A stretch of 64,000 nt of DNA from Muribaculum gordoncarteri (GTDB taxonomy: Bacteria > Bacteroidota > Bacteroidia > Bacteroidales > Muribaculaceae): the NCBI RefSeq assembly GCF_004803695.1, contig NZ_CP039393.1:2418001-2482000 (forward strand). The letters run 5' to 3'. Positions 1 to 64,000 of this stretch are shown here, in pieces. How positions within the stretch are numbered: the first letter of the stretch is position 1; each line of letters begins with the position of its first letter. A program made the position numbers and the translations under genes. The notes under the pieces are model-generated. The model had not been told where the DNA came from and searched no databases. It saw only the letters and a program-made list of their open reading frames with translations.

Positions 1-568
1 CAACCGCAGTAACTCGCTCAATCTGCGCCCGTCGATAGCTATTGCATTCCGTCCCGAGGCTTGGGAATTTGAGCTCCGCCCCTACTACGGCTTGCAGAAC
101 ACCCGCAACACCCTGCAATCGGCCGTCAACCGCAATGTACAGGACTACGGAGGAAGCTTCTACGCAGTATGGTACGCTCCGTTCGGACTCGTAATCAACA
201 GCGACTTGACCTTCTCGACAACCAGCGGTTACTCGGCAGGTTACGACCAGAAGCAGTGGATGTGGAACGCATCGATCTCCTATCTGTTCCTCAAGGGACG
301 CGAAGCCACTGTAATGTTGCGCGGATATGACCTCCTGCAACAACGCAAAAACATATCGCGCAGCGTCACCGCCAACTACATCGACGACTCAAGCTACAAC
401 TCGCTCACCCGTTACTTCATGCTCTCGTTCTCCTACCGTTTCAACACATTCGGCAAGGGTAGCAAAAACTCCAACCGAGGAGAGTTCGGAGGTCCCGGCG
501 GATTCGGCGGACCCGGCCATGGCGGAGGTCGTCCCGGTGGAGGCGGAGGTCGTCCCCCTCGTCGATAA
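1..568 (+). CDS. Outer membrane beta-barrel protein, C-terminal part
   Basis: The reading frame is open to the left edge and ends at TAA 566-568, so only the last roughly 188 residues are present. Alternating aromatic and polar residues ending in LSFSYRF look like the closing strands of a barrel of the OMP_b-brl_3/TonB-dependent-receptor-like families that Bacteroidota use for export or uptake. After the last strand comes an unusual tail of about 40 residues, almost only Gly, Pro, Arg and Phe (GGPGGFGGPG, then GGGRPGGGGGRPPRR), which would lie on the periplasmic side. A strong hairpin terminator follows 20 bases later. The ligand cannot be judged from this fragment. Confidence 0.7.
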   Translation, partial: NRSNSLNLRPSIAIAFRPEAWEFELRPYYGLQNTRNTLQSAVNRNVQDYGGSFYAVWYAPFGLVINSDLTFSTTSGYSAGYDQKQWMWNASISYLFLKGREATVMLRGYDLLQQRKNISRSVTANYIDDSSYNSLTRYFMLSFSYRFNTFGKGSKNSNRGEFGGPGGFGGPGHGGGRPGGGGGRPPRR

Positions 569-588
569 CTCATAGTCATCACCATAAC

Positions 589-627
589 CGATGGCGGCAG
601 TAGACCCTACTGTCGCCATCGCTTTTT
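589..627 (+). terminator. Rho-independent terminator after the outer membrane protein
   Basis: A 15-bp stem (589-603 with 607-621, one G-T wobble) closes on a three-base loop and is followed by a T-run at 623-627. Confidence 0.85.
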
Positions 628-712
628 AAGAGCCGGCTCCATTATTTGTTAATGCTTGACCGCACCGGCGTGAACAAATATTGGGGAGTGGGGTCTTATT
701 CTTTATCTCAGG

Positions 713-745
713 TTGAGTGATTACCACTTTTTTTTTGTAAATTTG
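713..745 (+). promoter_or_regulatory. Bacteroidota-type promoter for pheT
   Basis: The -7 box TAAATTTG lies at 738-745 and a TTG -33 element at 713-715, spaced 22 bases. Transcription would begin near 752, about 50 bases before the pheT start. Confidence 0.6.
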
Positions 746-801
746 CGCGAATTTATGTGTGGAGCATCCATTCATCACCTCCACAATCAAGACATTATAA
801 A

Positions 802-3264
802 ATGAACATATCATATAACTGGCTTAAACAGTACATCGACTTCTCGCTCACGCCCGAGAAACTCGCCGATGCACTCACATCAATCGGCCTTGAAACGGGA
901 GGCGTAGAGGAGGTCGAATCGATTCGCGGAGGATTGCGCGGAATCGTAATAGGCAAAGTCCTCACATGCGAAGAACACCCCAACAGCGACCACCTTCACA
1001 TAACTACGGTCGACCTCGGCACGGGAGAACCCACACAGATTGTGTGCGGCGCACCCAATGTTGCGGCCGGACAGACTGTGGTCGTAGCCACTGTAGGCAC
1101 AACGCTCTACGACGGCGACAAGGAGTTTGTAATCAAGAAATCCAAGATTCGCGGCGTCGAGTCAATGGGCATGATATGCGCCGAGGACGAAATCGGCATC
1201 GGCACAAGCCATGACGGCATCATAGTCCTCGACCAAGAGATTAAGCCCGGCACTCCGGCTGCCGAATACTATAACCTCAAGAGCGACTACGTTCTTGAAG
1301 TGGATCTCACCCCCAACCGCATCGATGCCGCATCGCACTACGGCGTGGCACGTGACTTGAGCGCATGGCTAGCCTGTCACGACAACGCCTCACAGCTTCA
1401 CCGCCCTTCGGTCGATTCATTCAAGGCCGACCGCAACGACGGAGCCATAGCCGTGGAGGTGGCCGACGCCCAGGCTTGTCCGCGATACTCGGGACTCACC
1501 ATACGCAACATCAAGGTGGCTGAAAGCCCCGAATGGCTCAAGACACTCCTCTCGGCCATCGGACAGCGCCCCATCAACAATGTTGTCGACATAACCAACT
1601 TCATCCTGCACGGAATGGGCCAGCCCCTGCACTGCTTCGACCTCGCCAAGGTAAAGGGCGACAAGGTGGTAGTGCGTCACTGCCCCGAAGGCACCCCCTT
1701 CACCACCCTCGACGGCGTTGAGCGCAAACTCGATGCACGCGACCTGATGATATGCAACGCCGAGGAGCCAATGTGCATCGCCGGTGTATTCGGAGGTCTT
1801 GATTCTGGCGTAACTGAAGAAACCACTTCGGTGTTCCTCGAAAGCGCCTACTTCAACCCCACCTCGGTGCGCAAGACTGCACGCCGTCACGGACTGAACA
1901 CCGACGCTTCATTCCGCTATGAGCGCGGCACCGACCCCAACGCCACCGTTTACTGCATCAAGCTTGCAGCACTGATGATCAAGGAGCTTGCAGGCGGTGA
2001 GATATGCGGCGACATCATCGACCTCTATCCCGAGGTGATCAAGCCCTTCCCCGTCAAGCTCGACTACGGTTACTTCAACGCCCTCGTAGGAAAAAACATC
2101 CCCGCCGAAACAATCGATTCCATAGCCGCTTCGCTTGAAATGGAGATTACCAGCCACGAGGACAATGCCGTAAACCTTCTCGTGCCCACCTATCGCGTCG
2201 ATGTGCAGCGTCCCTGCGATGTAGTGGAGGATGTGCTTCGCATCTACGGCTACAACAACGTGGAGTTCTCCAGCGAGCTTCACTCGTCGCTGTCGTTCAA
2301 GACCATGACCGATTCATCCAACGACCTCCGCGAGCTTATCAGCAACCAGCTGTCGGCAACCGGATTCAACGAAATACTCAACAACTCGCTCACAGCCGAA
2401 AGCTACTACGAAGGCTTGACCGACGAACACAGCGCACCCGTAAAGCTTCTCAACCCGCTGAGCAACGACCTCAACGTGATGAGAATGTCGCTCCTCTTCG
2501 GCGGTCTTGAAGTGATCGAGCACAATGTCAACCGTCGCGACGGCGACCTCATGCTCTATGAGTTCGGCAAGGTTTACCAGTGCGACACCACCGTCGAGTC
2601 GACAGCCGAGAATCCCATAGCTCCCTACAAGGAGTGGGAACGACTCGGATTGTGGCTCACCGGCAACATACGCACCGGCAACTGGGCCCGTCCCGAAGAG
2701 AAAGCCACAATCTACGACCTTAAGGCCGTTGTAGCCAACATATTGGCGCGCCTCGGCATCTCGGAGCGTGAAATCGAACTCAAGAAGACCGACGACAAGC
2801 TCTACAGCGCGGCTCTCGCCATAACCACCCGTTCAGGCAAGAACCTCGGCGTGATGGGCATCGTGAGCAAGTCGATGCTTAAGCGTTGCGGCGTAAAGCA
2901 GGAAGTGTTCTTCGCCGAACTCGACTGGAATGCAATCGTCAAGCTCTCGATTAAGAAGAAGGTGACATTCTCGCCCCTGCCCAAGACCCAGGCTGTAAAA
3001 CGCGACCTCGCGCTTCTGCTCGACAAGGCCGTGACCATGGCTCAGGTCGAGAAGGTGGTGCGTGACAGCGAAAAGCGCCTGCTTCGCGAAGTAACCCTGT
3101 TTGATGTCTACGAAGGCAAGAACCTTGAAGAGGGCAAAAAGAGCTACGCGATAACAATGATGTTCCAGGATGATGAAAAGACCCTGCAGGACAAGCAGAT
3201 TGAAGCCATGATGACTAAAATCATCAACAACCTGCAGAAACAGCTCGGAGCGTCACTTCGATAA
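802..3264 (+). CDS. pheT: Phenylalanine--tRNA ligase beta subunit
   Basis: Beta chain (820 residues) of the alpha2beta2 phenylalanyl-tRNA synthetase, a cytoplasmic enzyme that charges tRNA-Phe. The start MNISYNWLKQYI at 802 is the family's usual one; an in-frame ATG at 757 would add 15 unrelated residues. Domain order fits: N-terminal EMAP-like tRNA-binding fold (about 40-150), B3/B4 editing domain (about 215-375), B5 domain, catalytic-like core, and C-terminal ferredoxin-fold anticodon-binding domain (last ~95 residues). pheS is not adjacent, so the two subunits are encoded apart. It has its own promoter, and yebC follows 46 bases downstream. Confidence 0.97.
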   Translation: MNISYNWLKQYIDFSLTPEKLADALTSIGLETGGVEEVESIRGGLRGIVIGKVLTCEEHPNSDHLHITTVDLGTGEPTQIVCGAPNVAAGQTVVVATVGTTLYDGDKEFVIKKSKIRGVESMGMICAEDEIGIGTSHDGIIVLDQEIKPGTPAAEYYNLKSDYVLEVDLTPNRIDAASHYGVARDLSAWLACHDNASQLHRPSVDSFKADRNDGAIAVEVADAQACPRYSGLTIRNIKVAESPEWLKTLLSAIGQRPINNVVDITNFILHGMGQPLHCFDLAKVKGDKVVVRHCPEGTPFTTLDGVERKLDARDLMICNAEEPMCIAGVFGGLDSGVTEETTSVFLESAYFNPTSVRKTARRHGLNTDASFRYERGTDPNATVYCIKLAALMIKELAGGEICGDIIDLYPEVIKPFPVKLDYGYFNALVGKNIPAETIDSIAASLEMEITSHEDNAVNLLVPTYRVDVQRPCDVVEDVLRIYGYNNVEFSSELHSSLSFKTMTDSSNDLRELISNQLSATGFNEILNNSLTAESYYEGLTDEHSAPVKLLNPLSNDLNVMRMSLLFGGLEVIEHNVNRRDGDLMLYEFGKVYQCDTTVESTAENPIAPYKEWERLGLWLTGNIRTGNWARPEEKATIYDLKAVVANILARLGISEREIELKKTDDKLYSAALAITTRSGKNLGVMGIVSKSMLKRCGVKQEVFFAELDWNAIVKLSIKKKVTFSPLPKTQAVKRDLALLLDKAVTMAQVEKVVRDSEKRLLREVTLFDVYEGKNLEEGKKSYAITMMFQDDEKTLQDKQIEAMMTKIINNLQKQLGASLR

Positions 3265-3310
3265 ACCGATAAATAAATCAACAATAAAAACTCAAAAATA
3301 ATAAACCGAT

Positions 3311-4036
3311 ATGGGAAGAGCGTTTGAATACCGCAAAGCAAGAAAACTGAAACGCTGGGGCAACATGTCCCGCACATTCACCCGCATAGGCAAGGAAATA
3401 ACAATTGCAGCCAAGGCCGGAGGACCCGACCCCGACACCAACCCGCGTCTGCGCGTGTTGATGCAGAACGCAAAGGCCGCCAACATGCCCAAGGACACCG
3501 TTGAACGCGCCATCAAGAAGGCAACCGACAAGGATGCGGGCGACTACAAGGAAATCGTATACGAAGGATACGGCCCCTATGGAATCGCAATCGTAGTGGA
3601 AGCCGCAACCGACAACAACACCCGCACCGTGGCCAACGTGCGCTCCTATTTCAACAAGCACAGCGGCACACTCGGAACACAGGGTTCGCTCTCATTCCTC
3701 TTCGAGCACAAGAGCGTCTTCAAGATCAAACCCAAGGACGGTGTTTCGATCGAGGATCTCGAACTTGAACTCATCGACTACGGTGTCGACGAAGTTGAGC
3801 CCGATGAAGAGGAAATCGTACTCTACGGCGCATTTGAGGAGTTTGCCAACATCCAGAAGTATCTTGAGGAGAGCGGCTACGAAATCATCAGCGCCGAGTT
3901 TGAGCGCATCCCCAACGACCTCAAGGAGGTGACTCCCGAGCAGCGCGTGCAGCTCGACAAGCTTCTTGAGAAGTTTGAGGAGGACGAGGATGTCCAGAAT
4001 GTATTCCACAACATGAAAGAGGACGACTCCGAGTAA
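3311..4036 (+). CDS. yebC: YebC/PmpR (TACO1) family protein
   Basis: 241 residues, the family's usual length. The N-terminus MGRAFEYRKARKLKRWGNMS and the motifs AGGPDPDTNPRLR and NMPKDTVERAIKKA are diagnostic. Some members bind DNA as transcriptional regulators; others, including mitochondrial TACO1 and several bacterial YebC proteins, act in translation of proline-rich stretches. The sequence alone does not decide between these roles. The C-terminus is strongly acidic. The gene follows pheT in the same direction, and an inverted repeat lies just after its stop. Confidence 0.93.
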   Translation: MGRAFEYRKARKLKRWGNMSRTFTRIGKEITIAAKAGGPDPDTNPRLRVLMQNAKAANMPKDTVERAIKKATDKDAGDYKEIVYEGYGPYGIAIVVEAATDNNTRTVANVRSYFNKHSGTLGTQGSLSFLFEHKSVFKIKPKDGVSIEDLELELIDYGVDEVEPDEEEIVLYGAFEEFANIQKYLEESGYEIISAEFERIPNDLKEVTPEQRVQLDKLLEKFEEDEDVQNVFHNMKEDDSE

Positions 4037-4064
4037 CAACTCATCAACCAACCCATAGACTATT

Positions 4065-4092
4065 GAGGGCGACCGGATATCCTGTCGCCCTC
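4065..4092 (+). terminator. Hairpin after yebC, possible terminator without a T-run
   Basis: GAGGGCGAC (4065-4073) is perfectly complementary to GTCGCCCTC (4084-4092), and the loop contains a further GGA/TCC pairing. No T-run follows, so it may be an attenuating or RNA-stabilising hairpin. It supports starting the next gene at 4123 rather than upstream at 4063. Confidence 0.5.
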
Positions 4093-4122
4093 AGTCATTA
4101 CACAACAATAACAATTCAATCA

Positions 4123-5310
4123 ATGGCCCCCGACATCTGGATTGCCGACACATTCGGCATCGATTCCGACTCCATAAACACAATCACCCACAAGCTTATC
4201 GTTCTGGCAATAGTGCTGCTGGTAGCCTTCGGCGTCGACCTCTTCTGCCGAAAGGTCGTAATACGCGTAATCCACCGCGTCACCTCGGCCACCGCAACCA
4301 GGTGGGACGACTACCTGCTCAGCGACAAGATACTGCGCAACGCTTGCAGCCTCATCCCGCCTATAATCATCTACTTCTTCATTCCCATAGTGCTTGAAGG
4401 GTGCGTGACCGCACTATCCTATGTCCTGAAACTGCTCCAAATCTACATCATAGTCCTGATCATCAGGTTGCTGTGCTCATTCCTTGAAGGACTTTACCGG
4501 GCCGGTTCCGAGGAGGAAGGGCTGCGTCATCATCCGCTGCGCGGCCTCTATCAGATGTTTAAGCTCATCGCTATCGGAATAGGCGTCATCATCGGGATAA
4601 GCACACTGCTCGACAAGAATCCCATAACGATTCTCACCGGACTCGGAGCATCGGCGGCCATACTGATGCTGGTGTTCAAGGACACCATACTCGGACTTGT
4701 GGCCGGCGTGCAGCTTTCGGCCAACAGCATGCTCCACGACGGCGACTGGATCACAATACCGTCACGCAATGTCAACGGCATTGTCAAGGAGGTGACGCTG
4801 ACAACCGTAAAGGTGCAGAACTACGACAACACCATCGTCACCGTGCCGCCCTACGCGCTTGTGAGCGAGTCGTTCCAGAACTGGCGCGGCATGCAACAAA
4901 GCGGTGGCCGACGCGTAATGCGCTCGCTCAACATCGACATGAACACGATACGATTCTGCACGCCCGAGGAGATGGAGCGTTACGAAGAGCTCGGATGGCT
5001 TGAGGGATTCACCCGCACGGGACATGCCGAGGTCAACCTTCACGTGTTCCGCAACTATGTGGAGCGTTATCTTGCGTCACATCCCGATGTCAACACCGCA
5101 ATGATGATCATGATACGCCAGTTGCAACCCACGGCCAACGGACTCCCCGTGGAACTATACTTCTTCACCGACGGAACCGAATGGAAAGCCTATGAGTACA
5201 CCCAGGCTGCCATATTCGACCACGTTATAGCAATGATCAACGAGTTCGGACTCAAAATATTCCAAAGCCCCACAGGCGACGACATAACCCGTTCAATTTA
5301 CCGACAATGA
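4123..5310 (+). CDS. MscS-family mechanosensitive channel, YbdG-like
   Basis: An inner-membrane small-conductance mechanosensitive channel of 395 residues that releases solutes under hypo-osmotic shock. Several hydrophobic helices occupy roughly residues 20-180. The pore-helix region (LTGLGASAAILMLVFKDTILG) is followed by the MscS beta domain (DGDWITIPSRNVNGIVKEV, VQNYDNTIVTVPPYALVSES). The insertion around MNTIRFCTPEEMERYEELGW and the total length fit the YbdG/MscM-type subgroup rather than short MscS. ATG 4123 was chosen because the upstream TTG at 4063 would run through the hairpin. Its stop overlaps the next start (ATGA at 5307-5310), indicating translational coupling. Confidence 0.9.
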   Translation: MAPDIWIADTFGIDSDSINTITHKLIVLAIVLLVAFGVDLFCRKVVIRVIHRVTSATATRWDDYLLSDKILRNACSLIPPIIIYFFIPIVLEGCVTALSYVLKLLQIYIIVLIIRLLCSFLEGLYRAGSEEEGLRHHPLRGLYQMFKLIAIGIGVIIGISTLLDKNPITILTGLGASAAILMLVFKDTILGLVAGVQLSANSMLHDGDWITIPSRNVNGIVKEVTLTTVKVQNYDNTIVTVPPYALVSESFQNWRGMQQSGGRRVMRSLNIDMNTIRFCTPEEMERYEELGWLEGFTRTGHAEVNLHVFRNYVERYLASHPDVNTAMMIMIRQLQPTANGLPVELYFFTDGTEWKAYEYTQAAIFDHVIAMINEFGLKIFQSPTGDDITRSIYRQ

Positions 5311-6089
5311 CCGACAACGACCTGAAGGACCTCCTCGACCGGGAGGCCATGCGCATAAACAATATCGACTTCATCGACCGCGACCCCGTGCAGTTTCCGC
5401 GACGATTCAGCAAGCTGCAGGACATAGAGATCGCATCGCTGCTCAGCGCCACAATAGCGTGGGGCAACCGCAAAATGATATGCCGCGACTGCGACCGCAT
5501 GCTCGCGCTGATGGACAACGACCCCTATAACTATGTGATGGATGAAGGATATGAGGAGCTGCCCGACATGAACATCCACCGCACATTTTTCGCCAAGAAT
5601 ATGCGTCACTTCCTCAGGGGACTGCACGCCGTCTACAGCCGTCACGCGTCACTTGCCGACTTTGCAAAAGCCGAGGCCATAGCCGACGACGAACTGCCGT
5701 CGTGGAAACTTGTCGCCTCGCTAAACCGAGAGCTTGCCACCGCCAACAACGGCGAGGCCGATTGCCGCTGCCTGCCCGGCAACCTCACGACAACGGCACT
5801 GAAGCGCGTCAACATGGCCCTGCGATGGCTCGTGCGCGACGACGGAATCGTCGACATGGGCGTGTGGGATGTCATCACCCCCTCGCAGCTCTACATTCCG
5901 CTCGATGTACACGTAGGCAACACCGCCCGCGAGCTGGGACTGCTCAACCGGAGATCCGACGACAAGAAGGCCGTGCTCGAGCTCACCTCGCGGCTGCGTG
6001 ACTTCCGTCCCGAAGACCCGGTGTGGTACGATTACGCACTCTTCGGGCTCGGTGTCGACAATATGCTCCCCGAAGTTACGTTAACCTAA
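5307..6089 (+). CDS. TIGR02757 (DUF2400) family protein of unknown function
   Basis: 260 residues matching the TIGR02757 family found across Bacteroidota. Typical stretches are DFIDRDPVQFPRRFSKLQDIEIASLLSA near the N-terminus and LYIPLDVHVGNTARELGLL toward the end. No signal peptide or membrane helix is seen, so it is a cytoplasmic protein. Its biochemical role is not known to me. It overlaps the MscS gene by four bases and is probably translated with it. Confidence 0.85.
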   Translation: MTDNDLKDLLDREAMRINNIDFIDRDPVQFPRRFSKLQDIEIASLLSATIAWGNRKMICRDCDRMLALMDNDPYNYVMDEGYEELPDMNIHRTFFAKNMRHFLRGLHAVYSRHASLADFAKAEAIADDELPSWKLVASLNRELATANNGEADCRCLPGNLTTTALKRVNMALRWLVRDDGIVDMGVWDVITPSQLYIPLDVHVGNTARELGLLNRRSDDKKAVLELTSRLRDFRPEDPVWYDYALFGLGVDNMLPEVTLT

Positions 6090-6171
6090 ATTAACGCAAT
6101 AATCCCGAGGTTGAAAATCTTACTTTGTATCTTTACGTGTTATAATGGTTAGACATAAATATTGCATCACA

Positions 6172-6552
6172 ATGAAAAAAATACTTATCACAATCATCGC
6201 TGTCGCCATGAGCGCAATCGCTTACGCAGGCAATCCACAGATCAAGTTCAAGGAAACATCATTCGATTTCGGCAACATACGTGAAGCCGACGGCCCCGTG
6301 AGCCATGACTTCATAATCGAGAATGTAGGCACCGATCCTCTCATTATCATATCGGCATCGGCAAGCTGCGGATGCACCACCCCGGTAATCCCCAAGGAGC
6401 CCATCAAGCCCGGCGCAAGCGCCAAGATACGCGTGACATTCGACCCCGCGGGACGACCCGGCGACTTCGACAAGACCATCCGCGTAAAATCCAACACCAA
6501 GGAGAAGCGCAAAAACATCAAGATAACAGGTTGTGTAATCCCCAAGAAATAA
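6172..6552 (+). CDS. DUF1573 secreted protein, short paralogue
   Basis: 126 residues. The start MKKILITIIAVAMSAIAYA at 6172 is a clean signal peptide, cut near AYA-GN. The remainder is a single DUF1573 domain, an immunoglobulin-like (ASPM/SPD-2/Hydin-type) fold, with the family's Cys-Gly-Cys motif (SCGCTTPVIP) and FDPAGRPGDF. It is exported to the periplasm or surface; the function is unknown. A second DUF1573 gene follows after nine bases with the same motif order, which points to tandem duplication. Confidence 0.85.
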   Translation: MKKILITIIAVAMSAIAYAGNPQIKFKETSFDFGNIREADGPVSHDFIIENVGTDPLIIISASASCGCTTPVIPKEPIKPGASAKIRVTFDPAGRPGDFDKTIRVKSNTKEKRKNIKITGCVIPKK

Positions 6553-6561
6553 ACAACAACG

Positions 6562-7641
6562 ATGATCAACTGCAAGTCAATATTGTGCGCATCTATGATG
6601 GCGATTGCGGCTGTCGCACAGGCCGCCCCCGAAGCCACCTGGCTTACAAAGTCACACGATTTCGGAGCATTTGACGAGGACATGGGCAAAGTGTCGTGTG
6701 ACTTCAAGGTAGTCAACACCGGCGACGAGCCGCTCATGATTCTTGCTGCACGCGCCACCTGCGGATGCACCGTACCCGCCTATACCCGCGACCCCATAGC
6801 CCCCGGCGACACAGCCACAATCACCGTGACCTACGACCCGGCAGGCCGACCCGGAAAGTTCACCAAGAAAATCCATGTCGACACCAACACCGAGCCGAGC
6901 CGCATGACATTGGCCATAAAGGGAGTAGTGATAGGTGCCACCAACACCCTCCGCGCACGCTTCCCCATCGAAGTGGGCCCGCTTAAGCTCCGCAACACCA
7001 TGGTGCCGTTTGGCGAAATAGCCAAGGGACGCGTAAAGACAGCATTCCTCGACGCCTACAACCAGAGTCCCGACACGATTTATCCCTCGGTATCCAATCT
7101 GCCCGACTACATCAAGGTCGATGCAGCTCCTGCGGCAGTACCCCCGGGCGAGCAGATGACATTCACATTCTTCTACGACTCGTCACGTTCCGACGACTGG
7201 GGCCTCTGCACTGATGAAATCATAATCCTCTCCGACAACGAAACACCGGTGACAATGCCCGTGTCGCTGACCGCCATCCTGAACGAGGACTTCAGCAAGC
7301 TCACTCCCGAGCAGCGCGAAAAAGCCCCGCGCATCGCACTGTCGACCAATGCCGTCGACTTTGAGGAGATGTCACGCGACAAGATTCACACAGCCGAAGT
7401 GACTGTCGACAACTTCGGCAAGGAGCCGCTCATAATCCGCAAGGCCTACTCGGTCGATCCCGCCGTGACCGTCAAGGTCAACAAGGACAAAATCAAGAAC
7501 GGCGGCCAAGGAAAGATTGAAATCAAGGTCGACCCGTCAAAGTCGGCCGACGAGCTGCTCAACGCACGCGTCATCATAATAACCAACGACCCCGACCGTC
7601 CACAGTCGACCGTGCGCGTCGTGGGAGAATACATTGACTAA
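6562..7641 (+). CDS. DUF1573 secreted protein, long paralogue
   Basis: 359 residues with an N-terminal signal peptide (MINCKSILCASMMAIAAVAQA). The first domain (about 25-125) is DUF1573 with TCGCTVPAYTRDPI and YDPAGRPGKFTKK, closely similar to the preceding gene. The remainder reads as two more Ig-like repeats (around 130-235 and 250-359), the last again showing VDFEEM, NFGKEPLIIRKA and VDPSKSAD. It is probably periplasmic or outer-membrane associated, with no catalytic residues recognised. It forms an operon with the short paralogue; meaB follows 23 bases later. Confidence 0.83.
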   Translation: MINCKSILCASMMAIAAVAQAAPEATWLTKSHDFGAFDEDMGKVSCDFKVVNTGDEPLMILAARATCGCTVPAYTRDPIAPGDTATITVTYDPAGRPGKFTKKIHVDTNTEPSRMTLAIKGVVIGATNTLRARFPIEVGPLKLRNTMVPFGEIAKGRVKTAFLDAYNQSPDTIYPSVSNLPDYIKVDAAPAAVPPGEQMTFTFFYDSSRSDDWGLCTDEIIILSDNETPVTMPVSLTAILNEDFSKLTPEQREKAPRIALSTNAVDFEEMSRDKIHTAEVTVDNFGKEPLIIRKAYSVDPAVTVKVNKDKIKNGGQGKIEIKVDPSKSADELLNARVIIITNDPDRPQSTVRVVGEYID

Positions 7642-7664
7642 ACTTTTACCCAAAAACCTCACCC

Positions 7665-8762
7665 ATGAATCAACATCATCACATAGAAAACGACGACAAA
7701 TACAGCGGATTGACCGTAAACAGCGGTGTCACCCAACCGCCATCGGTCAATCCCTACCTGAAACCCCGACGCCGCAAGCCGCTTCCCACTTCGGGAGAGC
7801 TCGTCGAGGGAATACTTAAAGGCGATGTCACAATCCTGAGCCGCGCCGTCACGCTTGTCGAGAGCCTTTCGCACGAGCACCAGGCGATAGCCCAGGAGGT
7901 GATTGAGAAGTGCCTCCCCTACTCGGGAAATTCACGACGCATAGGCATAACCGGAGTCCCGGGTGCCGGAAAGTCGACATCGATCGATGTATTCGGACTG
8001 CACATACTGAAGGATGGCGGCAAACTCGCCGTCCTCGCCATAGACCCATCAAGCGAACGCACCAAAGGCTCGATTCTCGGCGACAAGACCCGCATGGAGC
8101 GTCTTGCCGTGCATCCGTCGGCATTCATCCGCCCCAGCCCGTCGGCCGGAAGCCTCGGCGGCGTGGCCCGCAAGACCCGCGAAACAATTGTGCTGTGTGA
8201 AGCCGCCGGCTACAACAACATATTTGTGGAAACCGTGGGCGTGGGACAAAGCGAAACCGCCGTGCACTCGATGGTCGATTTCTTCCTGCTCATCCAGCTT
8301 GCCGGAACAGGCGACGAACTGCAGGGCATCAAGCGAGGCATCATGGAGATGGCCGACGGAATAGTGATAAACAAGGCCGACGGCGACAATGTCGACCGCG
8401 CCCGTCTTGCTCAGGCCCAGTTCCGCAGCGCACTGCACCTCTTCCCGCCCACAATGTCGGGATGGATTCCCGAAGTGCTGTGCTACTCGGGTTACTACGA
8501 CCTCGGCATCGCCGAAGTGTGGGAGATGATCGACCGTTACTTCAAGTTTGTAAAGGACAACGGTTACTTCGAGCGCAAGCGTCAGGAACAGGCCCGCTAC
8601 TGGATGTATGAAACAATCAACGAGCAACTGCGCAACCACTTCTACAGCAATCCCGAAGTAGAACGGTTGCTGATCGAGAAGGAGAACCGCGTGCTCTCCA
8701 ATGTCCAAAGCTCGTTCACGGCGGCTCGCGATGTGCTCGACTACTATTTCACGCAAAAATAA
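7665..8762 (+). CDS. meaB: Methylmalonyl-CoA mutase-associated GTPase MeaB
   Basis: A cytoplasmic P-loop G3E GTPase of 365 residues that chaperones cobalamin loading and protects methylmalonyl-CoA mutase. The Walker A motif GVPGAGKS lies at 97-104, followed by AIDPSS and SILGDKTRM, the base-recognition motif NKADGDN, and the family's FVETVGVGQSE. The N-terminal ~45 residues are a polar extension. The mutase genes are not in this window. The enzyme serves the succinate-propionate pathway common in Bacteroidales (known biology, not shown here). Confidence 0.93.
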   Translation: MNQHHHIENDDKYSGLTVNSGVTQPPSVNPYLKPRRRKPLPTSGELVEGILKGDVTILSRAVTLVESLSHEHQAIAQEVIEKCLPYSGNSRRIGITGVPGAGKSTSIDVFGLHILKDGGKLAVLAIDPSSERTKGSILGDKTRMERLAVHPSAFIRPSPSAGSLGGVARKTRETIVLCEAAGYNNIFVETVGVGQSETAVHSMVDFFLLIQLAGTGDELQGIKRGIMEMADGIVINKADGDNVDRARLAQAQFRSALHLFPPTMSGWIPEVLCYSGYYDLGIAEVWEMIDRYFKFVKDNGYFERKRQEQARYWMYETINEQLRNHFYSNPEVERLLIEKENRVLSNVQSSFTAARDVLDYYFTQK

Positions 8763-8792
8763 ACCAATCACATCATCTAAAATCACATTACA

Positions 8793-10184
8793 ATGGAAAC
8801 AGTTCCTCCTCCTGTACCGCCCATGCCTCCCATACCGCCGAGGCCGTCGGGCTACAATCCCGTGCCGTTCACATCGACGCTTACATTCAAGATTATATTC
8901 ATTGTAATCCTGTGCATACTGCTGTTGATTCCCGATGCCTTCCTCTTCGCGCTTACCGATGACCGCGAGGAGCGTCAAAAGGACACCGTGACCGAAATCA
9001 GCGAATCATGGAGCGGCCCCCAGACGATAATAGGCCCAATCGTCACGATACCCTACCACAACAAGGGCGCTGTCGACTCGGTGGGCGTAGTGACGCTGCT
9101 CCCGGCCTCACTTGATGCAAAGGCCGCGATCGAATCGCGCAAGCTGTCACGCAGCATCTACGAAACTATCGTCTACAACAGCGACATAACGCTCTCAGGA
9201 AATTTCGACATGACCTATCTCGAAAAGACCGGAATCCCGTTAACCGCTCTTAAGCTCGACAACGCGCGCGTCAACGTTGTCATCGGTGAGCTGAAGGGCA
9301 TCGAAACTCTGTCGGCCTTCCGCATGGGCAGTGAAAGCTGCGAAATGGAAGGAGGTTCCGACTACGAGCCGATCGAGGACTATGAGGTAATATCAACCTA
9401 TTCCACCAAAGAGAGCGACAGCCGGGGATGGCGCAACGCACTGTCGGCGCCGATCAACCTCTCGCAGTTGGCCGACTCGACATCGGTACCCTATTCACTG
9501 TCGATTACAGCCAAAGGCTCCAAGGAGATAGGATTTGCTCCCGTAGGCAAGGCAAGTGACATAACCATCGAAGGCACCTGCAAGTCACCCTCGTTCAAGG
9601 GCATGATACTTCCCTCGGAGCGCACTGTCGATGACGGCAAATTCAGCGCCAACTGGAAGCTCAATGCCATAAACCGCAACTATCCGCAAGCATTCACCGG
9701 CTCCAACACCTACAACATCAATGAATCGGTTGTAAGCGTGGACATGCTTGTTCCGGTCGACCGTTATCAGAAGACGTCACGCGCATTGAAGTATGCGACA
9801 CTCGTAATACTGCTCACATTCATCGCCGCACTGTTTGCCGAAACGATTACCAAGCATCCCATATACGTGTTCCAGTACCTGCTCATAGGCCTTGCCCTGG
9901 TGCTATTCTACTCGTTGCTGCTGTCGCTGTCGGAGCACATCGGCTTCGGCGTAAGCTATCTTGTGGCGGCAGTGATGACCATCGCGCTCGTGGGACTCTA
10001 CATCTTCGGTGTGCTCAAGTCACGCAAGGCGGCCTTGGTCATCAGCGGACTGCTGTCGATAATATACATCTACATCTATGTACTGCTCAATCTCGAAACC
10101 TATGCGCTCCTTGCCGGAAGCGTGGGATTGTTCATCGCACTCGCAGCCATAATGTACGGCTCGCTCAAGATGAAATGGAAGTGA
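8793..10184 (+). CDS. creD: CreD-family inner membrane protein
   Basis: 463 residues. A proline-rich cytoplasmic N-terminus (PPPVPPMPPIPPRP) precedes one membrane helix (about 29-50). A large periplasmic domain (about 55-325) contains the CreD signatures GPIVTIPY and LLPASLDAKA. Four to five helices follow in the last 120 residues. In E. coli CreD belongs to the CreBC regulon and affects envelope integrity and colicin tolerance; there is no creBC here. It ends at a strong bidirectional terminator. Confidence 0.88.
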   Translation: METVPPPVPPMPPIPPRPSGYNPVPFTSTLTFKIIFIVILCILLLIPDAFLFALTDDREERQKDTVTEISESWSGPQTIIGPIVTIPYHNKGAVDSVGVVTLLPASLDAKAAIESRKLSRSIYETIVYNSDITLSGNFDMTYLEKTGIPLTALKLDNARVNVVIGELKGIETLSAFRMGSESCEMEGGSDYEPIEDYEVISTYSTKESDSRGWRNALSAPINLSQLADSTSVPYSLSITAKGSKEIGFAPVGKASDITIEGTCKSPSFKGMILPSERTVDDGKFSANWKLNAINRNYPQAFTGSNTYNINESVVSVDMLVPVDRYQKTSRALKYATLVILLTFIAALFAETITKHPIYVFQYLLIGLALVLFYSLLLSLSEHIGFGVSYLVAAVMTIALVGLYIFGVLKSRKAALVISGLLSIIYIYIYVLLNLETYALLAGSVGLFIALAAIMYGSLKMKWK

Positions 10185-10214
10185 CGACTGTCGTCACACT
10201 ATGTCAATAAATAG

Positions 10215-10250
10215 AAAAGGCTCGGATTGAATAATCCGAGCCTTTTTCTT
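10215..10250. terminator. Bidirectional terminator between creD and the DUF4919 gene
   Basis: A perfect 14-bp stem (10215-10228 with 10233-10246) on a four-base loop has A-rich and T-rich ends, so it can stop transcription from both convergent genes. Confidence 0.9.
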
Positions 10251-10269
10251 TTATCTGTGGTGCTTGCCG

Positions 10270-10989
10270 TTACTTGCTGTCGGGGAACTTTCGGTAATAC
10301 TCCTGCAATATGTACAGCACATTGAAGTAGAATCCTTTCGGGTCCTTGGAGTCCTCCTGGTTCACCGTTATATAGTCGTAATGTGGCGGCTTATACTCCT
10401 GCGACTTGGCAATATAATTCTTGAAGTTCAGCAGATTGTATTCATGTTGAGGATTTATCACTATCCAGGCGTTCTCCTCGTCAAGACCGGTGCCGGTCGA
10501 CACTATCGCCTCAAGAATGTGATTAAGTTTATATTGCCATATATTGGCGAGATTGTTCTTCTGCTTCTCTCGATAGGCATATATCAGAAACGACATCTGA
10601 CGCAGGTCAAAGGGATCGTCCTTCAACGACAGCTCGGCATACTTTATGATAGTGTCACACTCGGCCGGAGTGTGCTTATCCTTATAGTAAAGATCCTCAA
10701 CCTTGTTGGTGTGTTCGCTTTTGCGATAGGGATTGTAATCCTCCTGGAATACATAACCGAGATAGAGGTGACGATACTGGTCAAGGTCGAGCAAAGTATC
10801 GTTGGTTTCAAAATTCTTCATCAACAGCGGATAGTAGTACTTCGACGAAGGGTCGTTGACCTCCTCGCGAATCTTCTCCATATCGGGCTTCTCGAATTTC
10901 TGCTTTTTAGTGTCACGTGGTGCCGCACCCATCCCTGAAGCCGAAGCAAGGACGATGACTGATATAAACAGTAATGCAATTCTTTTCAT
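10270..10989 (-). CDS. DUF4919 domain secreted protein
   Basis: 239 residues starting at MKRIALLFISVIVLASASGMG (10989), a signal peptide. The upstream part of the open frame is not needed. The mature part matches DUF4919: PSSKYYYPLLMKNFETND, LYLGYVFQEDYNPYR and a C-terminal FYFNVLYILQEYYRKFP. The domain is typical of Bacteroidales, of unknown function, and probably helical. A -7 box (TAATTTTG on the minus strand, 11066-11073) lies about 80 bases upstream. The gene shares its terminator with creD. Confidence 0.8.
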   Translation of the reverse strand: MKRIALLFISVIVLASASGMGAAPRDTKKQKFEKPDMEKIREEVNDPSSKYYYPLLMKNFETNDTLLDLDQYRHLYLGYVFQEDYNPYRKSEHTNKVEDLYYKDKHTPAECDTIIKYAELSLKDDPFDLRQMSFLIYAYREKQKNNLANIWQYKLNHILEAIVSTGTGLDEENAWIVINPQHEYNLLNFKNYIAKSQEYKPPHYDYITVNQEDSKDPKGFYFNVLYILQEYYRKFPDSK

Positions 10990-11065
10990 GACGGAACCAA
11001 TATTATAAAAATATGCGACAACACGCAATCGGGAGTCACGCACTCGCCAATCCGGTCGTCATTAA

Positions 11066-11073
11066 CAAAATTA
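11066..11073 (-). promoter_or_regulatory. -7 box upstream of the DUF4919 gene
   Basis: TAATTTTG on the minus strand fits TAnnTTTG. No good -33 TTG is found at the expected distance. Confidence 0.4.
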
Positions 11074-11151
11074 CTGAAATTTTTGTAATATCGTCCCGAT
11101 TAAACAAGTATTAACTCAATCATAAAAAGTAGTTTAACGCCACAGCGCAGG

Positions 11152-13272
11152 TCACTTTGATGTCGCGGTAGTGTCACCCTCGGTTTTCACCTCGGGCTTT
11201 GTATCGGCGGGCAGAGCGGGCTCGGCCGGCTTTTTCAGGTCGGGATAGCTCACTCTCACGTGATACATCGTACGCAGTCGCTCCACAAAAGCCTCCTTTA
11301 TGATGTTGACGTCACGGAACGAAATGGTCGACTCGTTGTGAAGTCCTTCGGCAATCTGCGCATCGATTATGCGGTTGACAAGCGCCGTTATGTTCTCCAC
11401 CGTATGCTCCTTCAGCGAGCGTGACGCAGCCTCTACGGCATCGGCCATCATCAGTATGGATGCCTCGCGTGTCTGAGGATTGGGACCGGGATAGGTAAAC
11501 GCAGCCTCATCCACCTCTTCGCCCGGGTGAGCGTTACAGTAGGTGTTGTAGAAATATTTTGCCTTGCCGGTTCCGTGATGCTGGGTTATGAAGTCCTTCA
11601 CCACATCGGGCAGCTGAGCCTTCTCGGCCCTCTTCAGTCCGTCGATGACATGGCCTATCACCACACGTGCGCTCTGCATGGGATTGAGTGCGTCATGCGG
11701 ATTCACGCCATGCTGATTCTCGGTAAAGAATGCGGGATTGTTTATCTTGCCTATGTCGTGATACAAAGCTCCGGTACGCACAAGCTGCACATTGGCGTTT
11801 ATGCGGTGGGCGGCATCGGAAGCGAGCGTACTCACCTGCATCGAATGCTGGAATGTTCCGGGACACTCCTCCGAGAGCTCGCGGAGAATGGGGTTGTTGA
11901 CATCGCTCAGCTCGACAAGCGAAACCGACGACACGAATCCGAAAATCTTCTCAAGCACAAACACCAGTATGTAGGTAAACGATATGAGCACGGCATTGAT
12001 CGCAAAGCAGCCAAACATCCTTGTGTTCAGCTTCTCAAGCGTTCCCACCTGCATGACCTCCACAGCCGTATAGGAGATGCTGTAAGCGAGGAAAATGAAG
12101 AGTGCCGAGCGCACAAGCTGCGACCTGCGGTCGAGATTTTTGAGCGAGGTGATAGCCGTGATGCCGGCAATCAACTGCACGAAGATGAACTCGAGCGGGA
12201 AATTGGAGATTATCGTACACAGCATAATCTCGGTGATGTAGACAAAGAATGCCGTGCGGCCGTCGAAGAACACCACCATCAGGATGGCCACGATGGTAAA
12301 CGGCACCATGTACAATCCGCTGCGGAATGTGTCGCCCATACCGTAGGAGAACACCACAAATGCCGTGATAAGCGCCATTATAAGCACCATGGCACGGGTG
12401 TTGCCAAATATGCGCCAACGGAAATATCCGAGGAAGAAATAGAGCGAGGCAAGCAGTATCATCACATAGAGCAGCTGCCCTAAGATGGGGTAATAGTGAC
12501 GGTCGACCTTGCTCGCCGAACGTTGTCCGGTCATCGAGTCGTAGGTCTGCAACAGCGAGTAAAGCTCGGGGGTGACAATGTCGCCCTTGTCGATTATTCG
12601 CTCACCTTGCTGAATCACGCCCACGGGAGCCATGGCCTTTTGCAGCATCTCGTCGTAAAGACGCTCGGTGGCCACTGTGTCACGCACGATGTTGGGGACA
12701 AGGAATTGCGACATTGCCGTCAGCTCTATCGCCCGGCGGTAATGCTCCTCGCTGAATATGCTGTCGAGCCGCTCGTAGGCCACGCGGGCCGACATGAATC
12801 CGTCGGTGGGTATGTAGATCGATGTATTGTCATGGATGAAACGCACCTCAGGCAATCGCCCCGACTTAACCTCCTGATAGGTTTCCTGATCCACGATGCC
12901 GCTTTCAAGCAGTGTGCGCAGCGTATTTATCAGTCGGTTGCGTTCGAGCGGACTCAGGCCGAGCGACTCGGTGTTGTTGACTCTCGTAGCGTAGGCGGCC
13001 ACTGCCGACTTCTCGATGTTCTGGTCACGCTCATATACGGGACGGAACGACGCGTCTATGCTGTCGCGCACGTGACGTGCACTTATCGTGTCAAGGTATA
13101 TGGGCATGTCGCTTGGCGCCGTTAGCAGTGAATAGGCCCAGGGCTTTCCCATCTCGTAGTGGTAGGTGTTGGTGTCCTTGCGGGGAAGGAAACCTATTAT
13201 AATCACAACGGCACCGATGAAAAGCAGCGCCCTTATGATGTTGTTTCTTGAAAAAAGATTGTTCATCATCAT
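11152..13272 (-). CDS. 7TM-HD (PgpH-like) cyclic-di-AMP phosphodiesterase family protein
   Basis: 706 residues. One N-terminal helix (about 12-29) is followed by a long extracytoplasmic 7TMR-HDED region (about 35-255), a seven-helix block (about 262-445), and a cytoplasmic HD domain with HDIGK at 505-509, QHHGTGK, and a Pro/Thr-rich C-terminal tail. In characterised Gram-positive members (PgpH) this architecture hydrolyses c-di-AMP to pApA; that specificity is inferred here. Start ATG 13272 is one of three consecutive ATGs. The rel gene ends only 14 bases upstream, so both are probably one transcript, linking two nucleotide-messenger enzymes. Confidence 0.88.
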   Translation of the reverse strand: MMMNNLFSRNNIIRALLFIGAVVIIIGFLPRKDTNTYHYEMGKPWAYSLLTAPSDMPIYLDTISARHVRDSIDASFRPVYERDQNIEKSAVAAYATRVNNTESLGLSPLERNRLINTLRTLLESGIVDQETYQEVKSGRLPEVRFIHDNTSIYIPTDGFMSARVAYERLDSIFSEEHYRRAIELTAMSQFLVPNIVRDTVATERLYDEMLQKAMAPVGVIQQGERIIDKGDIVTPELYSLLQTYDSMTGQRSASKVDRHYYPILGQLLYVMILLASLYFFLGYFRWRIFGNTRAMVLIMALITAFVVFSYGMGDTFRSGLYMVPFTIVAILMVVFFDGRTAFFVYITEIMLCTIISNFPLEFIFVQLIAGITAITSLKNLDRRSQLVRSALFIFLAYSISYTAVEVMQVGTLEKLNTRMFGCFAINAVLISFTYILVFVLEKIFGFVSSVSLVELSDVNNPILRELSEECPGTFQHSMQVSTLASDAAHRINANVQLVRTGALYHDIGKINNPAFFTENQHGVNPHDALNPMQSARVVIGHVIDGLKRAEKAQLPDVVKDFITQHHGTGKAKYFYNTYCNAHPGEEVDEAAFTYPGPNPQTREASILMMADAVEAASRSLKEHTVENITALVNRIIDAQIAEGLHNESTISFRDVNIIKEAFVERLRTMYHVRVSYPDLKKPAEPALPADTKPEVKTEGDTTATSK

Positions 13273-13286
13273 CCTTGAAAATAATG

Positions 13287-15530
13287 TCAGTTCACTCGGC
13301 TGGCTCGTTGCACACCACGTATCTGCTTCACCTTATTGCACAGGTCGGTCACTACATTTGTGTCACTTACAAGCACCGAAAGGTCGCAATGAAACACTTC
13401 GTTCTCGGCCTCGATGTCAAGCTTGCGGATGTCGATAGCCATGTGCATCGATATCATCTGTATGATCTCCTGAAGGATGCCGAAGCGGTCGATACCCTCC
13501 ATTCTTATATTGGCAAGGAACTTGTGGGTCTGCTCGGCCCACTCCGTATTCAATATTCTCCTTCCATAACTTGCCTTCAGCACCTGTGCGCGGGGACACG
13601 TGAGCGCATGCAACTCCACATCGCCGTCGTCGTTTACCCATCCCATTACATCATCGCCGGGAATGGGGCTGCAGCAATCCGATATCTTAAAGTTGTTGCC
13701 ATCCTCGCCACATCGCAGAATGTAGGTTTCCTTCATGTTGATGGGAGCCTTGGCGGGGGCGACATCCTCGTTGTTTTCGCCCGACTTCTTTCCCTTGTTA
13801 CCTTTGAGCGGACGGAGTATCTTTGATATAAGCGACGACGATACCGGGCGTAGCATCTTGACCAGATATTGCGGGAGCGTCACTTCTCCGTTGCCGAGAG
13901 CGGTGAACAGTGTTTCGCGATTTTGGAAATGAAGCGCTCCGAGAATCTTGGTAAGCACCTCGTTGTTCTCCATTATCGAATGCTCCTTCAGGAAATTATC
14001 ATATATCTCCTTACCCTTCTCGATAATAGGCTGCAGCTCCTTGCGCAGCACGGCACGCAATCTTGTCTTGCCCTTTGCGGTGGCAAGGAAGTTGACCCAC
14101 TCGGGCTTGGGGGTCTGCGACTGCGATGTGAGCACCTCCACCTGGTCGCCCGAGCGCAGCTTGTGGCTCAGCGGCACAAGCTTGTGATTGACCTTGCCTG
14201 CAATGCAGTGCATTCCTATCTGCGAGTGAAGCTCAAATGCCACGTCGAGCACCGTCGAGTTATTGGGGAGCGTGAGCAATTCGCCCTTAGGGGTGAACAC
14301 CACGATTTCCGAGGCAAACAGATTCAGCTTAAGAGTGTCGAGAAAGTCGATGGCGTTGGGCTCGGGATTCTCAAGGATGTCCTTGATTGTCGACAGCCAG
14401 GCATTAAGCTCGCTCTCCTCGTCGCCCTCGCCTATCTTATATTTCCAGTGTGCGGCAAATCCGAGTTCGGCAATCTCGTCCATGCGTCGCGAACGAATCT
14501 GCACCTCGATCCAGTTGCCGTCGGGGCCCATCACGGTAAGATGCAGAGCCTGATAGCCGTTGGCCTTGGGGTTGCTTATCCAATCGCGCGTGCGCTCGGG
14601 ATGCAGCTTGTAGAGGTCGGTAATGGCGGCATATATCTGCCAGCATATAGCCTTCTCCTTGCTCTGGTCGGGGCAGTCGAATATTATGCGCATGGCATAG
14701 AGGTCATACACCTCCTCAAACGGGATGTGCTTGGTTTCCATCTTGCGCCATATAGAATAGACCGACTTAAGCCGAGCCTTGGCATCATAGGTTATTCCCA
14801 TCTCGTTGAGCTTCTCCTTGATGGGCAGCGAGAAGTCGTTGTAGACGGCGGCACGCCTCGACTCCGACTCCCTTATCTGTTCGCTTATACGCGAGTATGC
14901 GGCCGGATGCTCATATTTGAAGCTGAGATCCTCAAGTTCGGTCTTTATTGCAAACAGGCCGAGTCTATGGGCCAGCGGAGCATATATGTAGAGTGTTTCA
15001 CCGGCGATCTTATACTGCTTGTTGGGCGACATTGAACCGAGAGTGCGCATGTTGTGCAGTCGGTCGGCCATCTTTATAAGCACCACGCGTATGTCCTCGC
15101 TCATGGTGAGCAGCAGCTTGCGGAAGTTCTCGGCTTGGGCCGATGCCTTGTCGCCGAATATACCGCCCGAAATCTTGGTGAGCCCGGCTACGAGCTGTGC
15201 AATCTTCTTGCCGAAATGCTGCTCGATGTCCTCGACCGTGTACTCGGTGTCCTCGACCACATCATGCAGCAAGGCGGCACAAATCGAGGTCGAGCCAAGG
15301 CCGATTTCCTGACTCGCGATCTTGGCTACGGCTATAGGATGCAATATATAAGGCTCTCCCGACCTGCGTCTGATGCCCTTATGGGCCTCTTTTGCAAATC
15401 GGAACGCTCTTTCTATTATTTCCACCTTCTTGCGGTGATTACTCGCAAGATAGCCGTTAAGCACATCCTGAAATTCGGCTTCGACGAGCCTGTCTTCTTC
15501 TTCGGGAGTAAGTTTTCTGCGTTCGTCCAT
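13287..15530 (-). CDS. rel: Bifunctional (p)ppGpp synthetase/hydrolase (Rel/SpoT)
   Basis: A 747-residue long RSH protein that makes and destroys the stringent-response alarmone (p)ppGpp. The HD hydrolase domain (about 40-200) carries an intact HDVVED motif at 89-94. The synthetase domain follows (YQALHLTVMGPDGNWIEVQ). After that come the TGS domain (VFTPKGELLTLPNNSTVLD), helical and zinc-finger-like parts (CCSPIPGDDVMGW), and a C-terminal ACT domain (IDRFGILQEIIQMIS). All key segments are present, so both activities are expected. A minus-strand promoter lies at 15563-15570, back-to-back with that of the lyase gene. Confidence 0.95.
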   Translation of the reverse strand: MDERRKLTPEEEDRLVEAEFQDVLNGYLASNHRKKVEIIERAFRFAKEAHKGIRRRSGEPYILHPIAVAKIASQEIGLGSTSICAALLHDVVEDTEYTVEDIEQHFGKKIAQLVAGLTKISGGIFGDKASAQAENFRKLLLTMSEDIRVVLIKMADRLHNMRTLGSMSPNKQYKIAGETLYIYAPLAHRLGLFAIKTELEDLSFKYEHPAAYSRISEQIRESESRRAAVYNDFSLPIKEKLNEMGITYDAKARLKSVYSIWRKMETKHIPFEEVYDLYAMRIIFDCPDQSKEKAICWQIYAAITDLYKLHPERTRDWISNPKANGYQALHLTVMGPDGNWIEVQIRSRRMDEIAELGFAAHWKYKIGEGDEESELNAWLSTIKDILENPEPNAIDFLDTLKLNLFASEIVVFTPKGELLTLPNNSTVLDVAFELHSQIGMHCIAGKVNHKLVPLSHKLRSGDQVEVLTSQSQTPKPEWVNFLATAKGKTRLRAVLRKELQPIIEKGKEIYDNFLKEHSIMENNEVLTKILGALHFQNRETLFTALGNGEVTLPQYLVKMLRPVSSSLISKILRPLKGNKGKKSGENNEDVAPAKAPINMKETYILRCGEDGNNFKISDCCSPIPGDDVMGWVNDDGDVELHALTCPRAQVLKASYGRRILNTEWAEQTHKFLANIRMEGIDRFGILQEIIQMISMHMAIDIRKLDIEAENEVFHCDLSVLVSDTNVVTDLCNKVKQIRGVQRASRVN

Positions 15531-15562
15531 CGCTGTAAGCCAGTTTTTGTTGTAATGTAATA

Positions 15563-15570
15563 CAAACTTA
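15563..15570 (-). promoter_or_regulatory. -7 box of the rel promoter
   Basis: TAAGTTTG on the minus strand, 33 bases from the start codon. A TTG at 15587-15589 is the nearest -33 candidate, though its spacer (16 bases) is short. Confidence 0.5.
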
Positions 15571-15580
15571 GCAAAAAAGA

Positions 15581-15612
15581 TTGAATCAATCGCACTAAAA
15601 ATCGTATATTTG
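15581..15612 (+). promoter_or_regulatory. Promoter of the MalY-type lyase gene
   Basis: TTG 15581-15583, 21-base spacer, and TATATTTG 15605-15612. It overlaps the region of the divergent rel promoter. Confidence 0.65.
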
Positions 15613-15670
15613 CAAAAAAATAAAGTGTAAGTGAAACCCGCGAGGTTTCTTTAGTAAATTAAATACCACA

Positions 15671-16858
15671 ATGGGAAAATACAATTTCGATCAACTTATC
15701 GACCGCCACGGAAGTGGTGCTATGAAAGTAGATTCACTAAATGAATTTTTTGGACGCGACGACCTGCTCGGCTTATGGATTGCCGACATGGACTTTGCCG
15801 TGTCGCCACGCATCCGCGAAGCACTGTCGCGACGCATCGAGCACCCCGTCTACGGCTACGCCGGAGCACCCCAAAGCTATTGGGACTCAATCACAGGCTG
15901 GCTTGCACGCCGCCACAACTGGAATGTAAAACGTGAAGAGATTACCTATATACCCGGAGTTGTAAAAGGCATTGCGCTTGCTATCAACTTCTTCACCCAG
16001 CGCGGCGACAAAGTGGTGATACAGCCGCCGGTATATCACCCGTTCCGCATGGTGACCGAAGGCAACGACCGAGTAGTGGTCAACAATCCCCTGATATTTG
16101 ACGGCGAAAGCTACCGCATGGACCTCGAGGGACTTGAACGCATATTCCGCGACGAGCACCCCAAGATGATGATTCTCTGCAACCCCCACAACCCCGTGGG
16201 CATCCAGTGGAGCGTCGATGTGCTTCAGGAAGTTGCTCGACTCGCCAAGAAGTATGGCGTGACGGTGGTAAGCGACGAAATCCATGCTGACCTCATGCTC
16301 TACGGCAAGCCCCACTTCCCCTTCGCATCGGTAAGCCCCGAGGCAGCCGAAGTGTCGATTACCCTGGGAGCTCCCTCCAAGACATTCAACATCGCCGGCC
16401 TTGTAAGCTCATGGTGCGTGGTGAAGAATCCCAAGCTGCGCGAACCCTTCTTCCACTGGCTCATGGTGAATGAATTTGACGCTCCCACATTCATAGCCAC
16501 CATAGGCACCGAAGCCGCCTACACCCAAGGCGAGGATTGGCTCGACGAGATGCTTGAATACATCGAAGGCACAATCGCCGAAGTGGAGGAAATCGTAGCC
16601 GAGAAGCTGCCCGACATAAAGGTAATTCGTCCCGAGGCATCATTCCTTGTGTGGCTCGACTGCCGCGGGCTGTGCATGTCGCACGACGAGCTCATAAAGC
16701 TCTTTGTCAACAAGGCTCATCTCGCGCTCAACGACGGAGCGATGTTTGGAGCCGAAGGCAGCGGATTCATGCGCCTCAACATAGGCTCTCCGCGCTCGGT
16801 AATACGCTATTCGCTTGAATCGCTTGCCGACGCACTCGCATCGGTGTGCGCCGAATAA
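15671..16858 (+). CDS. MalY/PatB family PLP-dependent C-S lyase / aminotransferase
   Basis: 395 residues, fold type I PLP enzyme of the MalY/PatB group, which cleaves cystathionine and related C-S bonds. Typical features are LIDRHGSGAMKVDSL at the N-terminus, LWIADMDFAVSP, ILCNPHNPVGIQW (cofactor-ring contact), VVSDEIHADL (Asp for the pyridine nitrogen) and the Schiff-base lysine K237 in GAPSKTFNIAG. MalY and PatB also act in regulation or aroma formation in other bacteria, so the physiological substrate is open. It is monocistronic, with its own promoter and a strong terminator. Confidence 0.9.
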   Translation: MGKYNFDQLIDRHGSGAMKVDSLNEFFGRDDLLGLWIADMDFAVSPRIREALSRRIEHPVYGYAGAPQSYWDSITGWLARRHNWNVKREEITYIPGVVKGIALAINFFTQRGDKVVIQPPVYHPFRMVTEGNDRVVVNNPLIFDGESYRMDLEGLERIFRDEHPKMMILCNPHNPVGIQWSVDVLQEVARLAKKYGVTVVSDEIHADLMLYGKPHFPFASVSPEAAEVSITLGAPSKTFNIAGLVSSWCVVKNPKLREPFFHWLMVNEFDAPTFIATIGTEAAYTQGEDWLDEMLEYIEGTIAEVEEIVAEKLPDIKVIRPEASFLVWLDCRGLCMSHDELIKLFVNKAHLALNDGAMFGAEGSGFMRLNIGSPRSVIRYSLESLADALASVCAE

Positions 16859-16882
16859 GCATATCAACAAGCAAGATAACAA

Positions 16883-16931
16883 CAGGCGGCGTGTCGTTTT
16901 CAATAACCCGACACGCCGCCTGCTTTTTTTT
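16883..16931 (+). terminator. Terminator of the MalY-type lyase gene
   Basis: A perfect 14-bp stem (16883-16896 with 16909-16922) is followed by eight T residues (16924-16931). The convergent formate channel gene ends at 16945. Confidence 0.92.
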
Positions 16932-16944
16932 ATCGTTCAGTAAT

Positions 16945-17739
16945 TCAGGACTTGACGCGATGTAGATATACGTGCACACATCCCACCAGCAAGGCACCTC
17001 CTATAATGTTGCCTATCGTGGCGGGAATCAGGTTGTCGCACACCATTTGCCACGGAGTGACCGATGCCCCCTCAAGCATTCCGCAAGGGATGAAGAACAT
17101 GTTGGCAATCGAGTGCTCGTAGCCCAGCGCAACGAAAGCCATGACAGGAAGCCAGCAGCCAAACATCTTGGCACCGCTGCTCTTGGCGGCCATAGCAAGC
17201 CATATCGCAAGACACACGCACCAGTTGGCTCCGATACCTTTCACCATGACCGTAAGCCACGGCATCGACACCTTGGCCTCGGCTATCTTCACTATTGCGG
17301 CATGATAAGGCTCGGGAGACATAAGCCCCGTGACATAGACAAACACATATACGAAGCCTATAGCTCCCACGAAGTTGCCAAGATAGACCAGCGCCCAGTT
17401 AACGGCGACATCGCGCCATGAGCACTTACCGGCCATGAGCGGCGGCATGAGCAACGCATTGTTGCCGGTAAACAGCTCGGCGCCGAGCACCACCACAAGT
17501 ATAAGTCCTATCGGGAACGCAGCTCCGCTAAGCAACTTCTGAAGACCGGGGTTGCCGGCCGTCAGTTCGGGAAATCCGTATCCGAGAATCACCGACAGCG
17601 TGCCTCCGAATGCGATGTAGACACCGGCAAGAACCGTAAGCAGCGCAAATCGGCCGAAGTCACGCGACGGCAACGCCACCTTGTTGCATCCTGTGACAAG
17701 AGCGGCATCTATCACCTCCTTGGGGCTCTTCGTACTCAT
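16945..17739 (-). CDS. Formate/nitrite transporter family channel (FocA/NirC-like)
   Basis: 264 residues with six hydrophobic helices forming the aquaporin-like FNT pentamer subunit in the inner membrane. Family motifs GAELFTGN (86-93), KGIGANWCVCLA (168-179) and GYEHSIANMFFIP are present, and the gating histidine is H209, the same number as in E. coli FocA. Formate or nitrite conduction is therefore plausible. No pyruvate formate-lyase gene is near. It starts five bases after the argF' stop, so it is cotranscribed with an arginine biosynthesis gene, an unexpected pairing. Confidence 0.9.
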   Translation of the reverse strand: MSTKSPKEVIDAALVTGCNKVALPSRDFGRFALLTVLAGVYIAFGGTLSVILGYGFPELTAGNPGLQKLLSGAAFPIGLILVVVLGAELFTGNNALLMPPLMAGKCSWRDVAVNWALVYLGNFVGAIGFVYVFVYVTGLMSPEPYHAAIVKIAEAKVSMPWLTVMVKGIGANWCVCLAIWLAMAAKSSGAKMFGCWLPVMAFVALGYEHSIANMFFIPCGMLEGASVTPWQMVCDNLIPATIGNIIGGALLVGCVHVYLHRVKS

Positions 17740-17744
17740 CGGCT

Positions 17745-18704
17745 CTATTTCTGCAATCCTTCAAGAATACGCTTCAACACCACCTGAGCCGAAATCTCAC
17801 GGTTGGCGGCTTCGGGAATCACCAGCGACCTCGGGCCCTCGATTACATCGTCGCTAACAATCATGTTGCGGCGCACGGGCAGGCAGTGCATGAAGTAAGC
17901 GTTGTTGGTCAGCGCCATCTTCTCGGCCGTCACGGTCCAGCTGCGGTCGGTGCTTATCACCTTGCCGTAATTGGGATCCATGTAGGCGCTCCAGTTCTTG
18001 GCATATACGAAGTCGGCACCCTCAAGAGCCTTGTCCTGATCATACTCAACCTTGGCATTGCCCACAAACTCGGGAGCGAGTTCGTAGCCGTGGGGGTGCG
18101 TTATCACGAAGTCGTAGCCGGCGGCGTTCATCCACTCGGCAAACGAGTTGGGTACAGCCTGGGGAAGAGCCTTGGGGTGAGGAGCCCATGTCATCACCAC
18201 CTTGGGACGCTCAACGGTCTTGTACTCCTCGATGGTTATCAGGTCGGCAAACGACTGCAACGGATGACGCGTAGCCGCTTCCATCGAGAACACGGGGCGG
18301 CCTGAATATCGGATGAACTGGTTGATTATCTTCTCCTCGTAGTCGTCGGCCTTGGACTCGAAACGCGCAAACGACCTGACGCCTATCACATCGCAGTAGC
18401 ATCCCATAACCGGAATGGCCTCAAGCAGATGCTCGGGCTTGTCGCCGTCCATGATGACTCCGCGCTCGGTTTCAAGCTTCCATGCTCCCTGATTGACATC
18501 GAGCACCATCACGTTCATGCCCAAATTCATGGCAGCCTTCTGGGTGCTCAATCGGGTACGCAGCGATGAGTTGAAAAAGAGCATGAGCAGGGTCTTGTTC
18601 TCACCGAGATTTTTGTAGCCGAATCGGTTGGCTTTCACTTCAAGCGCCTCGGCCACAGCAGTGCGGAGGTCGCCTATGTCATGTACATTGGTAAAATTTC
18701 GCAT
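17745..18704 (-). CDS. argF': N-succinylornithine carbamoyltransferase
   Basis: 319 residues of the transcarbamylase family, catalysing carbamoyl transfer to an acylated ornithine in the Bacteroidota arginine pathway. The carbamoyl-phosphate loop SSLRTR is at 46-51, with HPLQ (147-150) and HCLP (273-276). Residue 90 is proline (GDKPEH), the position where Pro marks the succinyl-ornithine enzyme of Bacteroides fragilis and Glu marks the acetyl-ornithine enzyme of Xanthomonas. This residue supports the N-succinyl specificity. It heads a two-gene unit with the formate channel. Confidence 0.92.
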   Translation of the reverse strand: MRNFTNVHDIGDLRTAVAEALEVKANRFGYKNLGENKTLLMLFFNSSLRTRLSTQKAAMNLGMNVMVLDVNQGAWKLETERGVIMDGDKPEHLLEAIPVMGCYCDVIGVRSFARFESKADDYEEKIINQFIRYSGRPVFSMEAATRHPLQSFADLITIEEYKTVERPKVVMTWAPHPKALPQAVPNSFAEWMNAAGYDFVITHPHGYELAPEFVGNAKVEYDQDKALEGADFVYAKNWSAYMDPNYGKVISTDRSWTVTAEKMALTNNAYFMHCLPVRRNMIVSDDVIEGPRSLVIPEAANREISAQVVLKRILEGLQK

Positions 18705-18790
18705 TACAGGTATATTTTTTCTCTTTAAATCGAGTGCAAGTTAATCATTTATTCGCTAACCAGCGGCAATTTGTCAACTAAAATTAACAA

Positions 18791-18831
18791 GCAAGGCAAC
18801 CGTAGCGGTAAAATACCTGCGGTTGCCTTGC
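18791..18831. terminator. Hairpin between argF' and the peptide transporter
   Basis: A perfect 12-bp stem (18791-18802 with 18820-18831) has an inner GGTA/TACC pairing. The clear T-run (18834-18838) is on the plus strand, although both neighbours run on the minus strand. On the minus side the tail is only TTGTTAATTTT. It is still the only candidate terminator for the transporter gene. Confidence 0.65.
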
Positions 18832-18861
18832 CGTTTTTATTAGTCAAGTCGACGGGTTATA

Positions 18862-20553
18862 TCATATAGCGTCATCCTCAACATTGTCCACGGGATCAAG
18901 CGCGGGAGCATCGGATGTAGCGGCCTCGAGCTTCTTCATTATAGCGAAGATAAATGTAGCCGAGATGCCGCAGATGATGATGAGGATTCCCCAAAGCCAT
19001 GCAAGCGAAATCTTGCCCCAAAGCAACATGGGTATCGACACGAGGTAGTTACCGATGGCCGTAGCTGCAAACCATCCGCCCATCATGGCGCCCTTGTACT
19101 TGGGAGGAGCCACCTTTGACACGAAGGAGATACCCATAGGCGACAACAGAAGCTCGGCAAATGTGAGCAACAGATAGGTCGAAATCAGCCAGTTGGGCGA
19201 TACGGCTCCCTGAGTTCCGGCAAGGCCGAGCGAACCGATAACCATGACACCGTAAGCGATACCGGCCATTACCATACCGTAGCCGATCTTGCGGGGTGCC
19301 GAAGGCTCCTTCTTGCGCGAAGCGAGCCATCCGAACAACGCGAGCGACACCGGAGTGAGCGCAACCACATAGAACGGGTTGAACTGCTGATACTGCTGAG
19401 GCTGGATGCCTTCAACCACTTCAGGAGTTATATTGTAGATGTAAACGAGAGCACCTGCTACGGCTGCAAGGATCAGAGCCGATATTGCGCGACCTGAGTT
19501 GCTGCGGGTCTGGAAGAGGTTGAAAAGTGCATAAACGCCGATGAATATAGCGGTAAGAGCCCACACGTTGAATCCGATTCGGGTCCATCCTGTAGCTTCG
19601 GGCGAAGTACAGCTCTTGGCAAATTCAGTGAGAGTGGCACCGTTCTGATGGAATACCATCCAGAAGAAGATGACAACAGCAAACACGAGAAGAAGAGCGA
19701 TGATGCGGCTCTTGGTCTGCGAGGGAGTGAGTTCGGGACCGTTATTTACAGCCGATGCGGCCGATGCCGACTTCTTGTCGGTGATTACCTGAGCGTAAGC
19801 GCGACGGCCGATAATGTAGACAAGGAAGCTGACAATGAGCGAAACACATGCCACACCGAATCCGTAGCCGTAGCCGGTCGACAGGGTGTCGATATATTTC
19901 AAGCAGAACTCGCCGAGCGATGCGCCCACCTGCATTCCGCTCTCATTGATCGTAGCCACGAGGTCGGCGGCGTTTTCATGTCCGTCAAGATATGCGTTAC
20001 ACAGTGCGGGAAGCTTCTGATTGTAGACAAGACCCTGACCCTTCATGGCCATGTTACACATAGCGGTGGCGGTCATGGGCGCATACATCGAGCCGATGTT
20101 GATTGCCATGTAGAAAATCGAGAATGCCGAGTCGCGCTGCGACGAGTAACGGGGATCGTTGTAGAGGTCGCCCACCATAACCTGGAGATTACCCTTGAAC
20201 AATCCCGTGCCGACGGCAATCAGCGCAAGAGCGGCACATAGCACAATCAGCGACGAAGTGCTGCGTATTTCAGTGGGGATGGCCATTATCAGGTAGCCCA
20301 CAAACATGATGCAGATACCCGTGACGACACACTTTGAGAAACTCCACTTGTCGGCAACCCAACCTCCAATCAGAGGCATAAAGTAGACCAAGGCAAGGAA
20401 AATGGCATAGATTTGACCTGAAACTGCGGCATCGAAGCCGAATTTCGCCTGCAGGAACAGCAGGAAGATCGCGAGCATGGTGTAGTAGCCGAAACGTTCG
20501 CCCATATTGGCAAGCGACAGCACATACAAGCCCGCAGGTTGATTTTTAAACAT
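18862..20553 (-). CDS. Proton-coupled oligopeptide transporter (POT/PTR family)
   Basis: 563 residues and 12-14 hydrophobic helices, an inner-membrane MFS transporter for di- and tripeptides. The POT signature GERFGYYTMLAIFLLF is near the N-terminus and GTGLFKGNLQVMVGDLY follows in the first half. The first glutamate of the proton-coupling ExxER motif is replaced by Asn (N16-M-G-E19-R20), so coupling may differ from DtpA-type transporters. Its own transcript ends at the hairpin 18791-18831. Confidence 0.92.
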   Translation of the reverse strand: MFKNQPAGLYVLSLANMGERFGYYTMLAIFLLFLQAKFGFDAAVSGQIYAIFLALVYFMPLIGGWVADKWSFSKCVVTGICIMFVGYLIMAIPTEIRSTSSLIVLCAALALIAVGTGLFKGNLQVMVGDLYNDPRYSSQRDSAFSIFYMAINIGSMYAPMTATAMCNMAMKGQGLVYNQKLPALCNAYLDGHENAADLVATINESGMQVGASLGEFCLKYIDTLSTGYGYGFGVACVSLIVSFLVYIIGRRAYAQVITDKKSASAASAVNNGPELTPSQTKSRIIALLLVFAVVIFFWMVFHQNGATLTEFAKSCTSPEATGWTRIGFNVWALTAIFIGVYALFNLFQTRSNSGRAISALILAAVAGALVYIYNITPEVVEGIQPQQYQQFNPFYVVALTPVSLALFGWLASRKKEPSAPRKIGYGMVMAGIAYGVMVIGSLGLAGTQGAVSPNWLISTYLLLTFAELLLSPMGISFVSKVAPPKYKGAMMGGWFAATAIGNYLVSIPMLLWGKISLAWLWGILIIICGISATFIFAIMKKLEAATSDAPALDPVDNVEDDAI

Positions 20554-20614
20554 AAGTTGACTTTTAATTATTTATAATGATTGGAATATTTCTTTACGGG
20601 TGACCGGTAGAAGC

Positions 20615-21058
20615 TCATTGGGCCGCGCCTTCGGCCTGCTGCTTGGCAAGGAATGCCACGGCATAGAGCCGCATCTGCTTCACGAGGGCGGCGAGTCCGT
20701 TGCTTCGCGTCGGCGACAGGTTCTCCGACAGGCCTATGCGGTCGATGAAGTATAGGTCGCTGTCAACGATTTCACGCGGAGTGTGACCCGACAGCACCTT
20801 TACAAGCATGCTTATGATTCCCTTCACGATTATAGCGTCACTGTCGGCGGTGTACTCGATTTTTCCCTCGGGGGTCAACTCGGCATGGAGCCATGCACGG
20901 CTCTGGCAGCCCTCGATAAGATGCTCGGGTGTACGATAGGCCTCGTCGATGGGAGGCAACGCATTGCCCATGTCGATTATATAGGCGTAACGGTCCATCC
21001 AGTCATCGATGTCGGCAAACTCTTCAATTATTTCGTCCTGTAGCTGATTTATAGTCAT
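20615..21058 (-). CDS. sufE: SufE-family cysteine desulfurase activator
   Basis: 147 residues starting at MTINQLQDEIIEEF (21058). A longer open frame upstream overlaps the preceding gene and is not needed. SufE accepts persulfide sulfur from SufS for Fe-S cluster assembly in the cytosol. The sulfur-carrying cysteine is C51 in IEGCQSRAWL, the same position as in E. coli SufE. No sufBCDS genes are adjacent. It lies 19 bases after the M28 lipoprotein gene and is probably cotranscribed with it. Confidence 0.92.
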   Translation of the reverse strand: MTINQLQDEIIEEFADIDDWMDRYAYIIDMGNALPPIDEAYRTPEHLIEGCQSRAWLHAELTPEGKIEYTADSDAIIVKGIISMLVKVLSGHTPREIVDSDLYFIDRIGLSENLSPTRSNGLAALVKQMRLYAVAFLAKQQAEGAAQ

Positions 21059-21077
21059 TGTATATGTAGTTTTGTTG

Positions 21078-22073
21078 TTATTCGGCTTTTTCGTGATATA
21101 ATACGTTGGCCACGGTCTGTCCCACCGCCTTAAGCGTGTTCTTGTCGATGTGCTCCATGTCATCGTTTACGGTGTGCCACACAGGCGAGAATGTACCAGT
21201 TTCGGGATGGCCACACTCGATGATGTCGATGCAGGGGATACCGGCACGGTTGATAAACGTGTGGTCGTCGATAAGACCGCCGCGCTGATCGTTACTGAAC
21301 ACCTTGCCGTAACCCGAGGCCGAGGCCATGCTCCATACCTTGTCGTTGACCGCGCGGGCATAGTAGTCCGACACATATTCACGCGGGAATGTGGCATCGA
21401 TGCCGCCCACCATGTCGAGCAATATTCCGTAGCGGGGAAGCGTGCTTTGCGTGTAAGGCATATTCTTAATCCAGTACTGGGTTCCGATGCACCACGTTTC
21501 CTCCGACGCGCCCCATCCGTCGGAGCGGCCTGAGTCCTCACCGTCGACAAAGAGGATGTCAACTCCCACATCGGGACGCTTGGCGCTCATCTGACGCGCT
21601 ATTTCAAGCAGCACACCCACTCCGCTGGCTCCGTCATTGGCTCCGGGCACGGCTCTCGCCCTGTTCTCGATATTGGGGTCATTGTCGGCCCAGGGACGGG
21701 TGTCCCAATGCGCCACGAGCAGCACTCTCTTGGGCTTGTCGACTCCGTATCGGCCCATTATGTTTATAATGGGCATGGCGCCGTCGAGATAATTCTTCAA
21801 AGCAGCCCGCTGCACGATGACAGTGTCGGCGCCATAGCGCGACAGGCTGTTTATCAGGTAGTCGGCACAAGCCGCGTGTCCCGTAGAGCCGGGAACCCTC
21901 GGCCCGAAATCGACCTGGGTCTTGACATATTTATACGCGCTGTCGGCATTGAAATTCACGATGTCGATAGTCGCCGGAGCCTCGATGACTTCAACTGTCG
22001 ATTGCTTCTTTGCGCCTTTACAGCCTGCGATAAACATTGCAAGAATGATTATAGCAAAATGAAGTGATTTCAT
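21078..22073 (-). CDS. M28 family zinc peptidase / glutaminyl cyclase-like lipoprotein
   Basis: 331 residues from ATG 22073. The N-terminus MKSLHFAIIILAMFIAGC is a lipoprotein signal with the acylated cysteine at residue 18. Zinc-ligand regions of the M28 fold are visible: VAHWDTRPWAD, GANDGASGVGVLLE, VDGEDSG, and a late HTFIN. The set resembles bacterial glutaminyl-peptide cyclotransferases (QC) as much as aminopeptidases, and the two cannot be separated by eye. It is anchored in the envelope and probably cotranscribed with sufE. Confidence 0.85.
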   Translation of the reverse strand: MKSLHFAIIILAMFIAGCKGAKKQSTVEVIEAPATIDIVNFNADSAYKYVKTQVDFGPRVPGSTGHAACADYLINSLSRYGADTVIVQRAALKNYLDGAMPIINIMGRYGVDKPKRVLLVAHWDTRPWADNDPNIENRARAVPGANDGASGVGVLLEIARQMSAKRPDVGVDILFVDGEDSGRSDGWGASEETWCIGTQYWIKNMPYTQSTLPRYGILLDMVGGIDATFPREYVSDYYARAVNDKVWSMASASGYGKVFSNDQRGGLIDDHTFINRAGIPCIDIIECGHPETGTFSPVWHTVNDDMEHIDKNTLKAVGQTVANVLYHEKAE

Positions 22074-22096
22074 ATATTTATAGGTATCCAATTTGT

Positions 22097-22126
22097 CAAA
22101 GTTACAAAAAAGTAACAGTTTGACAA
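22097..22126 (-). promoter_or_regulatory. Promoter of the M28 lipoprotein-sufE unit, inside an inverted repeat
   Basis: On the minus strand the -7 box TAACTTTG (22097-22104) and the -33 TTG (22124-22126) are 19 bases apart. An inverted repeat, TTGTCAAA-GTTAC (22093-22105) against GTAAC-ag-TTTGACAA (22112-22126), covers both elements and looks like an operator. Confidence 0.6.
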
Positions 22127-22153
22127 CGATTCAATCTCTCACCCCGCCCGCTT

Positions 22154-23584
22154 TTATACATTTTTTAACTTTTCAAGAGTCTTGGTGAACGAAACACACT
22201 CAGGCACCTCGGGCAGGAAGTGGGTCACATATATCAATGTGGGCGAGTCGCGATGCACAAGCGCGTTGACAACCGCTCTCACGCTGCGCTTGCGTGCGGC
22301 ATCGAGTCCGTGCAGGGGTTCGTCGAGAATCAGCAGGTCGGGGTGCTTGATGAGCGTGCGTGCAATCAGCACCATCCGCTGCTCACCTGTCGACAATGTG
22401 GAGTAACGCCTGTCGGCAAATGACTCGAGATGAAACAGCTCAAGCCAGCGCATAGCGGCTTCATAGTTGGAGGCGTTGGTGCGTCCGAAGCTACCCAGCG
22501 TGTTTCCAAGACCCTGAGCAACGACATCGGCCACAGTGCCCTGGTGACGGAAATAGAGGTGCATCTCGGGCGACACATATCCTATGCGGCTCTTTATGTC
22601 CCAGATGCTCTCGCCGCTTCCTCGCTTGCGGTCAAAGATAGTGATGTCGTTGGAATAGGCCTGCGGATTGTCGGCATACACAAGGCTGAGCAACACCGAC
22701 TTTCCGGCACCGTTTGGCCCGGCAAGAGCCCAGCATTCGCCGCGGCGCACGGTCCACGACACATTCTCAAGAATCATGCGTCGGCCATATTTCACATTGC
22801 AGCCGCGAAGCTCGAGTGCCACCTCGTAATGCTTTGTCACGCGAGTCGACTTGGGGATGCGCTCAAGGTCGACGGCATAATCCATAAGCGACATGACGCG
22901 GTTGCGCACAATCTGCACATCGCCCTCGCGCGTTATCGGCTCGCCTATGCGCATGTCGATCATCGGTATCACCGTGTCGACCACTGCCGGTATCTCGCCG
23001 GGATTGCACAACAGCAGCATCACCGAGATGCCTCGCGACGACATGTCGGCTATAGCCTCGTCGAGCAGGTCGCGCGACGCAGCATCAAGACCTATGTAGG
23101 GATTGTCCATTATAAGCAGGTCGGGCGACTCAAGCAGCACGTTGACCACAAGGAGCTTGCGCAGCTCGCCGCTCGACAGGAAGTTGACCTTCTTGTCCTC
23201 GATTCCCTCAAGGCGCATCCGGCGGCAATAGATGTCCCATTGCGGCATGTCGATGCGTTGTCCCATAAGCTCCCTCACCGTGGGGACTTCATCGTTCATC
23301 GTAGCCTCGTGACGCTGCTGGTAGTACTCGACATGAAAACCGCTGAGCGAGTGTATGTCGCCAAACTCGATGAACTTCACCTTCAGGTCGGGACGACACG
23401 GACGCACAATGTTGGTGGCAATGTTCCATCCCTTCTCAAGTATTCGCCCGAGCGTCGACTTGCCCGAGCCGTTGGCGCCTATCACCGCAGTCACACCCGA
23501 CTTCACGGTGACAGGGCAGGGATTGTCAACCGACAACCCCATATAACGCAACTTATCGCTTTCAAGCTTTATCAAGTCATTCAT
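22154..23584 (-). CDS. Two-domain ABC ATPase (ModF/PhrA-like)
   Basis: 476 residues from MNDLIKLES (23584), with two fused ATP-binding domains and no membrane part, as in E. coli ModF. Domain 1 has Walker A GANGSGKST (36-44) and LSSGE (136-140), but Walker B reads MDNP: N161 stands where the catalytic glutamate should be. Domain 2 is canonical: GPNGAGKSV (289-297), LSTGE, LDEP (D421, E422). One active and one degenerate site are therefore expected. No permease or molybdate gene is adjacent, so the substrate or process is unknown. Confidence 0.87.
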   Translation of the reverse strand: MNDLIKLESDKLRYMGLSVDNPCPVTVKSGVTAVIGANGSGKSTLGRILEKGWNIATNIVRPCRPDLKVKFIEFGDIHSLSGFHVEYYQQRHEATMNDEVPTVRELMGQRIDMPQWDIYCRRMRLEGIEDKKVNFLSSGELRKLLVVNVLLESPDLLIMDNPYIGLDAASRDLLDEAIADMSSRGISVMLLLCNPGEIPAVVDTVIPMIDMRIGEPITREGDVQIVRNRVMSLMDYAVDLERIPKSTRVTKHYEVALELRGCNVKYGRRMILENVSWTVRRGECWALAGPNGAGKSVLLSLVYADNPQAYSNDITIFDRKRGSGESIWDIKSRIGYVSPEMHLYFRHQGTVADVVAQGLGNTLGSFGRTNASNYEAAMRWLELFHLESFADRRYSTLSTGEQRMVLIARTLIKHPDLLILDEPLHGLDAARKRSVRAVVNALVHRDSPTLIYVTHFLPEVPECVSFTKTLEKLKNV

Positions 23585-23644
23585 TTCAATGCCTTTTATA
23601 CCCGGCGGCAATCGCCGCCATTACAATTCAAAATCATAATTGCA

Positions 23645-23652
23645 CAAATTTA
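23645..23652 (-). promoter_or_regulatory. -7 box for the ModF-like gene
   Basis: TAAATTTG on the minus strand, about 60 bases from the start. The nearest TTG (23678-23680) gives a long 25-base spacer. Confidence 0.5.
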
Positions 23653-23672
23653 AGTTTTTTACGCCAATTACA

Positions 23673-23704
23673 TTGCGCAATGTCATGATAAATGATTAAT
23701 TTTG
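23673..23704 (+). promoter_or_regulatory. Promoter of tyrS
   Basis: TTG 23673-23675, 21-base spacer, and TAATTTTG 23697-23704. Start of transcription is expected near 23711, about 48 bases before the ATG. This shows that the in-frame start at 23702 is too early. Confidence 0.65.
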
Positions 23705-23758
23705 CAACTCAAAATCCACTTGATACATTTAGATACAAACTATATTTTTTATCATTCG

Positions 23759-25051
23759 ATGAATTTTATCGACGAACTTAAATGGCGCGGGATGGTACAC
23801 ACCATGATTCCCGGCACCGAAGAACTGCTTGAAAAAGAGCAGGTCACCGCTTACGTGGGTATCGACCCCACTGCCGACTCACTTCACATAGGCCACTTGT
23901 GCGGAGTGATGATGCTCCGTCACCTTCAGCGTTGCGGCCACAAACCGCTCGCACTCGTGGGCGGCGCCACCGGCATGATAGGCGACCCTTCGGGCAAGTC
24001 GACCGAGCGTAACCTGCTCGACGAAGCCACCCTGCGTCACAATCAGGAATGCATAAAGAAGCAACTCGCAAAGTTCCTTGATTTCGAGTCAGACGCTCCC
24101 AACAAGGCCGAGCTCGTCAACAACTACGACTGGATGAAGGACTTCTCGTTCCTCGACTTTGCCCGCATCGTGGGCAAGCACATCACCGTCAACTACATGA
24201 TGGCGAAAGACTCGGTGCAGAAACGCCTCAACGGTGAGACTCGTGACGGACTTTCATTCACCGAGTTCACCTATCAGCTCCTCCAGGGATACGACTTCCT
24301 CCACCTATACGAAACCAAGGGCTGCAAGCTGCAAATGGGTGGCTCTGACCAGTGGGGCAACATCACAACCGGTACCGAGCTTATTCGCCGCACCAACGGC
24401 GGTGAGGCTTTCGCGCTGACTTGCCCGCTTATCACAAAGGCTGATGGTGGAAAATTCGGAAAGACCGAGAGCGGCAACGTATGGCTCGATCCCCGATACA
24501 CTTCACCCTACAAGTTCTACCAGTTCTGGCTCAACGTGTCGGATGCCGATGCCGAGAAATATATCAAGATCTTCACCGAGCTTACCCGCGAAGAGATCGA
24601 CGAACTTGTTGCCGAGCAGGCCAAGGATCCCGGACAGCGTCCGCTGCAGAAGCGCCTCGCCAAGGAGGTCACCACTATGGTACACTCGGCTGCCGACTAC
24701 GAAGCCGCTGTGGAGGCATCGCAGATTCTCTTCAGCAACAAGGCCGGCGACATCCTGCGCCGCATCGACGAGGACACACTCCTTGCCGTATTTGAAGGCG
24801 TGCCCACATTTGAGATTGCAAAGGCCGACCTCGACGGCTCGGTTAAAATCGTTGACCTGCTTACCGAAAAGGCTGCCGTGTTCCCCAGCAAAGGCGAGTT
24901 ACGCAAGCTTGCACAGCAGGGAGGCTTCTCCATCAACAAGGAGAAAGTGACTGAAATCAACGAGCCCGCAACTCAAAGTTTGCTCCTCAACGACAAGTAT
25001 ATACTCGTTCAGAAGGGCAAGAAGAACTACTTCCTTTTGATTGCCAAATAA
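23759..25051 (+). CDS. tyrS: Tyrosine--tRNA ligase
   Basis: 430 residues, a class I aminoacyl-tRNA synthetase charging tRNA-Tyr. The start [11 protein letters not shown] at 23759 lies downstream of the promoter. The HIGH signature is at 43-46 (ADSLHIGHL), the tyrosine-site motif GGSDQWGNI follows, and KFGKTESGN corresponds to KMSKS. The C-terminal 80 residues form the S4-like RNA-binding domain ([22 protein letters not shown]). The tRNA-Gln promoter begins 20 bases after its stop. Confidence 0.97.
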
Positions 25052-25071
25052 CCAAATTTAGCAGCAAAATA

Positions 25072-25102
25072 TTGCATAGGTCGAAAAATCTCCTTACCTT
25101 TG
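25072..25102 (+). promoter_or_regulatory. Promoter of tRNA-Gln
   Basis: TTG 25072-25074, 20-base spacer, and TACCTTTG 25095-25102, about 36 bases before the mature tRNA end. Confidence 0.7.
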
Positions 25103-25138
25103 CAACGCTTTAGGCCTAACGGCTTGAGCAATAAGGAT

Positions 25139-25209
25139 TGTCTTATGGTGTAATGGTAGCACTGCAGTTTTTGGTTCTGCCTGTCTAGGTTCGAATCCTG
25201 GTAAGACAA
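25139..25209 (+). tRNA. tRNA-Gln (anticodon TTG)
   Basis: A 71-base cloverleaf. The acceptor stem TGTCTTA (25139-25145) pairs with TAAGACA (25202-25208), discriminator A25209. The T arm reads CTAGGTTCGAATCCTGG. The anticodon loop TTTTGGT gives anticodon TTG, reading CAA. The CCA end is not encoded. It has its own promoter and terminator, so it is a single-gene unit. Confidence 0.95.
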
Positions 25210-25217
25210 CACCCTCC

Positions 25218-25257
25218 CAAGGAGCTAAGCAACACGCTTGGCTCCTTGCTTATTTTA
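25218..25257 (+). terminator. Terminator of tRNA-Gln
   Basis: A 13-bp stem with one wobble (25218-25230 with 25236-25248) is followed by the T-rich sequence TATTTTAT. Confidence 0.8.
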
Positions 25258-25271
25258 TGCACCCACGTATT

Positions 25272-25396
25272 GTAGGGACGCGATACATCGCGTCCACATC
25301 AACAACGGGTAATTCACGGGCAACATGGATAATTCAACCTCCGTTCAACATTTATGGGCATTAACTATTTGCGGACGCGATGTATCGCGTCCCTAC
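25272..25396. repeat. REPIN-like inverted pair of GTAG-headed palindromes
   Basis: Two exact 24-base copies lie in opposite orientation at 25272-25295 and 25373-25396, separated by 77 bases. Each copy is GTAG followed by a hairpin with arms GGACGCGAT and ATCGCGTCC around AC. A GTAG head plus palindrome is the hallmark of REP elements mobilised by RAYT (Y1 tyrosine) transposases, and inverted doublets of about this size are called REPINs. The assignment rests on this architecture; no RAYT gene is in the window. The right-hand copy lies inside the 3' end of the adjacent minus-strand gene. Confidence 0.7.
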
Positions 25397-25811
25397 GTTT
25401 GCGGCGGAGCAGCTTGTCAAGCTTGCTTCGGCCGGATTTTTGTTGTTGAATGACAGGCTGTGGCTGAGTGGGTGTCGGTTGAGCAGTTGTCGGCTGCGTG
25501 GGTGCCGGCTGCGTGGGTTCTGTGGGGCGTGAAGGTGCGGATTTGGTGGCGGTTTTGCGGGCGCGGGCAAGGCGTCGCAGTTCACGGGCGCGGTAGCGGC
25601 GACGGATTGTGGGCATGATGAGCATGAATATGGCGCGGGGCACTCCGGAGGTCACCTCGATTATCGTCAGGTCGCGCTGATAGGCTTCGATTGCGGCGCA
25701 TATTTCGTCGCGATAGTGTTTAGGCAGACGATCGACTGCATCTTTCCACTCCTGATCAAACTTCAGATTCTTGCCCTTGCGGCTCGATGTTTTGGTTGTT
25801 GCGTTTTCCAT
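25365..25811 (-). CDS. Hypothetical basic protein with a Pro/Thr/Gln-rich linker
   Basis: 148 residues from MENATTKTSSRKG (25811). The N-terminal half (about 15-80) is a compact, probably helical segment (FDQEWKDAVDRLPKHYRDEI). It is followed by an Arg-rich patch (RRRYRARELRRLARARK) and a low-complexity stretch of PT/PQ repeats (about 95-125). The final codons, reading RRDAIHRVR, are the REP-like palindrome itself, and the stop TAG falls in the spacer between the two palindromes. No known family was recognised. A TATATTTG -7 box sits at 25827-25834 on the minus strand. Confidence 0.6.
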   Translation of the reverse strand: MENATTKTSSRKGKNLKFDQEWKDAVDRLPKHYRDEICAAIEAYQRDLTIIEVTSGVPRAIFMLIMPTIRRRYRARELRRLARARKTATKSAPSRPTEPTQPAPTQPTTAQPTPTQPQPVIQQQKSGRSKLDKLLRRKRRDAIHRVRK

Positions 25812-25826
25812 AATTACTTTTTTCAG

Positions 25827-25834
25827 CAAATATA
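25827..25834 (-). promoter_or_regulatory. -7 box for the small basic protein gene
   Basis: TATATTTG on the minus strand. Transcription would start about 10 bases before the ATG. No clear -33 element is seen. Confidence 0.4.
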
Positions 25835-25890
25835 TTACACCGAAGCCCCGCATTTCACCCCATAATGTCGCGAAGCGCACTTTTTTGTGC

Positions 25891-25929
25891 AAAAAAACAG
25901 GCGGTCGATTCTCTGAAGAACCGACCGCC
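25891..25929 (-). terminator. Terminator of nifJ
   Basis: On the minus strand, GGCGGTCG (25922-25929) pairs with CGACCGCC (25900-25907), extended by GTTC/GAAT-type pairing inside, and is followed by TG and seven T residues (25891-25897). Confidence 0.88.
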
Positions 25930-25965
25930 GTTGTCTATTGGGTCACTCTTTTAAGGAGCGGCTTA

Positions 25966-28900
25966 TTACTTGTTTTCAAGTGTTTCAACTTCCGGGTCAA
26001 CACCCCACTGCTGCTGAGCAAGGCGACGATAGTTGTTGTAACGCCACTTGGCATTAGCCTTGGCTGCCTGGAAGAGCTCCTGAGCCTCAGCCGGATACTG
26101 CTTCATTACTGAAGCGTAGCGCACTTCACCCTTGAGGAAGTCCTCAAATGCATCCCAGTTGGGTTCCTTGCTGTCGAGAGTGAACGGATTCTTGCCCTCA
26201 AGCTCGGCTGCGGGGTTGTAGCGCCACAACTGCCAGTAACCGCAAGCTACTGCGTTAGCCTCTTCCTGCTGTGCCTTACCCATACCGGCCTTGATACCGT
26301 GGTTGATACAAGGAGCGTAGGCGATGATAAGCGACGGTCCGTCGTAAGCCTCAGCCTCGCGGATAGCCTTGAGGGTCTGAGCCTGGTCGGCACCCATAGC
26401 AATCTGAGCTACATATACGTAACCGTAGGTTGTTGCGATAAGACCAAGGTCTTTCTTGCGGATGCGCTTACCTGCTGCGGCAAACTTGGCGATTGCACCG
26501 ATAGGAGTAGCCTTTGAAGCCTGACCACCGGTATTTGAGTAAACCTCGGTGTCGAGAACGAGGATGTTGACATCCTTGCCCGATGCGATAACGTGGTCAA
26601 GACCACCGAAACCTATATCGTAAGAAGCACCGTCACCACCGATTATCCACTGGCTGCGCTTTACGAGGAAGTGCTTGAGTTCAAGAACCTTCTTGCAAGC
26701 GTCGCAACCGCAAGCTTCCATCAACGGAACGAGCTTGTCGGCGATTTCGCGGCTCTTGGCAGCGTCGTTCTTCTCATCGAGCCAGTTGGTGGCGAGAGCC
26801 TTGATCTCTTCGCTGCATACGGGGCAGTCAAGAACGCCGCGCATAGCTGCGTCAAGACGCTCACGCATCTTCTCGTTGGCGATGTTCATACCAAGACCGA
26901 ATTCGCAGAAGTCCTCGAAGAGCGAGTTAGCCCATGCGGGACCGCGGCCGTTCTCATCCTTGGTGTAGGGAGTCGAGGGAACAGAACCCGAGTAGATTGA
27001 GCTACAACCGGTAGCGTTGGCAACGATTTCACGGTCGCCGAAGAGCTGGGTTATAAGCTTAACGTAGGGAGTTTCACCGCAACCCGAGCAAGCACCCGAG
27101 AATTCAAAGAGCGGAGTTGCAAACTGCGAGTTCTTGACATTGGCCTTTACATCAACGAGCGAAGCCTTTGACTTAACGTTGTCAACACAGTAATCCCAGT
27201 TCTTCTGGATATCAAGCTGAGTTTCGAGAGGCTTCATTGCGAGAGCCTTCACGCCCTTCTTGCCGGGACATACATCAACGCAGTTGCCGCAACCAAGACA
27301 GTCGAGAACATCGACAGCCTGCATGAAGCGCATTCCGGTGAATGTCTTGCCGATTGCAGGTATTGTAGCATCTTCGCCGAAGGGAGCTGCTGCGAGTTCC
27401 TCGGGAGTGATGACGAACGGACGGATAGAAGCGTGAGGACAAACGTAGGCACACTTGTTACACTGTATACAGTTGTCCTTGTTCCATTCGGGAACGAATG
27501 CGGCAACACCGCGCTTCTCATACTTGGCAGTACCCTGAGCCCAAGTACCGTCAGCATCGTTGATGAATGCCGATACGGGCAGAAGGTCGCCGTCCTGAGC
27601 GTTGATGGGGCGAACCACCTTGTTGATGAATTCGGGGTCGTTGTTGGCAACCACTGCATCATCGGGAAGTGATGCCCATGCGGGATCAACATCAAGCTTC
27701 TTGTATTCGCCACCGCGGTCAACAGCTGCATAGTTCTTGTCGACAACATCCTGCCCCTTCTTGCCGTAACTCTTTACGATGAACTTCTTCATCTGCTCTA
27801 CTGCAAGGTCAACGGGGATAACCTCGGTGATGCGGAAGAATGCCGACTGAAGGATGGTGTTGGTGCGGTTGCCAAGACCGATTTCCTGAGCAATGCGGGT
27901 TGCATTGATGTAGTAAACGGTGATGTTGTGCTCGGCAAAGTAACGCTTAACCTTGTTGGGAAGATTCTTTGCAAGCTCCTCACCTTCCCAGATGGTGTTG
28001 AGAAGGAATGTACCGCCGTCGCGAAGACCGCGAGTCACATCATACATGTGCAGGTAAGCCTGTACGTGACATGCCACGAAGTTAGGAGTGGTCACCAGAT
28101 AGGTCGAGCGGATGGGCTTGTCGCCGAAACGCAGGTGAGAGCAGGTGAAACCTCCCGACTTCTTGGAGTCGTAAGCGAAGTAAGCCTGGCAATATTTATT
28201 GGTGTTGTCACCGATAATCTTAACAGAGTTCTTGTTGGCACCTACAGTACCGTCGGCACCAAGACCGAAGAACTTAGCCTCATAGGTGCTCTTGTCGCCG
28301 AGAGCAACCTCAGCCTTCATCGGAAGCGACATGTAAGTAACATCGTCTACGATACCGAGAGAGAAGTTGTTCTTGGGTTCGGGAAGAGCGAGGTTTTCGT
28401 AAACCGAAAGTATCTGAGCGGGAGTGGTGTCCTTTGAAGCAAGACCGTAACGGCCGCCTACTATCATAGGCGCGTTCTCAACTCCGTAGTAGCAGTCAAC
28501 TACATCGAGGTAGAGAGGCTCACCCTTGGCTCCGGGCTCCTTGGTGCGGTCAAGCACGGCGATGCGCTTTGCAGTCTTGGGCACAGCGGCAAGGAAGTGC
28601 TTTGCCGAGAAGGGACGATACAAGTGAACCGAAACAAGACCCACCTTCTCACCCTGCTCTACAAGGTAGTCGATGGCTTCCTGAGCGGCCTGTGTAACCG
28701 AACCCATGGCAATGATTACGCGCTCAGCGTCGGGTGCTCCGTAGTAGTTGAACAAGCCATACTTGCGTCCGGTGATTTCCGAAATCTTGTTCATGTAATC
28801 CTCTACGATTGCGGGCACTGCATCATAGTACTTGTTGCAGGCTTCGCGATGCTGGAAGAATACGTCGCCGTTTTCAGCCATACCGCGTGCTACGGGATTT

Positions 28901-29538
28901 TCGGGGTTGAGGGCGCGTGAGCGGAAGTCGGCAAGAGCCTCACGGTCGAGAAGCGGAGCGAGATCGTCGGTTTCGAGCATCTCGATCTTCTGGATTTCGT
29001 GAGATGTGCGGAATCCGTCAAAGAAGTTGACGAAGGGCACGCGTGACTTTATGGTCGAAAGATGAGCCACACCTGCGAGGTCCATCACTTCCTGTACCGA
29101 ACCCTCGGCAAGCATTGCGAAACCGGTCTGACGAACCGACATCACATCCTGATGGTCGCCGAAGATGCTAAGAGCGTGAGAAGCCAATGTACGAGCCGAC
29201 ACGTGGAATACGCAAGGCAGCAACTCGCCGGCAATCTTATACATATTGGGAATCATCAACAGCAAGCCCTGCGAAGCAGTGTAAGTTGTTGTCAAGGCAC
29301 CGGCCTGAAGAGAACCGTGAACCGCACCGGCGGCACCGCCTTCCGACTGCATTTCCTGCACCAAAACGGTTTCACCGAAAATGTTTTTGCGGCCTGCGGC
29401 AGCCCATTCATCAACATACTCAGCCATTGTCGACGAAGGAGTGATAGGATAGATCGCGGCAACCTCCGAGAACATGTAGCTCACGTGAGCGGCAGCCTGA
29501 TTACCATCACAGGTCAAGAATTTCTTTTCTTTACTCAT
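25966..29538 (-). CDS. nifJ: Pyruvate:ferredoxin (flavodoxin) oxidoreductase
   Basis: A single-chain PFOR of 1190 residues, the usual full length. It oxidatively decarboxylates pyruvate to acetyl-CoA and CO2 and passes electrons to ferredoxin or flavodoxin in the anaerobic cytosol. Domain order: TPP-pyrimidine domain with YPITPSSTMAEYVDEWAA near the N-terminus, domain II, gamma-like domain, a 2x[4Fe-4S] ferredoxin domain (CIQCNKCAYVCP near 690, CLGCGNCVDVCPG near 750), and a TPP-diphosphate domain (GDGASYDIGFGGLDH near 972). Cysteines ACSGCGET and CGCDACKK contribute the proximal cluster. It is monocistronic with a good promoter and terminator. Confidence 0.97.
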   Translation of the reverse strand: MSKEKKFLTCDGNQAAAHVSYMFSEVAAIYPITPSSTMAEYVDEWAAAGRKNIFGETVLVQEMQSEGGAAGAVHGSLQAGALTTTYTASQGLLLMIPNMYKIAGELLPCVFHVSARTLASHALSIFGDHQDVMSVRQTGFAMLAEGSVQEVMDLAGVAHLSTIKSRVPFVNFFDGFRTSHEIQKIEMLETDDLAPLLDREALADFRSRALNPENPVARGMAENGDVFFQHREACNKYYDAVPAIVEDYMNKISEITGRKYGLFNYYGAPDAERVIIAMGSVTQAAQEAIDYLVEQGEKVGLVSVHLYRPFSAKHFLAAVPKTAKRIAVLDRTKEPGAKGEPLYLDVVDCYYGVENAPMIVGGRYGLASKDTTPAQILSVYENLALPEPKNNFSLGIVDDVTYMSLPMKAEVALGDKSTYEAKFFGLGADGTVGANKNSVKIIGDNTNKYCQAYFAYDSKKSGGFTCSHLRFGDKPIRSTYLVTTPNFVACHVQAYLHMYDVTRGLRDGGTFLLNTIWEGEELAKNLPNKVKRYFAEHNITVYYINATRIAQEIGLGNRTNTILQSAFFRITEVIPVDLAVEQMKKFIVKSYGKKGQDVVDKNYAAVDRGGEYKKLDVDPAWASLPDDAVVANNDPEFINKVVRPINAQDGDLLPVSAFINDADGTWAQGTAKYEKRGVAAFVPEWNKDNCIQCNKCAYVCPHASIRPFVITPEELAAAPFGEDATIPAIGKTFTGMRFMQAVDVLDCLGCGNCVDVCPGKKGVKALAMKPLETQLDIQKNWDYCVDNVKSKASLVDVKANVKNSQFATPLFEFSGACSGCGETPYVKLITQLFGDREIVANATGCSSIYSGSVPSTPYTKDENGRGPAWANSLFEDFCEFGLGMNIANEKMRERLDAAMRGVLDCPVCSEEIKALATNWLDEKNDAAKSREIADKLVPLMEACGCDACKKVLELKHFLVKRSQWIIGGDGASYDIGFGGLDHVIASGKDVNILVLDTEVYSNTGGQASKATPIGAIAKFAAAGKRIRKKDLGLIATTYGYVYVAQIAMGADQAQTLKAIREAEAYDGPSLIIAYAPCINHGIKAGMGKAQQEEANAVACGYWQLWRYNPAAELEGKNPFTLDSKEPNWDAFEDFLKGEVRYASVMKQYPAEAQELFQAAKANAKWRYNNYRRLAQQQWGVDPEVETLENK

Positions 29539-29632
29539 AATCTTGTAATCTATTTTATGAAAAATATGAATATTAAATTACTTAATCGTGTCAACGGAAT
29601 GATGCAACGAAGCGTCTTTCCGTTTCAGCTTA

Positions 29633-29664
29633 CAAATTTAATGATTAATCGGTTAACCGCCAAA
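29633..29664 (-). promoter_or_regulatory. Promoter of nifJ
   Basis: On the minus strand TTTG (29661-29664), 20-base spacer, and TAAATTTG (29633-29640) match the Bacteroidota consensus closely. The leader is about 88 bases. In the intergenic stretch 29539-29860 I see only this promoter and the one at 29830. Confidence 0.75.
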
Positions 29665-29829
29665 ACAATCCCCTATCTTTACGAATTTTTGTATCATAAA
29701 TGACATAATATAACACCTCGTAACCCCAATCTAACATAGTCCGAGGTCAACGGGACATGACGCATGTTTAAATAAGCCAAAGTGGCGTTAAAAGCGGCAA
29801 ACGCGTTTTCACGGCACGAAATTTATGCT

Positions 29830-29837
29830 TACCTTTG
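29830..29837 (+). promoter_or_regulatory. -7 box for the secreted protein gene
   Basis: TACCTTTG, 24 bases before the start codon. The -33 region is T-rich without a clear TTG. Confidence 0.5.
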
Positions 29838-29860
29838 CACTCCCGTTACAAAACAATACG

Positions 29861-30604
29861 ATGAAAATCAAAATGCGAATACTCATTTCAGCCATAATAA
29901 CGATGTGCGCCGCGCTAATGTGCTCGGCCGAAACAGCATCTCCGATAAAAAAAGTGTGGATACTCCCCGAAGTCGACAACGACAGCATCCAATGCATGGC
30001 AATCCATGTCGACTTCAATCTTTCAGGAGTCAAGGGAAAGGACATCGAATGTCAGGCAATATTCTACAGCAGCCCCGGAGGCTGGGCGTTGCGTGACGCC
30101 AACGACAACTACCGCCTGTCGCCGTCGCTCAACTACGTGGCGGCCCAAAGCATGTTCAAGGCCAAGAAGGACGAATACAACGTGCCCGACCAATCGATTC
30201 TGATACCCATCGACGAGCTTCACCTGAAGCCCGGCCGCAAATACCGAATCTACGCAAAGGTGTCGCTCTACTGCAATCCGGGCCGCAACGGTCAGTTTCT
30301 CGGCGAGAGCGAGTATGTGCCCATAATCGTCGACTTGAAAAATCCCGACCAGCCTCATGTGATGCAGGATCTCGGCAAGATTCCCACCCCCACACGCACC
30401 GTCAAGGGAACCGTAGCCTCACGCAAGGGAGGCTCGTCGCAGGAAATGGCCATGTCGACCTCCGATGCTGTGACACCCACCGAGGACGACAACACATTCA
30501 CTTCCCACAACAGCAAGGTCAAGAAGAAGCCCATCGACAAGGCTACATTCTGGGTGAAGGAAGAGGTCGACTCGGCTTCTCTTCCCAAGCTTTACATCGA
30601 GTAA
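29861..30604 (+). CDS. Hypothetical secreted protein
   Basis: 247 residues from MKIKMRILISAIITMCAALMCSA (29861), a signal peptide cut near CSA-ET. The first part of the mature protein reads like a beta-rich domain with a hydrophobic core (IQCMAIHVDFNLSGVKGKD, IECQAIFYSS, KYRIYAKVSLYCN); the last 70 residues are polar and probably disordered (PTPTRTVKGTVASRKG, STSDAVTPTEDDN). No lipobox or catalytic motif is seen and no family was recognised. It stands alone between the nifJ promoter and the convergent DUF3037 gene. Confidence 0.7.
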   Translation: MKIKMRILISAIITMCAALMCSAETASPIKKVWILPEVDNDSIQCMAIHVDFNLSGVKGKDIECQAIFYSSPGGWALRDANDNYRLSPSLNYVAAQSMFKAKKDEYNVPDQSILIPIDELHLKPGRKYRIYAKVSLYCNPGRNGQFLGESEYVPIIVDLKNPDQPHVMQDLGKIPTPTRTVKGTVASRKGGSSQEMAMSTSDAVTPTEDDNTFTSHNSKVKKKPIDKATFWVKEEVDSASLPKLYIE

Positions 30605-30641
30605 GGCTCAGTCACAATTAGGAAACGAGGTGTAAGGAGCG

Positions 30642-31025
30642 TCACTTCACAAGCTCCTCCATAAGCCGTGCAAACGTGGCGTCAAGATTGTCGGTGATGC
30701 CCGGATGCGGACGCGATGTCTGCACACACGCGCTCTTCACCGCCGTCAGCCACCTGAAACGCTCTTCAGCCTCCAGCAACGCTATGCTGCCGCCCTCACT
30801 GCGTCCCTCCCCTATGAGGGTGAAAGCACTGAGCTGTTGCGCCAATTCATCGCGAGTAAGCTCACAATCGTGCACGGCCATCTTGCGCTCGTCGATCCAC
30901 AGCTCCACACGCAGCCATCGCCGGCGCTTGCACATCATTATAAGCCCCACATTGATAAACTCCTCACGCTCCACGCGAGGCACATAGCGTATTACCGCGT
31001 ATTCATACAAGTGCTTGTCGTGCAT
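30642..31025 (-). CDS. DUF3037 protein, partner of a HipA-like kinase
   Basis: 127 residues. The opening YEYAVIRYVPRVEREEFINVGLIM is the core of DUF3037. The function is unknown. The start codon lies inside the upstream kinase gene (23-base overlap in another frame), so the two proteins are probably translationally coupled. DUF3037 genes are often found beside HipA-like kinase genes, which suggests a functional pair. The pair is a kinase and a small partner rather than a classical HipBA operon, as no helix-turn-helix is visible here. Confidence 0.82.
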   Translation of the reverse strand: MHDKHLYEYAVIRYVPRVEREEFINVGLIMMCKRRRWLRVELWIDERKMAVHDCELTRDELAQQLSAFTLIGEGRSEGGSIALLEAEERFRWLTAVKSACVQTSRPHPGITDNLDATFARLMEELVK

Positions 31026-31785
31026 CTATCGCCTGTTTTAAGAATATGTGAGAATTTTTCAATCGCTCGGTGAGGAAAGTCTTGTAGACACCCCTTATCT
31101 CGTCGGGAGTAAGCTCCATGCCGTCCCATTGCAGCCACTCGTCGGGCACAAGGTCAACTATCTCGGCGAGCTTGTCGGGAGTAAGCAGCTCACGACACTC
31201 CCGGTCGGCCTCCTCAAGATGTGACGCTTTTCGCAGCAACGCATGCTCCTTTATATAGGGAAACGGCGACAACATGGCCTTCTCCCAGTCGCGCCACGAG
31301 TGGTGGAAGTAGAGCGATGCGCCATGGTCGATAAGCCACACCTCGCGATTCCACATCAGCATGTTGGTGTTGCGCACCGTGCGGTCGACATTGGTCAGGA
31401 ACGCGTCGAGCCACACGATACGCGACGCAAGGTGCTCGTCGACCTGATTCACGACCGGGTCGAGCGTCAACGCTCCCGACAGGAAATGCAGCCCCACATT
31501 CAGCCCGCGACTCGCCTGAAGCAGATCTTGAATCTCCTCATCGCCCTCGGTGCGGCCGAAGTCCTCGTCGAGGTCAAGCATGACGAGTTCGGGCACCTTA
31601 AGCCGCAGCGCACGCGCCACCTCGCCGCCTATCAGTTCGGCAATCAACGCCTTGGTGCCGTGACCGGCGCCCCTGAATTTCACCACATACTTGAATCCGT
31701 CGTCGGCCTCGGCAAGAGCCGGAAGCGAGCCTCCTTCGCGCAATGGCGTCACATAACGCGTGACCTGCTGTCGTCGTAGTTCCAT
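31003..31785 (-). CDS. HipA-like (HipA_2) kinase family protein
   Basis: 260 residues from MELRRQQVTRYV (31785). A kinase-like core is visible: VVKF with K36 as the ATP lysine, catalytic-loop-like LTNVDRTVRNTNML with D134 and N139, and LIDHGASL with D153 as the metal-binding aspartate. It is shorter than HipA and lacks the N-terminal HipA_1 domain, as is normal for this subgroup. The substrate is unknown. A -7 box (TATATTTG, minus, 31807-31814) lies just upstream, and the gene overlaps the DUF3037 gene. Confidence 0.8.
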   Translation of the reverse strand: MELRRQQVTRYVTPLREGGSLPALAEADDGFKYVVKFRGAGHGTKALIAELIGGEVARALRLKVPELVMLDLDEDFGRTEGDEEIQDLLQASRGLNVGLHFLSGALTLDPVVNQVDEHLASRIVWLDAFLTNVDRTVRNTNMLMWNREVWLIDHGASLYFHHSWRDWEKAMLSPFPYIKEHALLRKASHLEEADRECRELLTPDKLAEIVDLVPDEWLQWDGMELTPDEIRGVYKTFLTERLKNSHIFLKQAIDARQALV

Positions 31786-31806
31786 GTCACTGAATTTTGG
31801 GATATG

Positions 31807-31814
31807 CAAATATA
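31807..31814 (-). promoter_or_regulatory. -7 box for the HipA-like/DUF3037 unit
   Basis: TATATTTG on the minus strand, about 22 bases before the start codon. No good -33 element is seen. Confidence 0.45.
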
Positions 31815-31902
31815 ACACTTTTACACCTTATCAGGTCGACCGCATATCCTCTAAATAGCACAAAAGCCACGACCGTATAGACCATTTCGGAGTTAAAATA
31901 CT

Positions 31903-31937
31903 AAAAAGAGAGGCCGTGTCATGCGACACAGCCTCTC
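31903..31937 (-). terminator. Terminator of the glp-porin operon
   Basis: A 13-bp stem with one mismatch or wobble (31908-31920 with 31925-31937) on a four-base loop, followed on the minus strand by TTTTT (31903-31907). Confidence 0.85.
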
Positions 31938-31983
31938 CCGGCAGACTAATTGAAAGATTTCTTTATTGTGTGTTACTTGCTGT

Positions 31984-33321
31984 TTAGAATGAGAACATGA
32001 GGCGACCCTGGATGCAGTTGAAGTTGGAATCGCTCATATACTTGTCACGGTCAAGGTGATTGTAGTTGTACTCAAGCATCACCTGGACAAACTTGTTGAA
32101 CGAGTAGTTGGCTCCGATAGTGAACGAATGTAGGTTACCGCCGCCTACGCTGAGTGATGTAGCGGGATAGTCGGCAATCACGCCGTTGGGATAGTACTGG
32201 TCGCGTCCGGCCGAGTAGTATTCACCGTCAACGAGGTCGTTCAATCCGGTGTAGCTATAACGGGCCACAATCTCAAGCGAGCGTCCGCTAAGACCGCCAA
32301 GCAATCCCTCGGCACTATTGTACTTGTAGTCGGGACCGAAAATCTTGTATCCGGCTTCTACATAGGCACCGTTGAAGCTGTTGCTTCCGAGAGGATTTCC
32401 GGCCTGCCATGACTCAAGAGTTCCCCATGAGTCGATGGAGCCGAGATTGGCCTCAAACAGTGTCTGGTCGTCGCGCTTCTTGGTGACATGCTTCCACATG
32501 TACTCACCGCGGGCAAAGAACTTGGGACTTACATACATCAATTCGGCGTTGATGTTGTAGACATTGTTGGCGTAAGGAAGTATGGCCTGAACAAACTCAG
32601 TGGGGTCAACAGCCGTTTCCATGGGAGTGCCGAGAATGAGCACCGTCTTCTTCACATTGTCGACGGTTTCACCCGAGTTGAGATGTCCGTAATGGAATGC
32701 AGCACCGATGTGGAAAGCCGTAGTGCCGTCATTTATGGGTCGATAGAGCCATCGTCCGCCCACGGCCACGCCTTGGAATCCCGAAATCTGATTGTTGTAG
32801 GGATTCTCGGCAAACACGCCGACATTGGAGTAGAACGGATTGTTGTAGTAGCGGTAGGCAAGTCCGAGCTCACGGCCGGGGCACAGTGCCACGGCAGGCG
32901 CCGCACGCGATATGAAGTGATAGCTTCCCATCGAAGTGTTGCGCGACAATCCGAGCGGGTCGTTGAAATAACCGGCCTTGAACGAGCTTATACCGTCGTA
33001 CTTGTCGGGAGCCAGTGAATACTGCAGGAATATGTTCTTCTGGGTGAACTTGCCGCCCGAGAAGTCAAAGTCGGCATAGAAGTACCAGTCCTGGAATGTC
33101 ATCGATGTGCGTATACGGGCATCGGTAAGCTTGGCACCCGACTTCATGGGAGTGTAATCGGTGTGATACCACGCTGCATCCATCATCATGCGCGCACCCA
33201 CCGTGAAGTGGAGGTCCTCTTCCTTATTGTCAATCTTTATTGTGGGATTGGTGTCAAAATCCTGTGCAGCTACCGAGAGTGAACATGCTGCTATCAACGA
33301 GAGAAATATTTGTTTTTTCAT
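31984..33321 (-). CDS. Phosphate-selective porin (OprO/OprP-like) family protein
   Basis: 445 residues with a signal peptide (MKKQIFLSLIAACSLSVAAQ). The mature part is a typical porin O/P barrel: LHFTVGARMMMDAAWYH, DARIRTSMTFQDWYFYADFDFSGG, and a terminal strand CIQGRLMFSF ending in Phe for BAM recognition. It is last in the row behind glpQ, so it probably admits glycerophosphodiesters or glycerol-3-phosphate through the outer membrane. That role is inferred from position. The stop of glpQ is 33 bases upstream and a terminator follows. Confidence 0.87.
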   Translation of the reverse strand: MKKQIFLSLIAACSLSVAAQDFDTNPTIKIDNKEEDLHFTVGARMMMDAAWYHTDYTPMKSGAKLTDARIRTSMTFQDWYFYADFDFSGGKFTQKNIFLQYSLAPDKYDGISSFKAGYFNDPLGLSRNTSMGSYHFISRAAPAVALCPGRELGLAYRYYNNPFYSNVGVFAENPYNNQISGFQGVAVGGRWLYRPINDGTTAFHIGAAFHYGHLNSGETVDNVKKTVLILGTPMETAVDPTEFVQAILPYANNVYNINAELMYVSPKFFARGEYMWKHVTKKRDDQTLFEANLGSIDSWGTLESWQAGNPLGSNSFNGAYVEAGYKIFGPDYKYNSAEGLLGGLSGRSLEIVARYSYTGLNDLVDGEYYSAGRDQYYPNGVIADYPATSLSVGGGNLHSFTIGANYSFNKFVQVMLEYNYNHLDRDKYMSDSNFNCIQGRLMFSF

Positions 33322-33354
33322 TTTGATATACGTGTTAGTGAAGTATGTTTAACT

Positions 33355-34833
33355 TTAGTAGCCAAGTCGTTCAAGAGTTTTAAGAGGATCAGGCACATAA
33401 GCGGGAGCATATTCGTTGCCGAACTGCGGGTTGCAGCGGAAGCCGTTTTCGATGAGATAACGCAGTGTCAGCTCCGAGCGGTTGGTGAAAAGACCGTCAA
33501 GGTACACAGTCCACAACTTGCCGTTGACCGTAACACCGAGCAAATCGTCAAACTGAGTGGGATTACCGAAGTTGTACTGTCCCATGTACTTACCCATCTG
33601 GGCATAGGAGTCAAATGAATAGGGGTGGTTGAGCATTCCCGAGCGGGCGATCAGGTAGGCCTGCCAGGGTGCGTCAAGCTCGCCGTAGTTGTTGGGAGCG
33701 CCGGCAATCGACGGGCCAATGATGTGGGCCTTGTATTCGAGAGCCATGTTGATGAAGTCGGCATAACCCTGGGGAGTGTTGAACTTGAGGTCGGTAGCAC
33801 CCTTGCCTTCCCATAGCAGGAAGCACATAGGAATCTTGCCCTGGAACTCATCGGCCGTGCGGCGCAGCGATTCAAGCGAGAATGTCTGCAGCACTACCTT
33901 ACCGTTGGAGTTACCCACGTTGACCTTTCCGTCCTTATAGTTAGGCACACCGTCACAAGGCTTGGTGATTATGTTCCATCCAAGACGGTCGAGCTCCTGA
34001 TATACACGGTGCTCAAAGTCCTTGGGGTTCAGCCATGACTCCTTGAACTCGATGTAGACACCGGGGCGGTTGCCTGTATCCTGGGGGTCGGGCTCGTATT
34101 CAAGATGATAGGTGAGGCAATCGTAGGGATTGTTGGCATCCCACTTGCCGGTGATGCTGTATATGCGCTCGCCCTGCGAGTTTCTCTTCAGGATTTTACC
34201 CTCGGCAAAAGCGATCTGGTCGGAAAGGGCCGACACATATTGATGCTGTCCCATGGGGTTGGAGGGCGATGCAGGCTCAAAGTTGGGGCGCGCCTGTTCA
34301 AGGCTCGACTGGTTGAACCATGTTCCGGCATCAAGAGCAAGAAGCTCGTCATACATATATGACATGGCGTAGTAGGGTCGGAAACTTGCCACATCCTTTT
34401 TATAAAGCTCCTCGGCCTCGGCGGCAGTACAGCCGTGGTCCATGTAGAACTGCTTACGGGTCTGCGGCACATACTCACCGTAGACATTCTCGATGTTGGT
34501 CGTGCGACACAGGTTTTCATCATGGTTGGCGAGAATCACGCCGTCCTTCGTACACTGGAGGTCCGATTCAAGGTAGTCGGCACCCATCTCTCGGGCCCAT
34601 CGCCATGCAGCTTCGGTTTCCTCAGGTCCCCAGAATGTAGACCCTCGGTGAGCCATCACTGCATACATGGGCACGTAGTCACGCACCTTTGCCATCTCCT
34701 CGGAAATGGTGTTGACTTGTACGCGTGTGGCATCGACATTTTCATTTGTAAAGTCCTGTTCCTCCTGGCATGAAGTGAAGGCCAAAACTGTCAAAGCGGA
34801 AACTAAACCGACTTTAATAAAACATTTGCTCAT
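33355..34833 (-). CDS. glpQ: Glycerophosphodiester phosphodiesterase lipoprotein
   Basis: 492 residues. The lipoprotein signal ends at C22 (LAFTSC). The GDPD TIM barrel begins with MAHRGSTFWGPEET (H62, R63), followed by LESDLQCTKDGVILANHDE with E89, D91 and H104, the metal and catalytic set of the family. It hydrolyses deacylated phospholipids to glycerol-3-phosphate and an alcohol. It is longer than E. coli GlpQ (about 358) through insertions in the barrel (YVPQTRKQFYMDHGCTAAEA region). It sits between glpT and the porin, which fits extracytoplasmic substrate supply. Confidence 0.92.
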   Translation of the reverse strand: MSKCFIKVGLVSALTVLAFTSCQEEQDFTNENVDATRVQVNTISEEMAKVRDYVPMYAVMAHRGSTFWGPEETEAAWRWAREMGADYLESDLQCTKDGVILANHDENLCRTTNIENVYGEYVPQTRKQFYMDHGCTAAEAEELYKKDVASFRPYYAMSYMYDELLALDAGTWFNQSSLEQARPNFEPASPSNPMGQHQYVSALSDQIAFAEGKILKRNSQGERIYSITGKWDANNPYDCLTYHLEYEPDPQDTGNRPGVYIEFKESWLNPKDFEHRVYQELDRLGWNIITKPCDGVPNYKDGKVNVGNSNGKVVLQTFSLESLRRTADEFQGKIPMCFLLWEGKGATDLKFNTPQGYADFINMALEYKAHIIGPSIAGAPNNYGELDAPWQAYLIARSGMLNHPYSFDSYAQMGKYMGQYNFGNPTQFDDLLGVTVNGKLWTVYLDGLFTNRSELTLRYLIENGFRCNPQFGNEYAPAYVPDPLKTLERLGY

Positions 34834-34860
34834 AAACGTGAATTTTGTTATTTGGATAGT

Positions 34861-36255
34861 TTATTGATTTTTATTTTGCAAGAGATAACGTTCTTCCTTA
34901 GCGGTAAACGAGATAAACAAGATGGAGAGAGCACAAGCCGCCAAGAGGAGGACAAAGGTCCAGTCCCAGCCCACACTGCCGGCTACATAACCGATAACTA
35001 TGTTTGCAAGAATAGCGGTTCCGAAGAAATATCCGAAGAAACCCGTGAGTCCGGCGGCGGTTCCGGCTGCATTCTTTGGTGCAAGGTCAAGAGCCTGAAC
35101 TCCGATAAGCATAACCGGGCCGTAGATGAAAAATCCGATGCCGATCAACGACAGGGTAACGATAGTGTAATTGTAGGAGAAACGCCAGTAGAGCAGGATG
35201 AACACAGCCACGAGAGCCATGAATATTATCGTGGTGATGGCTCGACGGCCCTTGAACACCTTGTCGCTCAACCATCCGCACACGAGCGTGCCGGGAATAG
35301 CCGCAAACTCATAGGCGAAGTAAGCCCAACCTGCGTCCTTGATGTCGTAGCCCTGCGAGTCCTTCAGGAACGCCGGAGCCCAGTCGAGGCATCCGTAACG
35401 CACCATGTAGACGAATGCGTTGGCAATGGCGATAAACCAGAGCATCTTGTTGTTAAAGACATATTTGAAGAATATCTCCTTGGCGGTAAGCACCTGCTCG
35501 TGCTTCTCGCTGTAATTCTTGGGATAGTCGTTGCGATACTTCTCGATCGAAGGCAGTCCGCACGACTGAGGGGTGTCGCGAATGAGTATGTAGGCAAGTA
35601 TCGCTATGAATATTGCCACAGCTGCCGGGAAGGCATAGGTACCGATAAGGAAGTAGTACTTGGTCTGGCTGCCGTAGAACCATGAGCCGAACCAAATAGC
35701 GCCGTACACTGCCATGGGGCCCACGAGTGCGCCGCCAACGTTGTGTGCGCAGTTCCATATCGACATCTTTGTGCCGCGCTCCTTGATTGAGAACCAATGG
35801 GTCATGACGCGTCCGCACGGAGGCCAGCCCATTCCATTGAACCATCCTACAAGGAAGTTCAACACTGCCATAAGCGCAATGGCCCACATCTTGTGTTCGG
35901 GACCGATAGCAGTCACAGGCACAATCATGAACGCCATTGAAATAGCGGCCAGCACAAGTCCGAGCGGCAGGAATACACGTGCGTTACTTCGGTCGGAAAC
36001 GCTGCCCATCAAGAATTTAGACAAAGCATAGGCGATTGCGTTCATCGACAATACGATACTAAGTTCTCCGGTTTCAAAGCCGAACGGTGCAAGCTCCGGT
36101 ATGGCCATGGAAAAGTTCTTTCGCACGATGTAGAAACCCGCATAACCGATGAATATGCCCAAGAACACCTGCCATCGCAGTTTCTTATAGTTAGAATCGA
36201 CCTTTTCCGCCGGCATTTCAGCCTTATAAGCCGGTGGAGCTAAAAATTTCCACAT
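34861..36255 (-). CDS. glpT: Glycerol-3-phosphate:phosphate antiporter
   Basis: 464 residues with twelve hydrophobic helices, organophosphate:phosphate antiporter branch of the MFS. Phosphate-binding positions are recognisable: R45 in YIVRKNFSMA (the same number as in E. coli GlpT), R286 in YMVRYGCLDWAP (R269 in E. coli) and H171 in CAHNVGG. This makes glycerol-3-phosphate import the likely function rather than hexose phosphates. It lies between glpC and glpQ with short gaps. Confidence 0.94.
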   Translation of the reverse strand: MWKFLAPPAYKAEMPAEKVDSNYKKLRWQVFLGIFIGYAGFYIVRKNFSMAIPELAPFGFETGELSIVLSMNAIAYALSKFLMGSVSDRSNARVFLPLGLVLAAISMAFMIVPVTAIGPEHKMWAIALMAVLNFLVGWFNGMGWPPCGRVMTHWFSIKERGTKMSIWNCAHNVGGALVGPMAVYGAIWFGSWFYGSQTKYYFLIGTYAFPAAVAIFIAILAYILIRDTPQSCGLPSIEKYRNDYPKNYSEKHEQVLTAKEIFFKYVFNNKMLWFIAIANAFVYMVRYGCLDWAPAFLKDSQGYDIKDAGWAYFAYEFAAIPGTLVCGWLSDKVFKGRRAITTIIFMALVAVFILLYWRFSYNYTIVTLSLIGIGFFIYGPVMLIGVQALDLAPKNAAGTAAGLTGFFGYFFGTAILANIVIGYVAGSVGWDWTFVLLLAACALSILFISFTAKEERYLLQNKNQ

Positions 36256-36278
36256 AATCTATAGTTTTAATTGGTTTG

Positions 36279-37553
36279 CTATTTTAGATTTACTGAGTTG
36301 GCGCGTCGAGTTGCCTCTATGTCAAGGGCATCGGCGATTATGGAAATGGGGTTGGCGACGGGCATTCCGGTCGACATCTCTATCTGCCATTTGCAGGTTT
36401 CGCAATCGGTGGCCACGAGGTCGACATGCTCTCCGAGAATCTGGTTGAACAGCGGTCGGCCTATGTCCTGCGAATAGTTGTAGTTCTCCTTCTTGAATCC
36501 GTAGGTTCCGGCGATTCCGCAGCAGTTCGACTCAAGAGGCACATAGTCAAGTCCCGGAATCATCTTCAGCAATGAAGTCGAGTATATGGTCCATCCGAGT
36601 TTCTCCATGTGACATGGCGTGTGGTAGGCTACCCTCTTTTTATAATCGTCGCGGAACACGAGCTTAGCCTTGCCTGAGTCGATGAGATTGTAGAGGAATC
36701 GGGTTGCGAGCATCACCTCGTCGCGCACATCGGCGTTGTCAAGGTCGAGCAAGTGGGGATACTCGTCACGAATCGTGAAGGTGCAGGTGGAGCTTGTGCC
36801 TATTACGGTGAGGTTTTCCTCAAGCACGGCACGGCGTATCTGCTCGAGATTTATCTTACCGTCACGCTTGGCCTCGTCGATCAATCGGTTGGAAATCTTT
36901 GCAACGCCGCAGCACTTCTCGTCCTCCAGCAGCTTGATGCCGTAGCCTACCGCATTCATCACCGTGACAAGGTCCTTGCCAAGCTGCGGATAGTTGTAGT
37001 TTACGTAACATCCGTGGAAATAGGCCACCTGACGGGGATAGCGGCTCTGGTTGAGCCGTGCCTCCTTCTTGAACCATGTCGTGAACTTCTCGGAAGCGTA
37101 GGAGGGAAATGTGCGGTGGGCGTCGATGCCGAGAGTGGCATCCATTATCTTTTTCACCGGTTTCAATCCCAGCGTGGCGTTGACTACGGGAGCGACCAGG
37201 GTGGCCATGTTGCCCATGAAGTCGGTGTTGGCGAGCATGCGGTCACGCAATCCGGGCGATTTCTTGCTGTACTTGATGCGTGCCGACTGGATTATGTCGC
37301 CAATCTTCACATTGGATGGGCACACTACCTCACATCGCTTGCAATTAAGACAGTATTTAAGTGCCTCGTCATAGAAGAAGGGCTTCTTAAGCCTGTAGCG
37401 CTCACCGTCGGGGCCGGCCTGCTTCGGACCCGGGAAATCGGGATTGACCGGCGTTACGGGACAATAGACCGTGCAGATGGTACACTTTATACACTGCTCG
37501 AAGTTATTGTCGCTTATATTGCTTTTCTGATAGTTAACTGTCGAATCGTCCAT
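36279..37553 (-). CDS. glpC: Anaerobic glycerol-3-phosphate dehydrogenase subunit C
   Basis: 424 residues. Two [4Fe-4S] clusters are encoded in the first 90 residues (CIKCTICTVYCP and CLNCKRCEVVCP), followed by two cysteine-rich CCG domains (HGCYVNYNYP...EKCCGVAK and ESNCCGIAG). The subunit links GlpAB to the membrane and passes electrons to menaquinone. The gene follows glpB by four bases and precedes glpT, showing tight operon structure. Confidence 0.95.
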   Translation of the reverse strand: MDDSTVNYQKSNISDNNFEQCIKCTICTVYCPVTPVNPDFPGPKQAGPDGERYRLKKPFFYDEALKYCLNCKRCEVVCPSNVKIGDIIQSARIKYSKKSPGLRDRMLANTDFMGNMATLVAPVVNATLGLKPVKKIMDATLGIDAHRTFPSYASEKFTTWFKKEARLNQSRYPRQVAYFHGCYVNYNYPQLGKDLVTVMNAVGYGIKLLEDEKCCGVAKISNRLIDEAKRDGKINLEQIRRAVLEENLTVIGTSSTCTFTIRDEYPHLLDLDNADVRDEVMLATRFLYNLIDSGKAKLVFRDDYKKRVAYHTPCHMEKLGWTIYSTSLLKMIPGLDYVPLESNCCGIAGTYGFKKENYNYSQDIGRPLFNQILGEHVDLVATDCETCKWQIEMSTGMPVANPISIIADALDIEATRRANSVNLK

Positions 37554-37557
37554 AGTG

Positions 37558-38799
37558 TCATCGGGCTAAAATGTTATCAACAACCTTCATGGAAGTCATC
37601 AGCGCAACTCCGGCGCCCGACTCCTCCTTCATCGAATTGCAGCCGCCGAGCACCGCGCCCACGGCATACATGTTGTCAAGAGTCCGGCCATCCTTCATGA
37701 CGCGGAACTCATCATCGGTCGTCACTCCATACTTCATGTAGGCGTGATCTTTGAAAATATCCTTATGGTACCACTCGCTCCTCGTTGTCGGAGCCTTAAT
37801 GTCAAGCCCGAATATAGGCTCGTATATCGACACCGGGTTGGCCATGATGCCGTAGCTGAAGAAACTTCCGCTCGCGAGGATGAAGTAGTCGGCCGAAAGC
37901 TCCATGTCCCCGAGATTGACCGTAAATATCTTCATCATCCTGTCGCCCTCGGCAACTCCGTTGGTGACGCTGTCGCCAAGCAGATAGGTGCCGCCGAGCT
38001 TTTTAAAGTAACGGCGCAGGCGTATCTGCGAACGCATTCCGCCCACCGACATGGGCTGCGTCGACACAAAGTAGAGCGGACGGTCAACCTTCTCGCGCAG
38101 AAGCTTGACGGGTTCATCGTCAAAGAGTCCGATGACGGCCGGCATCAGCACCGTGTCGGCATCGCCGGCAAGGCGGTTGACCTCACGGGCCACATCGCCG
38201 ATGACATCGCCCACGATGACACGCGCTATATTGGCGGCGCGCATCTCGGTTGAGCTCTTGCGCAGGGTTTCGAGCTCAGGCAGCGTAAACGATTTCAGCG
38301 AGCAGCTCAAACCGGCTTCCTCAAGCCCCTTGGCAATGAAACTCGGATAGAAATCGAGATAGCCGTTAAAGTTGATTATGGCCACCTTTCCCCATGGAAG
38401 ATTGTCAGGCTTTCCCACTGTGGCATAGTCGTCGATCGTGAGCCAGGCAGGCTTGAAAGCGCCTATGGGAGTTAGGCGGTAATGATTGCGCTCCTCGCTG
38501 CCGTGGGTGTTGATTCCCGCCTCGGCAAAGAGAGGCTTTACACGCTTTACGTAATCGGTTATCGCATCAATGCCCACCTTGCGGTAGGGGTGTGACGCGG
38601 GGAGTTTTGCGATTGCCTCCAGGGGACGCTCCACAAAGTTTCCGTCACGCTGCCCGAACAGGCCGAAAGAGCCCGAACTGAAATGCAGCGCGCTGTGTCC
38701 CGAAGATACTATGGCGACCTTGCGGCCTGCCTTTGTCAGCAAAATACCGCTCACGAGTCCGCTAAGTCCGCCTCCTATTATTACAATGTCGTACTTCAT
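37558..38799 (-). CDS. glpB: Anaerobic glycerol-3-phosphate dehydrogenase subunit B
   Basis: 413 residues. The N-terminal flavin-binding segment is YDIVIIGGGLSGLVSGILLTK, and the conserved stretch HFSSGSFGLFGQRDG follows. The C-terminus NMYAVGAVLGGCNSMKEESG is typical of GlpB. It acts with GlpA as the soluble flavin dimer that oxidises glycerol-3-phosphate to dihydroxyacetone phosphate. Twelve bases separate it from glpA and four from glpC. Confidence 0.95.
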   Translation of the reverse strand: MKYDIVIIGGGLSGLVSGILLTKAGRKVAIVSSGHSALHFSSGSFGLFGQRDGNFVERPLEAIAKLPASHPYRKVGIDAITDYVKRVKPLFAEAGINTHGSEERNHYRLTPIGAFKPAWLTIDDYATVGKPDNLPWGKVAIINFNGYLDFYPSFIAKGLEEAGLSCSLKSFTLPELETLRKSSTEMRAANIARVIVGDVIGDVAREVNRLAGDADTVLMPAVIGLFDDEPVKLLREKVDRPLYFVSTQPMSVGGMRSQIRLRRYFKKLGGTYLLGDSVTNGVAEGDRMMKIFTVNLGDMELSADYFILASGSFFSYGIMANPVSIYEPIFGLDIKAPTTRSEWYHKDIFKDHAYMKYGVTTDDEFRVMKDGRTLDNMYAVGAVLGGCNSMKEESGAGVALMTSMKVVDNILAR

Positions 38800-38811
38800 A
38801 CGTGATTCATG

Positions 38812-40467
38812 TTATTGTTCGTCAATCTTATCCTCAGGCTCGGCTATTCGGTCAAGTCCGCACACACCTTCGTAGAGCCACGACATGAGCTGCGCCTCGA
38901 CAAGCGACTCGCCCCATGCCACGGGGTACATTCCCTTCCAGCGCTCGTTGATGAACGCCGACAGGTCGCGCAACGTGCGGTCGACACACTTGTTGGCCTT
39001 AACGAGTATTCCGGCGGCGCGGCAGGCACACAGCTCGCCCTGGCACGTGCCCATTCCCAGTCGTGTGCGACGACGCAGATTTATAAGGTTCTCGACATGA
39101 AGCTCGTCGATGGCATATTTTATCTCGCCCACCGAAACCTGTTCACACTCACACACCACAGCCTCGTCCTCCTCGGTTTGATAGGCAATGTGGCTGCTCA
39201 GTGTGCCGTGACGCCCTTCGGCGGCCTTCTGGTCGGTGCTGAGCTCTATGATGTGGGCCTTGTGGTGATGCTTGGCCTCGGCCAGGTCGGCTGTTTCCGA
39301 ACCCGGGAGCGGGGTTTCAGCCGTAACGCACTTCACATCGCGACCAAGCTTGCGGCATGCCATGTCGGTAGCCCACTCGGCCATCAGGCGGTAGGTCATG
39401 AGCTTGCCGCCGGTTATGGTTATGAATCCCTCAAGACCGTCACGCGTGGCATGATCAAGACACACGATGCCTCGGCTTATGCTTCGGCCCGACGGGTCGT
39501 TGTCGGCGGCCACAAGGGGGCGCACACCGGCATAAGCACGCAGGATGCGCGTATAGGCTATGCTCGGCGCTATCTTTATACCCTCCCTCATGAGTATGTC
39601 AACCTCCTCGGGAGTCACTTCCATATTGTCGATTTGATCGTAAGGTATGCGGCTCGAAGTTGTGCCTATGAGCGAAATTGTGTCGCCCGGCACAAGGATG
39701 TCGGCATCGGCCGGCTTGCGACAGCGGTTGATCACTACATTGTTGATGCGGTGACCGAAGATGAGCAACGCGCCCTTGGCCGGGAACATGTTGATGCGCA
39801 CTCCGGCAAGCTCGGCAATGAGGTGTCCCCATATACCGCCGGCGTTTATCACGAGGTCGGAGTAAACGGTCGACTCTTCGCCGGTCTTGTTGTCGCGCAG
39901 CTTTACGCCCATCACACGGTTTTGCTCGATGACAAATCCCACTACCTGATTATAGGTCATCACATCGGCTCCGTGACGACGGGCATCAATCACATTGGCA
40001 ACCGTAAGCCTGAACGGGTCAATGGATCCGTCGGGAACCTTTACCGCTCCTATGAGCCGATGGTTGACAGCCGGCTCTATGCGTATGGCCTCATCGGGAT
40101 CGATTATCTCGGCGTTGATGCCGGCCTTGTGACATGCCTCCACAAATGTGGCCTGATAGCCAAGGTCGTCATCGGGGAGAGTGATGAACAGTCCTCCGGT
40201 ATCCTCAACGCAATGTCGGGCGATTTTGCGGAGTATCATGTTCTCCTTTATACACTCAGCGGCCGACTCCGGGTCGGTGACAGCATATCGCGCTCCGCTG
40301 TGGAGAAGTCCGTGATTGCGCCCTGTGGCACCTGCGGTAAAGTCAAACCGCTCGACAAGAAGAGTCTTCAACCCTCTTATCGCGCAGTCACGCGCTGTAC
40401 CGGCTCCGGTGGCACCGCCGCCTATCACGATGACATCGTAATGTTTTTTACCGAGATTATTATCCAT
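38812..40467 (-). CDS. glpA: Anaerobic glycerol-3-phosphate dehydrogenase subunit A
   Basis: 551 residues. The FAD-binding motif is VIVIGGGATGAGTARDCA, followed by the family's GATGRNHGLLHSGARYA. The C-terminal BFD-like domain holds the cysteines CECEQ and GTCQGELCACR for a [2Fe-2S] cluster, which distinguishes anaerobic GlpA from aerobic GlpD. It is the catalytic subunit. The gene heads a six-gene minus-strand unit and is preceded by a long AT-rich leader of about 220 bases from the likely promoter. Confidence 0.96.
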   Translation of the reverse strand: MDNNLGKKHYDVIVIGGGATGAGTARDCAIRGLKTLLVERFDFTAGATGRNHGLLHSGARYAVTDPESAAECIKENMILRKIARHCVEDTGGLFITLPDDDLGYQATFVEACHKAGINAEIIDPDEAIRIEPAVNHRLIGAVKVPDGSIDPFRLTVANVIDARRHGADVMTYNQVVGFVIEQNRVMGVKLRDNKTGEESTVYSDLVINAGGIWGHLIAELAGVRINMFPAKGALLIFGHRINNVVINRCRKPADADILVPGDTISLIGTTSSRIPYDQIDNMEVTPEEVDILMREGIKIAPSIAYTRILRAYAGVRPLVAADNDPSGRSISRGIVCLDHATRDGLEGFITITGGKLMTYRLMAEWATDMACRKLGRDVKCVTAETPLPGSETADLAEAKHHHKAHIIELSTDQKAAEGRHGTLSSHIAYQTEEDEAVVCECEQVSVGEIKYAIDELHVENLINLRRRTRLGMGTCQGELCACRAAGILVKANKCVDRTLRDLSAFINERWKGMYPVAWGESLVEAQLMSWLYEGVCGLDRIAEPEDKIDEQ

Positions 40468-40696
40468 GTAACTTTTATGTTTTTTGATTTATATTGAATG
40501 CCGCCAGACCGACCTACCAATAGTGCTTCATGGTTAGGAAGGTAACGTTTAACTTTAACTGCATTTTAAAAGTCTTTGTTCATCAATCTCTAAATTTGTA
40601 TTAATCGACAATCCGGCAAAACGACTAATATTCATTTATTGAGTTTTTCAGCAGATTTATCGATTAAGTTTTGCTTTGAAAGTCTTACTTTCGTTG

Positions 40697-40728
40697 CAAA
40701 AGTAAATACTTTTTTATTTAAAAACAAA
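40697..40728 (-). promoter_or_regulatory. Promoter of the glp operon
   Basis: On the minus strand TTTG (40725-40728), 20-base spacer, and TACTTTTG (40697-40704). The -7 box overlaps one arm of the inverted repeat TTACTTT (40685-40691) / AAAGTAA (40699-40705). Confidence 0.7.
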
Positions 40729-40985
40729 AGATTTATCAAAAAGTTCACAAAAATCTTTCAACAGAACAAACATGATACTGCATATCAATGTATTATCCTT
40801 ATATATTAATTTATTTCGCCATTTTACAACTTTCATATAGAAATAAAATACTTTCATAAACATTTCATTATCCACCAACTCAAAACCAATAAGCATATCA
40901 TTGCGAAACTTTTAAAGAGAAAAACGCTCTCGCCAAAAAGCGTTGCAAACTTTAGCGAAAAACGGTTACGAAACGCTTATAAATA

Positions 40986-41015
40986 TTGCTAATTCAATAA
41001 TTTTCACTAAATTTG
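40986..41015 (+). promoter_or_regulatory. Promoter of the DeoR-type regulator gene
   Basis: TTG 40986-40988, 19-base spacer, and TAAATTTG 41008-41015. The -7 box includes the upstream in-frame TTG at 41013, so translation must start later, at ATG 41052. Confidence 0.75.
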
Positions 41016-41051
41016 CGAAACAAAAATCTCCCACAAACTAAACAATCCCCA

Positions 41052-41831
41052 ATGACCAAAGACGAGCGCCACAAGCTTATTATCGATACCTTGATGATGC
41101 ATGAATCCATCCAAGTATCGGATCTTTCCTTACTCCTCGATGTATCGGCAGTTACGATTCGCAAGGACCTGACCGAGCTCGAGAAACTCAACAAGCTATA
41201 TCGAAGCCACGGAAGAGCCATCCTCATAAACCCCTACATCAACAACCGCTCGGTAAACGAAAAAGAGAAACTCGCACGCAGCGAAAAAGAGCACATAGGC
41301 CGAATGGCGGCTTCGCTGATAACCAAGGACGACTCCATAATAATAGCATCGGGCACCACGGTGCTTGCCTTTGCGCGTTGCATACGCCCCATACACCGGC
41401 TTACCGTAATCTCGGCCTCGATTCAGGTGTCGGAGATACTTGCCGCCAACGAGTCGATCGATGTAGTGCAGCTGGGAGGGTCGTTACGCACAAGCAGCCT
41501 CTCGGTAGTAGGAAAATACGCCGAGTCGCCCCTTGCCGAGTTTTCATGCAGCAAGCTTTTTCTCGGTGTCGACGGAATAGACCTCGACTTCGGGATAACC
41601 ACAACCGACATACGCGAGGCCGACCTCAACAAAATCATGATGCACACGGCTCAGAAGACAATCGTGCTTGCCGACTCGTCGAAATTCCGCCGCCGAGGAT
41701 TCAGCAAAATCGCCAACATGGATGAAATAGACCTGATAATAACCGACGAAGGAATATCGGACAAAATAGCCAACCGCATCGAAGAGCTCGGAATCGAGCT
41801 GACAGTGGTGCCTGTGACACAAAAACAATAG
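41052..41831 (+). CDS. DeoR/GlpR-family transcriptional regulator
   Basis: 259 residues. The N-terminal winged helix-turn-helix (MTKDERHKLIIDTLMMHESIQVSDLS, VSAVTIRKDL) is followed by the DeoR C-terminal sensor domain (IIIASGTTVLAFARCI, VVQLGGSLRTSSLSVVG, DGIDLDFGITTTDIREADL). Proteins of this type bind phosphorylated sugars or polyols and usually repress. Its divergent position facing glpA makes it the likely glycerol-3-phosphate-responsive regulator of the operon (inference). It is convergent with comF, only nine bases between the stops. Confidence 0.92.
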   Translation: MTKDERHKLIIDTLMMHESIQVSDLSLLLDVSAVTIRKDLTELEKLNKLYRSHGRAILINPYINNRSVNEKEKLARSEKEHIGRMAASLITKDDSIIIASGTTVLAFARCIRPIHRLTVISASIQVSEILAANESIDVVQLGGSLRTSSLSVVGKYAESPLAEFSCSKLFLGVDGIDLDFGITTTDIREADLNKIMMHTAQKTIVLADSSKFRRRGFSKIANMDEIDLIITDEGISDKIANRIEELGIELTVVPVTQKQ

Positions 41832-41840
41832 AGCTGTCCG

Positions 41841-42539
41841 TCACGACAGATGCGCCACCCCGAGGGCAAGCACCGACAGCCGCGCCGACGGCTCGACACG
41901 GTGTATCGCCTCACAGCAGGCAAGCAGCGTGGCCCCCGTGGTGATGACATCATCGACCACCAATACATGCCGACCCGCCACACTTGCTCCATCGCGCAAC
42001 TCATACACACTTCCCGCATTAACCCATCGCTGATAGCTGTTACGCGCCGTCTGCGTGGCGTGACCTCTCGACGCCACAAGCGAGTGCGACACCTCAAGTC
42101 CCGTGACATCGGCAATGCCCCGCGCTATATAGTCGCTCTGGTTGTATCCGCGACGCATCAGCTTCCACCGGTGAAGAGGCACCGGGACAATCATGTCGAT
42201 GCCGTCGAAGAATCCGTCACGCGACAGCTCCCTTGCAAACCGTCGCGCTATCTTTCGCGCCACCACGGGGCGTGACGAATACTTGGCCTGATGAATCAGC
42301 TTCACATAGGGGCTCTCCTTATAATAATGGAAATATCCGGCGGCACGCTCTATCGCCACCGTGGAGGCCAGGCGTTCATGGAGCAGGTTGAAGTCGTCGC
42401 CGTTGGAACTTACACGCGGCAACTGACGCAAACAGTGCAGGCACATCACATCCTCGCCACGGCACAACGAGCGTCCGCACACTTCGCACACCTGCGGATA
42501 TATCATCCTCAACACCCCGTCGATCCACTTCACATCCAT
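41841..42539 (-). CDS. comF: ComF family phosphoribosyltransferase-like protein
   Basis: 232 residues. A four-cysteine zinc-finger-like N-terminus (CEVCGRSLCRGEDVMCLHC) is followed by a PRTase domain with the PRPP loop VLVVDDVITTGATLLAC. ComF proteins are implicated in DNA uptake and single-strand DNA handling in competent bacteria; in Bacteroidota the role is uncertain. It is last in the prmC-recX-comF row; recX ends 15 bases upstream. Confidence 0.9.
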   Translation of the reverse strand: MDVKWIDGVLRMIYPQVCEVCGRSLCRGEDVMCLHCLRQLPRVSSNGDDFNLLHERLASTVAIERAAGYFHYYKESPYVKLIHQAKYSSRPVVARKIARRFARELSRDGFFDGIDMIVPVPLHRWKLMRRGYNQSDYIARGIADVTGLEVSHSLVASRGHATQTARNSYQRWVNAGSVYELRDGASVAGRHVLVVDDVITTGATLLACCEAIHRVEPSARLSVLALGVAHLS

Positions 42540-42554
42540 GACTACACATATTAA

Positions 42555-43046
42555 TCATTCATCATCGTCATCATCACAATCGACCGTCCTGAGCGCGTCG
42601 CCCACAAGGCCCGGTTCAAAACCTCGCTGAACGCCGAATCGGAAGAGCCGCATACGGTCGTCACGCCCGACAGGCCGCTCCATGCCTCGCGCCTTAGCCC
42701 GCAACAGCGACCTCAGGGCAACAAGATAATCCTCCTCGTCGATTTCGTCACGCAACGCCTCATCGGCCACATCACGCGGAATGCGCTTGGAGGCAAGTCC
42801 GAGAGCGATCTTGCGCCGACCCCAGCGGCTGAATATGAACTTGTCACGCACATAGGCCCGTGCATAACGCTCGTCATCGACAAACCGCCGCTCGATAAGT
42901 CGCTCAACAATGGCCTCGCGCTCGGCGGCAGAGATGCCCCATGTCACAAGCTTGCGGCGCACCTCGCTTCTGCACTGCTCGGAACGGGCGCACAGTGTTT
43001 CAAGCCTCACGCGGGCTTCATCGGCGGTAACGGCACGCTTAGCCAT
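42555..43046 (-). CDS. recX: Regulatory protein RecX
   Basis: 163 residues from ATG 43046, slightly inside the prmC gene (8-base overlap); a GTG at 43052 is an alternative start. The protein is highly charged and helical, with the RecX repeats (ARVRLETLCARSEQCRSEVRRKL, RFVDDERYARAYVRDKF, SRWGRRKIALGLASKRIP). RecX binds RecA filaments and limits recombination. It ends in an acidic run CDDDDDE. recA is not in this window. Confidence 0.9.
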   Translation of the reverse strand: MAKRAVTADEARVRLETLCARSEQCRSEVRRKLVTWGISAAEREAIVERLIERRFVDDERYARAYVRDKFIFSRWGRRKIALGLASKRIPRDVADEALRDEIDEEDYLVALRSLLRAKARGMERPVGRDDRMRLFRFGVQRGFEPGLVGDALRTVDCDDDDDE

Positions 43047-43914
43047 CGTCACGCGGTGATTTAGCCTTTACAAACCGCTGACGCCCCTCGGCGTCGGCCC
43101 ACGACTCCACATCGACAAGTCCCTCGCCCTCCAGCATCGTCACAAGAGTGTCGCGATAGAGCGGATTTATCTCAAAGTAGAGCTCCCCTCCCGCGCGCAA
43201 CGAGGCCGCGGCATAACGCCCTATCGCCTTGTAGAAGCGCAACGGGTCGTTGTCGGGGACAAAAAGCGCCAAATGCGGCTCATAACGCAACACATTCTGC
43301 TCCATGTCACGCTTCTCGTTTTCGGCTATGTAGGGAGGATTGCTTACGATAATGTCCCACAACGGCTCGGCCGGACTCTCCATGGCGAGCGCATCGCCTT
43401 GACGAAGCGTCACATTCACCTTCAGCTGCGTGACATTGTCACGTGCGACACCCAACGCAGCCTCCGAAATGTCGATTGCGGTAACATCGGCCCACTTCAG
43501 CCCGCGTGCGAGTGCTACGGCGATACACCCCGAACCAGTGCAGACATCCAGCACCGACAGGTCGGAACGATCGCCCCACTCCTTCACTATGCAGTCGACA
43601 AGCTCCTGAGTTTCGGGGCGCGGAATAAGCACATCGGGAGTCACCTTTATCTCCAGCCCGCAGAATCGAGCCTTGCCGAATATATACTGGACAGGCTCGT
43701 CATTAAGAAGCCTCTCCACAACTTTATCTATCTTCTCCTGCATAAAAGGAGAAATTATGCTATCTTTGTGCAGCACAACATCCACCGGCTCATAGTGCAG
43801 CAGCTCCTCGACGACTATGCGCGTCAGAGCCTGAGCCTCGCCGGGAGGATAATGCGCCGACAAGCGGTCACGCACTCCGTCGGCACATTGCTTCAATGTA
43901 ATGTCAGCTGTCAT
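43039..43914 (-). CDS. prmC: Release factor glutamine methyltransferase
   Basis: 291 residues. An N-terminal helical domain (about 1-75) precedes a Rossmann methyltransferase with the SAM motif DVCTGSGCIA (123-132) and the glutamine-binding NPPY (192-195). It methylates the GGQ glutamine of RF1 and RF2 for efficient termination. It is the first gene of prmC-recX-comF; a TATATTTG -7 box lies at 43937-43944, back-to-back with ribD. Confidence 0.95.
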   Translation of the reverse strand: MTADITLKQCADGVRDRLSAHYPPGEAQALTRIVVEELLHYEPVDVVLHKDSIISPFMQEKIDKVVERLLNDEPVQYIFGKARFCGLEIKVTPDVLIPRPETQELVDCIVKEWGDRSDLSVLDVCTGSGCIAVALARGLKWADVTAIDISEAALGVARDNVTQLKVNVTLRQGDALAMESPAEPLWDIIVSNPPYIAENEKRDMEQNVLRYEPHLALFVPDNDPLRFYKAIGRYAAASLRAGGELYFEINPLYRDTLVTMLEGEGLVDVESWADAEGRQRFVKAKSPRDDG

Positions 43915-43936
43915 AACAGTACTATTTTACCAATTA

Positions 43937-43944
43937 CAAATATA
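43937..43944 (-). promoter_or_regulatory. -7 box for prmC-recX-comF
   Basis: TATATTTG on the minus strand, 23 bases from the prmC start. The -33 element is not clear. Confidence 0.5.
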
Positions 43945-43972
43945 AGAATATTTGACGAAACACTATTAATTA

Positions 43973-44986
43973 ATGATGGAAATCGACACTCGATATATGA
44001 AGCGTGCCATCGAGCTTGCGCGACACGCGGGATTAGCCAACACATCGCCCAACCCCATGGTGGGTGCCGTGATAGTGCGCGACGGAATGATAATAGGCGA
44101 AGGCTACCACCGCCGATGCGGAGAGGGACACGCCGAGGTCAACGCCATCGCATCGGTATCGGACCCGGAGCTGCTCAAGGACTCGACAATCTACGTGACG
44201 CTCGAGCCATGCTCCCACTACGGCAAGACCCCGCCATGCTCGCAGCTCATAATCGACAAAGGCATACCTCGTGTAGTCGTAGGCTCGCTCGACCCCTACG
44301 AAAAAGTGAGCGGACGCGGAGTCAAGATGCTGCGTGACGCCGGCATCGAGGTGACGACCGGAGTTCTCGAAGATGAGTGCAGGGCCGTCAACCCGGTGTT
44401 TATGACAGCCCACTCGCTGCGCCGCCCCTGGGTAACGCTGAAATGGGCCCAAAGCGCCGATGGCTACATCGACAGGCTTCGCGACCCGTCACAGCCGCCC
44501 GCACAGCTGTCGACACCGCTCACCGCCACACTCATGCACCGTCAGCGCACGATGCATGACGCCATAATGGCGGGCAGCAGCACCGTGATAAGCGACAACC
44601 CCTCGCTCACGCCACGGCTATGGCCGGGACGCAACCCCAAGAGAGTCATAATGTCGCGTCACAACTCCATTCCAGCCGACTGCCGACTGCTCACCGACGG
44701 ACTGCCCGTCACCGTGTCACGCTCAGGGAGCGTAGCCGAAGAGCTTGAGAGGCTCTATGCCGAAGGGACGACATCGGTGCTCGTCGAGGGTGGCGCAAAG
44801 CTTTTGCAGTCGTTCATCGACGCGGGACTTTGGGACATGATGCGTGTCGAAACTTCGCCATTGACACTCGGCGAAGGCGTAAAAGCCCCCAAGGTCGATA
44901 AAATTCCCTCACAATCATTAACAATCGACAACAACCGCATCGACTATTTTGTCCGTGACGGCCTTCTTGGCGTTAAAAACCTATAA
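43973..44986 (+). CDS. ribD: Bifunctional riboflavin biosynthesis deaminase/reductase RibD
   Basis: 337 residues carrying out the second and third steps of riboflavin synthesis. The N-terminal zinc deaminase domain has HAEVNA (H53, E55) and PCSHYGKTPPC (C80, C89), with SPNPMVGAVIV near the start. The C-terminal NADPH reductase domain (about 145-337) includes TLKWAQSADGYID and LVEGGAKLLQSFI. Two adjacent ATGs (43973, 43976) make the exact start uncertain by one codon. It is divergent from prmC. Confidence 0.95.
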   Translation: MMEIDTRYMKRAIELARHAGLANTSPNPMVGAVIVRDGMIIGEGYHRRCGEGHAEVNAIASVSDPELLKDSTIYVTLEPCSHYGKTPPCSQLIIDKGIPRVVVGSLDPYEKVSGRGVKMLRDAGIEVTTGVLEDECRAVNPVFMTAHSLRRPWVTLKWAQSADGYIDRLRDPSQPPAQLSTPLTATLMHRQRTMHDAIMAGSSTVISDNPSLTPRLWPGRNPKRVIMSRHNSIPADCRLLTDGLPVTVSRSGSVAEELERLYAEGTTSVLVEGGAKLLQSFIDAGLWDMMRVETSPLTLGEGVKAPKVDKIPSQSLTIDNNRIDYFVRDGLLGVKNL

Positions 44987-45121
44987 AAAGCGTCAATATA
45001 GACCTAATTGTCTACATTTACGATGCCGATTTAAGGATAAATTGTAATTTTACGGTCAATTTTCACAATATGCTCAATGCGATTTTAGCAATAATCTCAC
45101 TTCAATTTATGAAATTGTTGC

Positions 45122-45129
45122 TAAATTTG
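45122..45129 (+). promoter_or_regulatory. -7 box for the DUF6242 gene
   Basis: TAAATTTG, 29 bases before the start codon. No clear TTG is present at the right distance. Confidence 0.5.
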
Positions 45130-45158
45130 CAGTTTGAAAAATAACGCCTGTATATAAT

Positions 45159-46688
45159 ATGACAAGAAAATTAACAGCATACGCTCTGATGGCAATCATG
45201 TTTGTCGCCTCTTTTACAGCGTGCAACAGCAGTGATCCCATAGAGATAGATGACAACGGCTATAACATCGAGGTGCTATATTCCAACACGGCCATAACCT
45301 CGTTCAGCCTTAAGCCTAACACAAAAGTACTTGCCAATCTCGACTCGGTATACTTTACAATAGACCTTGTGGGCGCACGCATATTCAATGCCCAGCCGCT
45401 CCCCTACGGCACAAAGATCACCAAGCTCCTTGCCGACATAGGCACCAACGGAAGCTCCAAGATAGAGGTGAAGGTGACCGACAGCAAGGTGATGAAGGAC
45501 ACAACACTCGTCTACAACACATCGTCGATCGACAGTATCGACTTCAGCGCCAATGTGTCGATCATCGTCACATCGCTCAACGAGCTGCAGAAGCGCACCT
45601 ACGACGTGAAGGTAAACGTTTACGATGTAAAGCCCGACTCACTCTACTGGGGCAAGACCGAATGGGCCAAGCTGACCGACAACGGCACTCCCAAAGCTCA
45701 GAAGGCTGTCGAATACCTCGACAAGGTGTACAGCTTCGTAAAGACCACCGACTACTCGCTCACCGTAATAGACGGTGACATGGAAACTACCGAAGCCGTG
45801 ACATTCCCGGCCGAACCCAACCTGCGCACTCTCACAGCGTCGTCCAATGCACTCTACGTGCTGTCGACCACAGGCGATATGTATAAGTCGACCGACGGCA
45901 AATCATGGAGCGCCACAGGCATGAAATGGAACCACATCTACGGCGGTTACGGCGACAAGATAATAGGCAACAAGTACGAAAACGGCAAATACATCCACAC
46001 AATGTATCCCGCCTCGGCCGACTTCACCGAAAGCGAAGTCGCAACCGACTGCCCCGTATCGGGCACCAGCGACATGCTGCTGTTTGACAACAAATGGAGC
46101 ACCAACCCGCAGACCCTCATGGTGGGCGGCCGCAAAGCCGACGGTTCACTGACAGGCGAAGCATGGGGATTTGACGGATCGAAATGGTCGCGCATCAGCG
46201 AAAAGAGCATCCCCACCCCCTGCGAAGGCATGTCACTCTTCCCCTACTTCACGTTCAAGACCTCGACATCCAACTGGCACGTGACCGAGTACACCACACT
46301 CTTTGCACTCGGCGGACGCAAAGCCGACGGCGTCAACTCACCCACCGTGTACATATCGCTCGACCAGGGCATAACATGGAAGGTAGCCGACGAGCTCGCC
46401 AAGTTGCCGATGTATATTCCGTCAATGGCCTATTCGCAGGCAATAGTGCGCAAGAGCATTCTCACCGCCCGCTCCGCTTCAGGCAAATGGCAGGAAACAG
46501 CGCCCATCGCCCTGCCGGCATGGTGGATGATCGCCGACAACGGAGCTTCAAGCCGCGCGATAGCACCCATAAAAGAGTGGGAATGCCCCTATGTATATCT
46601 ATACGGAGGTATCGACCGCTACGGCAATGTATGTAACACGGTTTGGCGCGGAGTCATAAACCGACTCACGTTCAAGCCGCTGCAATAA
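45159..46688 (+). CDS. DUF6242 lipoprotein
   Basis: 509 residues. The signal peptide MTRKLTAYALMAIMFVASFTAC is a lipoprotein signal with acylated C22. The N-terminal half is beta-rich (IEVLYSNTAITSFSLKPN), and the C-terminal half looks like a propeller with recurring ...VGGRKADGSLTGEAWGFDGSKW and ALGGRKADGVNSPTVYISLD blades. DUF6242 is a Bacteroidales envelope domain of unknown function. It heads a plus-strand row of envelope genes (barrel, uppS, bamA, ompH). Confidence 0.85.
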   Translation: MTRKLTAYALMAIMFVASFTACNSSDPIEIDDNGYNIEVLYSNTAITSFSLKPNTKVLANLDSVYFTIDLVGARIFNAQPLPYGTKITKLLADIGTNGSSKIEVKVTDSKVMKDTTLVYNTSSIDSIDFSANVSIIVTSLNELQKRTYDVKVNVYDVKPDSLYWGKTEWAKLTDNGTPKAQKAVEYLDKVYSFVKTTDYSLTVIDGDMETTEAVTFPAEPNLRTLTASSNALYVLSTTGDMYKSTDGKSWSATGMKWNHIYGGYGDKIIGNKYENGKYIHTMYPASADFTESEVATDCPVSGTSDMLLFDNKWSTNPQTLMVGGRKADGSLTGEAWGFDGSKWSRISEKSIPTPCEGMSLFPYFTFKTSTSNWHVTEYTTLFALGGRKADGVNSPTVYISLDQGITWKVADELAKLPMYIPSMAYSQAIVRKSILTARSASGKWQETAPIALPAWWMIADNGASSRAIAPIKEWECPYVYLYGGIDRYGNVCNTVWRGVINRLTFKPLQ

Positions 46689-46713
46689 GCCACAGCCAAT
46701 CGTCCTTCCGGCC

Positions 46714-47415
46714 ATGTCACGTTGCATCATAGCAAGTGCCGCCTCTTGGGCGATTGCCATCATATTGTCGGTAACGGCAACGCTGCCGACGCAAGCACAG
46801 GAAACGGCCTACCGATTTGACCTCGGAGCCGGACTCGGAACAAGCGGTTACCTCGGTGACGCCAACACGAGCAACTTCCTGAAGCATCCGGGCTTTGCCG
46901 CCCAGGTGAGCTTCCGCTACCTCATCGATCCCCGCTGGTCGATAAGAGCTACGCTTCTCACCGCCGGATTAAGCGGCAACAGTGCCGACATGACAAACGT
47001 TCTGCCCGGAGGGGCGGAATACCGATTCACCTCACAGGTCTACGACCTCGGAGCGCGAGTCGAATTCAACTTTTTGAACTACGGCATAGGCGAATCCTAC
47101 CGTAAGCTGAGCCGATGGAGCCCTTACATCGCACTGGGTGCGGGTGTCACGGTGGCATCGTCGGGAGGCACGTTTACGGCCATGAATCTGCCTATGGGTG
47201 CAGGAGTGAAGTACAAGCTGCAACAGCGCATCAATCTCGGGCTTGAATGGACTATGACAAAGGTGCTCGGCGATCGTGTCGACGGCGAAGTCCTCGACGA
47301 TCCCTACATGATCAAGAGCTCGTTTATCAAGAACACCGACTGGTACTCGACAATAATGATTACAATCAGTTACGAGATAGGTCAACGTTGCCGCAACTGC
47401 TTCTATATTGATTAA
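46714..47415 (+). CDS. DUF6089 outer membrane beta-barrel protein
   Basis: 233 residues with a signal peptide cut near TQAQ. The mature part is a small barrel: [40 protein letters not shown], and [16 protein letters not shown] with alternating residues, the DUF6089 pattern that precedes uppS and bamA in many Bacteroidota. Role unknown. It ends in two cysteines (CRNCFYID), an unusual end for a barrel protein. uppS starts 16 bases later. Confidence 0.85.
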
Positions 47416-47431
47416 ACATAAACGACCGACA

Positions 47432-48178
47432 ATGTCACGGAACCACAACATAGACCCCAAGCGACTTCCGCGTCACGTAGCCATCATCATGGACGGCAAC
47501 GGACGCTGGGCACGTGCACGCGGCCTCGACCGATCGGAGGGCCACGTGGAAGGGGTAAATACTGTGCGCAAGATTACCGAAGCCGCTTCGGAAATCGGCA
47601 TAAAGTACCTGACACTTTACACTTTCTCGACCGAAAACTGGAACCGTCCGCAGGAGGAAGTCGACGCTCTGATGAACCTCATAGTCATCGCAATCGAGCG
47701 TGAAACCGCCGACCTGATAAAGAACAACGTGCGACTGACAATGATAGGCGACTTCGGACGAATGCCCGACTTTGCCCGCCGCCGTCTTAGCAAGTGCATG
47801 GACGACACCGCCCAATGCACCGGGCTCACTCTCGTGCTCGCCCTGAGCTACTCGTCGCGATGGGAGATAACCGAGGCCGTGCGCAACATCGCCGCAAAGG
47901 TACAGGCCGGAAGCCTCGACCCCGACGACATCACCGACGACACCATCAGCCGCAACCTGTCGACCGCCGACATGCCCGACCCCGACCTGCTCATACGCAC
48001 CGGCGGCGACTTCCGCGTGAGCAACTTCCTGCTGTGGCAGATTGCCTACAGCGAAATATATGTCACCTCTACCTACTGGCCCGACTTCACCAAGGACGAC
48101 TTTCTTGACGCCCTGGAGCAATTTCAGTCGCGCGAGCGCAGGTTTGGCCTCACAAGCGACCAGGTGCAACAACAATAA
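47432..48178 (+). CDS. uppS: Isoprenyl transferase (undecaprenyl diphosphate synthase)
   Basis: 248 residues making the C55 lipid carrier for peptidoglycan and surface glycans by cis-prenyl condensation. The diphosphate-binding motif MDGNGRWA includes D21; [13 protein letters not shown] and the C-terminal dimer motif [19 protein letters not shown] are intact. ATG 47432 was chosen; a TTG at 47408 would overlap the barrel gene. bamA follows after 47 bases. Confidence 0.95.
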
Positions 48179-48225
48179 ACAACAATAACGACAAAACAAG
48201 ATAATAAATCACTCAAAGTCAGATT

Positions 48226-50847
48226 ATGCGTCATCAGCTGCTAATCATATTAATCGCTCTCTTCAGTGCAAGTTCATTCGCACAGAATGCCCCCACTGAC
48301 ACCGTCTACAACCCTAAGATAATCTACACCGGAATGCCGAGCACCTACGAAATCGCAGGCATCAAGGTAACCGGAGTACCCAACTACGAGGACGACATCG
48401 TGATAGGATACTCGGGACTCAACGTAGGCGACTTCATCGAAATACCCGGTAACGACATAACCAACGCCGCAAAACGATTTGCCCGTCAGGGACTCTTCTC
48501 GTCGATTCAGATAAAGGTCGAGAAGATGTATGGCGACAAGGTGTGGCTCGAATTCGCACTGAAGCCGCAGCCCCGCATCGCAGCCATAAACTACCACGGC
48601 ACAAGCGGCGGTGAGCGCAAGGATCTCGAAGAGAAGCTGCAGCTGATGAAGGGTAACCAGATAACCCCCAACATCGTAAACCGCGCAAAGCAGATAATAA
48701 AGGCCTTCTACTCGCAGAAGGGCTTCGGTAACGCCGATGTGCGCATCGAGCAGACTCCCGACCTGTCGGCACCCGGCGAAGACATTGTCGACATCTATGT
48801 CAACAAGAACAACAAGGTGAAGGTACACAAAATCTACATCGACGGCAACGAGGTGTTGAGCGACAACGCCATCCAGCGCACGATGAAGAAGACCAACGAG
48901 AAGGGCAAGCTCATCAACCTCTTCCGCCAGAAGAAATTTGTTGAAAGCGACTTCCAGGACGACTTGAACCGCATCATCGAAAAGTATAACGAAAAGGGCT
49001 ACCGTGACGCAAAAATCCTGAGCGACAGCGTAGTCCCCTACGACGACAAGACCGTCGACGTCTACATCACCCTTGAAGAGGGCAAGAAGTACTACATCAG
49101 CTCAATCGACTGGGTGGGCAACACCGTCTATCCGAGCGACTTCCTTGACTATGTACTCGACATGAAGCCCGGCGATGTCTACAACCAGAAGATTCTCGAG
49201 AAGCGCACCGACCCCAACAAGGGCGATGACGACAACATACCCAACATCTATCAAAATCAGGGTTATCTCTTCTATCAGCTCATACCCATCGAGAAGAACG
49301 TACACGGCGACTCAATCGCCCTTGAGATGAGAATGATCGAGGGACCAAAGGCCACCATCAACAACGTGATCATCAACGGTAACGACCGCCTTTATGAAAA
49401 GGTCATACGCCGTGAGCTGTTTGTAAAGCCCGGTGAGCTGTTCAACAAGCAGGACCTCATCCGCTCGGCCCGCGAAATAGCCCAGACAGGCCACTTCGAC
49501 CCCGAAAACATGGACATACGCCCCGAGCCTAACGCAGAGAACGGTACAGTCGACATCATCTTCGACCTCGAGTCAAAGGCCAACGACCAGATTGAGGTGT
49601 CGTTCGGTTGGGGACAGACCGGTCTTATCGGTAAACTCGCCCTCAAGTTCACCAACTTCTCAATCAAGAACCTGTTCAACCCCGGCTCCTACAAGGGACT
49701 CATACCTCAGGGTGAAGGACAGACATTCACCATCAGCGCACAGACCAACGCAAAATACTATCAGAGCTACGCAATATCGTTCCTCGACCCGTGGTTTGGC
49801 GGCAAGCGACCCAACTCGCTATCCATCTCGGCATGGTACAGCCGTCAGACCGGTATCAACTCCTCGTTCTACAACCGTCGCTGGATGAACTCAGGCTACG
49901 GCTACGGCGGCATGTGGGGAGGCTATTTGGGCAACGACTATTACCAAAGTACCATCGAAGATGCCTACGACCCCAACAAGGTACTCCAGATGGTGGGTAT
50001 CAACGTAGGTATCGGTAAGCGACTCCACTGGCCCGATGACGCATTCACATTCCAGGCCGAAATCGGCTATCAGTGGTACTACCTCAAGAACTGGGATTAC
50101 CTCTATTATATGAACAACGGTACATCCAACTCGATTGTACTCGGTCTTACTCTCGCCCGTCAGTCAATCGACCAGCCGCTCTACACCCGCCGCGGATCAA
50201 TCTTCTCGGTAAACCTTCAGCTCACTCCTCCTGCATCGCTCTTCAGCGGCAAGAAGGACTGGGAGAAGCTCTACAAGGAGAACACCGTCGAGTCGAAGAA
50301 GCAGCTCTACCGCTGGATCGAGTACTGGAAGCTCCGCATCAAGTCACGCACCTATACACCGCTCACCGACCCCGACGGCAAGTGGACCCTCGTGCTCATG
50401 ACCCGCGCCGACTTCGGATTGCTCGGCAGCTACAACAAGTGGCTGAAGTCACCGTTCGAAACATTCTACGTGGGTGGTGACGGTATGTCGGGCTCCTACA
50501 CCTACGCAACCGAAACCATCGGTCTTCGCGGTTACGAGAACGGACAGTTCACCCCCTGGACCAAGGAAGGCTACGCCTACTCGCGTGTCGGAGTCGAGTT
50601 GCACTTCCCCTTCATGCTGTCGGCATCGACCACCATCTACGGTCTTACATTCCTCGAAGCCGGTAACGCATGGACCGATGTCAAGAGCTTCTCGCCCTTC
50701 GACCTCAAGCGCAGTGCCGGTGCCGGTGTGCGCATCTATCTGCCTATGGTGGGTATGATGGGTATCGACTGGGCCTACGGTTTCGACACCGTATTCGGCC
50801 GCAAGGGAGGAAGCCAATTCCACTTCATCCTCGGTCAGGAGTTCTAA
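48226..50847 (+). CDS. bamA: Outer membrane protein assembly factor BamA
   Basis: 873 residues: signal peptide (cut near SFAQ), five POTRA domains (about 40-440, with recurring ...KVHKIYIDGNEVLSD-like strands), and a C-terminal 16-strand barrel. The lid-loop motif is visible as LRGYENGQF and the last strand is QFHFILGQEF, ending in Phe. It is the essential insertase for outer-membrane barrels. The two downstream OmpH/Skp chaperones match the pattern seen in most Gram-negatives. Confidence 0.96.
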   Translation: MRHQLLIILIALFSASSFAQNAPTDTVYNPKIIYTGMPSTYEIAGIKVTGVPNYEDDIVIGYSGLNVGDFIEIPGNDITNAAKRFARQGLFSSIQIKVEKMYGDKVWLEFALKPQPRIAAINYHGTSGGERKDLEEKLQLMKGNQITPNIVNRAKQIIKAFYSQKGFGNADVRIEQTPDLSAPGEDIVDIYVNKNNKVKVHKIYIDGNEVLSDNAIQRTMKKTNEKGKLINLFRQKKFVESDFQDDLNRIIEKYNEKGYRDAKILSDSVVPYDDKTVDVYITLEEGKKYYISSIDWVGNTVYPSDFLDYVLDMKPGDVYNQKILEKRTDPNKGDDDNIPNIYQNQGYLFYQLIPIEKNVHGDSIALEMRMIEGPKATINNVIINGNDRLYEKVIRRELFVKPGELFNKQDLIRSAREIAQTGHFDPENMDIRPEPNAENGTVDIIFDLESKANDQIEVSFGWGQTGLIGKLALKFTNFSIKNLFNPGSYKGLIPQGEGQTFTISAQTNAKYYQSYAISFLDPWFGGKRPNSLSISAWYSRQTGINSSFYNRRWMNSGYGYGGMWGGYLGNDYYQSTIEDAYDPNKVLQMVGINVGIGKRLHWPDDAFTFQAEIGYQWYYLKNWDYLYYMNNGTSNSIVLGLTLARQSIDQPLYTRRGSIFSVNLQLTPPASLFSGKKDWEKLYKENTVESKKQLYRWIEYWKLRIKSRTYTPLTDPDGKWTLVLMTRADFGLLGSYNKWLKSPFETFYVGGDGMSGSYTYATETIGLRGYENGQFTPWTKEGYAYSRVGVELHFPFMLSASTTIYGLTFLEAGNAWTDVKSFSPFDLKRSAGAGVRIYLPMVGMMGIDWAYGFDTVFGRKGGSQFHFILGQEF

Positions 50848-50922
50848 AAATTCTTAAAAAGGATAAACCAAATTCGCGCCCAAGCGTCATATTATCATAA
50901 ACCCATTTAATTGAATCACAAC

Positions 50923-51438
50923 ATGAAAAAATTGACAATCGCGCTCATCGCAATAATGGCTTGCGTATTTGGCGCATCGGCACAGAAGTTTGCGCTCATC
51001 GACATGGAGTATATCCTAAAGAACATACCGGCTTATGAAGTAGCCAACCAACAGCTCGACCAACTGTCGCAACGCTGGCAGAAAGAGGTCGAGGCCAAAG
51101 CTACCGAAGCCCAGAACATGTACAAGAGTTTCCAGAACGACATGGTGTTCATGACCGATGAACAGAAGTCGCAGAAAGAGGCTCAGATCGTGGCCAAGGA
51201 GAAAGAGGCCACCGAACTTCGCTACAAGTATTTCGGTCCCGAAGGCGAACTGTTCAAGAAGCGCCAGTCGCTCATAGCTCCCATTCAGGACGAAATTTAC
51301 AACGCAGTGAAAAAAGTGAGCGAGGAACGCGGCTACATGTGCATCTTCGACCGCGCATCGTCGGCCAACATAATCTTTGCGTCACCGCGCATCGATGTGA
51401 GCAACGAGGTTCTTGCCAAGCTGGGTATAGGCAACTAA
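50923..51438 (+). CDS. OmpH/Skp-family periplasmic chaperone, copy 1
   Basis: 171 residues from ATG 50923 with a signal peptide (MKKLTIALIAIMACVFGASA). The mature chain has the Skp plan: beta strand FALIDMEYILKNIP, long coiled coil (about 40-115, rich in Gln, Lys and Glu), and closing strands CIFDRAS...IIFASPRIDVSNEVLAKLGI. It escorts unfolded barrel proteins to BamA. It lies 75 bases after bamA; a second copy follows with its own promoter. Confidence 0.9.
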   Translation: MKKLTIALIAIMACVFGASAQKFALIDMEYILKNIPAYEVANQQLDQLSQRWQKEVEAKATEAQNMYKSFQNDMVFMTDEQKSQKEAQIVAKEKEATELRYKYFGPEGELFKKRQSLIAPIQDEIYNAVKKVSEERGYMCIFDRASSANIIFASPRIDVSNEVLAKLGIGN

Positions 51439-51457
51439 GCATTTTTGCTTGCGTCCA

Positions 51458-51489
51458 TTGGCATAAATCAATATAGTTTATTATCTTTG
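51458..51489 (+). promoter_or_regulatory. Promoter between the two OmpH genes
   Basis: TTG 51458-51460, 21-base spacer, and TATCTTTG 51482-51489 fit the consensus well. The second OmpH gene can therefore be expressed apart from bamA. Confidence 0.7.
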
Positions 51490-51538
51490 CAACGACAAAT
51501 TAACTTAACCGGAAAATTTTAACAATTCTAAAGCCGAT

Positions 51539-52033
51539 ATGAAGAAAATTTTACTCGCTCTCCTTGTAGCGATTCCTATGTTTGCCTTTGCGCAGGCTCC
51601 CAAATTCGGTGTTGTAAACACCCAGACCATCGCCGAGGCAATGCCCGAACTCAAAGCAGCTCAGGAGCAGGTTCAGGCCTCAACCCAGAAGTATGAAGAA
51701 GAGCTCAAGAAGCTTCAGGAAAAGATTGAAAAAGACTTTGCCGACTTTCAGGCTCTCGACGCCAGCACTCCCGAGTCAATCAAGGAGCGCCGCATGCAGG
51801 ACATCCAGCAGCAGGAGCAGAAGATGCAGCAGTTCCACTCTACCGCCATGCAGGACCTTCAGCGTCAGCAGGCAGCCCTGATGGCTCCCATCCAGGAGAA
51901 GATTCAGAGCGCCATCCAGGCAGTAGGTAAGGAGAACAACCTCACATTCATCTTCGAGAGCAACGTTCCCCTCTATGTAGGCACCGATGTTACCGATGTA
52001 ACTTCAATGGTGCGCACAAAGCTCGGTATCTGA
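51539..52033 (+). CDS. OmpH/Skp-family periplasmic chaperone, copy 2
   Basis: 164 residues, signal peptide MKKILLALLVAIPMFAFAQ. Same plan as copy 1: FGVVNTQTIAEAMPELKAA, a coiled coil very rich in Gln (about 45-110, IQQQEQKMQQFHS), and LTFIFESNVPLYVGTDVTDVT. Sequence is clearly diverged from copy 1, so this is an old duplication. It has its own promoter and is closed by a terminator. Confidence 0.9.
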   Translation: MKKILLALLVAIPMFAFAQAPKFGVVNTQTIAEAMPELKAAQEQVQASTQKYEEELKKLQEKIEKDFADFQALDASTPESIKERRMQDIQQQEQKMQQFHSTAMQDLQRQQAALMAPIQEKIQSAIQAVGKENNLTFIFESNVPLYVGTDVTDVTSMVRTKLGI

Positions 52034-52062
52034 TAATCCGACTTTCATCGACCTAAAAGCAC

Positions 52063-52098
52063 AATAGGCCGCTCCCTTAACCGGTGCGGCCTATTTTT
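52063..52098 (+). terminator. Terminator of the bamA-ompH row
   Basis: A perfect 10-bp stem (52063-52072 with 52086-52095) ending in a run of five T (52094-52098). Confidence 0.88.
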
Positions 52099-52160
52099 CA
52101 ATAATCCCACCTGCAAATCGAGCAACCGACTTCGCGCGATTTCACGTAACGAAATGCCGA

Positions 52161-53015
52161 ATGGATAAATCAACCGCCAACAACCAACACAGTGTACCCG
52201 GGCCTATAGGAGTCTTCGATTCAGGCTACGGCGGACTCACAATCCTCAACCAGATAAGGGAGCTGCTGCCGCAGTATGACTACATATATCTCGGCGACAA
52301 CGCACGTGCGCCCTACGGCACGCGCTCGTTTGACATCGTGTACCGCTTCACGCTCGAAGCCGTGCGCTACCTCTTCGACCAAGGATGTCATCTGGTGATT
52401 CTCGCCTGCAACACCGCATCGGCCAAGGCGCTTCGCACGATTCAGCAGAACGACTTGCCGCTCATCGATCCCGACCGCCGCGTGCTCGGCGTCATACGCC
52501 CCACCGTCGAGAAGGTGGGCGAAATATCGCGCAACGGCAACATAGGCATCGTGGGCACGCCCGGCACAATACGCAGCGGCAGTTACGAGCTCGAGATAAC
52601 CAAGCTGCATCCCACGTTTCACACCTACACCCAGGCATGTCCCATGTGGGTGCCGCTCGTTGAAAACCGCGAAGCCTCGTCGCCCGGCGCCGACTACTTC
52701 GTCAAGCAGGAGGTCGACCGACTAATGGCCAAAGAGCCGGCCATCGATACTATCATACTCGGTTGCACCCACTATCCGCTGCTCTACGACAAGATACGCC
52801 GTTATGTGCCCGAAAGCGCACGTGTGCTTCCGCAAGGCGAAATTGTTGCCGAGAGCCTCGTCGCCTACCTGAAGCGTCATCCCGAGATGGAGGCGAAGTG
52901 CAGCAAGGGCGGCACATGCAGTTACCGCACGACCGAGAGTCCCGACAAATTTGCCGAACTGGCGTCGCTCTTCATCGGAGCGCCCGTCACGGCTACACAA
53001 ATCGACTGCCTATGA
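52161..53015 (+). CDS. murI: Glutamate racemase
   Basis: 284 residues supplying D-glutamate for peptidoglycan. The catalytic cysteines are C83 (ACNTAS) and C202 (GCTHYPLL), with IGVFDSGYGGLTIL near the start and YLGDNARAPYG. The last ~40 residues extend beyond the minimal enzyme. The stop overlaps the next start (ATGA at 53012-53015), so murI is translationally coupled to the epimerase gene. Confidence 0.95.
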   Translation: MDKSTANNQHSVPGPIGVFDSGYGGLTILNQIRELLPQYDYIYLGDNARAPYGTRSFDIVYRFTLEAVRYLFDQGCHLVILACNTASAKALRTIQQNDLPLIDPDRRVLGVIRPTVEKVGEISRNGNIGIVGTPGTIRSGSYELEITKLHPTFHTYTQACPMWVPLVENREASSPGADYFVKQEVDRLMAKEPAIDTIILGCTHYPLLYDKIRRYVPESARVLPQGEIVAESLVAYLKRHPEMEAKCSKGGTCSYRTTESPDKFAELASLFIGAPVTATQIDCL

Positions 53016-54181
53016 AGCGAAAAGTGTGCATTGCAACCGGAACCCGTGCCGAATGGGGCCTGCTGAGCGGCATTGCCCGTGAGCTCGCGTCGCGCGACGA
53101 CATCGAGCTGCAGCTGCTCGTGACCAACATGCACCTCAGCGACCGTTACGGACACACCGTCGACGAAATCATCGCCGACGGATTTACCGTCGATGCCGAA
53201 GTGCCCATGCTCAACGACAACGACGATGACAGCGCGGCAGCCACCGTGCGATCCATGAGCCGGTGCATGGCCGGAACAGCCGATGCCCTGAGCCGACTGT
53301 CGCCCGACCTGCTTGTTGTGCTCGGCGACCGTTACGAGATGCTCACCGTGGCCTCGGCGGCATTGATTTTCCGAATACCCATAGTACACATTGCCGGAGG
53401 CGAAATATCGGAAGGAGCCTACGACGACAGCATACGCCACGCCATAACAAAGATGGCGTCACTACACCTGACGGCCACCGAGGAAAACCGCAATCGCGTA
53501 ATCCAGATGGGTGAAGAACCGCAACGTGTCATAAACACAGGCGCGATAGGCGTGTACAACATCATTCATGAACCTGTCATGTCACGCGAGGAGCTTGAAG
53601 AGTCGATAGGCATGACCGTCGACCGCAACACGCTGCTCGTGACCTATCATCCGGCGACGCTCGACCCTACGCCCGTGAATCAACAATGCGCCGCGCTTCT
53701 TGAAGCTCTCGACCGCTTCCCCGACAACAATGTCATAATCACCTACCCCAACAGCGACACCGCCGGACAGGTGATAATCGACATGATCGAGCGTTACGCC
53801 GCCACCCGGCAGCATCGCGTCAAGGTGGTGCCTTCACTTGGCAAACGGCGTTACCTCTCGGCACTGCACTATGCAGGCGCGGTTGTTGGCAACTCGTCGA
53901 GCGGCATCGTGGAGGTGCCTTCGATGCACATCCCCACAGTCGACATAGGCATACGCCAGCGCGGACGGCTCGCCGCTTCGTCGGTGCGTCACTACAGTTG
54001 CACGCCCGACGACATAGCACGTGGAATCGCATATTCGCTCAGCGAGGAAGGGCGCAACGAGGCCGCCGTCGCCGAAAATCCCTACGCAAAGCCCGATACA
54101 TTGCGACTTATAGTCGATGCGATAGCCAACACCCCGTTGTCGGAGCTATCGGGAAAGAAGTTTCACGACATTCACCATTGA
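53012..54181 (+). CDS. Hydrolysing UDP/GDP-GlcNAc 2-epimerase (NeuC/LegG-like)
   Basis: 389 residues from MKRKVCIATGTRAEWGLLSG. The motifs VLGDRYEMLTVASAALIFRIPIVHIAGGE and GNSSSGIVEVPS are those of the hydrolysing branch, which releases the nucleotide and gives ManNAc (NeuC, sialic acid path) or 2,4-diacetamido-trideoxymannose (LegG, legionaminic acid path). The PtmE-like gene two downstream favours the legionaminic type. It overlaps murI by four bases; the cytidylyltransferase gene starts ten bases later. Confidence 0.88.
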   Translation: MKRKVCIATGTRAEWGLLSGIARELASRDDIELQLLVTNMHLSDRYGHTVDEIIADGFTVDAEVPMLNDNDDDSAAATVRSMSRCMAGTADALSRLSPDLLVVLGDRYEMLTVASAALIFRIPIVHIAGGEISEGAYDDSIRHAITKMASLHLTATEENRNRVIQMGEEPQRVINTGAIGVYNIIHEPVMSREELEESIGMTVDRNTLLVTYHPATLDPTPVNQQCAALLEALDRFPDNNVIITYPNSDTAGQVIIDMIERYAATRQHRVKVVPSLGKRRYLSALHYAGAVVGNSSSGIVEVPSMHIPTVDIGIRQRGRLAASSVRHYSCTPDDIARGIAYSLSEEGRNEAAVAENPYAKPDTLRLIVDAIANTPLSELSGKKFHDIHH

Positions 54182-54190
54182 CACCATAGT

Positions 54191-54892
54191 ATGACCGACC
54201 AATCAACACTCTATGTAATAACGGCCCGAGGCGGCAGCAAGGGCATTCCCCACAAAAACATCAAGCCGCTCGGAGGGAAACCGCTGATACTCTACTCGGT
54301 GGAAATAGCCCGACAGCTTGCCCCCGACAGCCTCATCGCCGTGTCGACCGACGACCCGGCCATAGCCGATGTAGTGCGCGGGGCCGGACTTGAAGTACCC
54401 TATATGCGCCCGGCCGAGCTTGCTACCGACACTGCAGGGTCGCGCGAGGTCATCATCGACATCATGGACTACTGGCGCGACACGCTCCACCGTCCATTCG
54501 ACAAAGTGGTGTTGCTCCAGCCCACATCGCCGTTCCGCACAGTCGACGATGTAAGAGGCTGCCTTGAGCTATACTCGCCCGATGTCGACATGGTGCTCTC
54601 GGTTATGGAAGCGTCGTGCAATCCCTACTACAACTGCTTTGAAACGGGCGACGACGGATGCCTCCACGTGTCAAAGGGCGACGGCCTCTACACCCGCCGC
54701 CAGGATGTCCCCAAGGCATGGGAGCAGAACGGCGCCGTCTACGTAATCAATCCCGAGAGCCTTCGCCGCTATCCGCTCGGCATGATGCCTAAGCGACTGC
54801 CATTTGTCATGCCACGCGAGCGAAGCATCGACCTCGATACACCTACCGACTGGCTGATTGCCGAATCAATGATAAACAACAACACGAAATGA
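54191..54892 (+). CDS. Acylneuraminate/legionaminate cytidylyltransferase-like protein (NeuA/LegF)
   Basis: 233 residues. The nucleotide-binding loop ARGGSKGIPHKNIKPLGGKP begins at residue 12, then VVLLQPTSPFRTVDD, and the closing IDLDTPTDWLIAE. These identify CMP-nonulosonate synthetases, which activate sialic acid-like sugars with CTP. The true substrate (Neu5Ac, legionaminic or another) is not decidable. The stop overlaps the PtmE-like start by four bases. Confidence 0.88.
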   Translation: MTDQSTLYVITARGGSKGIPHKNIKPLGGKPLILYSVEIARQLAPDSLIAVSTDDPAIADVVRGAGLEVPYMRPAELATDTAGSREVIIDIMDYWRDTLHRPFDKVVLLQPTSPFRTVDDVRGCLELYSPDVDMVLSVMEASCNPYYNCFETGDDGCLHVSKGDGLYTRRQDVPKAWEQNGAVYVINPESLRRYPLGMMPKRLPFVMPRERSIDLDTPTDWLIAESMINNNTK

Positions 54893-55944
54893 GCTACGAC
54901 GATCCACACATAATAAACGACGGCATAACGATACTTGACGCTCTCGACGCCCTCAACAAGCTGTCGGGCGAAGTCATGACACTCCTCGCCGTCGACGCCG
55001 AAGGCCGCATGACCGGCACTCTCACCGACGGTGACATACGCCGATGCCTGCTTCAAGGCTCGGGACTGCTCGACAAGGTGCGCAGCGTCATGCACCGAAA
55101 TTTCCGATACCTCCATTCGGGCGAAAGCAATGTCGCCGAGCTGCGCCGGTGCCGTCAGCTTGGGATATCGCTGCTGCCGGTGCTCGACGACAATGGATGC
55201 ATACAGCGCATAATCGACCTGACGCGCTGCCGGTCGGTGCTCCCCGTGTCGGCAATACTCATGGCCGGAGGCCGTGGCGAACGCCTGCGCCCGCTTACGC
55301 TCACCACGCCCAAGCCCCTGCTCAAGATAGGGTCGCGCCCGATTATCGACTACAATGTCGAGTCGCTCGCGGCTCACGGCATAACCGACATAACGGTCAC
55401 CACCAACTATCTGGCCGAGATGATTCACGAGCACTTCAGCGAGCCCCGTTACGGAGTGAACGTTAAATGCCTGCGCGAAACAGCTCCGTTGGGTACACTC
55501 GGTGCCGTGTCGCTCGTCGAGCGTGACGACAACGGAGTGACATTGGTGATGAACTCCGACCTCCTCACCACGATCTCCTATGAGGACATGTATCTGAAGC
55601 ACATCGAGGATAAGGCCGACATAACGGTTGCATCGGTGCCTTACATGGTCTCGGTGCCCTACGCCATACTGATGACCGACGGCAGTCATGTCAACTCAAT
55701 CGAGGAGAAGCCCACCTATACCTATCAGGCCAATGCGGGAATATACCTCATCAACAACCGTCTGCTCAACACCTTGAAGCCGGGAGAGCGCATCGACACA
55801 CCCGAGCTGATCGAACGCGCCATAGCCGACGGCCGACGGGTGAGCTTCTTCCCCATAAGCGGACTGTGGATGGACATAGGTTCACCGTCGGACTTCAAAC
55901 AGGCTCAGGAACTTATGCGTCATCACCACGACCTCACCCACTGA
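54889..55944 (+). CDS. CBS-domain sugar nucleotidyltransferase (PtmE-like)
   Basis: 351 residues. A CBS pair occupies about residues 1-118 ([26 protein letters not shown]), followed by a sugar-1-phosphate nucleotidyltransferase with [11 protein letters not shown] (127-137) and [15 protein letters not shown]. This fusion is the design of PtmE, which makes GDP-glucosamine at the start of the Campylobacter CMP-legionaminic acid route; a plain GDP-mannose or glucose-1-P enzyme is the alternative. It closes a coupled trio with the epimerase and the cytidylyltransferase. Confidence 0.85.
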
Positions 55945-55996
55945 ACCCTACCGGGAAATAAAACGTTTCATTTTTATCGACAAAACTCAAGCATTT

Positions 55997-57184
55997 ATGG
56001 CTGACAGCAATTTCATAGACTATGTAAAAATCCTGTGCCGCTCAGGCAAAGGCGGTGCCGGATCACGTCACTTCTACCGCGCCAAGTACATTCCCAAAGG
56101 CGGTCCCGACGGCGGCGACGGAGGTCGCGGAGGCCACATAATCCTGCGCGGCAATAAAAACATGTGGACACTCCTGCCGCTGAAGTATCAGCGTCACGTG
56201 TTTGCAGGCAACGGACAGAGCGGAACCGGCAACCGCAGTTCGGGCAAGGACGGCGAGGACAAGATTATCGAAGTTCCTTGCGGCACAGTGGTGTTCGACT
56301 CCGAAACCGGCGACTTCCTGTGTGAGGTGACTCAGGACGGCGAGGAGATAAAGCTTCTGCGCGGCGGTCGCGGAGGACTCGGTAACTGGCACTTCAAAAG
56401 CTCGACCAACCGCACTCCGCGTTACGCACAACCCGGCGAACCCGCAATCGAGAAATCGGTAATACTCGAATTGAAGCTGCTCGCCGATGTGGGTCTTGTA
56501 GGATTCCCAAATGCGGGAAAATCGACACTGCTTTCAGCCATCTCGGCGGCCCGCCCCAAGATTGCCGACTACCCCTTCACCACAATGGAGCCGCAGCTGG
56601 GCATAGTGAGCTACCGCGACAACCGCTCGTTTGTAATGGCCGACATCCCCGGTATAATCGAGGGTGCGAGCGAAGGCAAGGGCCTCGGACTTCGATTCCT
56701 GCGTCACATCGAGCGTAACGCAGTGCTGCTGTTCATGGTTCCGGCCGATGCCAACGACATCCGCAACGAGTATGAGATTCTGCTCAACGAACTTGCCCGA
56801 TTCAATCCCGAGCTGATGGACAAGCAGCGTGTGCTCGCCATAAGCAAGAGCGACCTGCTCGATGAAGAGCTCATGGCCGAAATCGAGAAGGAGCTGCCCG
56901 ACGACCTGCCCCATGTGTTCATCTCGGCGGTGTCGGGTATGGGACTCACGGCCCTGAAGGACATCCTGTGGCGCGCCATAACCGACGAAGCCAACCGCGC
57001 CGAGCCCATGACCATAACCCATCGACGCCTCGACGGTCATCACCGTGTGCGCGAAGAGGACGAATTCATATTCGAGAACGCGCCGGCTCCCGAACCCGAC
57101 GAGGATATGCTCGATGACGAAGAGTGGGACGACGAATGGGACGACAACTGGGAGGACTATGACAGCGAAGAGCCCCAATCCTGA
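55997..57184 (+). CDS. obgE: Obg-family GTPase
   Basis: 395 residues, ribosome-associated GTPase acting in 50S assembly and stress signalling. The glycine-rich Obg fold (about 1-160) includes [15 protein letters not shown]; the G domain starts with GFPNAGKST (169-177), then [22 protein letters not shown] (G3) and SKSDLL (G4). The C-terminus carries a strongly acidic tail [20 protein letters not shown]. Its last 26 bases overlap the next gene. Confidence 0.96.
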
Positions 57185-57923
57185 TTGGCTTAACACGATA
57201 GAGCTGTGTGACGGCGTAAAGGCGTGGTACACCTCACGTGGCGACAATGCCGACCCCGACGACGCATACTCTCACTTCAATATATGTCACTACACAGGCG
57301 ACAGCGAGGCTCACATCGCCTCCTGTCGCCATGCTTTATGCAATGCCGTGGGTATAGAGCCGGAACGGCTCATCGTCCCGCGACAGACCCACTCAATCAA
57401 CTGCGTCACCATCGACCGCCTGCCCGTCGACAACGACATGCTCCAGGGCGTGGACGCACTTGTGACATCGCTCGACAACACGGCAATAGGCATCTCCACA
57501 GCCGATTGCGTGCCTGTGCTTATGGCCGACCCCGTAAACTGCATAATAGCGGCGGCACATGCCGGATGGCGCGGAGCCATAGGCGGCATTGCCAACGTAA
57601 CGCTGTCGCAAATGCTTGCCAAGGGCGCCGACATTTCATGCATCCATGTAGCAATGGGCCCGTGTATATGCAGCCGCTGCTTCGAGGTGGGCGATGAAGT
57701 GGCGTCGCAATTCCCAGCAAGCTGCGTCACCCGCAACCCTGTGACCGGCAAGCCACATGTCGACCTCGCGGCCTATCTGCGACAGTCACTTATCGAAGCC
57801 GGCATAAAAGAGGAGAACATAACAATGCCGCCGGGCTGCACACGCTGCAACCCCTCGCAGCTCTTCTCGGCACGCGTGCTCGGCATCAACTCCGGCCGCA
57901 TATTCACCTTCATCATGCAATAA
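57159..57923 (+). CDS. pgeF: Peptidoglycan editing factor PgeF (laccase-domain protein)
   Basis: 254 residues from ATG 57159, inside the acidic 3' end of obgE in another frame (26-base overlap). Family signatures: [41 protein letters not shown], and [16 protein letters not shown] with the Cys/His metal site. Homologues remove wrongly incorporated L-serine from peptidoglycan precursors, and some show purine nucleosidase or adenosine deaminase activity. It is coupled to obgE. Confidence 0.92.
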
Positions 57924-58005
57924 CCCCTCCCCCGCTTGAAAAACATTTAAAGAGAACTTTTGCCAAATATCTTCAGCATAATCGTAAAGTATCAAAACAA
58001 ATTAT

Positions 58006-58013
58006 TAGCTTTG
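58006..58013 (+). promoter_or_regulatory. -7 box upstream of the AlbA_2 gene
   Basis: TAGCTTTG, giving a leader of about 150 bases. The -33 region is AT-rich without a clear TTG. Confidence 0.4.
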
Positions 58014-58173
58014 CATTATACATCAACGCATTGTGATTAATCAGCACTATAACATTGCTTGTATGTAAATACAAAAAATCAACAAGATAAAAGTTGAGTT
58101 AGTTAAGAATAGCTGAGCCGATGTTCAAATCCGACCCACTCAGTTGGAAACTTTAAAATAATAAATTAACACT

Positions 58174-59691
58174 ATGACAATCGATGATATAAAGACATTG
58201 ATTGCTTCCGATGAGTCGCGGACTTTGGAGCTTAAGAAGAGTACCGGGGAATTGAAAGACGGTATGCACTCGGCATGCGCATTTCTCAACACTGATGGAG
58301 GTTGGCTAATATTTGGCGTGACACCTAAATCGTTGAAAATAGTCGGTCAAAAAGTAACGGACAATACACTTCGTGAAATTGCCCAAGCCCTTTCCGGATT
58401 GGAACCGGATGTAGATGTCCGCGTTGAGTATATCGATATGCCCGACCATAACGAAAACAAGATTATAGCAATGCACTTTGACGGTTGGGTATGGGGTGAG
58501 CGTCCGCATACATTTCACGGATGTCCGTATTATAAGGTCGAGAGCACAACTAAGGTTATGCCACATGAAATGTATGATGAGCGTATCAGAGCACATCAAC
58601 CCCAAATGTACGCATGGGAACGCCAGATAGCAGAAGGTGTCACACTTTCCGATTTGAACGAGAAGCACATAAGAGGTTGTGTCCGTCTTGGGGTCGAAGG
58701 AGGGAGGATTCCGACAAGCGCAATAAGCACTCCAATTGATGACATATTGGCAAAATGGAAACTGCTGAAGAACGGGATTCCTACCAATGGAGCAGTAATG
58801 CTGTTCTCCGACAATATTGACGAGTATCCACAATTCAGGCTTAGAATGGCCCGCTTCATGGGAACTGACAAGAATGAGTTTGTTGATAACCAACGAGCTG
58901 AAGGAAATTTCTTTGACCTGCTTGACGCCGGAATGGCTTTCTTTTTCAAACACTTGAATCTCAGCGGCAAAATCACTAACCATAGCCTACAACGCGAGGA
59001 ACGGCTTGAGATTCCGTATCATGCTTTGCGAGAGGCTCTGATTAACAGTTTGTGCCACCGTCAATGGGAAAAATATAACTTGACCGGTAGCATCGCTATC
59101 TATGATGACCGTATAGAGATAGCCAATCCTGGCATATTCCCCGCACAAATTTCACCTGAATCAATCAAAGAACCACATGAGTCCTATCCTTATAATCTGA
59201 AGATTGCTGAGGCTCTTTATAAATCAACCTATCTGGAGAGCTGGGGTTCCGGAGCAAAACGCATCATTGATGCTTGTCGTGAACAAGGAATTGAAGAACC
59301 ATTTTGGAGATGGGACGGAGGCTTCGTAACAGTCACATTCAAACGCCCAAGCAAGGATTCCAATAGAATTCCGACTGAAAATAACATTAAAGAAAACGAC
59401 AAAGAAAACAACATACAATTTACTTATTCAGACAAAGAAATACGACAAAGAAATCTTTCAGAAATTCAACTACACATCTTAGGACTAATCAATGGGCAGC
59501 CTTCTATAACATTTAACGAGCTGTCTATCAAGCTTGAGATGTCCATATCAGCGTTACGCAACCAACGTCGTCAAATGGAAAAGAAAGGCGTGTTTCTTTG
59601 CCGTAAAGGAGCGACAAAGAAAGGGATTTGGGAAATAATTCTTAAACAACCTACACATTTTGACCATCACATTGACGATAGTTTGGATTGA
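58174..59691 (+). CDS. Schlafen AlbA_2 / GHKL ATPase-like putative regulator
   Basis: 505 residues. The AlbA_2 domain spans about 10-130 (ESRTLELKK at 14-22, FLNTDGGWLIFGV). A helical middle follows, then an ATPase-like segment around 275-320 (ALREALINSLCHRQW, DDRIEIANPG) of the HATPase_c_4 type. A C-terminal winged helix lies at about 424-490 (LSEIQLHILGLINGQPSITF). Such proteins are called transcriptional regulators or nucleic-acid-binding ATPases; function is unproven. Base composition is clearly AT-richer than the neighbours and codon choice differs, indicating recent transfer. No integrase or repeats flank it. Confidence 0.82.
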   Translation: MTIDDIKTLIASDESRTLELKKSTGELKDGMHSACAFLNTDGGWLIFGVTPKSLKIVGQKVTDNTLREIAQALSGLEPDVDVRVEYIDMPDHNENKIIAMHFDGWVWGERPHTFHGCPYYKVESTTKVMPHEMYDERIRAHQPQMYAWERQIAEGVTLSDLNEKHIRGCVRLGVEGGRIPTSAISTPIDDILAKWKLLKNGIPTNGAVMLFSDNIDEYPQFRLRMARFMGTDKNEFVDNQRAEGNFFDLLDAGMAFFFKHLNLSGKITNHSLQREERLEIPYHALREALINSLCHRQWEKYNLTGSIAIYDDRIEIANPGIFPAQISPESIKEPHESYPYNLKIAEALYKSTYLESWGSGAKRIIDACREQGIEEPFWRWDGGFVTVTFKRPSKDSNRIPTENNIKENDKENNIQFTYSDKEIRQRNLSEIQLHILGLINGQPSITFNELSIKLEMSISALRNQRRQMEKKGVFLCRKGATKKGIWEIILKQPTHFDHHIDDSLD

Positions 59692-59914
59692 CAGACCCAT
59701 GTATATGTAATTCGTAGCTACAACAATAATTCCTAAGGATAAATTCAAATTGCTACAAATATTTAATAGACATGAGTTTCCCATATAATAGAATTACAAT
59801 GATTTATGTAGCAAATTACATGATTTGCTTCCTGATGAAGAGTTGAAAAATTTTTACTTTTAGGGAACTATACCGAGAACGATGCGTCTAACGGGATAAA
59901 CAACCCAATCAACG

Positions 59915-60409
59915 ATGCAAAACAACGACGCTAAAGAGCAATCATTCATCCGGCTTATAAAGGAGTACGGGCCTACGATAACCAAAGTATGCTACTTCTA
60001 CGCCGTGGACTCCGACGATCTCAACGACCTGAGGCAGGAGGTTATGATTAACCTTTGGCGCGGATTTGACCGCTATCGCGGCGAGGCGTCGCCGTCGACA
60101 TGGATTTATCGTGTGAGCCTCAACAGCTGCGTGAGTTACTTCCGCAAGCACAAGAGGCATCAGAGCGAATACACCTCCATCGACTCCATTCCTGAAATTC
60201 ACGATTCAGGCAGCGAAAAGCCCGACCGAATGCGCGAGATGTATAACCTTATCAACCGCCTCGACCGAGTGGAAAAGGCTCTTATACTGCTGTGGCTGAG
60301 CGACCACAAGTATGACGACATAGCCGACATCATGGGTATTCCGCGCAACACCGTGGCCTCGCGATTGCATCGTATCAAGGAGAAACTGGTAAAATACTCC
60401 AATGAATAA
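59915..60409 (+). CDS. ECF-type RNA polymerase sigma factor
   Basis: 164 residues. Region 2 is visible as DLNDLRQEVMINLWRGFDRYRGEASPSTW and region 4 as DRVEKALILLWLSDHKYDDIADIMGIPRNTVASRLHR, with a short linker; no sigma 1.1 or 3 regions, as in ECF factors. The start at 59915 is preceded by 223 bases in which no consensus promoter is seen; such factors often drive their own promoter. The next gene begins 18 bases later and is its presumed partner. Confidence 0.92.
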   Translation: MQNNDAKEQSFIRLIKEYGPTITKVCYFYAVDSDDLNDLRQEVMINLWRGFDRYRGEASPSTWIYRVSLNSCVSYFRKHKRHQSEYTSIDSIPEIHDSGSEKPDRMREMYNLINRLDRVEKALILLWLSDHKYDDIADIMGIPRNTVASRLHRIKEKLVKYSNE

Positions 60410-60427
60410 CTATTAAATATTCACAAT

Positions 60428-60976
60428 ATGGATCCCGAAGAAATGAAACAACAATGGAACGACCTCAACAAGCGCATTGAAGCTCTTGAGGATGCCAATT
60501 CATGGCAAATCGACCGGATGCGTCTTTCAAAACTGAAAACAGCCCAGGATCGGCTCGTATCGACCTATCAACGATTCTCCATAATCGCTCCGTTAATGGT
60601 GCTCCTATCATTAATGTGGATCGAAAACCGCTTTATAGGTCCTACAATCGCCTGTTATTTCATGGTGTTTTTTGCAATTGCAGGATTTATGGATCTCTAC
60701 CTGTGGAAATCATTGAAACGGCTCGACTTCAACACAATGGGCGTTGAAACCATTGCCGAGCAGGCTCGATTCTATCGCAAGCGTCACCATCTGTTTCAGG
60801 TGATACTGATTATAATTGCCATTCCTCTATTGACAATGCTTATAATCCACAACATAAACGACAAATACATGCTTGCCGGATGTCTGTGCGGATTGATTAT
60901 AGGAGTTTTAGTAGGATTAAACGCCTACTACCGCATCATGAACGACTACCGGGAGTTGATATCGTCCTACCGTTGA
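60428..60976 (+). CDS. Four-helix membrane protein, presumed partner of the ECF sigma factor
   Basis: 182 residues. A charged, probably coiled N-terminal segment (about 1-48, MKQQWNDLNKRIEALED) precedes four hydrophobic helices at about 50-66, 71-92, 122-141 and 147-168. A polar loop of about 30 residues joins helices two and three. There is no recognisable zinc anti-sigma or FecR domain. Its position right after the sigma gene suggests an anti-sigma or sensor role, with the N-terminal segment in the cytosol; this is inference only. A terminator closes the pair. Confidence 0.75.
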   Translation: MDPEEMKQQWNDLNKRIEALEDANSWQIDRMRLSKLKTAQDRLVSTYQRFSIIAPLMVLLSLMWIENRFIGPTIACYFMVFFAIAGFMDLYLWKSLKRLDFNTMGVETIAEQARFYRKRHHLFQVILIIIAIPLLTMLIIHNINDKYMLAGCLCGLIIGVLVGLNAYYRIMNDYRELISSYR

Positions 60977-60995
60977 CCGCTGTGACAATAACAGA

Positions 60996-61034
60996 GGGGA
61001 GAAGCTTCACATGAAAAAAAGCTTCTCCCCTTTT
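60996..61034 (+). terminator. Terminator after the sigma/membrane protein pair
   Basis: A perfect 12-bp stem (60996-61007 with 61019-61030) is followed by TTTT. The convergent ispG gene ends at 61063. Confidence 0.85.
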
Positions 61035-61062
61035 GTTATGAATATAAGCTCTTAAACGCTAA

Positions 61063-62724
61063 TCAGGGATCTACCCAGTCGCCACACTCCTTGATGAGAG
61101 CAATAAGATGGGGAATAGCCTCGGCCTGAGGAATGTTCTTCTCGACACACTCCTTGCCTTTATAGAGGCTTATGTGACCTGCTGCGGCACCTACATATCC
61201 GTAATCGGCGTCGGCCATCTCGCCCGGGCCGTTCACTATACAGCCCATCACGCCTATTTTCAATCCTTTAAGATGTGATGTAGCCTCACGCACAGCCTTC
61301 AATGTCGACTGCAGGTCAAATAGCGTGCGTCCACATCCAGGACAGGCTATGTACTCGGTGCGGCTTATGCGCAATCGCGTAGCCTGCAATATGCCGAGCG
61401 ACAAGCGCATTACAGCGTCATCATCAAGGCTTGCAGCCTTAAGCCACATGCCGTCACGCAATCCGTTGAGCAACAATGCCCCGAAATCGGCGGCAGCCAT
61501 CAAAGCCACATCCTCATAACCGGCATTACCGTAATCAATCATCGGTATTACAGGATTGCGGAATCCCTTGCGGGTCATGGCATGGGCCATAGCCTCTATC
61601 GAGCCGGTAACATTAACGTGTGACGATGTAATCACCACCACCTTGTCGGGATTGGCAGCGAGCAACTCCACATAGTCGTCGACAGGCCTTGAAGCATCAA
61701 TCAACAGATAGTCGTCAAGCACGCGCTCACCCTTGGCTATCACCACGGGAGGACGGTTGCCGCCTATGCCGTCAATCTCTACACTCTCGCGTCGTTGCGG
61801 TGCAATGCGGTCATATCCGTCGGCCGGAACTCCGTCTATCTCGGGAGAGCCTTCGCGACGGCCTATATATTCCACGAGAGCGGCTGCCACAGGCACCTCG
61901 TTTTCGGGGTCCTCACTTAGCGACACGCGTATCGTATCACCAATTCCGTCGGCAAGCAGAGTACCTATACCTACGGCGCTCTTTACCCTGCCGTCCTCGC
62001 CGTCACCGGCTTCGGTGACTCCGAGATGAAGCGGAAAATCCATGCCCTCGGCATCCATGGCCTTTACAAGACGACGCACGGTTTCCACCATCACCACCAC
62101 GTTGCTTGCCTTGATGGAGATTACGATGTCGAGGAAGTCACGCTTCACGGCTATGCGCAGAAACTCCATCGCGCTCTCCACCATGCCGGCCGGAGTGTCG
62201 CCGTAACGGCTCATTATGCGGTCGCTGAGCGAGCCGTGGTTTACACCGATTCTCACTGCGGTGCCGTGAGCCTTGCAAAGTTCAAAGAACGGAGTGACGG
62301 CACGATCGATTTTTTCAATCTCGGCGGCATACTCCTCATCGGTATAGCTGAGCTTGCGGAATGTGCGGCCCGGATCCACGAAGTTACCGGGATTAATGCG
62401 CACCTTGTCGGTCACCTCGGCGGCGGCAAAGGCAGCCTTGGGATTGAAGTGAATGTCGGCGACAAGGGGCACGTTGCAGCCCTGCTCACGAAGAGCCGAG
62501 CGTATCACGCCGATGTTCTCGGCTTCGCGCACTCCCTGGGCCGTAAGCCTCACATAATCGGCTCCGGCATCGGCGATTCGGCGGCACTGCGCAACCGAAG
62601 CCTCGGTGTCGACGGTCGATGTGTTGGTCATCGACTGCAGGCGTATGGGGTTGTCGCCTCCTAACGGCACACCGCCTACATTGACCGCCCTTGACCGGCG
62701 GCGCATATAATTGAAGCGAAACAC
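61063..62724 (-). CDS. ispG: 4-hydroxy-3-methylbut-2-enyl-diphosphate synthase, long form
   Basis: About 553 residues, the penultimate enzyme of the MEP isoprenoid pathway. The N-terminal TIM barrel carries VPLGGDNPIRLQSMTNTSTVD and GADYVRLTAQGVREAEN. The C-terminal [4Fe-4S] domain has CPGCGRTLFDL and MGCIVNGPGEMADADYGYVG. A domain of about 150 residues is inserted between them, as in plants and Bacteroidota but not in E. coli (372). The start is uncertain: GTG 62724 gives MFRFNYMRRRS, keeping the FNY seen in relatives; ATG 62706 is the alternative. Starts farther upstream would overlap purE. Confidence 0.93.
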   Translation of the reverse strand: MFRFNYMRRRSRAVNVGGVPLGGDNPIRLQSMTNTSTVDTEASVAQCRRIADAGADYVRLTAQGVREAENIGVIRSALREQGCNVPLVADIHFNPKAAFAAAEVTDKVRINPGNFVDPGRTFRKLSYTDEEYAAEIEKIDRAVTPFFELCKAHGTAVRIGVNHGSLSDRIMSRYGDTPAGMVESAMEFLRIAVKRDFLDIVISIKASNVVVMVETVRRLVKAMDAEGMDFPLHLGVTEAGDGEDGRVKSAVGIGTLLADGIGDTIRVSLSEDPENEVPVAAALVEYIGRREGSPEIDGVPADGYDRIAPQRRESVEIDGIGGNRPPVVIAKGERVLDDYLLIDASRPVDDYVELLAANPDKVVVITSSHVNVTGSIEAMAHAMTRKGFRNPVIPMIDYGNAGYEDVALMAAADFGALLLNGLRDGMWLKAASLDDDAVMRLSLGILQATRLRISRTEYIACPGCGRTLFDLQSTLKAVREATSHLKGLKIGVMGCIVNGPGEMADADYGYVGAAAGHISLYKGKECVEKNIPQAEAIPHLIALIKECGDWVDP

Positions 62725-62746
62725 AGAAATGGGTGTTAAGTTACAG

Positions 62747-63253
62747 TTAGTTGGTTTTGAATTTATACTTGATTTCGGCGAGCTCGGCATTGGCCTTCAC
62801 GATTTTGTTGGCAAGGCCCTTCTTGAACTCGGCAAAACGTGCTGCGATGCGCTCGTCGCTCAATGCAAGCATCTCGACAGCAAGCAGTGCGGCATTGTAT
62901 CCGCCGTTTATGCCTACTGTGGCAACGGGAATGCCCGGAGGCATCTGCACGATTGAGAGCAGAGCGTCGATGCCGTCGAGCGTCGATGCGATAGGCACGC
63001 CTATTACGGGCAACGTAGTGTTGGCGGCAATAACGCCCGGAAGAGCGGCAGCCATTCCGGCAGCGGCGATAATCACCTTCAGCCCGCGTGACGCGGCCTC
63101 GGTTGCAAATCGCTCGACTTCGGCAGGCGTGCGGTGAGCCGACAATGCGTTTATTTCAAACGGAATCTCAAAATCATCAAGCAGCTGTGCGGCCTTGCCC
63201 ATTACAGGCATGTCGGAAGTGCTACCCATGATGATGCTAACGATTGGTTTCAT
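62747..63253 (-). CDS. purE: N5-carboxyaminoimidazole ribonucleotide mutase
   Basis: 168 residues, class I PurE, which converts N5-CAIR to CAIR in purine synthesis. Signature segments: IIMGSTSDMPVM at the start, SAHRTP, and AAAGMAAALPGVIAANT. purK is not adjacent. It lies upstream of ispG with a gap of about 20 bases and downstream of the PAP2-like gene, so the three may share a transcript. Confidence 0.95.
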   Translation of the reverse strand: MKPIVSIIMGSTSDMPVMGKAAQLLDDFEIPFEINALSAHRTPAEVERFATEAASRGLKVIIAAAGMAAALPGVIAANTTLPVIGVPIASTLDGIDALLSIVQMPPGIPVATVGINGGYNAALLAVEMLALSDERIAARFAEFKKGLANKIVKANAELAEIKYKFKTN

Positions 63254-63289
63254 AATTTTTTATTGTCAAGTGATGAATTACATTCATTG

Positions 63290-63889
63290 TCAAGTGAGCA
63301 GGAACACCCAGAAGAAGCCGTTGGCGACTCCTGCGATTACCTGCCAGAAGGTGTGACAGTTAAGCACTATTCTCGCCGAGCCCAGTATGCCGGTGAGCAG
63401 TATCGTAATCGATATAAGAGGCCAGATGTCGATTACGTTCAATCCGTCGACAAGGATGCGGAACATCAATGCAAGCAATCCGCCCATGGCGGCTCCGTGA
63501 GCACTGATTTTCCACCAGATGTTTATGAAGCATGACACAAACGCGGCTGCAGCACCGCCCACCATGAACATTACAAGCCACATGGGCGCATGAGCGCGAT
63601 ACATATACAATCCGCACCCCAGATAGCAAAGCGCAGTCACCACATAGGGTATGTAACGTTCTTTCTGCTGGTTAAGTCCGGGAGCCGAAATGACCTTGAA
63701 CTTGTAGAGCAGCAGTATGGCCACCACGGGTATGGCACAGGTTATGACCCATGTCATCGCCACCACACCCCACCGGGCATCAACGGGCAGGAAACTCAGC
63801 AGAGTCACCCACAATGCCACAAACACCGCATAAGTGGGAATAAGCACCGGACTTAATATCCAAGAGAAAATATGTGCTATCTTGTTCAT
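63290..63889 (-). CDS. PAP2-like integral membrane protein
   Basis: 199 residues from ATG 63889. Five to six hydrophobic helices. Toward the C-terminus, ISAHGAAMGG and SARIVLNCHTFWQVIAG resemble the last two phosphatase motifs of the PAP2 superfamily (S-x-H-G and R-x5-H). The first motif (KxxxxxxRP) is not clear, so phosphatase activity on lipid diphosphates is likely but not certain. It lies 36 bases upstream of purE. Confidence 0.75.
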   Translation of the reverse strand: MNKIAHIFSWILSPVLIPTYAVFVALWVTLLSFLPVDARWGVVAMTWVITCAIPVVAILLLYKFKVISAPGLNQQKERYIPYVVTALCYLGCGLYMYRAHAPMWLVMFMVGGAAAAFVSCFINIWWKISAHGAAMGGLLALMFRILVDGLNVIDIWPLISITILLTGILGSARIVLNCHTFWQVIAGVANGFFWVFLLT

Positions 63890-63935
63890 AAACAATATTC
63901 TTTATTAATGTTTAACGCCTCTTAGTTTTAATTGT

Positions 63936-64000
63936 TTAGAGTTCTCTACGCAATCGCGCCACCGGAAGTCCGAGTTTCTCGCGATATTTTGCCACCGTGC
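63936..64000 (-). CDS. rpoN: RNA polymerase sigma-54 factor, C-terminal end (cut by window edge)
   Basis: Too short to stand out as a gene, but the minus strand from the right edge reads TVAKYREKLGLPVARLRREL and stops at TAA (63936-63938). TVAKYRE is the end of the RpoN box (ARRTVAKYRE), which contacts the -24 promoter element and lies at the very C-terminus of sigma-54. The preceding codon fragment fits Arg. No other family is known to me with this end. It is the upstream neighbour of the PAP2-purE-ispG row. Confidence 0.85.
   Translation of the reverse strand, partial: TVAKYREKLGLPVARLRREL

Follow-up and report, generated by a model that had tools for sequence, protein, structure and literature searches.

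A REPIN in Muribaculum gordoncarteri and a RAYT gene of the same genome with an internal REP pair

Introduction

Classic REP genomes contain hundreds of REPs. In the REPINs of Pseudomonas fluorescens, reportedly described by Bertels and Rainey in 2011, the repeated unit is an inverted REP doublet, and a RAYT is present in the genome. The E. coli TnpAREP cuts single-stranded REP at GTAG-headed hairpins (PMC8266576), and adjoining genes can obtain coding sequence or a stop codon from GTAG repeats (Di Nocera 2013, PMC3733652). For subclass 2.4 of TnpAREP (RAYT group 4), the text of Quentin 2018 describes in-frame REPs within tnpAREP, given as an addition to flanking REPs (PMC6006769). No cutting or movement by any subclass-2.4 enzyme was shown in the literature found.

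Here we describe a REP-type palindrome pair of Muribaculum gordoncarteri, located in a stretch of 64,000 nucleotides (the window; NZ_CP039393.1, positions 2,418,001 to 2,482,000). A first-pass annotation had interpreted the pair as a REP/REPIN element of a system best described in proteobacteria. The interpretation is supported by dispersed palindromes, a repeated doublet and a RAYT in the genome, but REPs and RAYTs in Bacteroidetes are already published, in the subclass 2.4/group 4 part of Quentin 2018 (PMC6006769).

Results

The 24-mer GTAGGGACGCGATACATCGCGTCC is present in two exact copies that face each other at window positions 25272-25295 (forward strand) and 25373-25396 (reverse strand, an inverted copy), with their GTAG heads outward and a length of 125 bases from end to end. 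Each head is followed by a 9-2-9 hairpin with the arms GGACGCGAT/ATCGCGTCC and a loop of 2 bases, in agreement with the first-pass description of coordinates and arms. With arms of 27 nt (96%), the doublet ranks first among the inverted repeats of the window, and two palindrome matches were observed in the window against 0.07 expected from dinucleotide shuffles. As single-stranded DNA it folds far better than shuffled sequences (z -5.2), and as RNA with z values of -9.8 and -8.2, one per strand. The spacer (25296-25372) has ends, CATCAACAA..GGTAAT and ..TATTTGC, that are common to three other doublets of the genome according to alignment and blastn. The left neighbour of the REPIN is a tRNA-Gln(TTG) gene (25139-25210, forward strand), followed on its 3' side by a terminator-like hairpin (25219-25247) recognized by sequence inspection.

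Palindromes of the GTAGGGACGCGATACATCGCGTCC type occur at 13 dispersed sites in the 3.43-Mb genome, several of them as inverted doublets, and the reversed control pattern was found at none. The first-pass annotation had proposed to count the 24-mer throughout the genome, and the count speaks against a single locus. It is far above chance, with about 4e-7 matches expected in the genome for the exact palindrome, yet low for REPs. The copies lie on C1 at 697308, 697655, 699131, 699336, 966839, 1943958, 1944130, 1947176, 2443272 and 2443373 (the window pair), 2532087, 2532195 and 2532753; ten of them have GCA at the untagged end, where the left copy of the window has ACA instead. Four doublets, one of which is decayed on its right side, share the spacer ends, and the doublet is therefore the repeated unit (REPIN); the alignments thus support that it has been multiplied as such. 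Two whole doublets align by blastn (E ~1e-14). The outer flanks of the doublet at C1:2532087 are unlike those of the other doublets, which places it outside any larger duplication, and long identical flanks are common to the copies at C1:1944130 and 1947176. On the 3' side of tRNA-Cys a REP is present in this genome, while the site is REP-free in the nine genus members for which flanks were listed. For the doublet in the window, a REP-free counterpart was sought across the genus and no clean one was found; synteny behind tRNA-Gln is broken in the relatives.

The right REP codes part of the C-terminal tail of a DUF6291 protein gene (25365-25811, reverse strand, 148 aa; Pfam PF19808, E 2.4e-6); the final residues of the protein, RRDAIHRVRK, come from the REP together with its adjoining tail. 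The same kind of REP-coded tail was observed in two DUF6291 paralogues (L032, L033); L033 still encodes a near-identical peptide (RRDAIHRARK) although its palindrome has decayed. Five full-length paralogues without REP have unrelated basic tails. The simplest reading of these sequences is that the REP would have been inserted before DUF6291 was duplicated. A DUF6291 gene fragment flanks a fourth palindrome copy. The family comprises at least eight full-length copies in the genome, in addition to short stretches that match the 5' end and the upstream region (window 25365-25892; L248-L262, L032, L033), and among the matches listed from a DNA search there was no copy in 13 other genus members. 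The neighbouring ORF at L033:2339-2794, in the same genome, ends in IPAGRDAIYRVRIEKG and a stop codon and is also REP-coded at its end, and one REPIN therefore supplies the C-termini of two converging genes.

A single RAYT gene of subclass 2.4 was found, at C1:698879-699481 (L028:3880-4482), with an ORF of 200 aa. Two stretches of the protein align with NF047646 (REP_Tyr_transpos; E 7e-15, 55 bits), with a score below the curated cut-off of 80 bits. Since none of 149 family genomes passes this cut-off, it is unsuited to subclass 2.4. With our subclass profile, built from related proteins, the gene gave E 1e-68, and the runner-up in the genome, a member of another group, 1e-14. Two other Y1_Tnp matches, at C1:479120 and C1:2914920, were set aside as they have no palindrome nearby and match other groups. 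The alignment identifies H77, H79, W163, Q164, Y184 and N188 as conserved residues, and the HUH, WQ and YIxNN motifs of subclass 2.4 are present, the last reading YIDNNV with V replacing the P of YIxNNP. The neighbours of the gene differ between the two genus members carrying it.

The first-pass annotation had anticipated a RAYT gene flanked by the same palindrome. The gene exists, but there is no REP within 700 bases outside its ORF, the nearest being two in the upstream TonB-receptor gene, both in frame; instead, an inverted palindrome pair lies inside the RAYT reading frame, between HUH and the Tyr. The first internal REP is located 5 codons past HUH and encodes VGTRYIASA, and the second 10 codons ahead of WQ and encodes RTRCIASLP.

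Across seven genera, 11 RAYT genes were observed to have a complete inverted pair at the same two places: the first REP lies 4-19 codons past HUH, the second shortly ahead of WQ. (For three of the genes the automatic distance went to a later W-N pair, and the sequences show the same WQ.) The two REPs within a gene differ by 3 mismatches in total over the 11 pairs, compared with 33 when partners were shuffled, and none of 200,000 shuffles was as low as 3, although the genes, being related, are not independent of one another. At two stem positions A-T and G-C alternate across the genes with pairing kept, and the internal pairs occur in six stem variants over the eleven enzymes, whose types include a GACGCGAT type and a GGCGCAAT type. 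The internal REP type is common elsewhere in only some genomes, as in G006, where it accounts for close to half of the matches; in G058 both palindrome matches are inside the RAYT gene. The relative G204 lacks the internal pair and carries REPs outside the gene, and G298 combines the two arrangements. The second REP of G313 is translated in a different frame, suggesting that it was inserted separately, at almost the same position. In the G057 gene (L294:1951-2634) the TAG stop codon is supplied by a third REP, and in-frame tandem repeats, such as QNIAEMPSH x3, SRTNDPAMQ x2 and IASTSAQGN x3, stand beside the internal REPs of the RAYT genes in L295, L294 and L349.

An AlphaFold model of a related RAYT (L143), calculated from three input sequences, was poor (pLDDT 56.6). 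In this model the REP-coded residues 88-96 and 143-151 are predicted in or at the edge of the low-confidence segments 84-125 and 145-160, and Foldseek matched the model weakly to the RAYT 4er8 and to IS200-like transposases (E ~0.02).

When the 149 family genomes were searched with up to two mismatches, the palindrome was found in 41, with up to 70 matches per genome, and a subclass-2.4 RAYT in 44 (cut-off set by us at E 1e-24). The RAYT was present in 20 of the 41 palindrome genomes versus 24 of the 108 without palindrome (Fisher p 0.002, a value that ignores shared ancestry). Co-occurrence is weak with NF047646 alone, because this profile also picks up Y1 members of other groups and overlooks genes interrupted by REPs; the subclass profile was used in its place. 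No subclass-2.4 RAYT was detectable in 21 of the 41 palindrome genomes. One such genome, G038, has 70 matches; REPs seem to persist longer than the enzyme or to exist without it. A search with the clade alignment over 397 genomes gave matches in 18. The exact palindrome was found in at least 119 genome_contigs stretches, mostly from Bacteroidota (0.03 expected by chance), and further under the labels Chloroflexi, Anaerolineae, Oscillospiraceae, Christensenella, WOR-1, Gracilibacteria, Glaciimonas and Nodosilinea, with the qualification that many of these records come from metagenome bins and may be mislabelled or wrongly binned. The 22 fixed REP bases are identical under several phylum labels, also in the isolates Glaciimonas soli and Nodosilinea nodulosa. 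This identity could be due to transfer, to constraint or to mis-binning.

Discussion

The feature in the window is very probably a REPIN, consisting of two inverted REP hairpins and a short spacer multiplied as a doublet, and probably mobilised by the subclass-2.4 RAYT encoded elsewhere in the genome. The gene at C1:698879-699481 is the likely mobiliser, and we infer that it acts on these REPs. By analogy with the E. coli TnpAREP, the RAYT, a Y1 HUH single-strand nuclease, would bind the GTAG foot and the hairpin on single-stranded DNA, cut and rejoin the single-stranded REP DNA, and copies of the REPIN would thereby reach new positions, frequently the ends of genes. Transposition itself we infer from the same analogy, and the REP-free tRNA-Cys flanks of the relatives point to it indirectly.

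A chance or composition-driven inverted repeat is refuted by the shuffles and the reversed control, which yielded none or almost none, and by the minute number of exact matches expected in the genome. Passive spread, in which the duplicated DUF6291 family happens to have the palindrome at the 3' end and carried it along while no transposase acts today, would explain the REP-coded tail common to three paralogues, the gene fragment beside a fourth copy and the long identical flanks at 1944130 and 1947176. It is an unlikely account, since REPs also occur at sites without DUF6291 (beside tRNA-Cys, in the TonB-receptor gene, in the RAYT gene and as the doublet at 2532087) and are absent from five full-length paralogues.

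Still less probable is a reading in which selection maintains the palindromes as terminators of transcription or stabilisers of mRNA and they are not mobile DNA. The hairpin is stable as RNA and located at gene ends, and REP roles as RNA elements have been published (PMC3733652), but the sequence is identical at unrelated sites, copies are in frame inside genes, the hairpin is not followed by a T-run, and the spacers of the doublets are related. A later RNA role would be compatible with a mobile origin.

That the element is an ordinary REPIN in kind, together with its RAYT, is thus well supported, and it adds a gut Bacteroidota REPIN/RAYT system with the enzyme identified. Such a system is of a known kind, and what merits further attention is the internal pair, conserved and co-varying. 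What is new here is the inverted pair at fixed places in eleven RAYT genes, with its two copies changing together. Tentatively, and with somewhat more doubt than confidence, we suggest that in one Muribaculaceae RAYT clade a REPIN has become resident inside the transposase gene, at the same two protein loops, with compensatory pairing and with copies kept in step. If this is true, enzyme and substrate sequence would be physically coupled, because a switch to another REP type also rewrites two enzyme loops. The internal pair may function as a source copy or as an element of self-control. The related enzymes offer a natural test of RAYT/REP co-evolution: since each of the eleven holds its own in-frame REP pair, in one of six stem variants, enzyme and substrate can be paired directly.

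Comparison with known systems

The REPINs of P. fluorescens resemble the present system in having an inverted REP doublet as the unit and a RAYT in the genome. They differ in copy number, hundreds of REPs against 13 here, and in RAYT group, and the RAYT described here is marked internally and not flanked. Compared with the GTAG repeats of Di Nocera 2013 (PMC3733652), the particular feature is one REP-coded C-terminus common to three DUF6291 paralogues. With subclass 2.4, as the text of Quentin 2018 (PMC6006769) describes it, the present system shares the motifs NH[IFV]H, WQ and YIxNN, the Bacteroidetes as one of the main host groups, long canonical REPs whose stem foot has G-C pairs, and in-frame REPs between the HUH and the Tyr of tnpAREP. 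That text, Figure S10 aside, reports insertions and does not describe a conserved co-varying internal pair. Set against the flanking plus internal REPs it describes, the unflanked RAYT is a departure, and the present system is further distinguished by one clade in which a head-out inverted pair occupies two fixed places and its copies co-vary.
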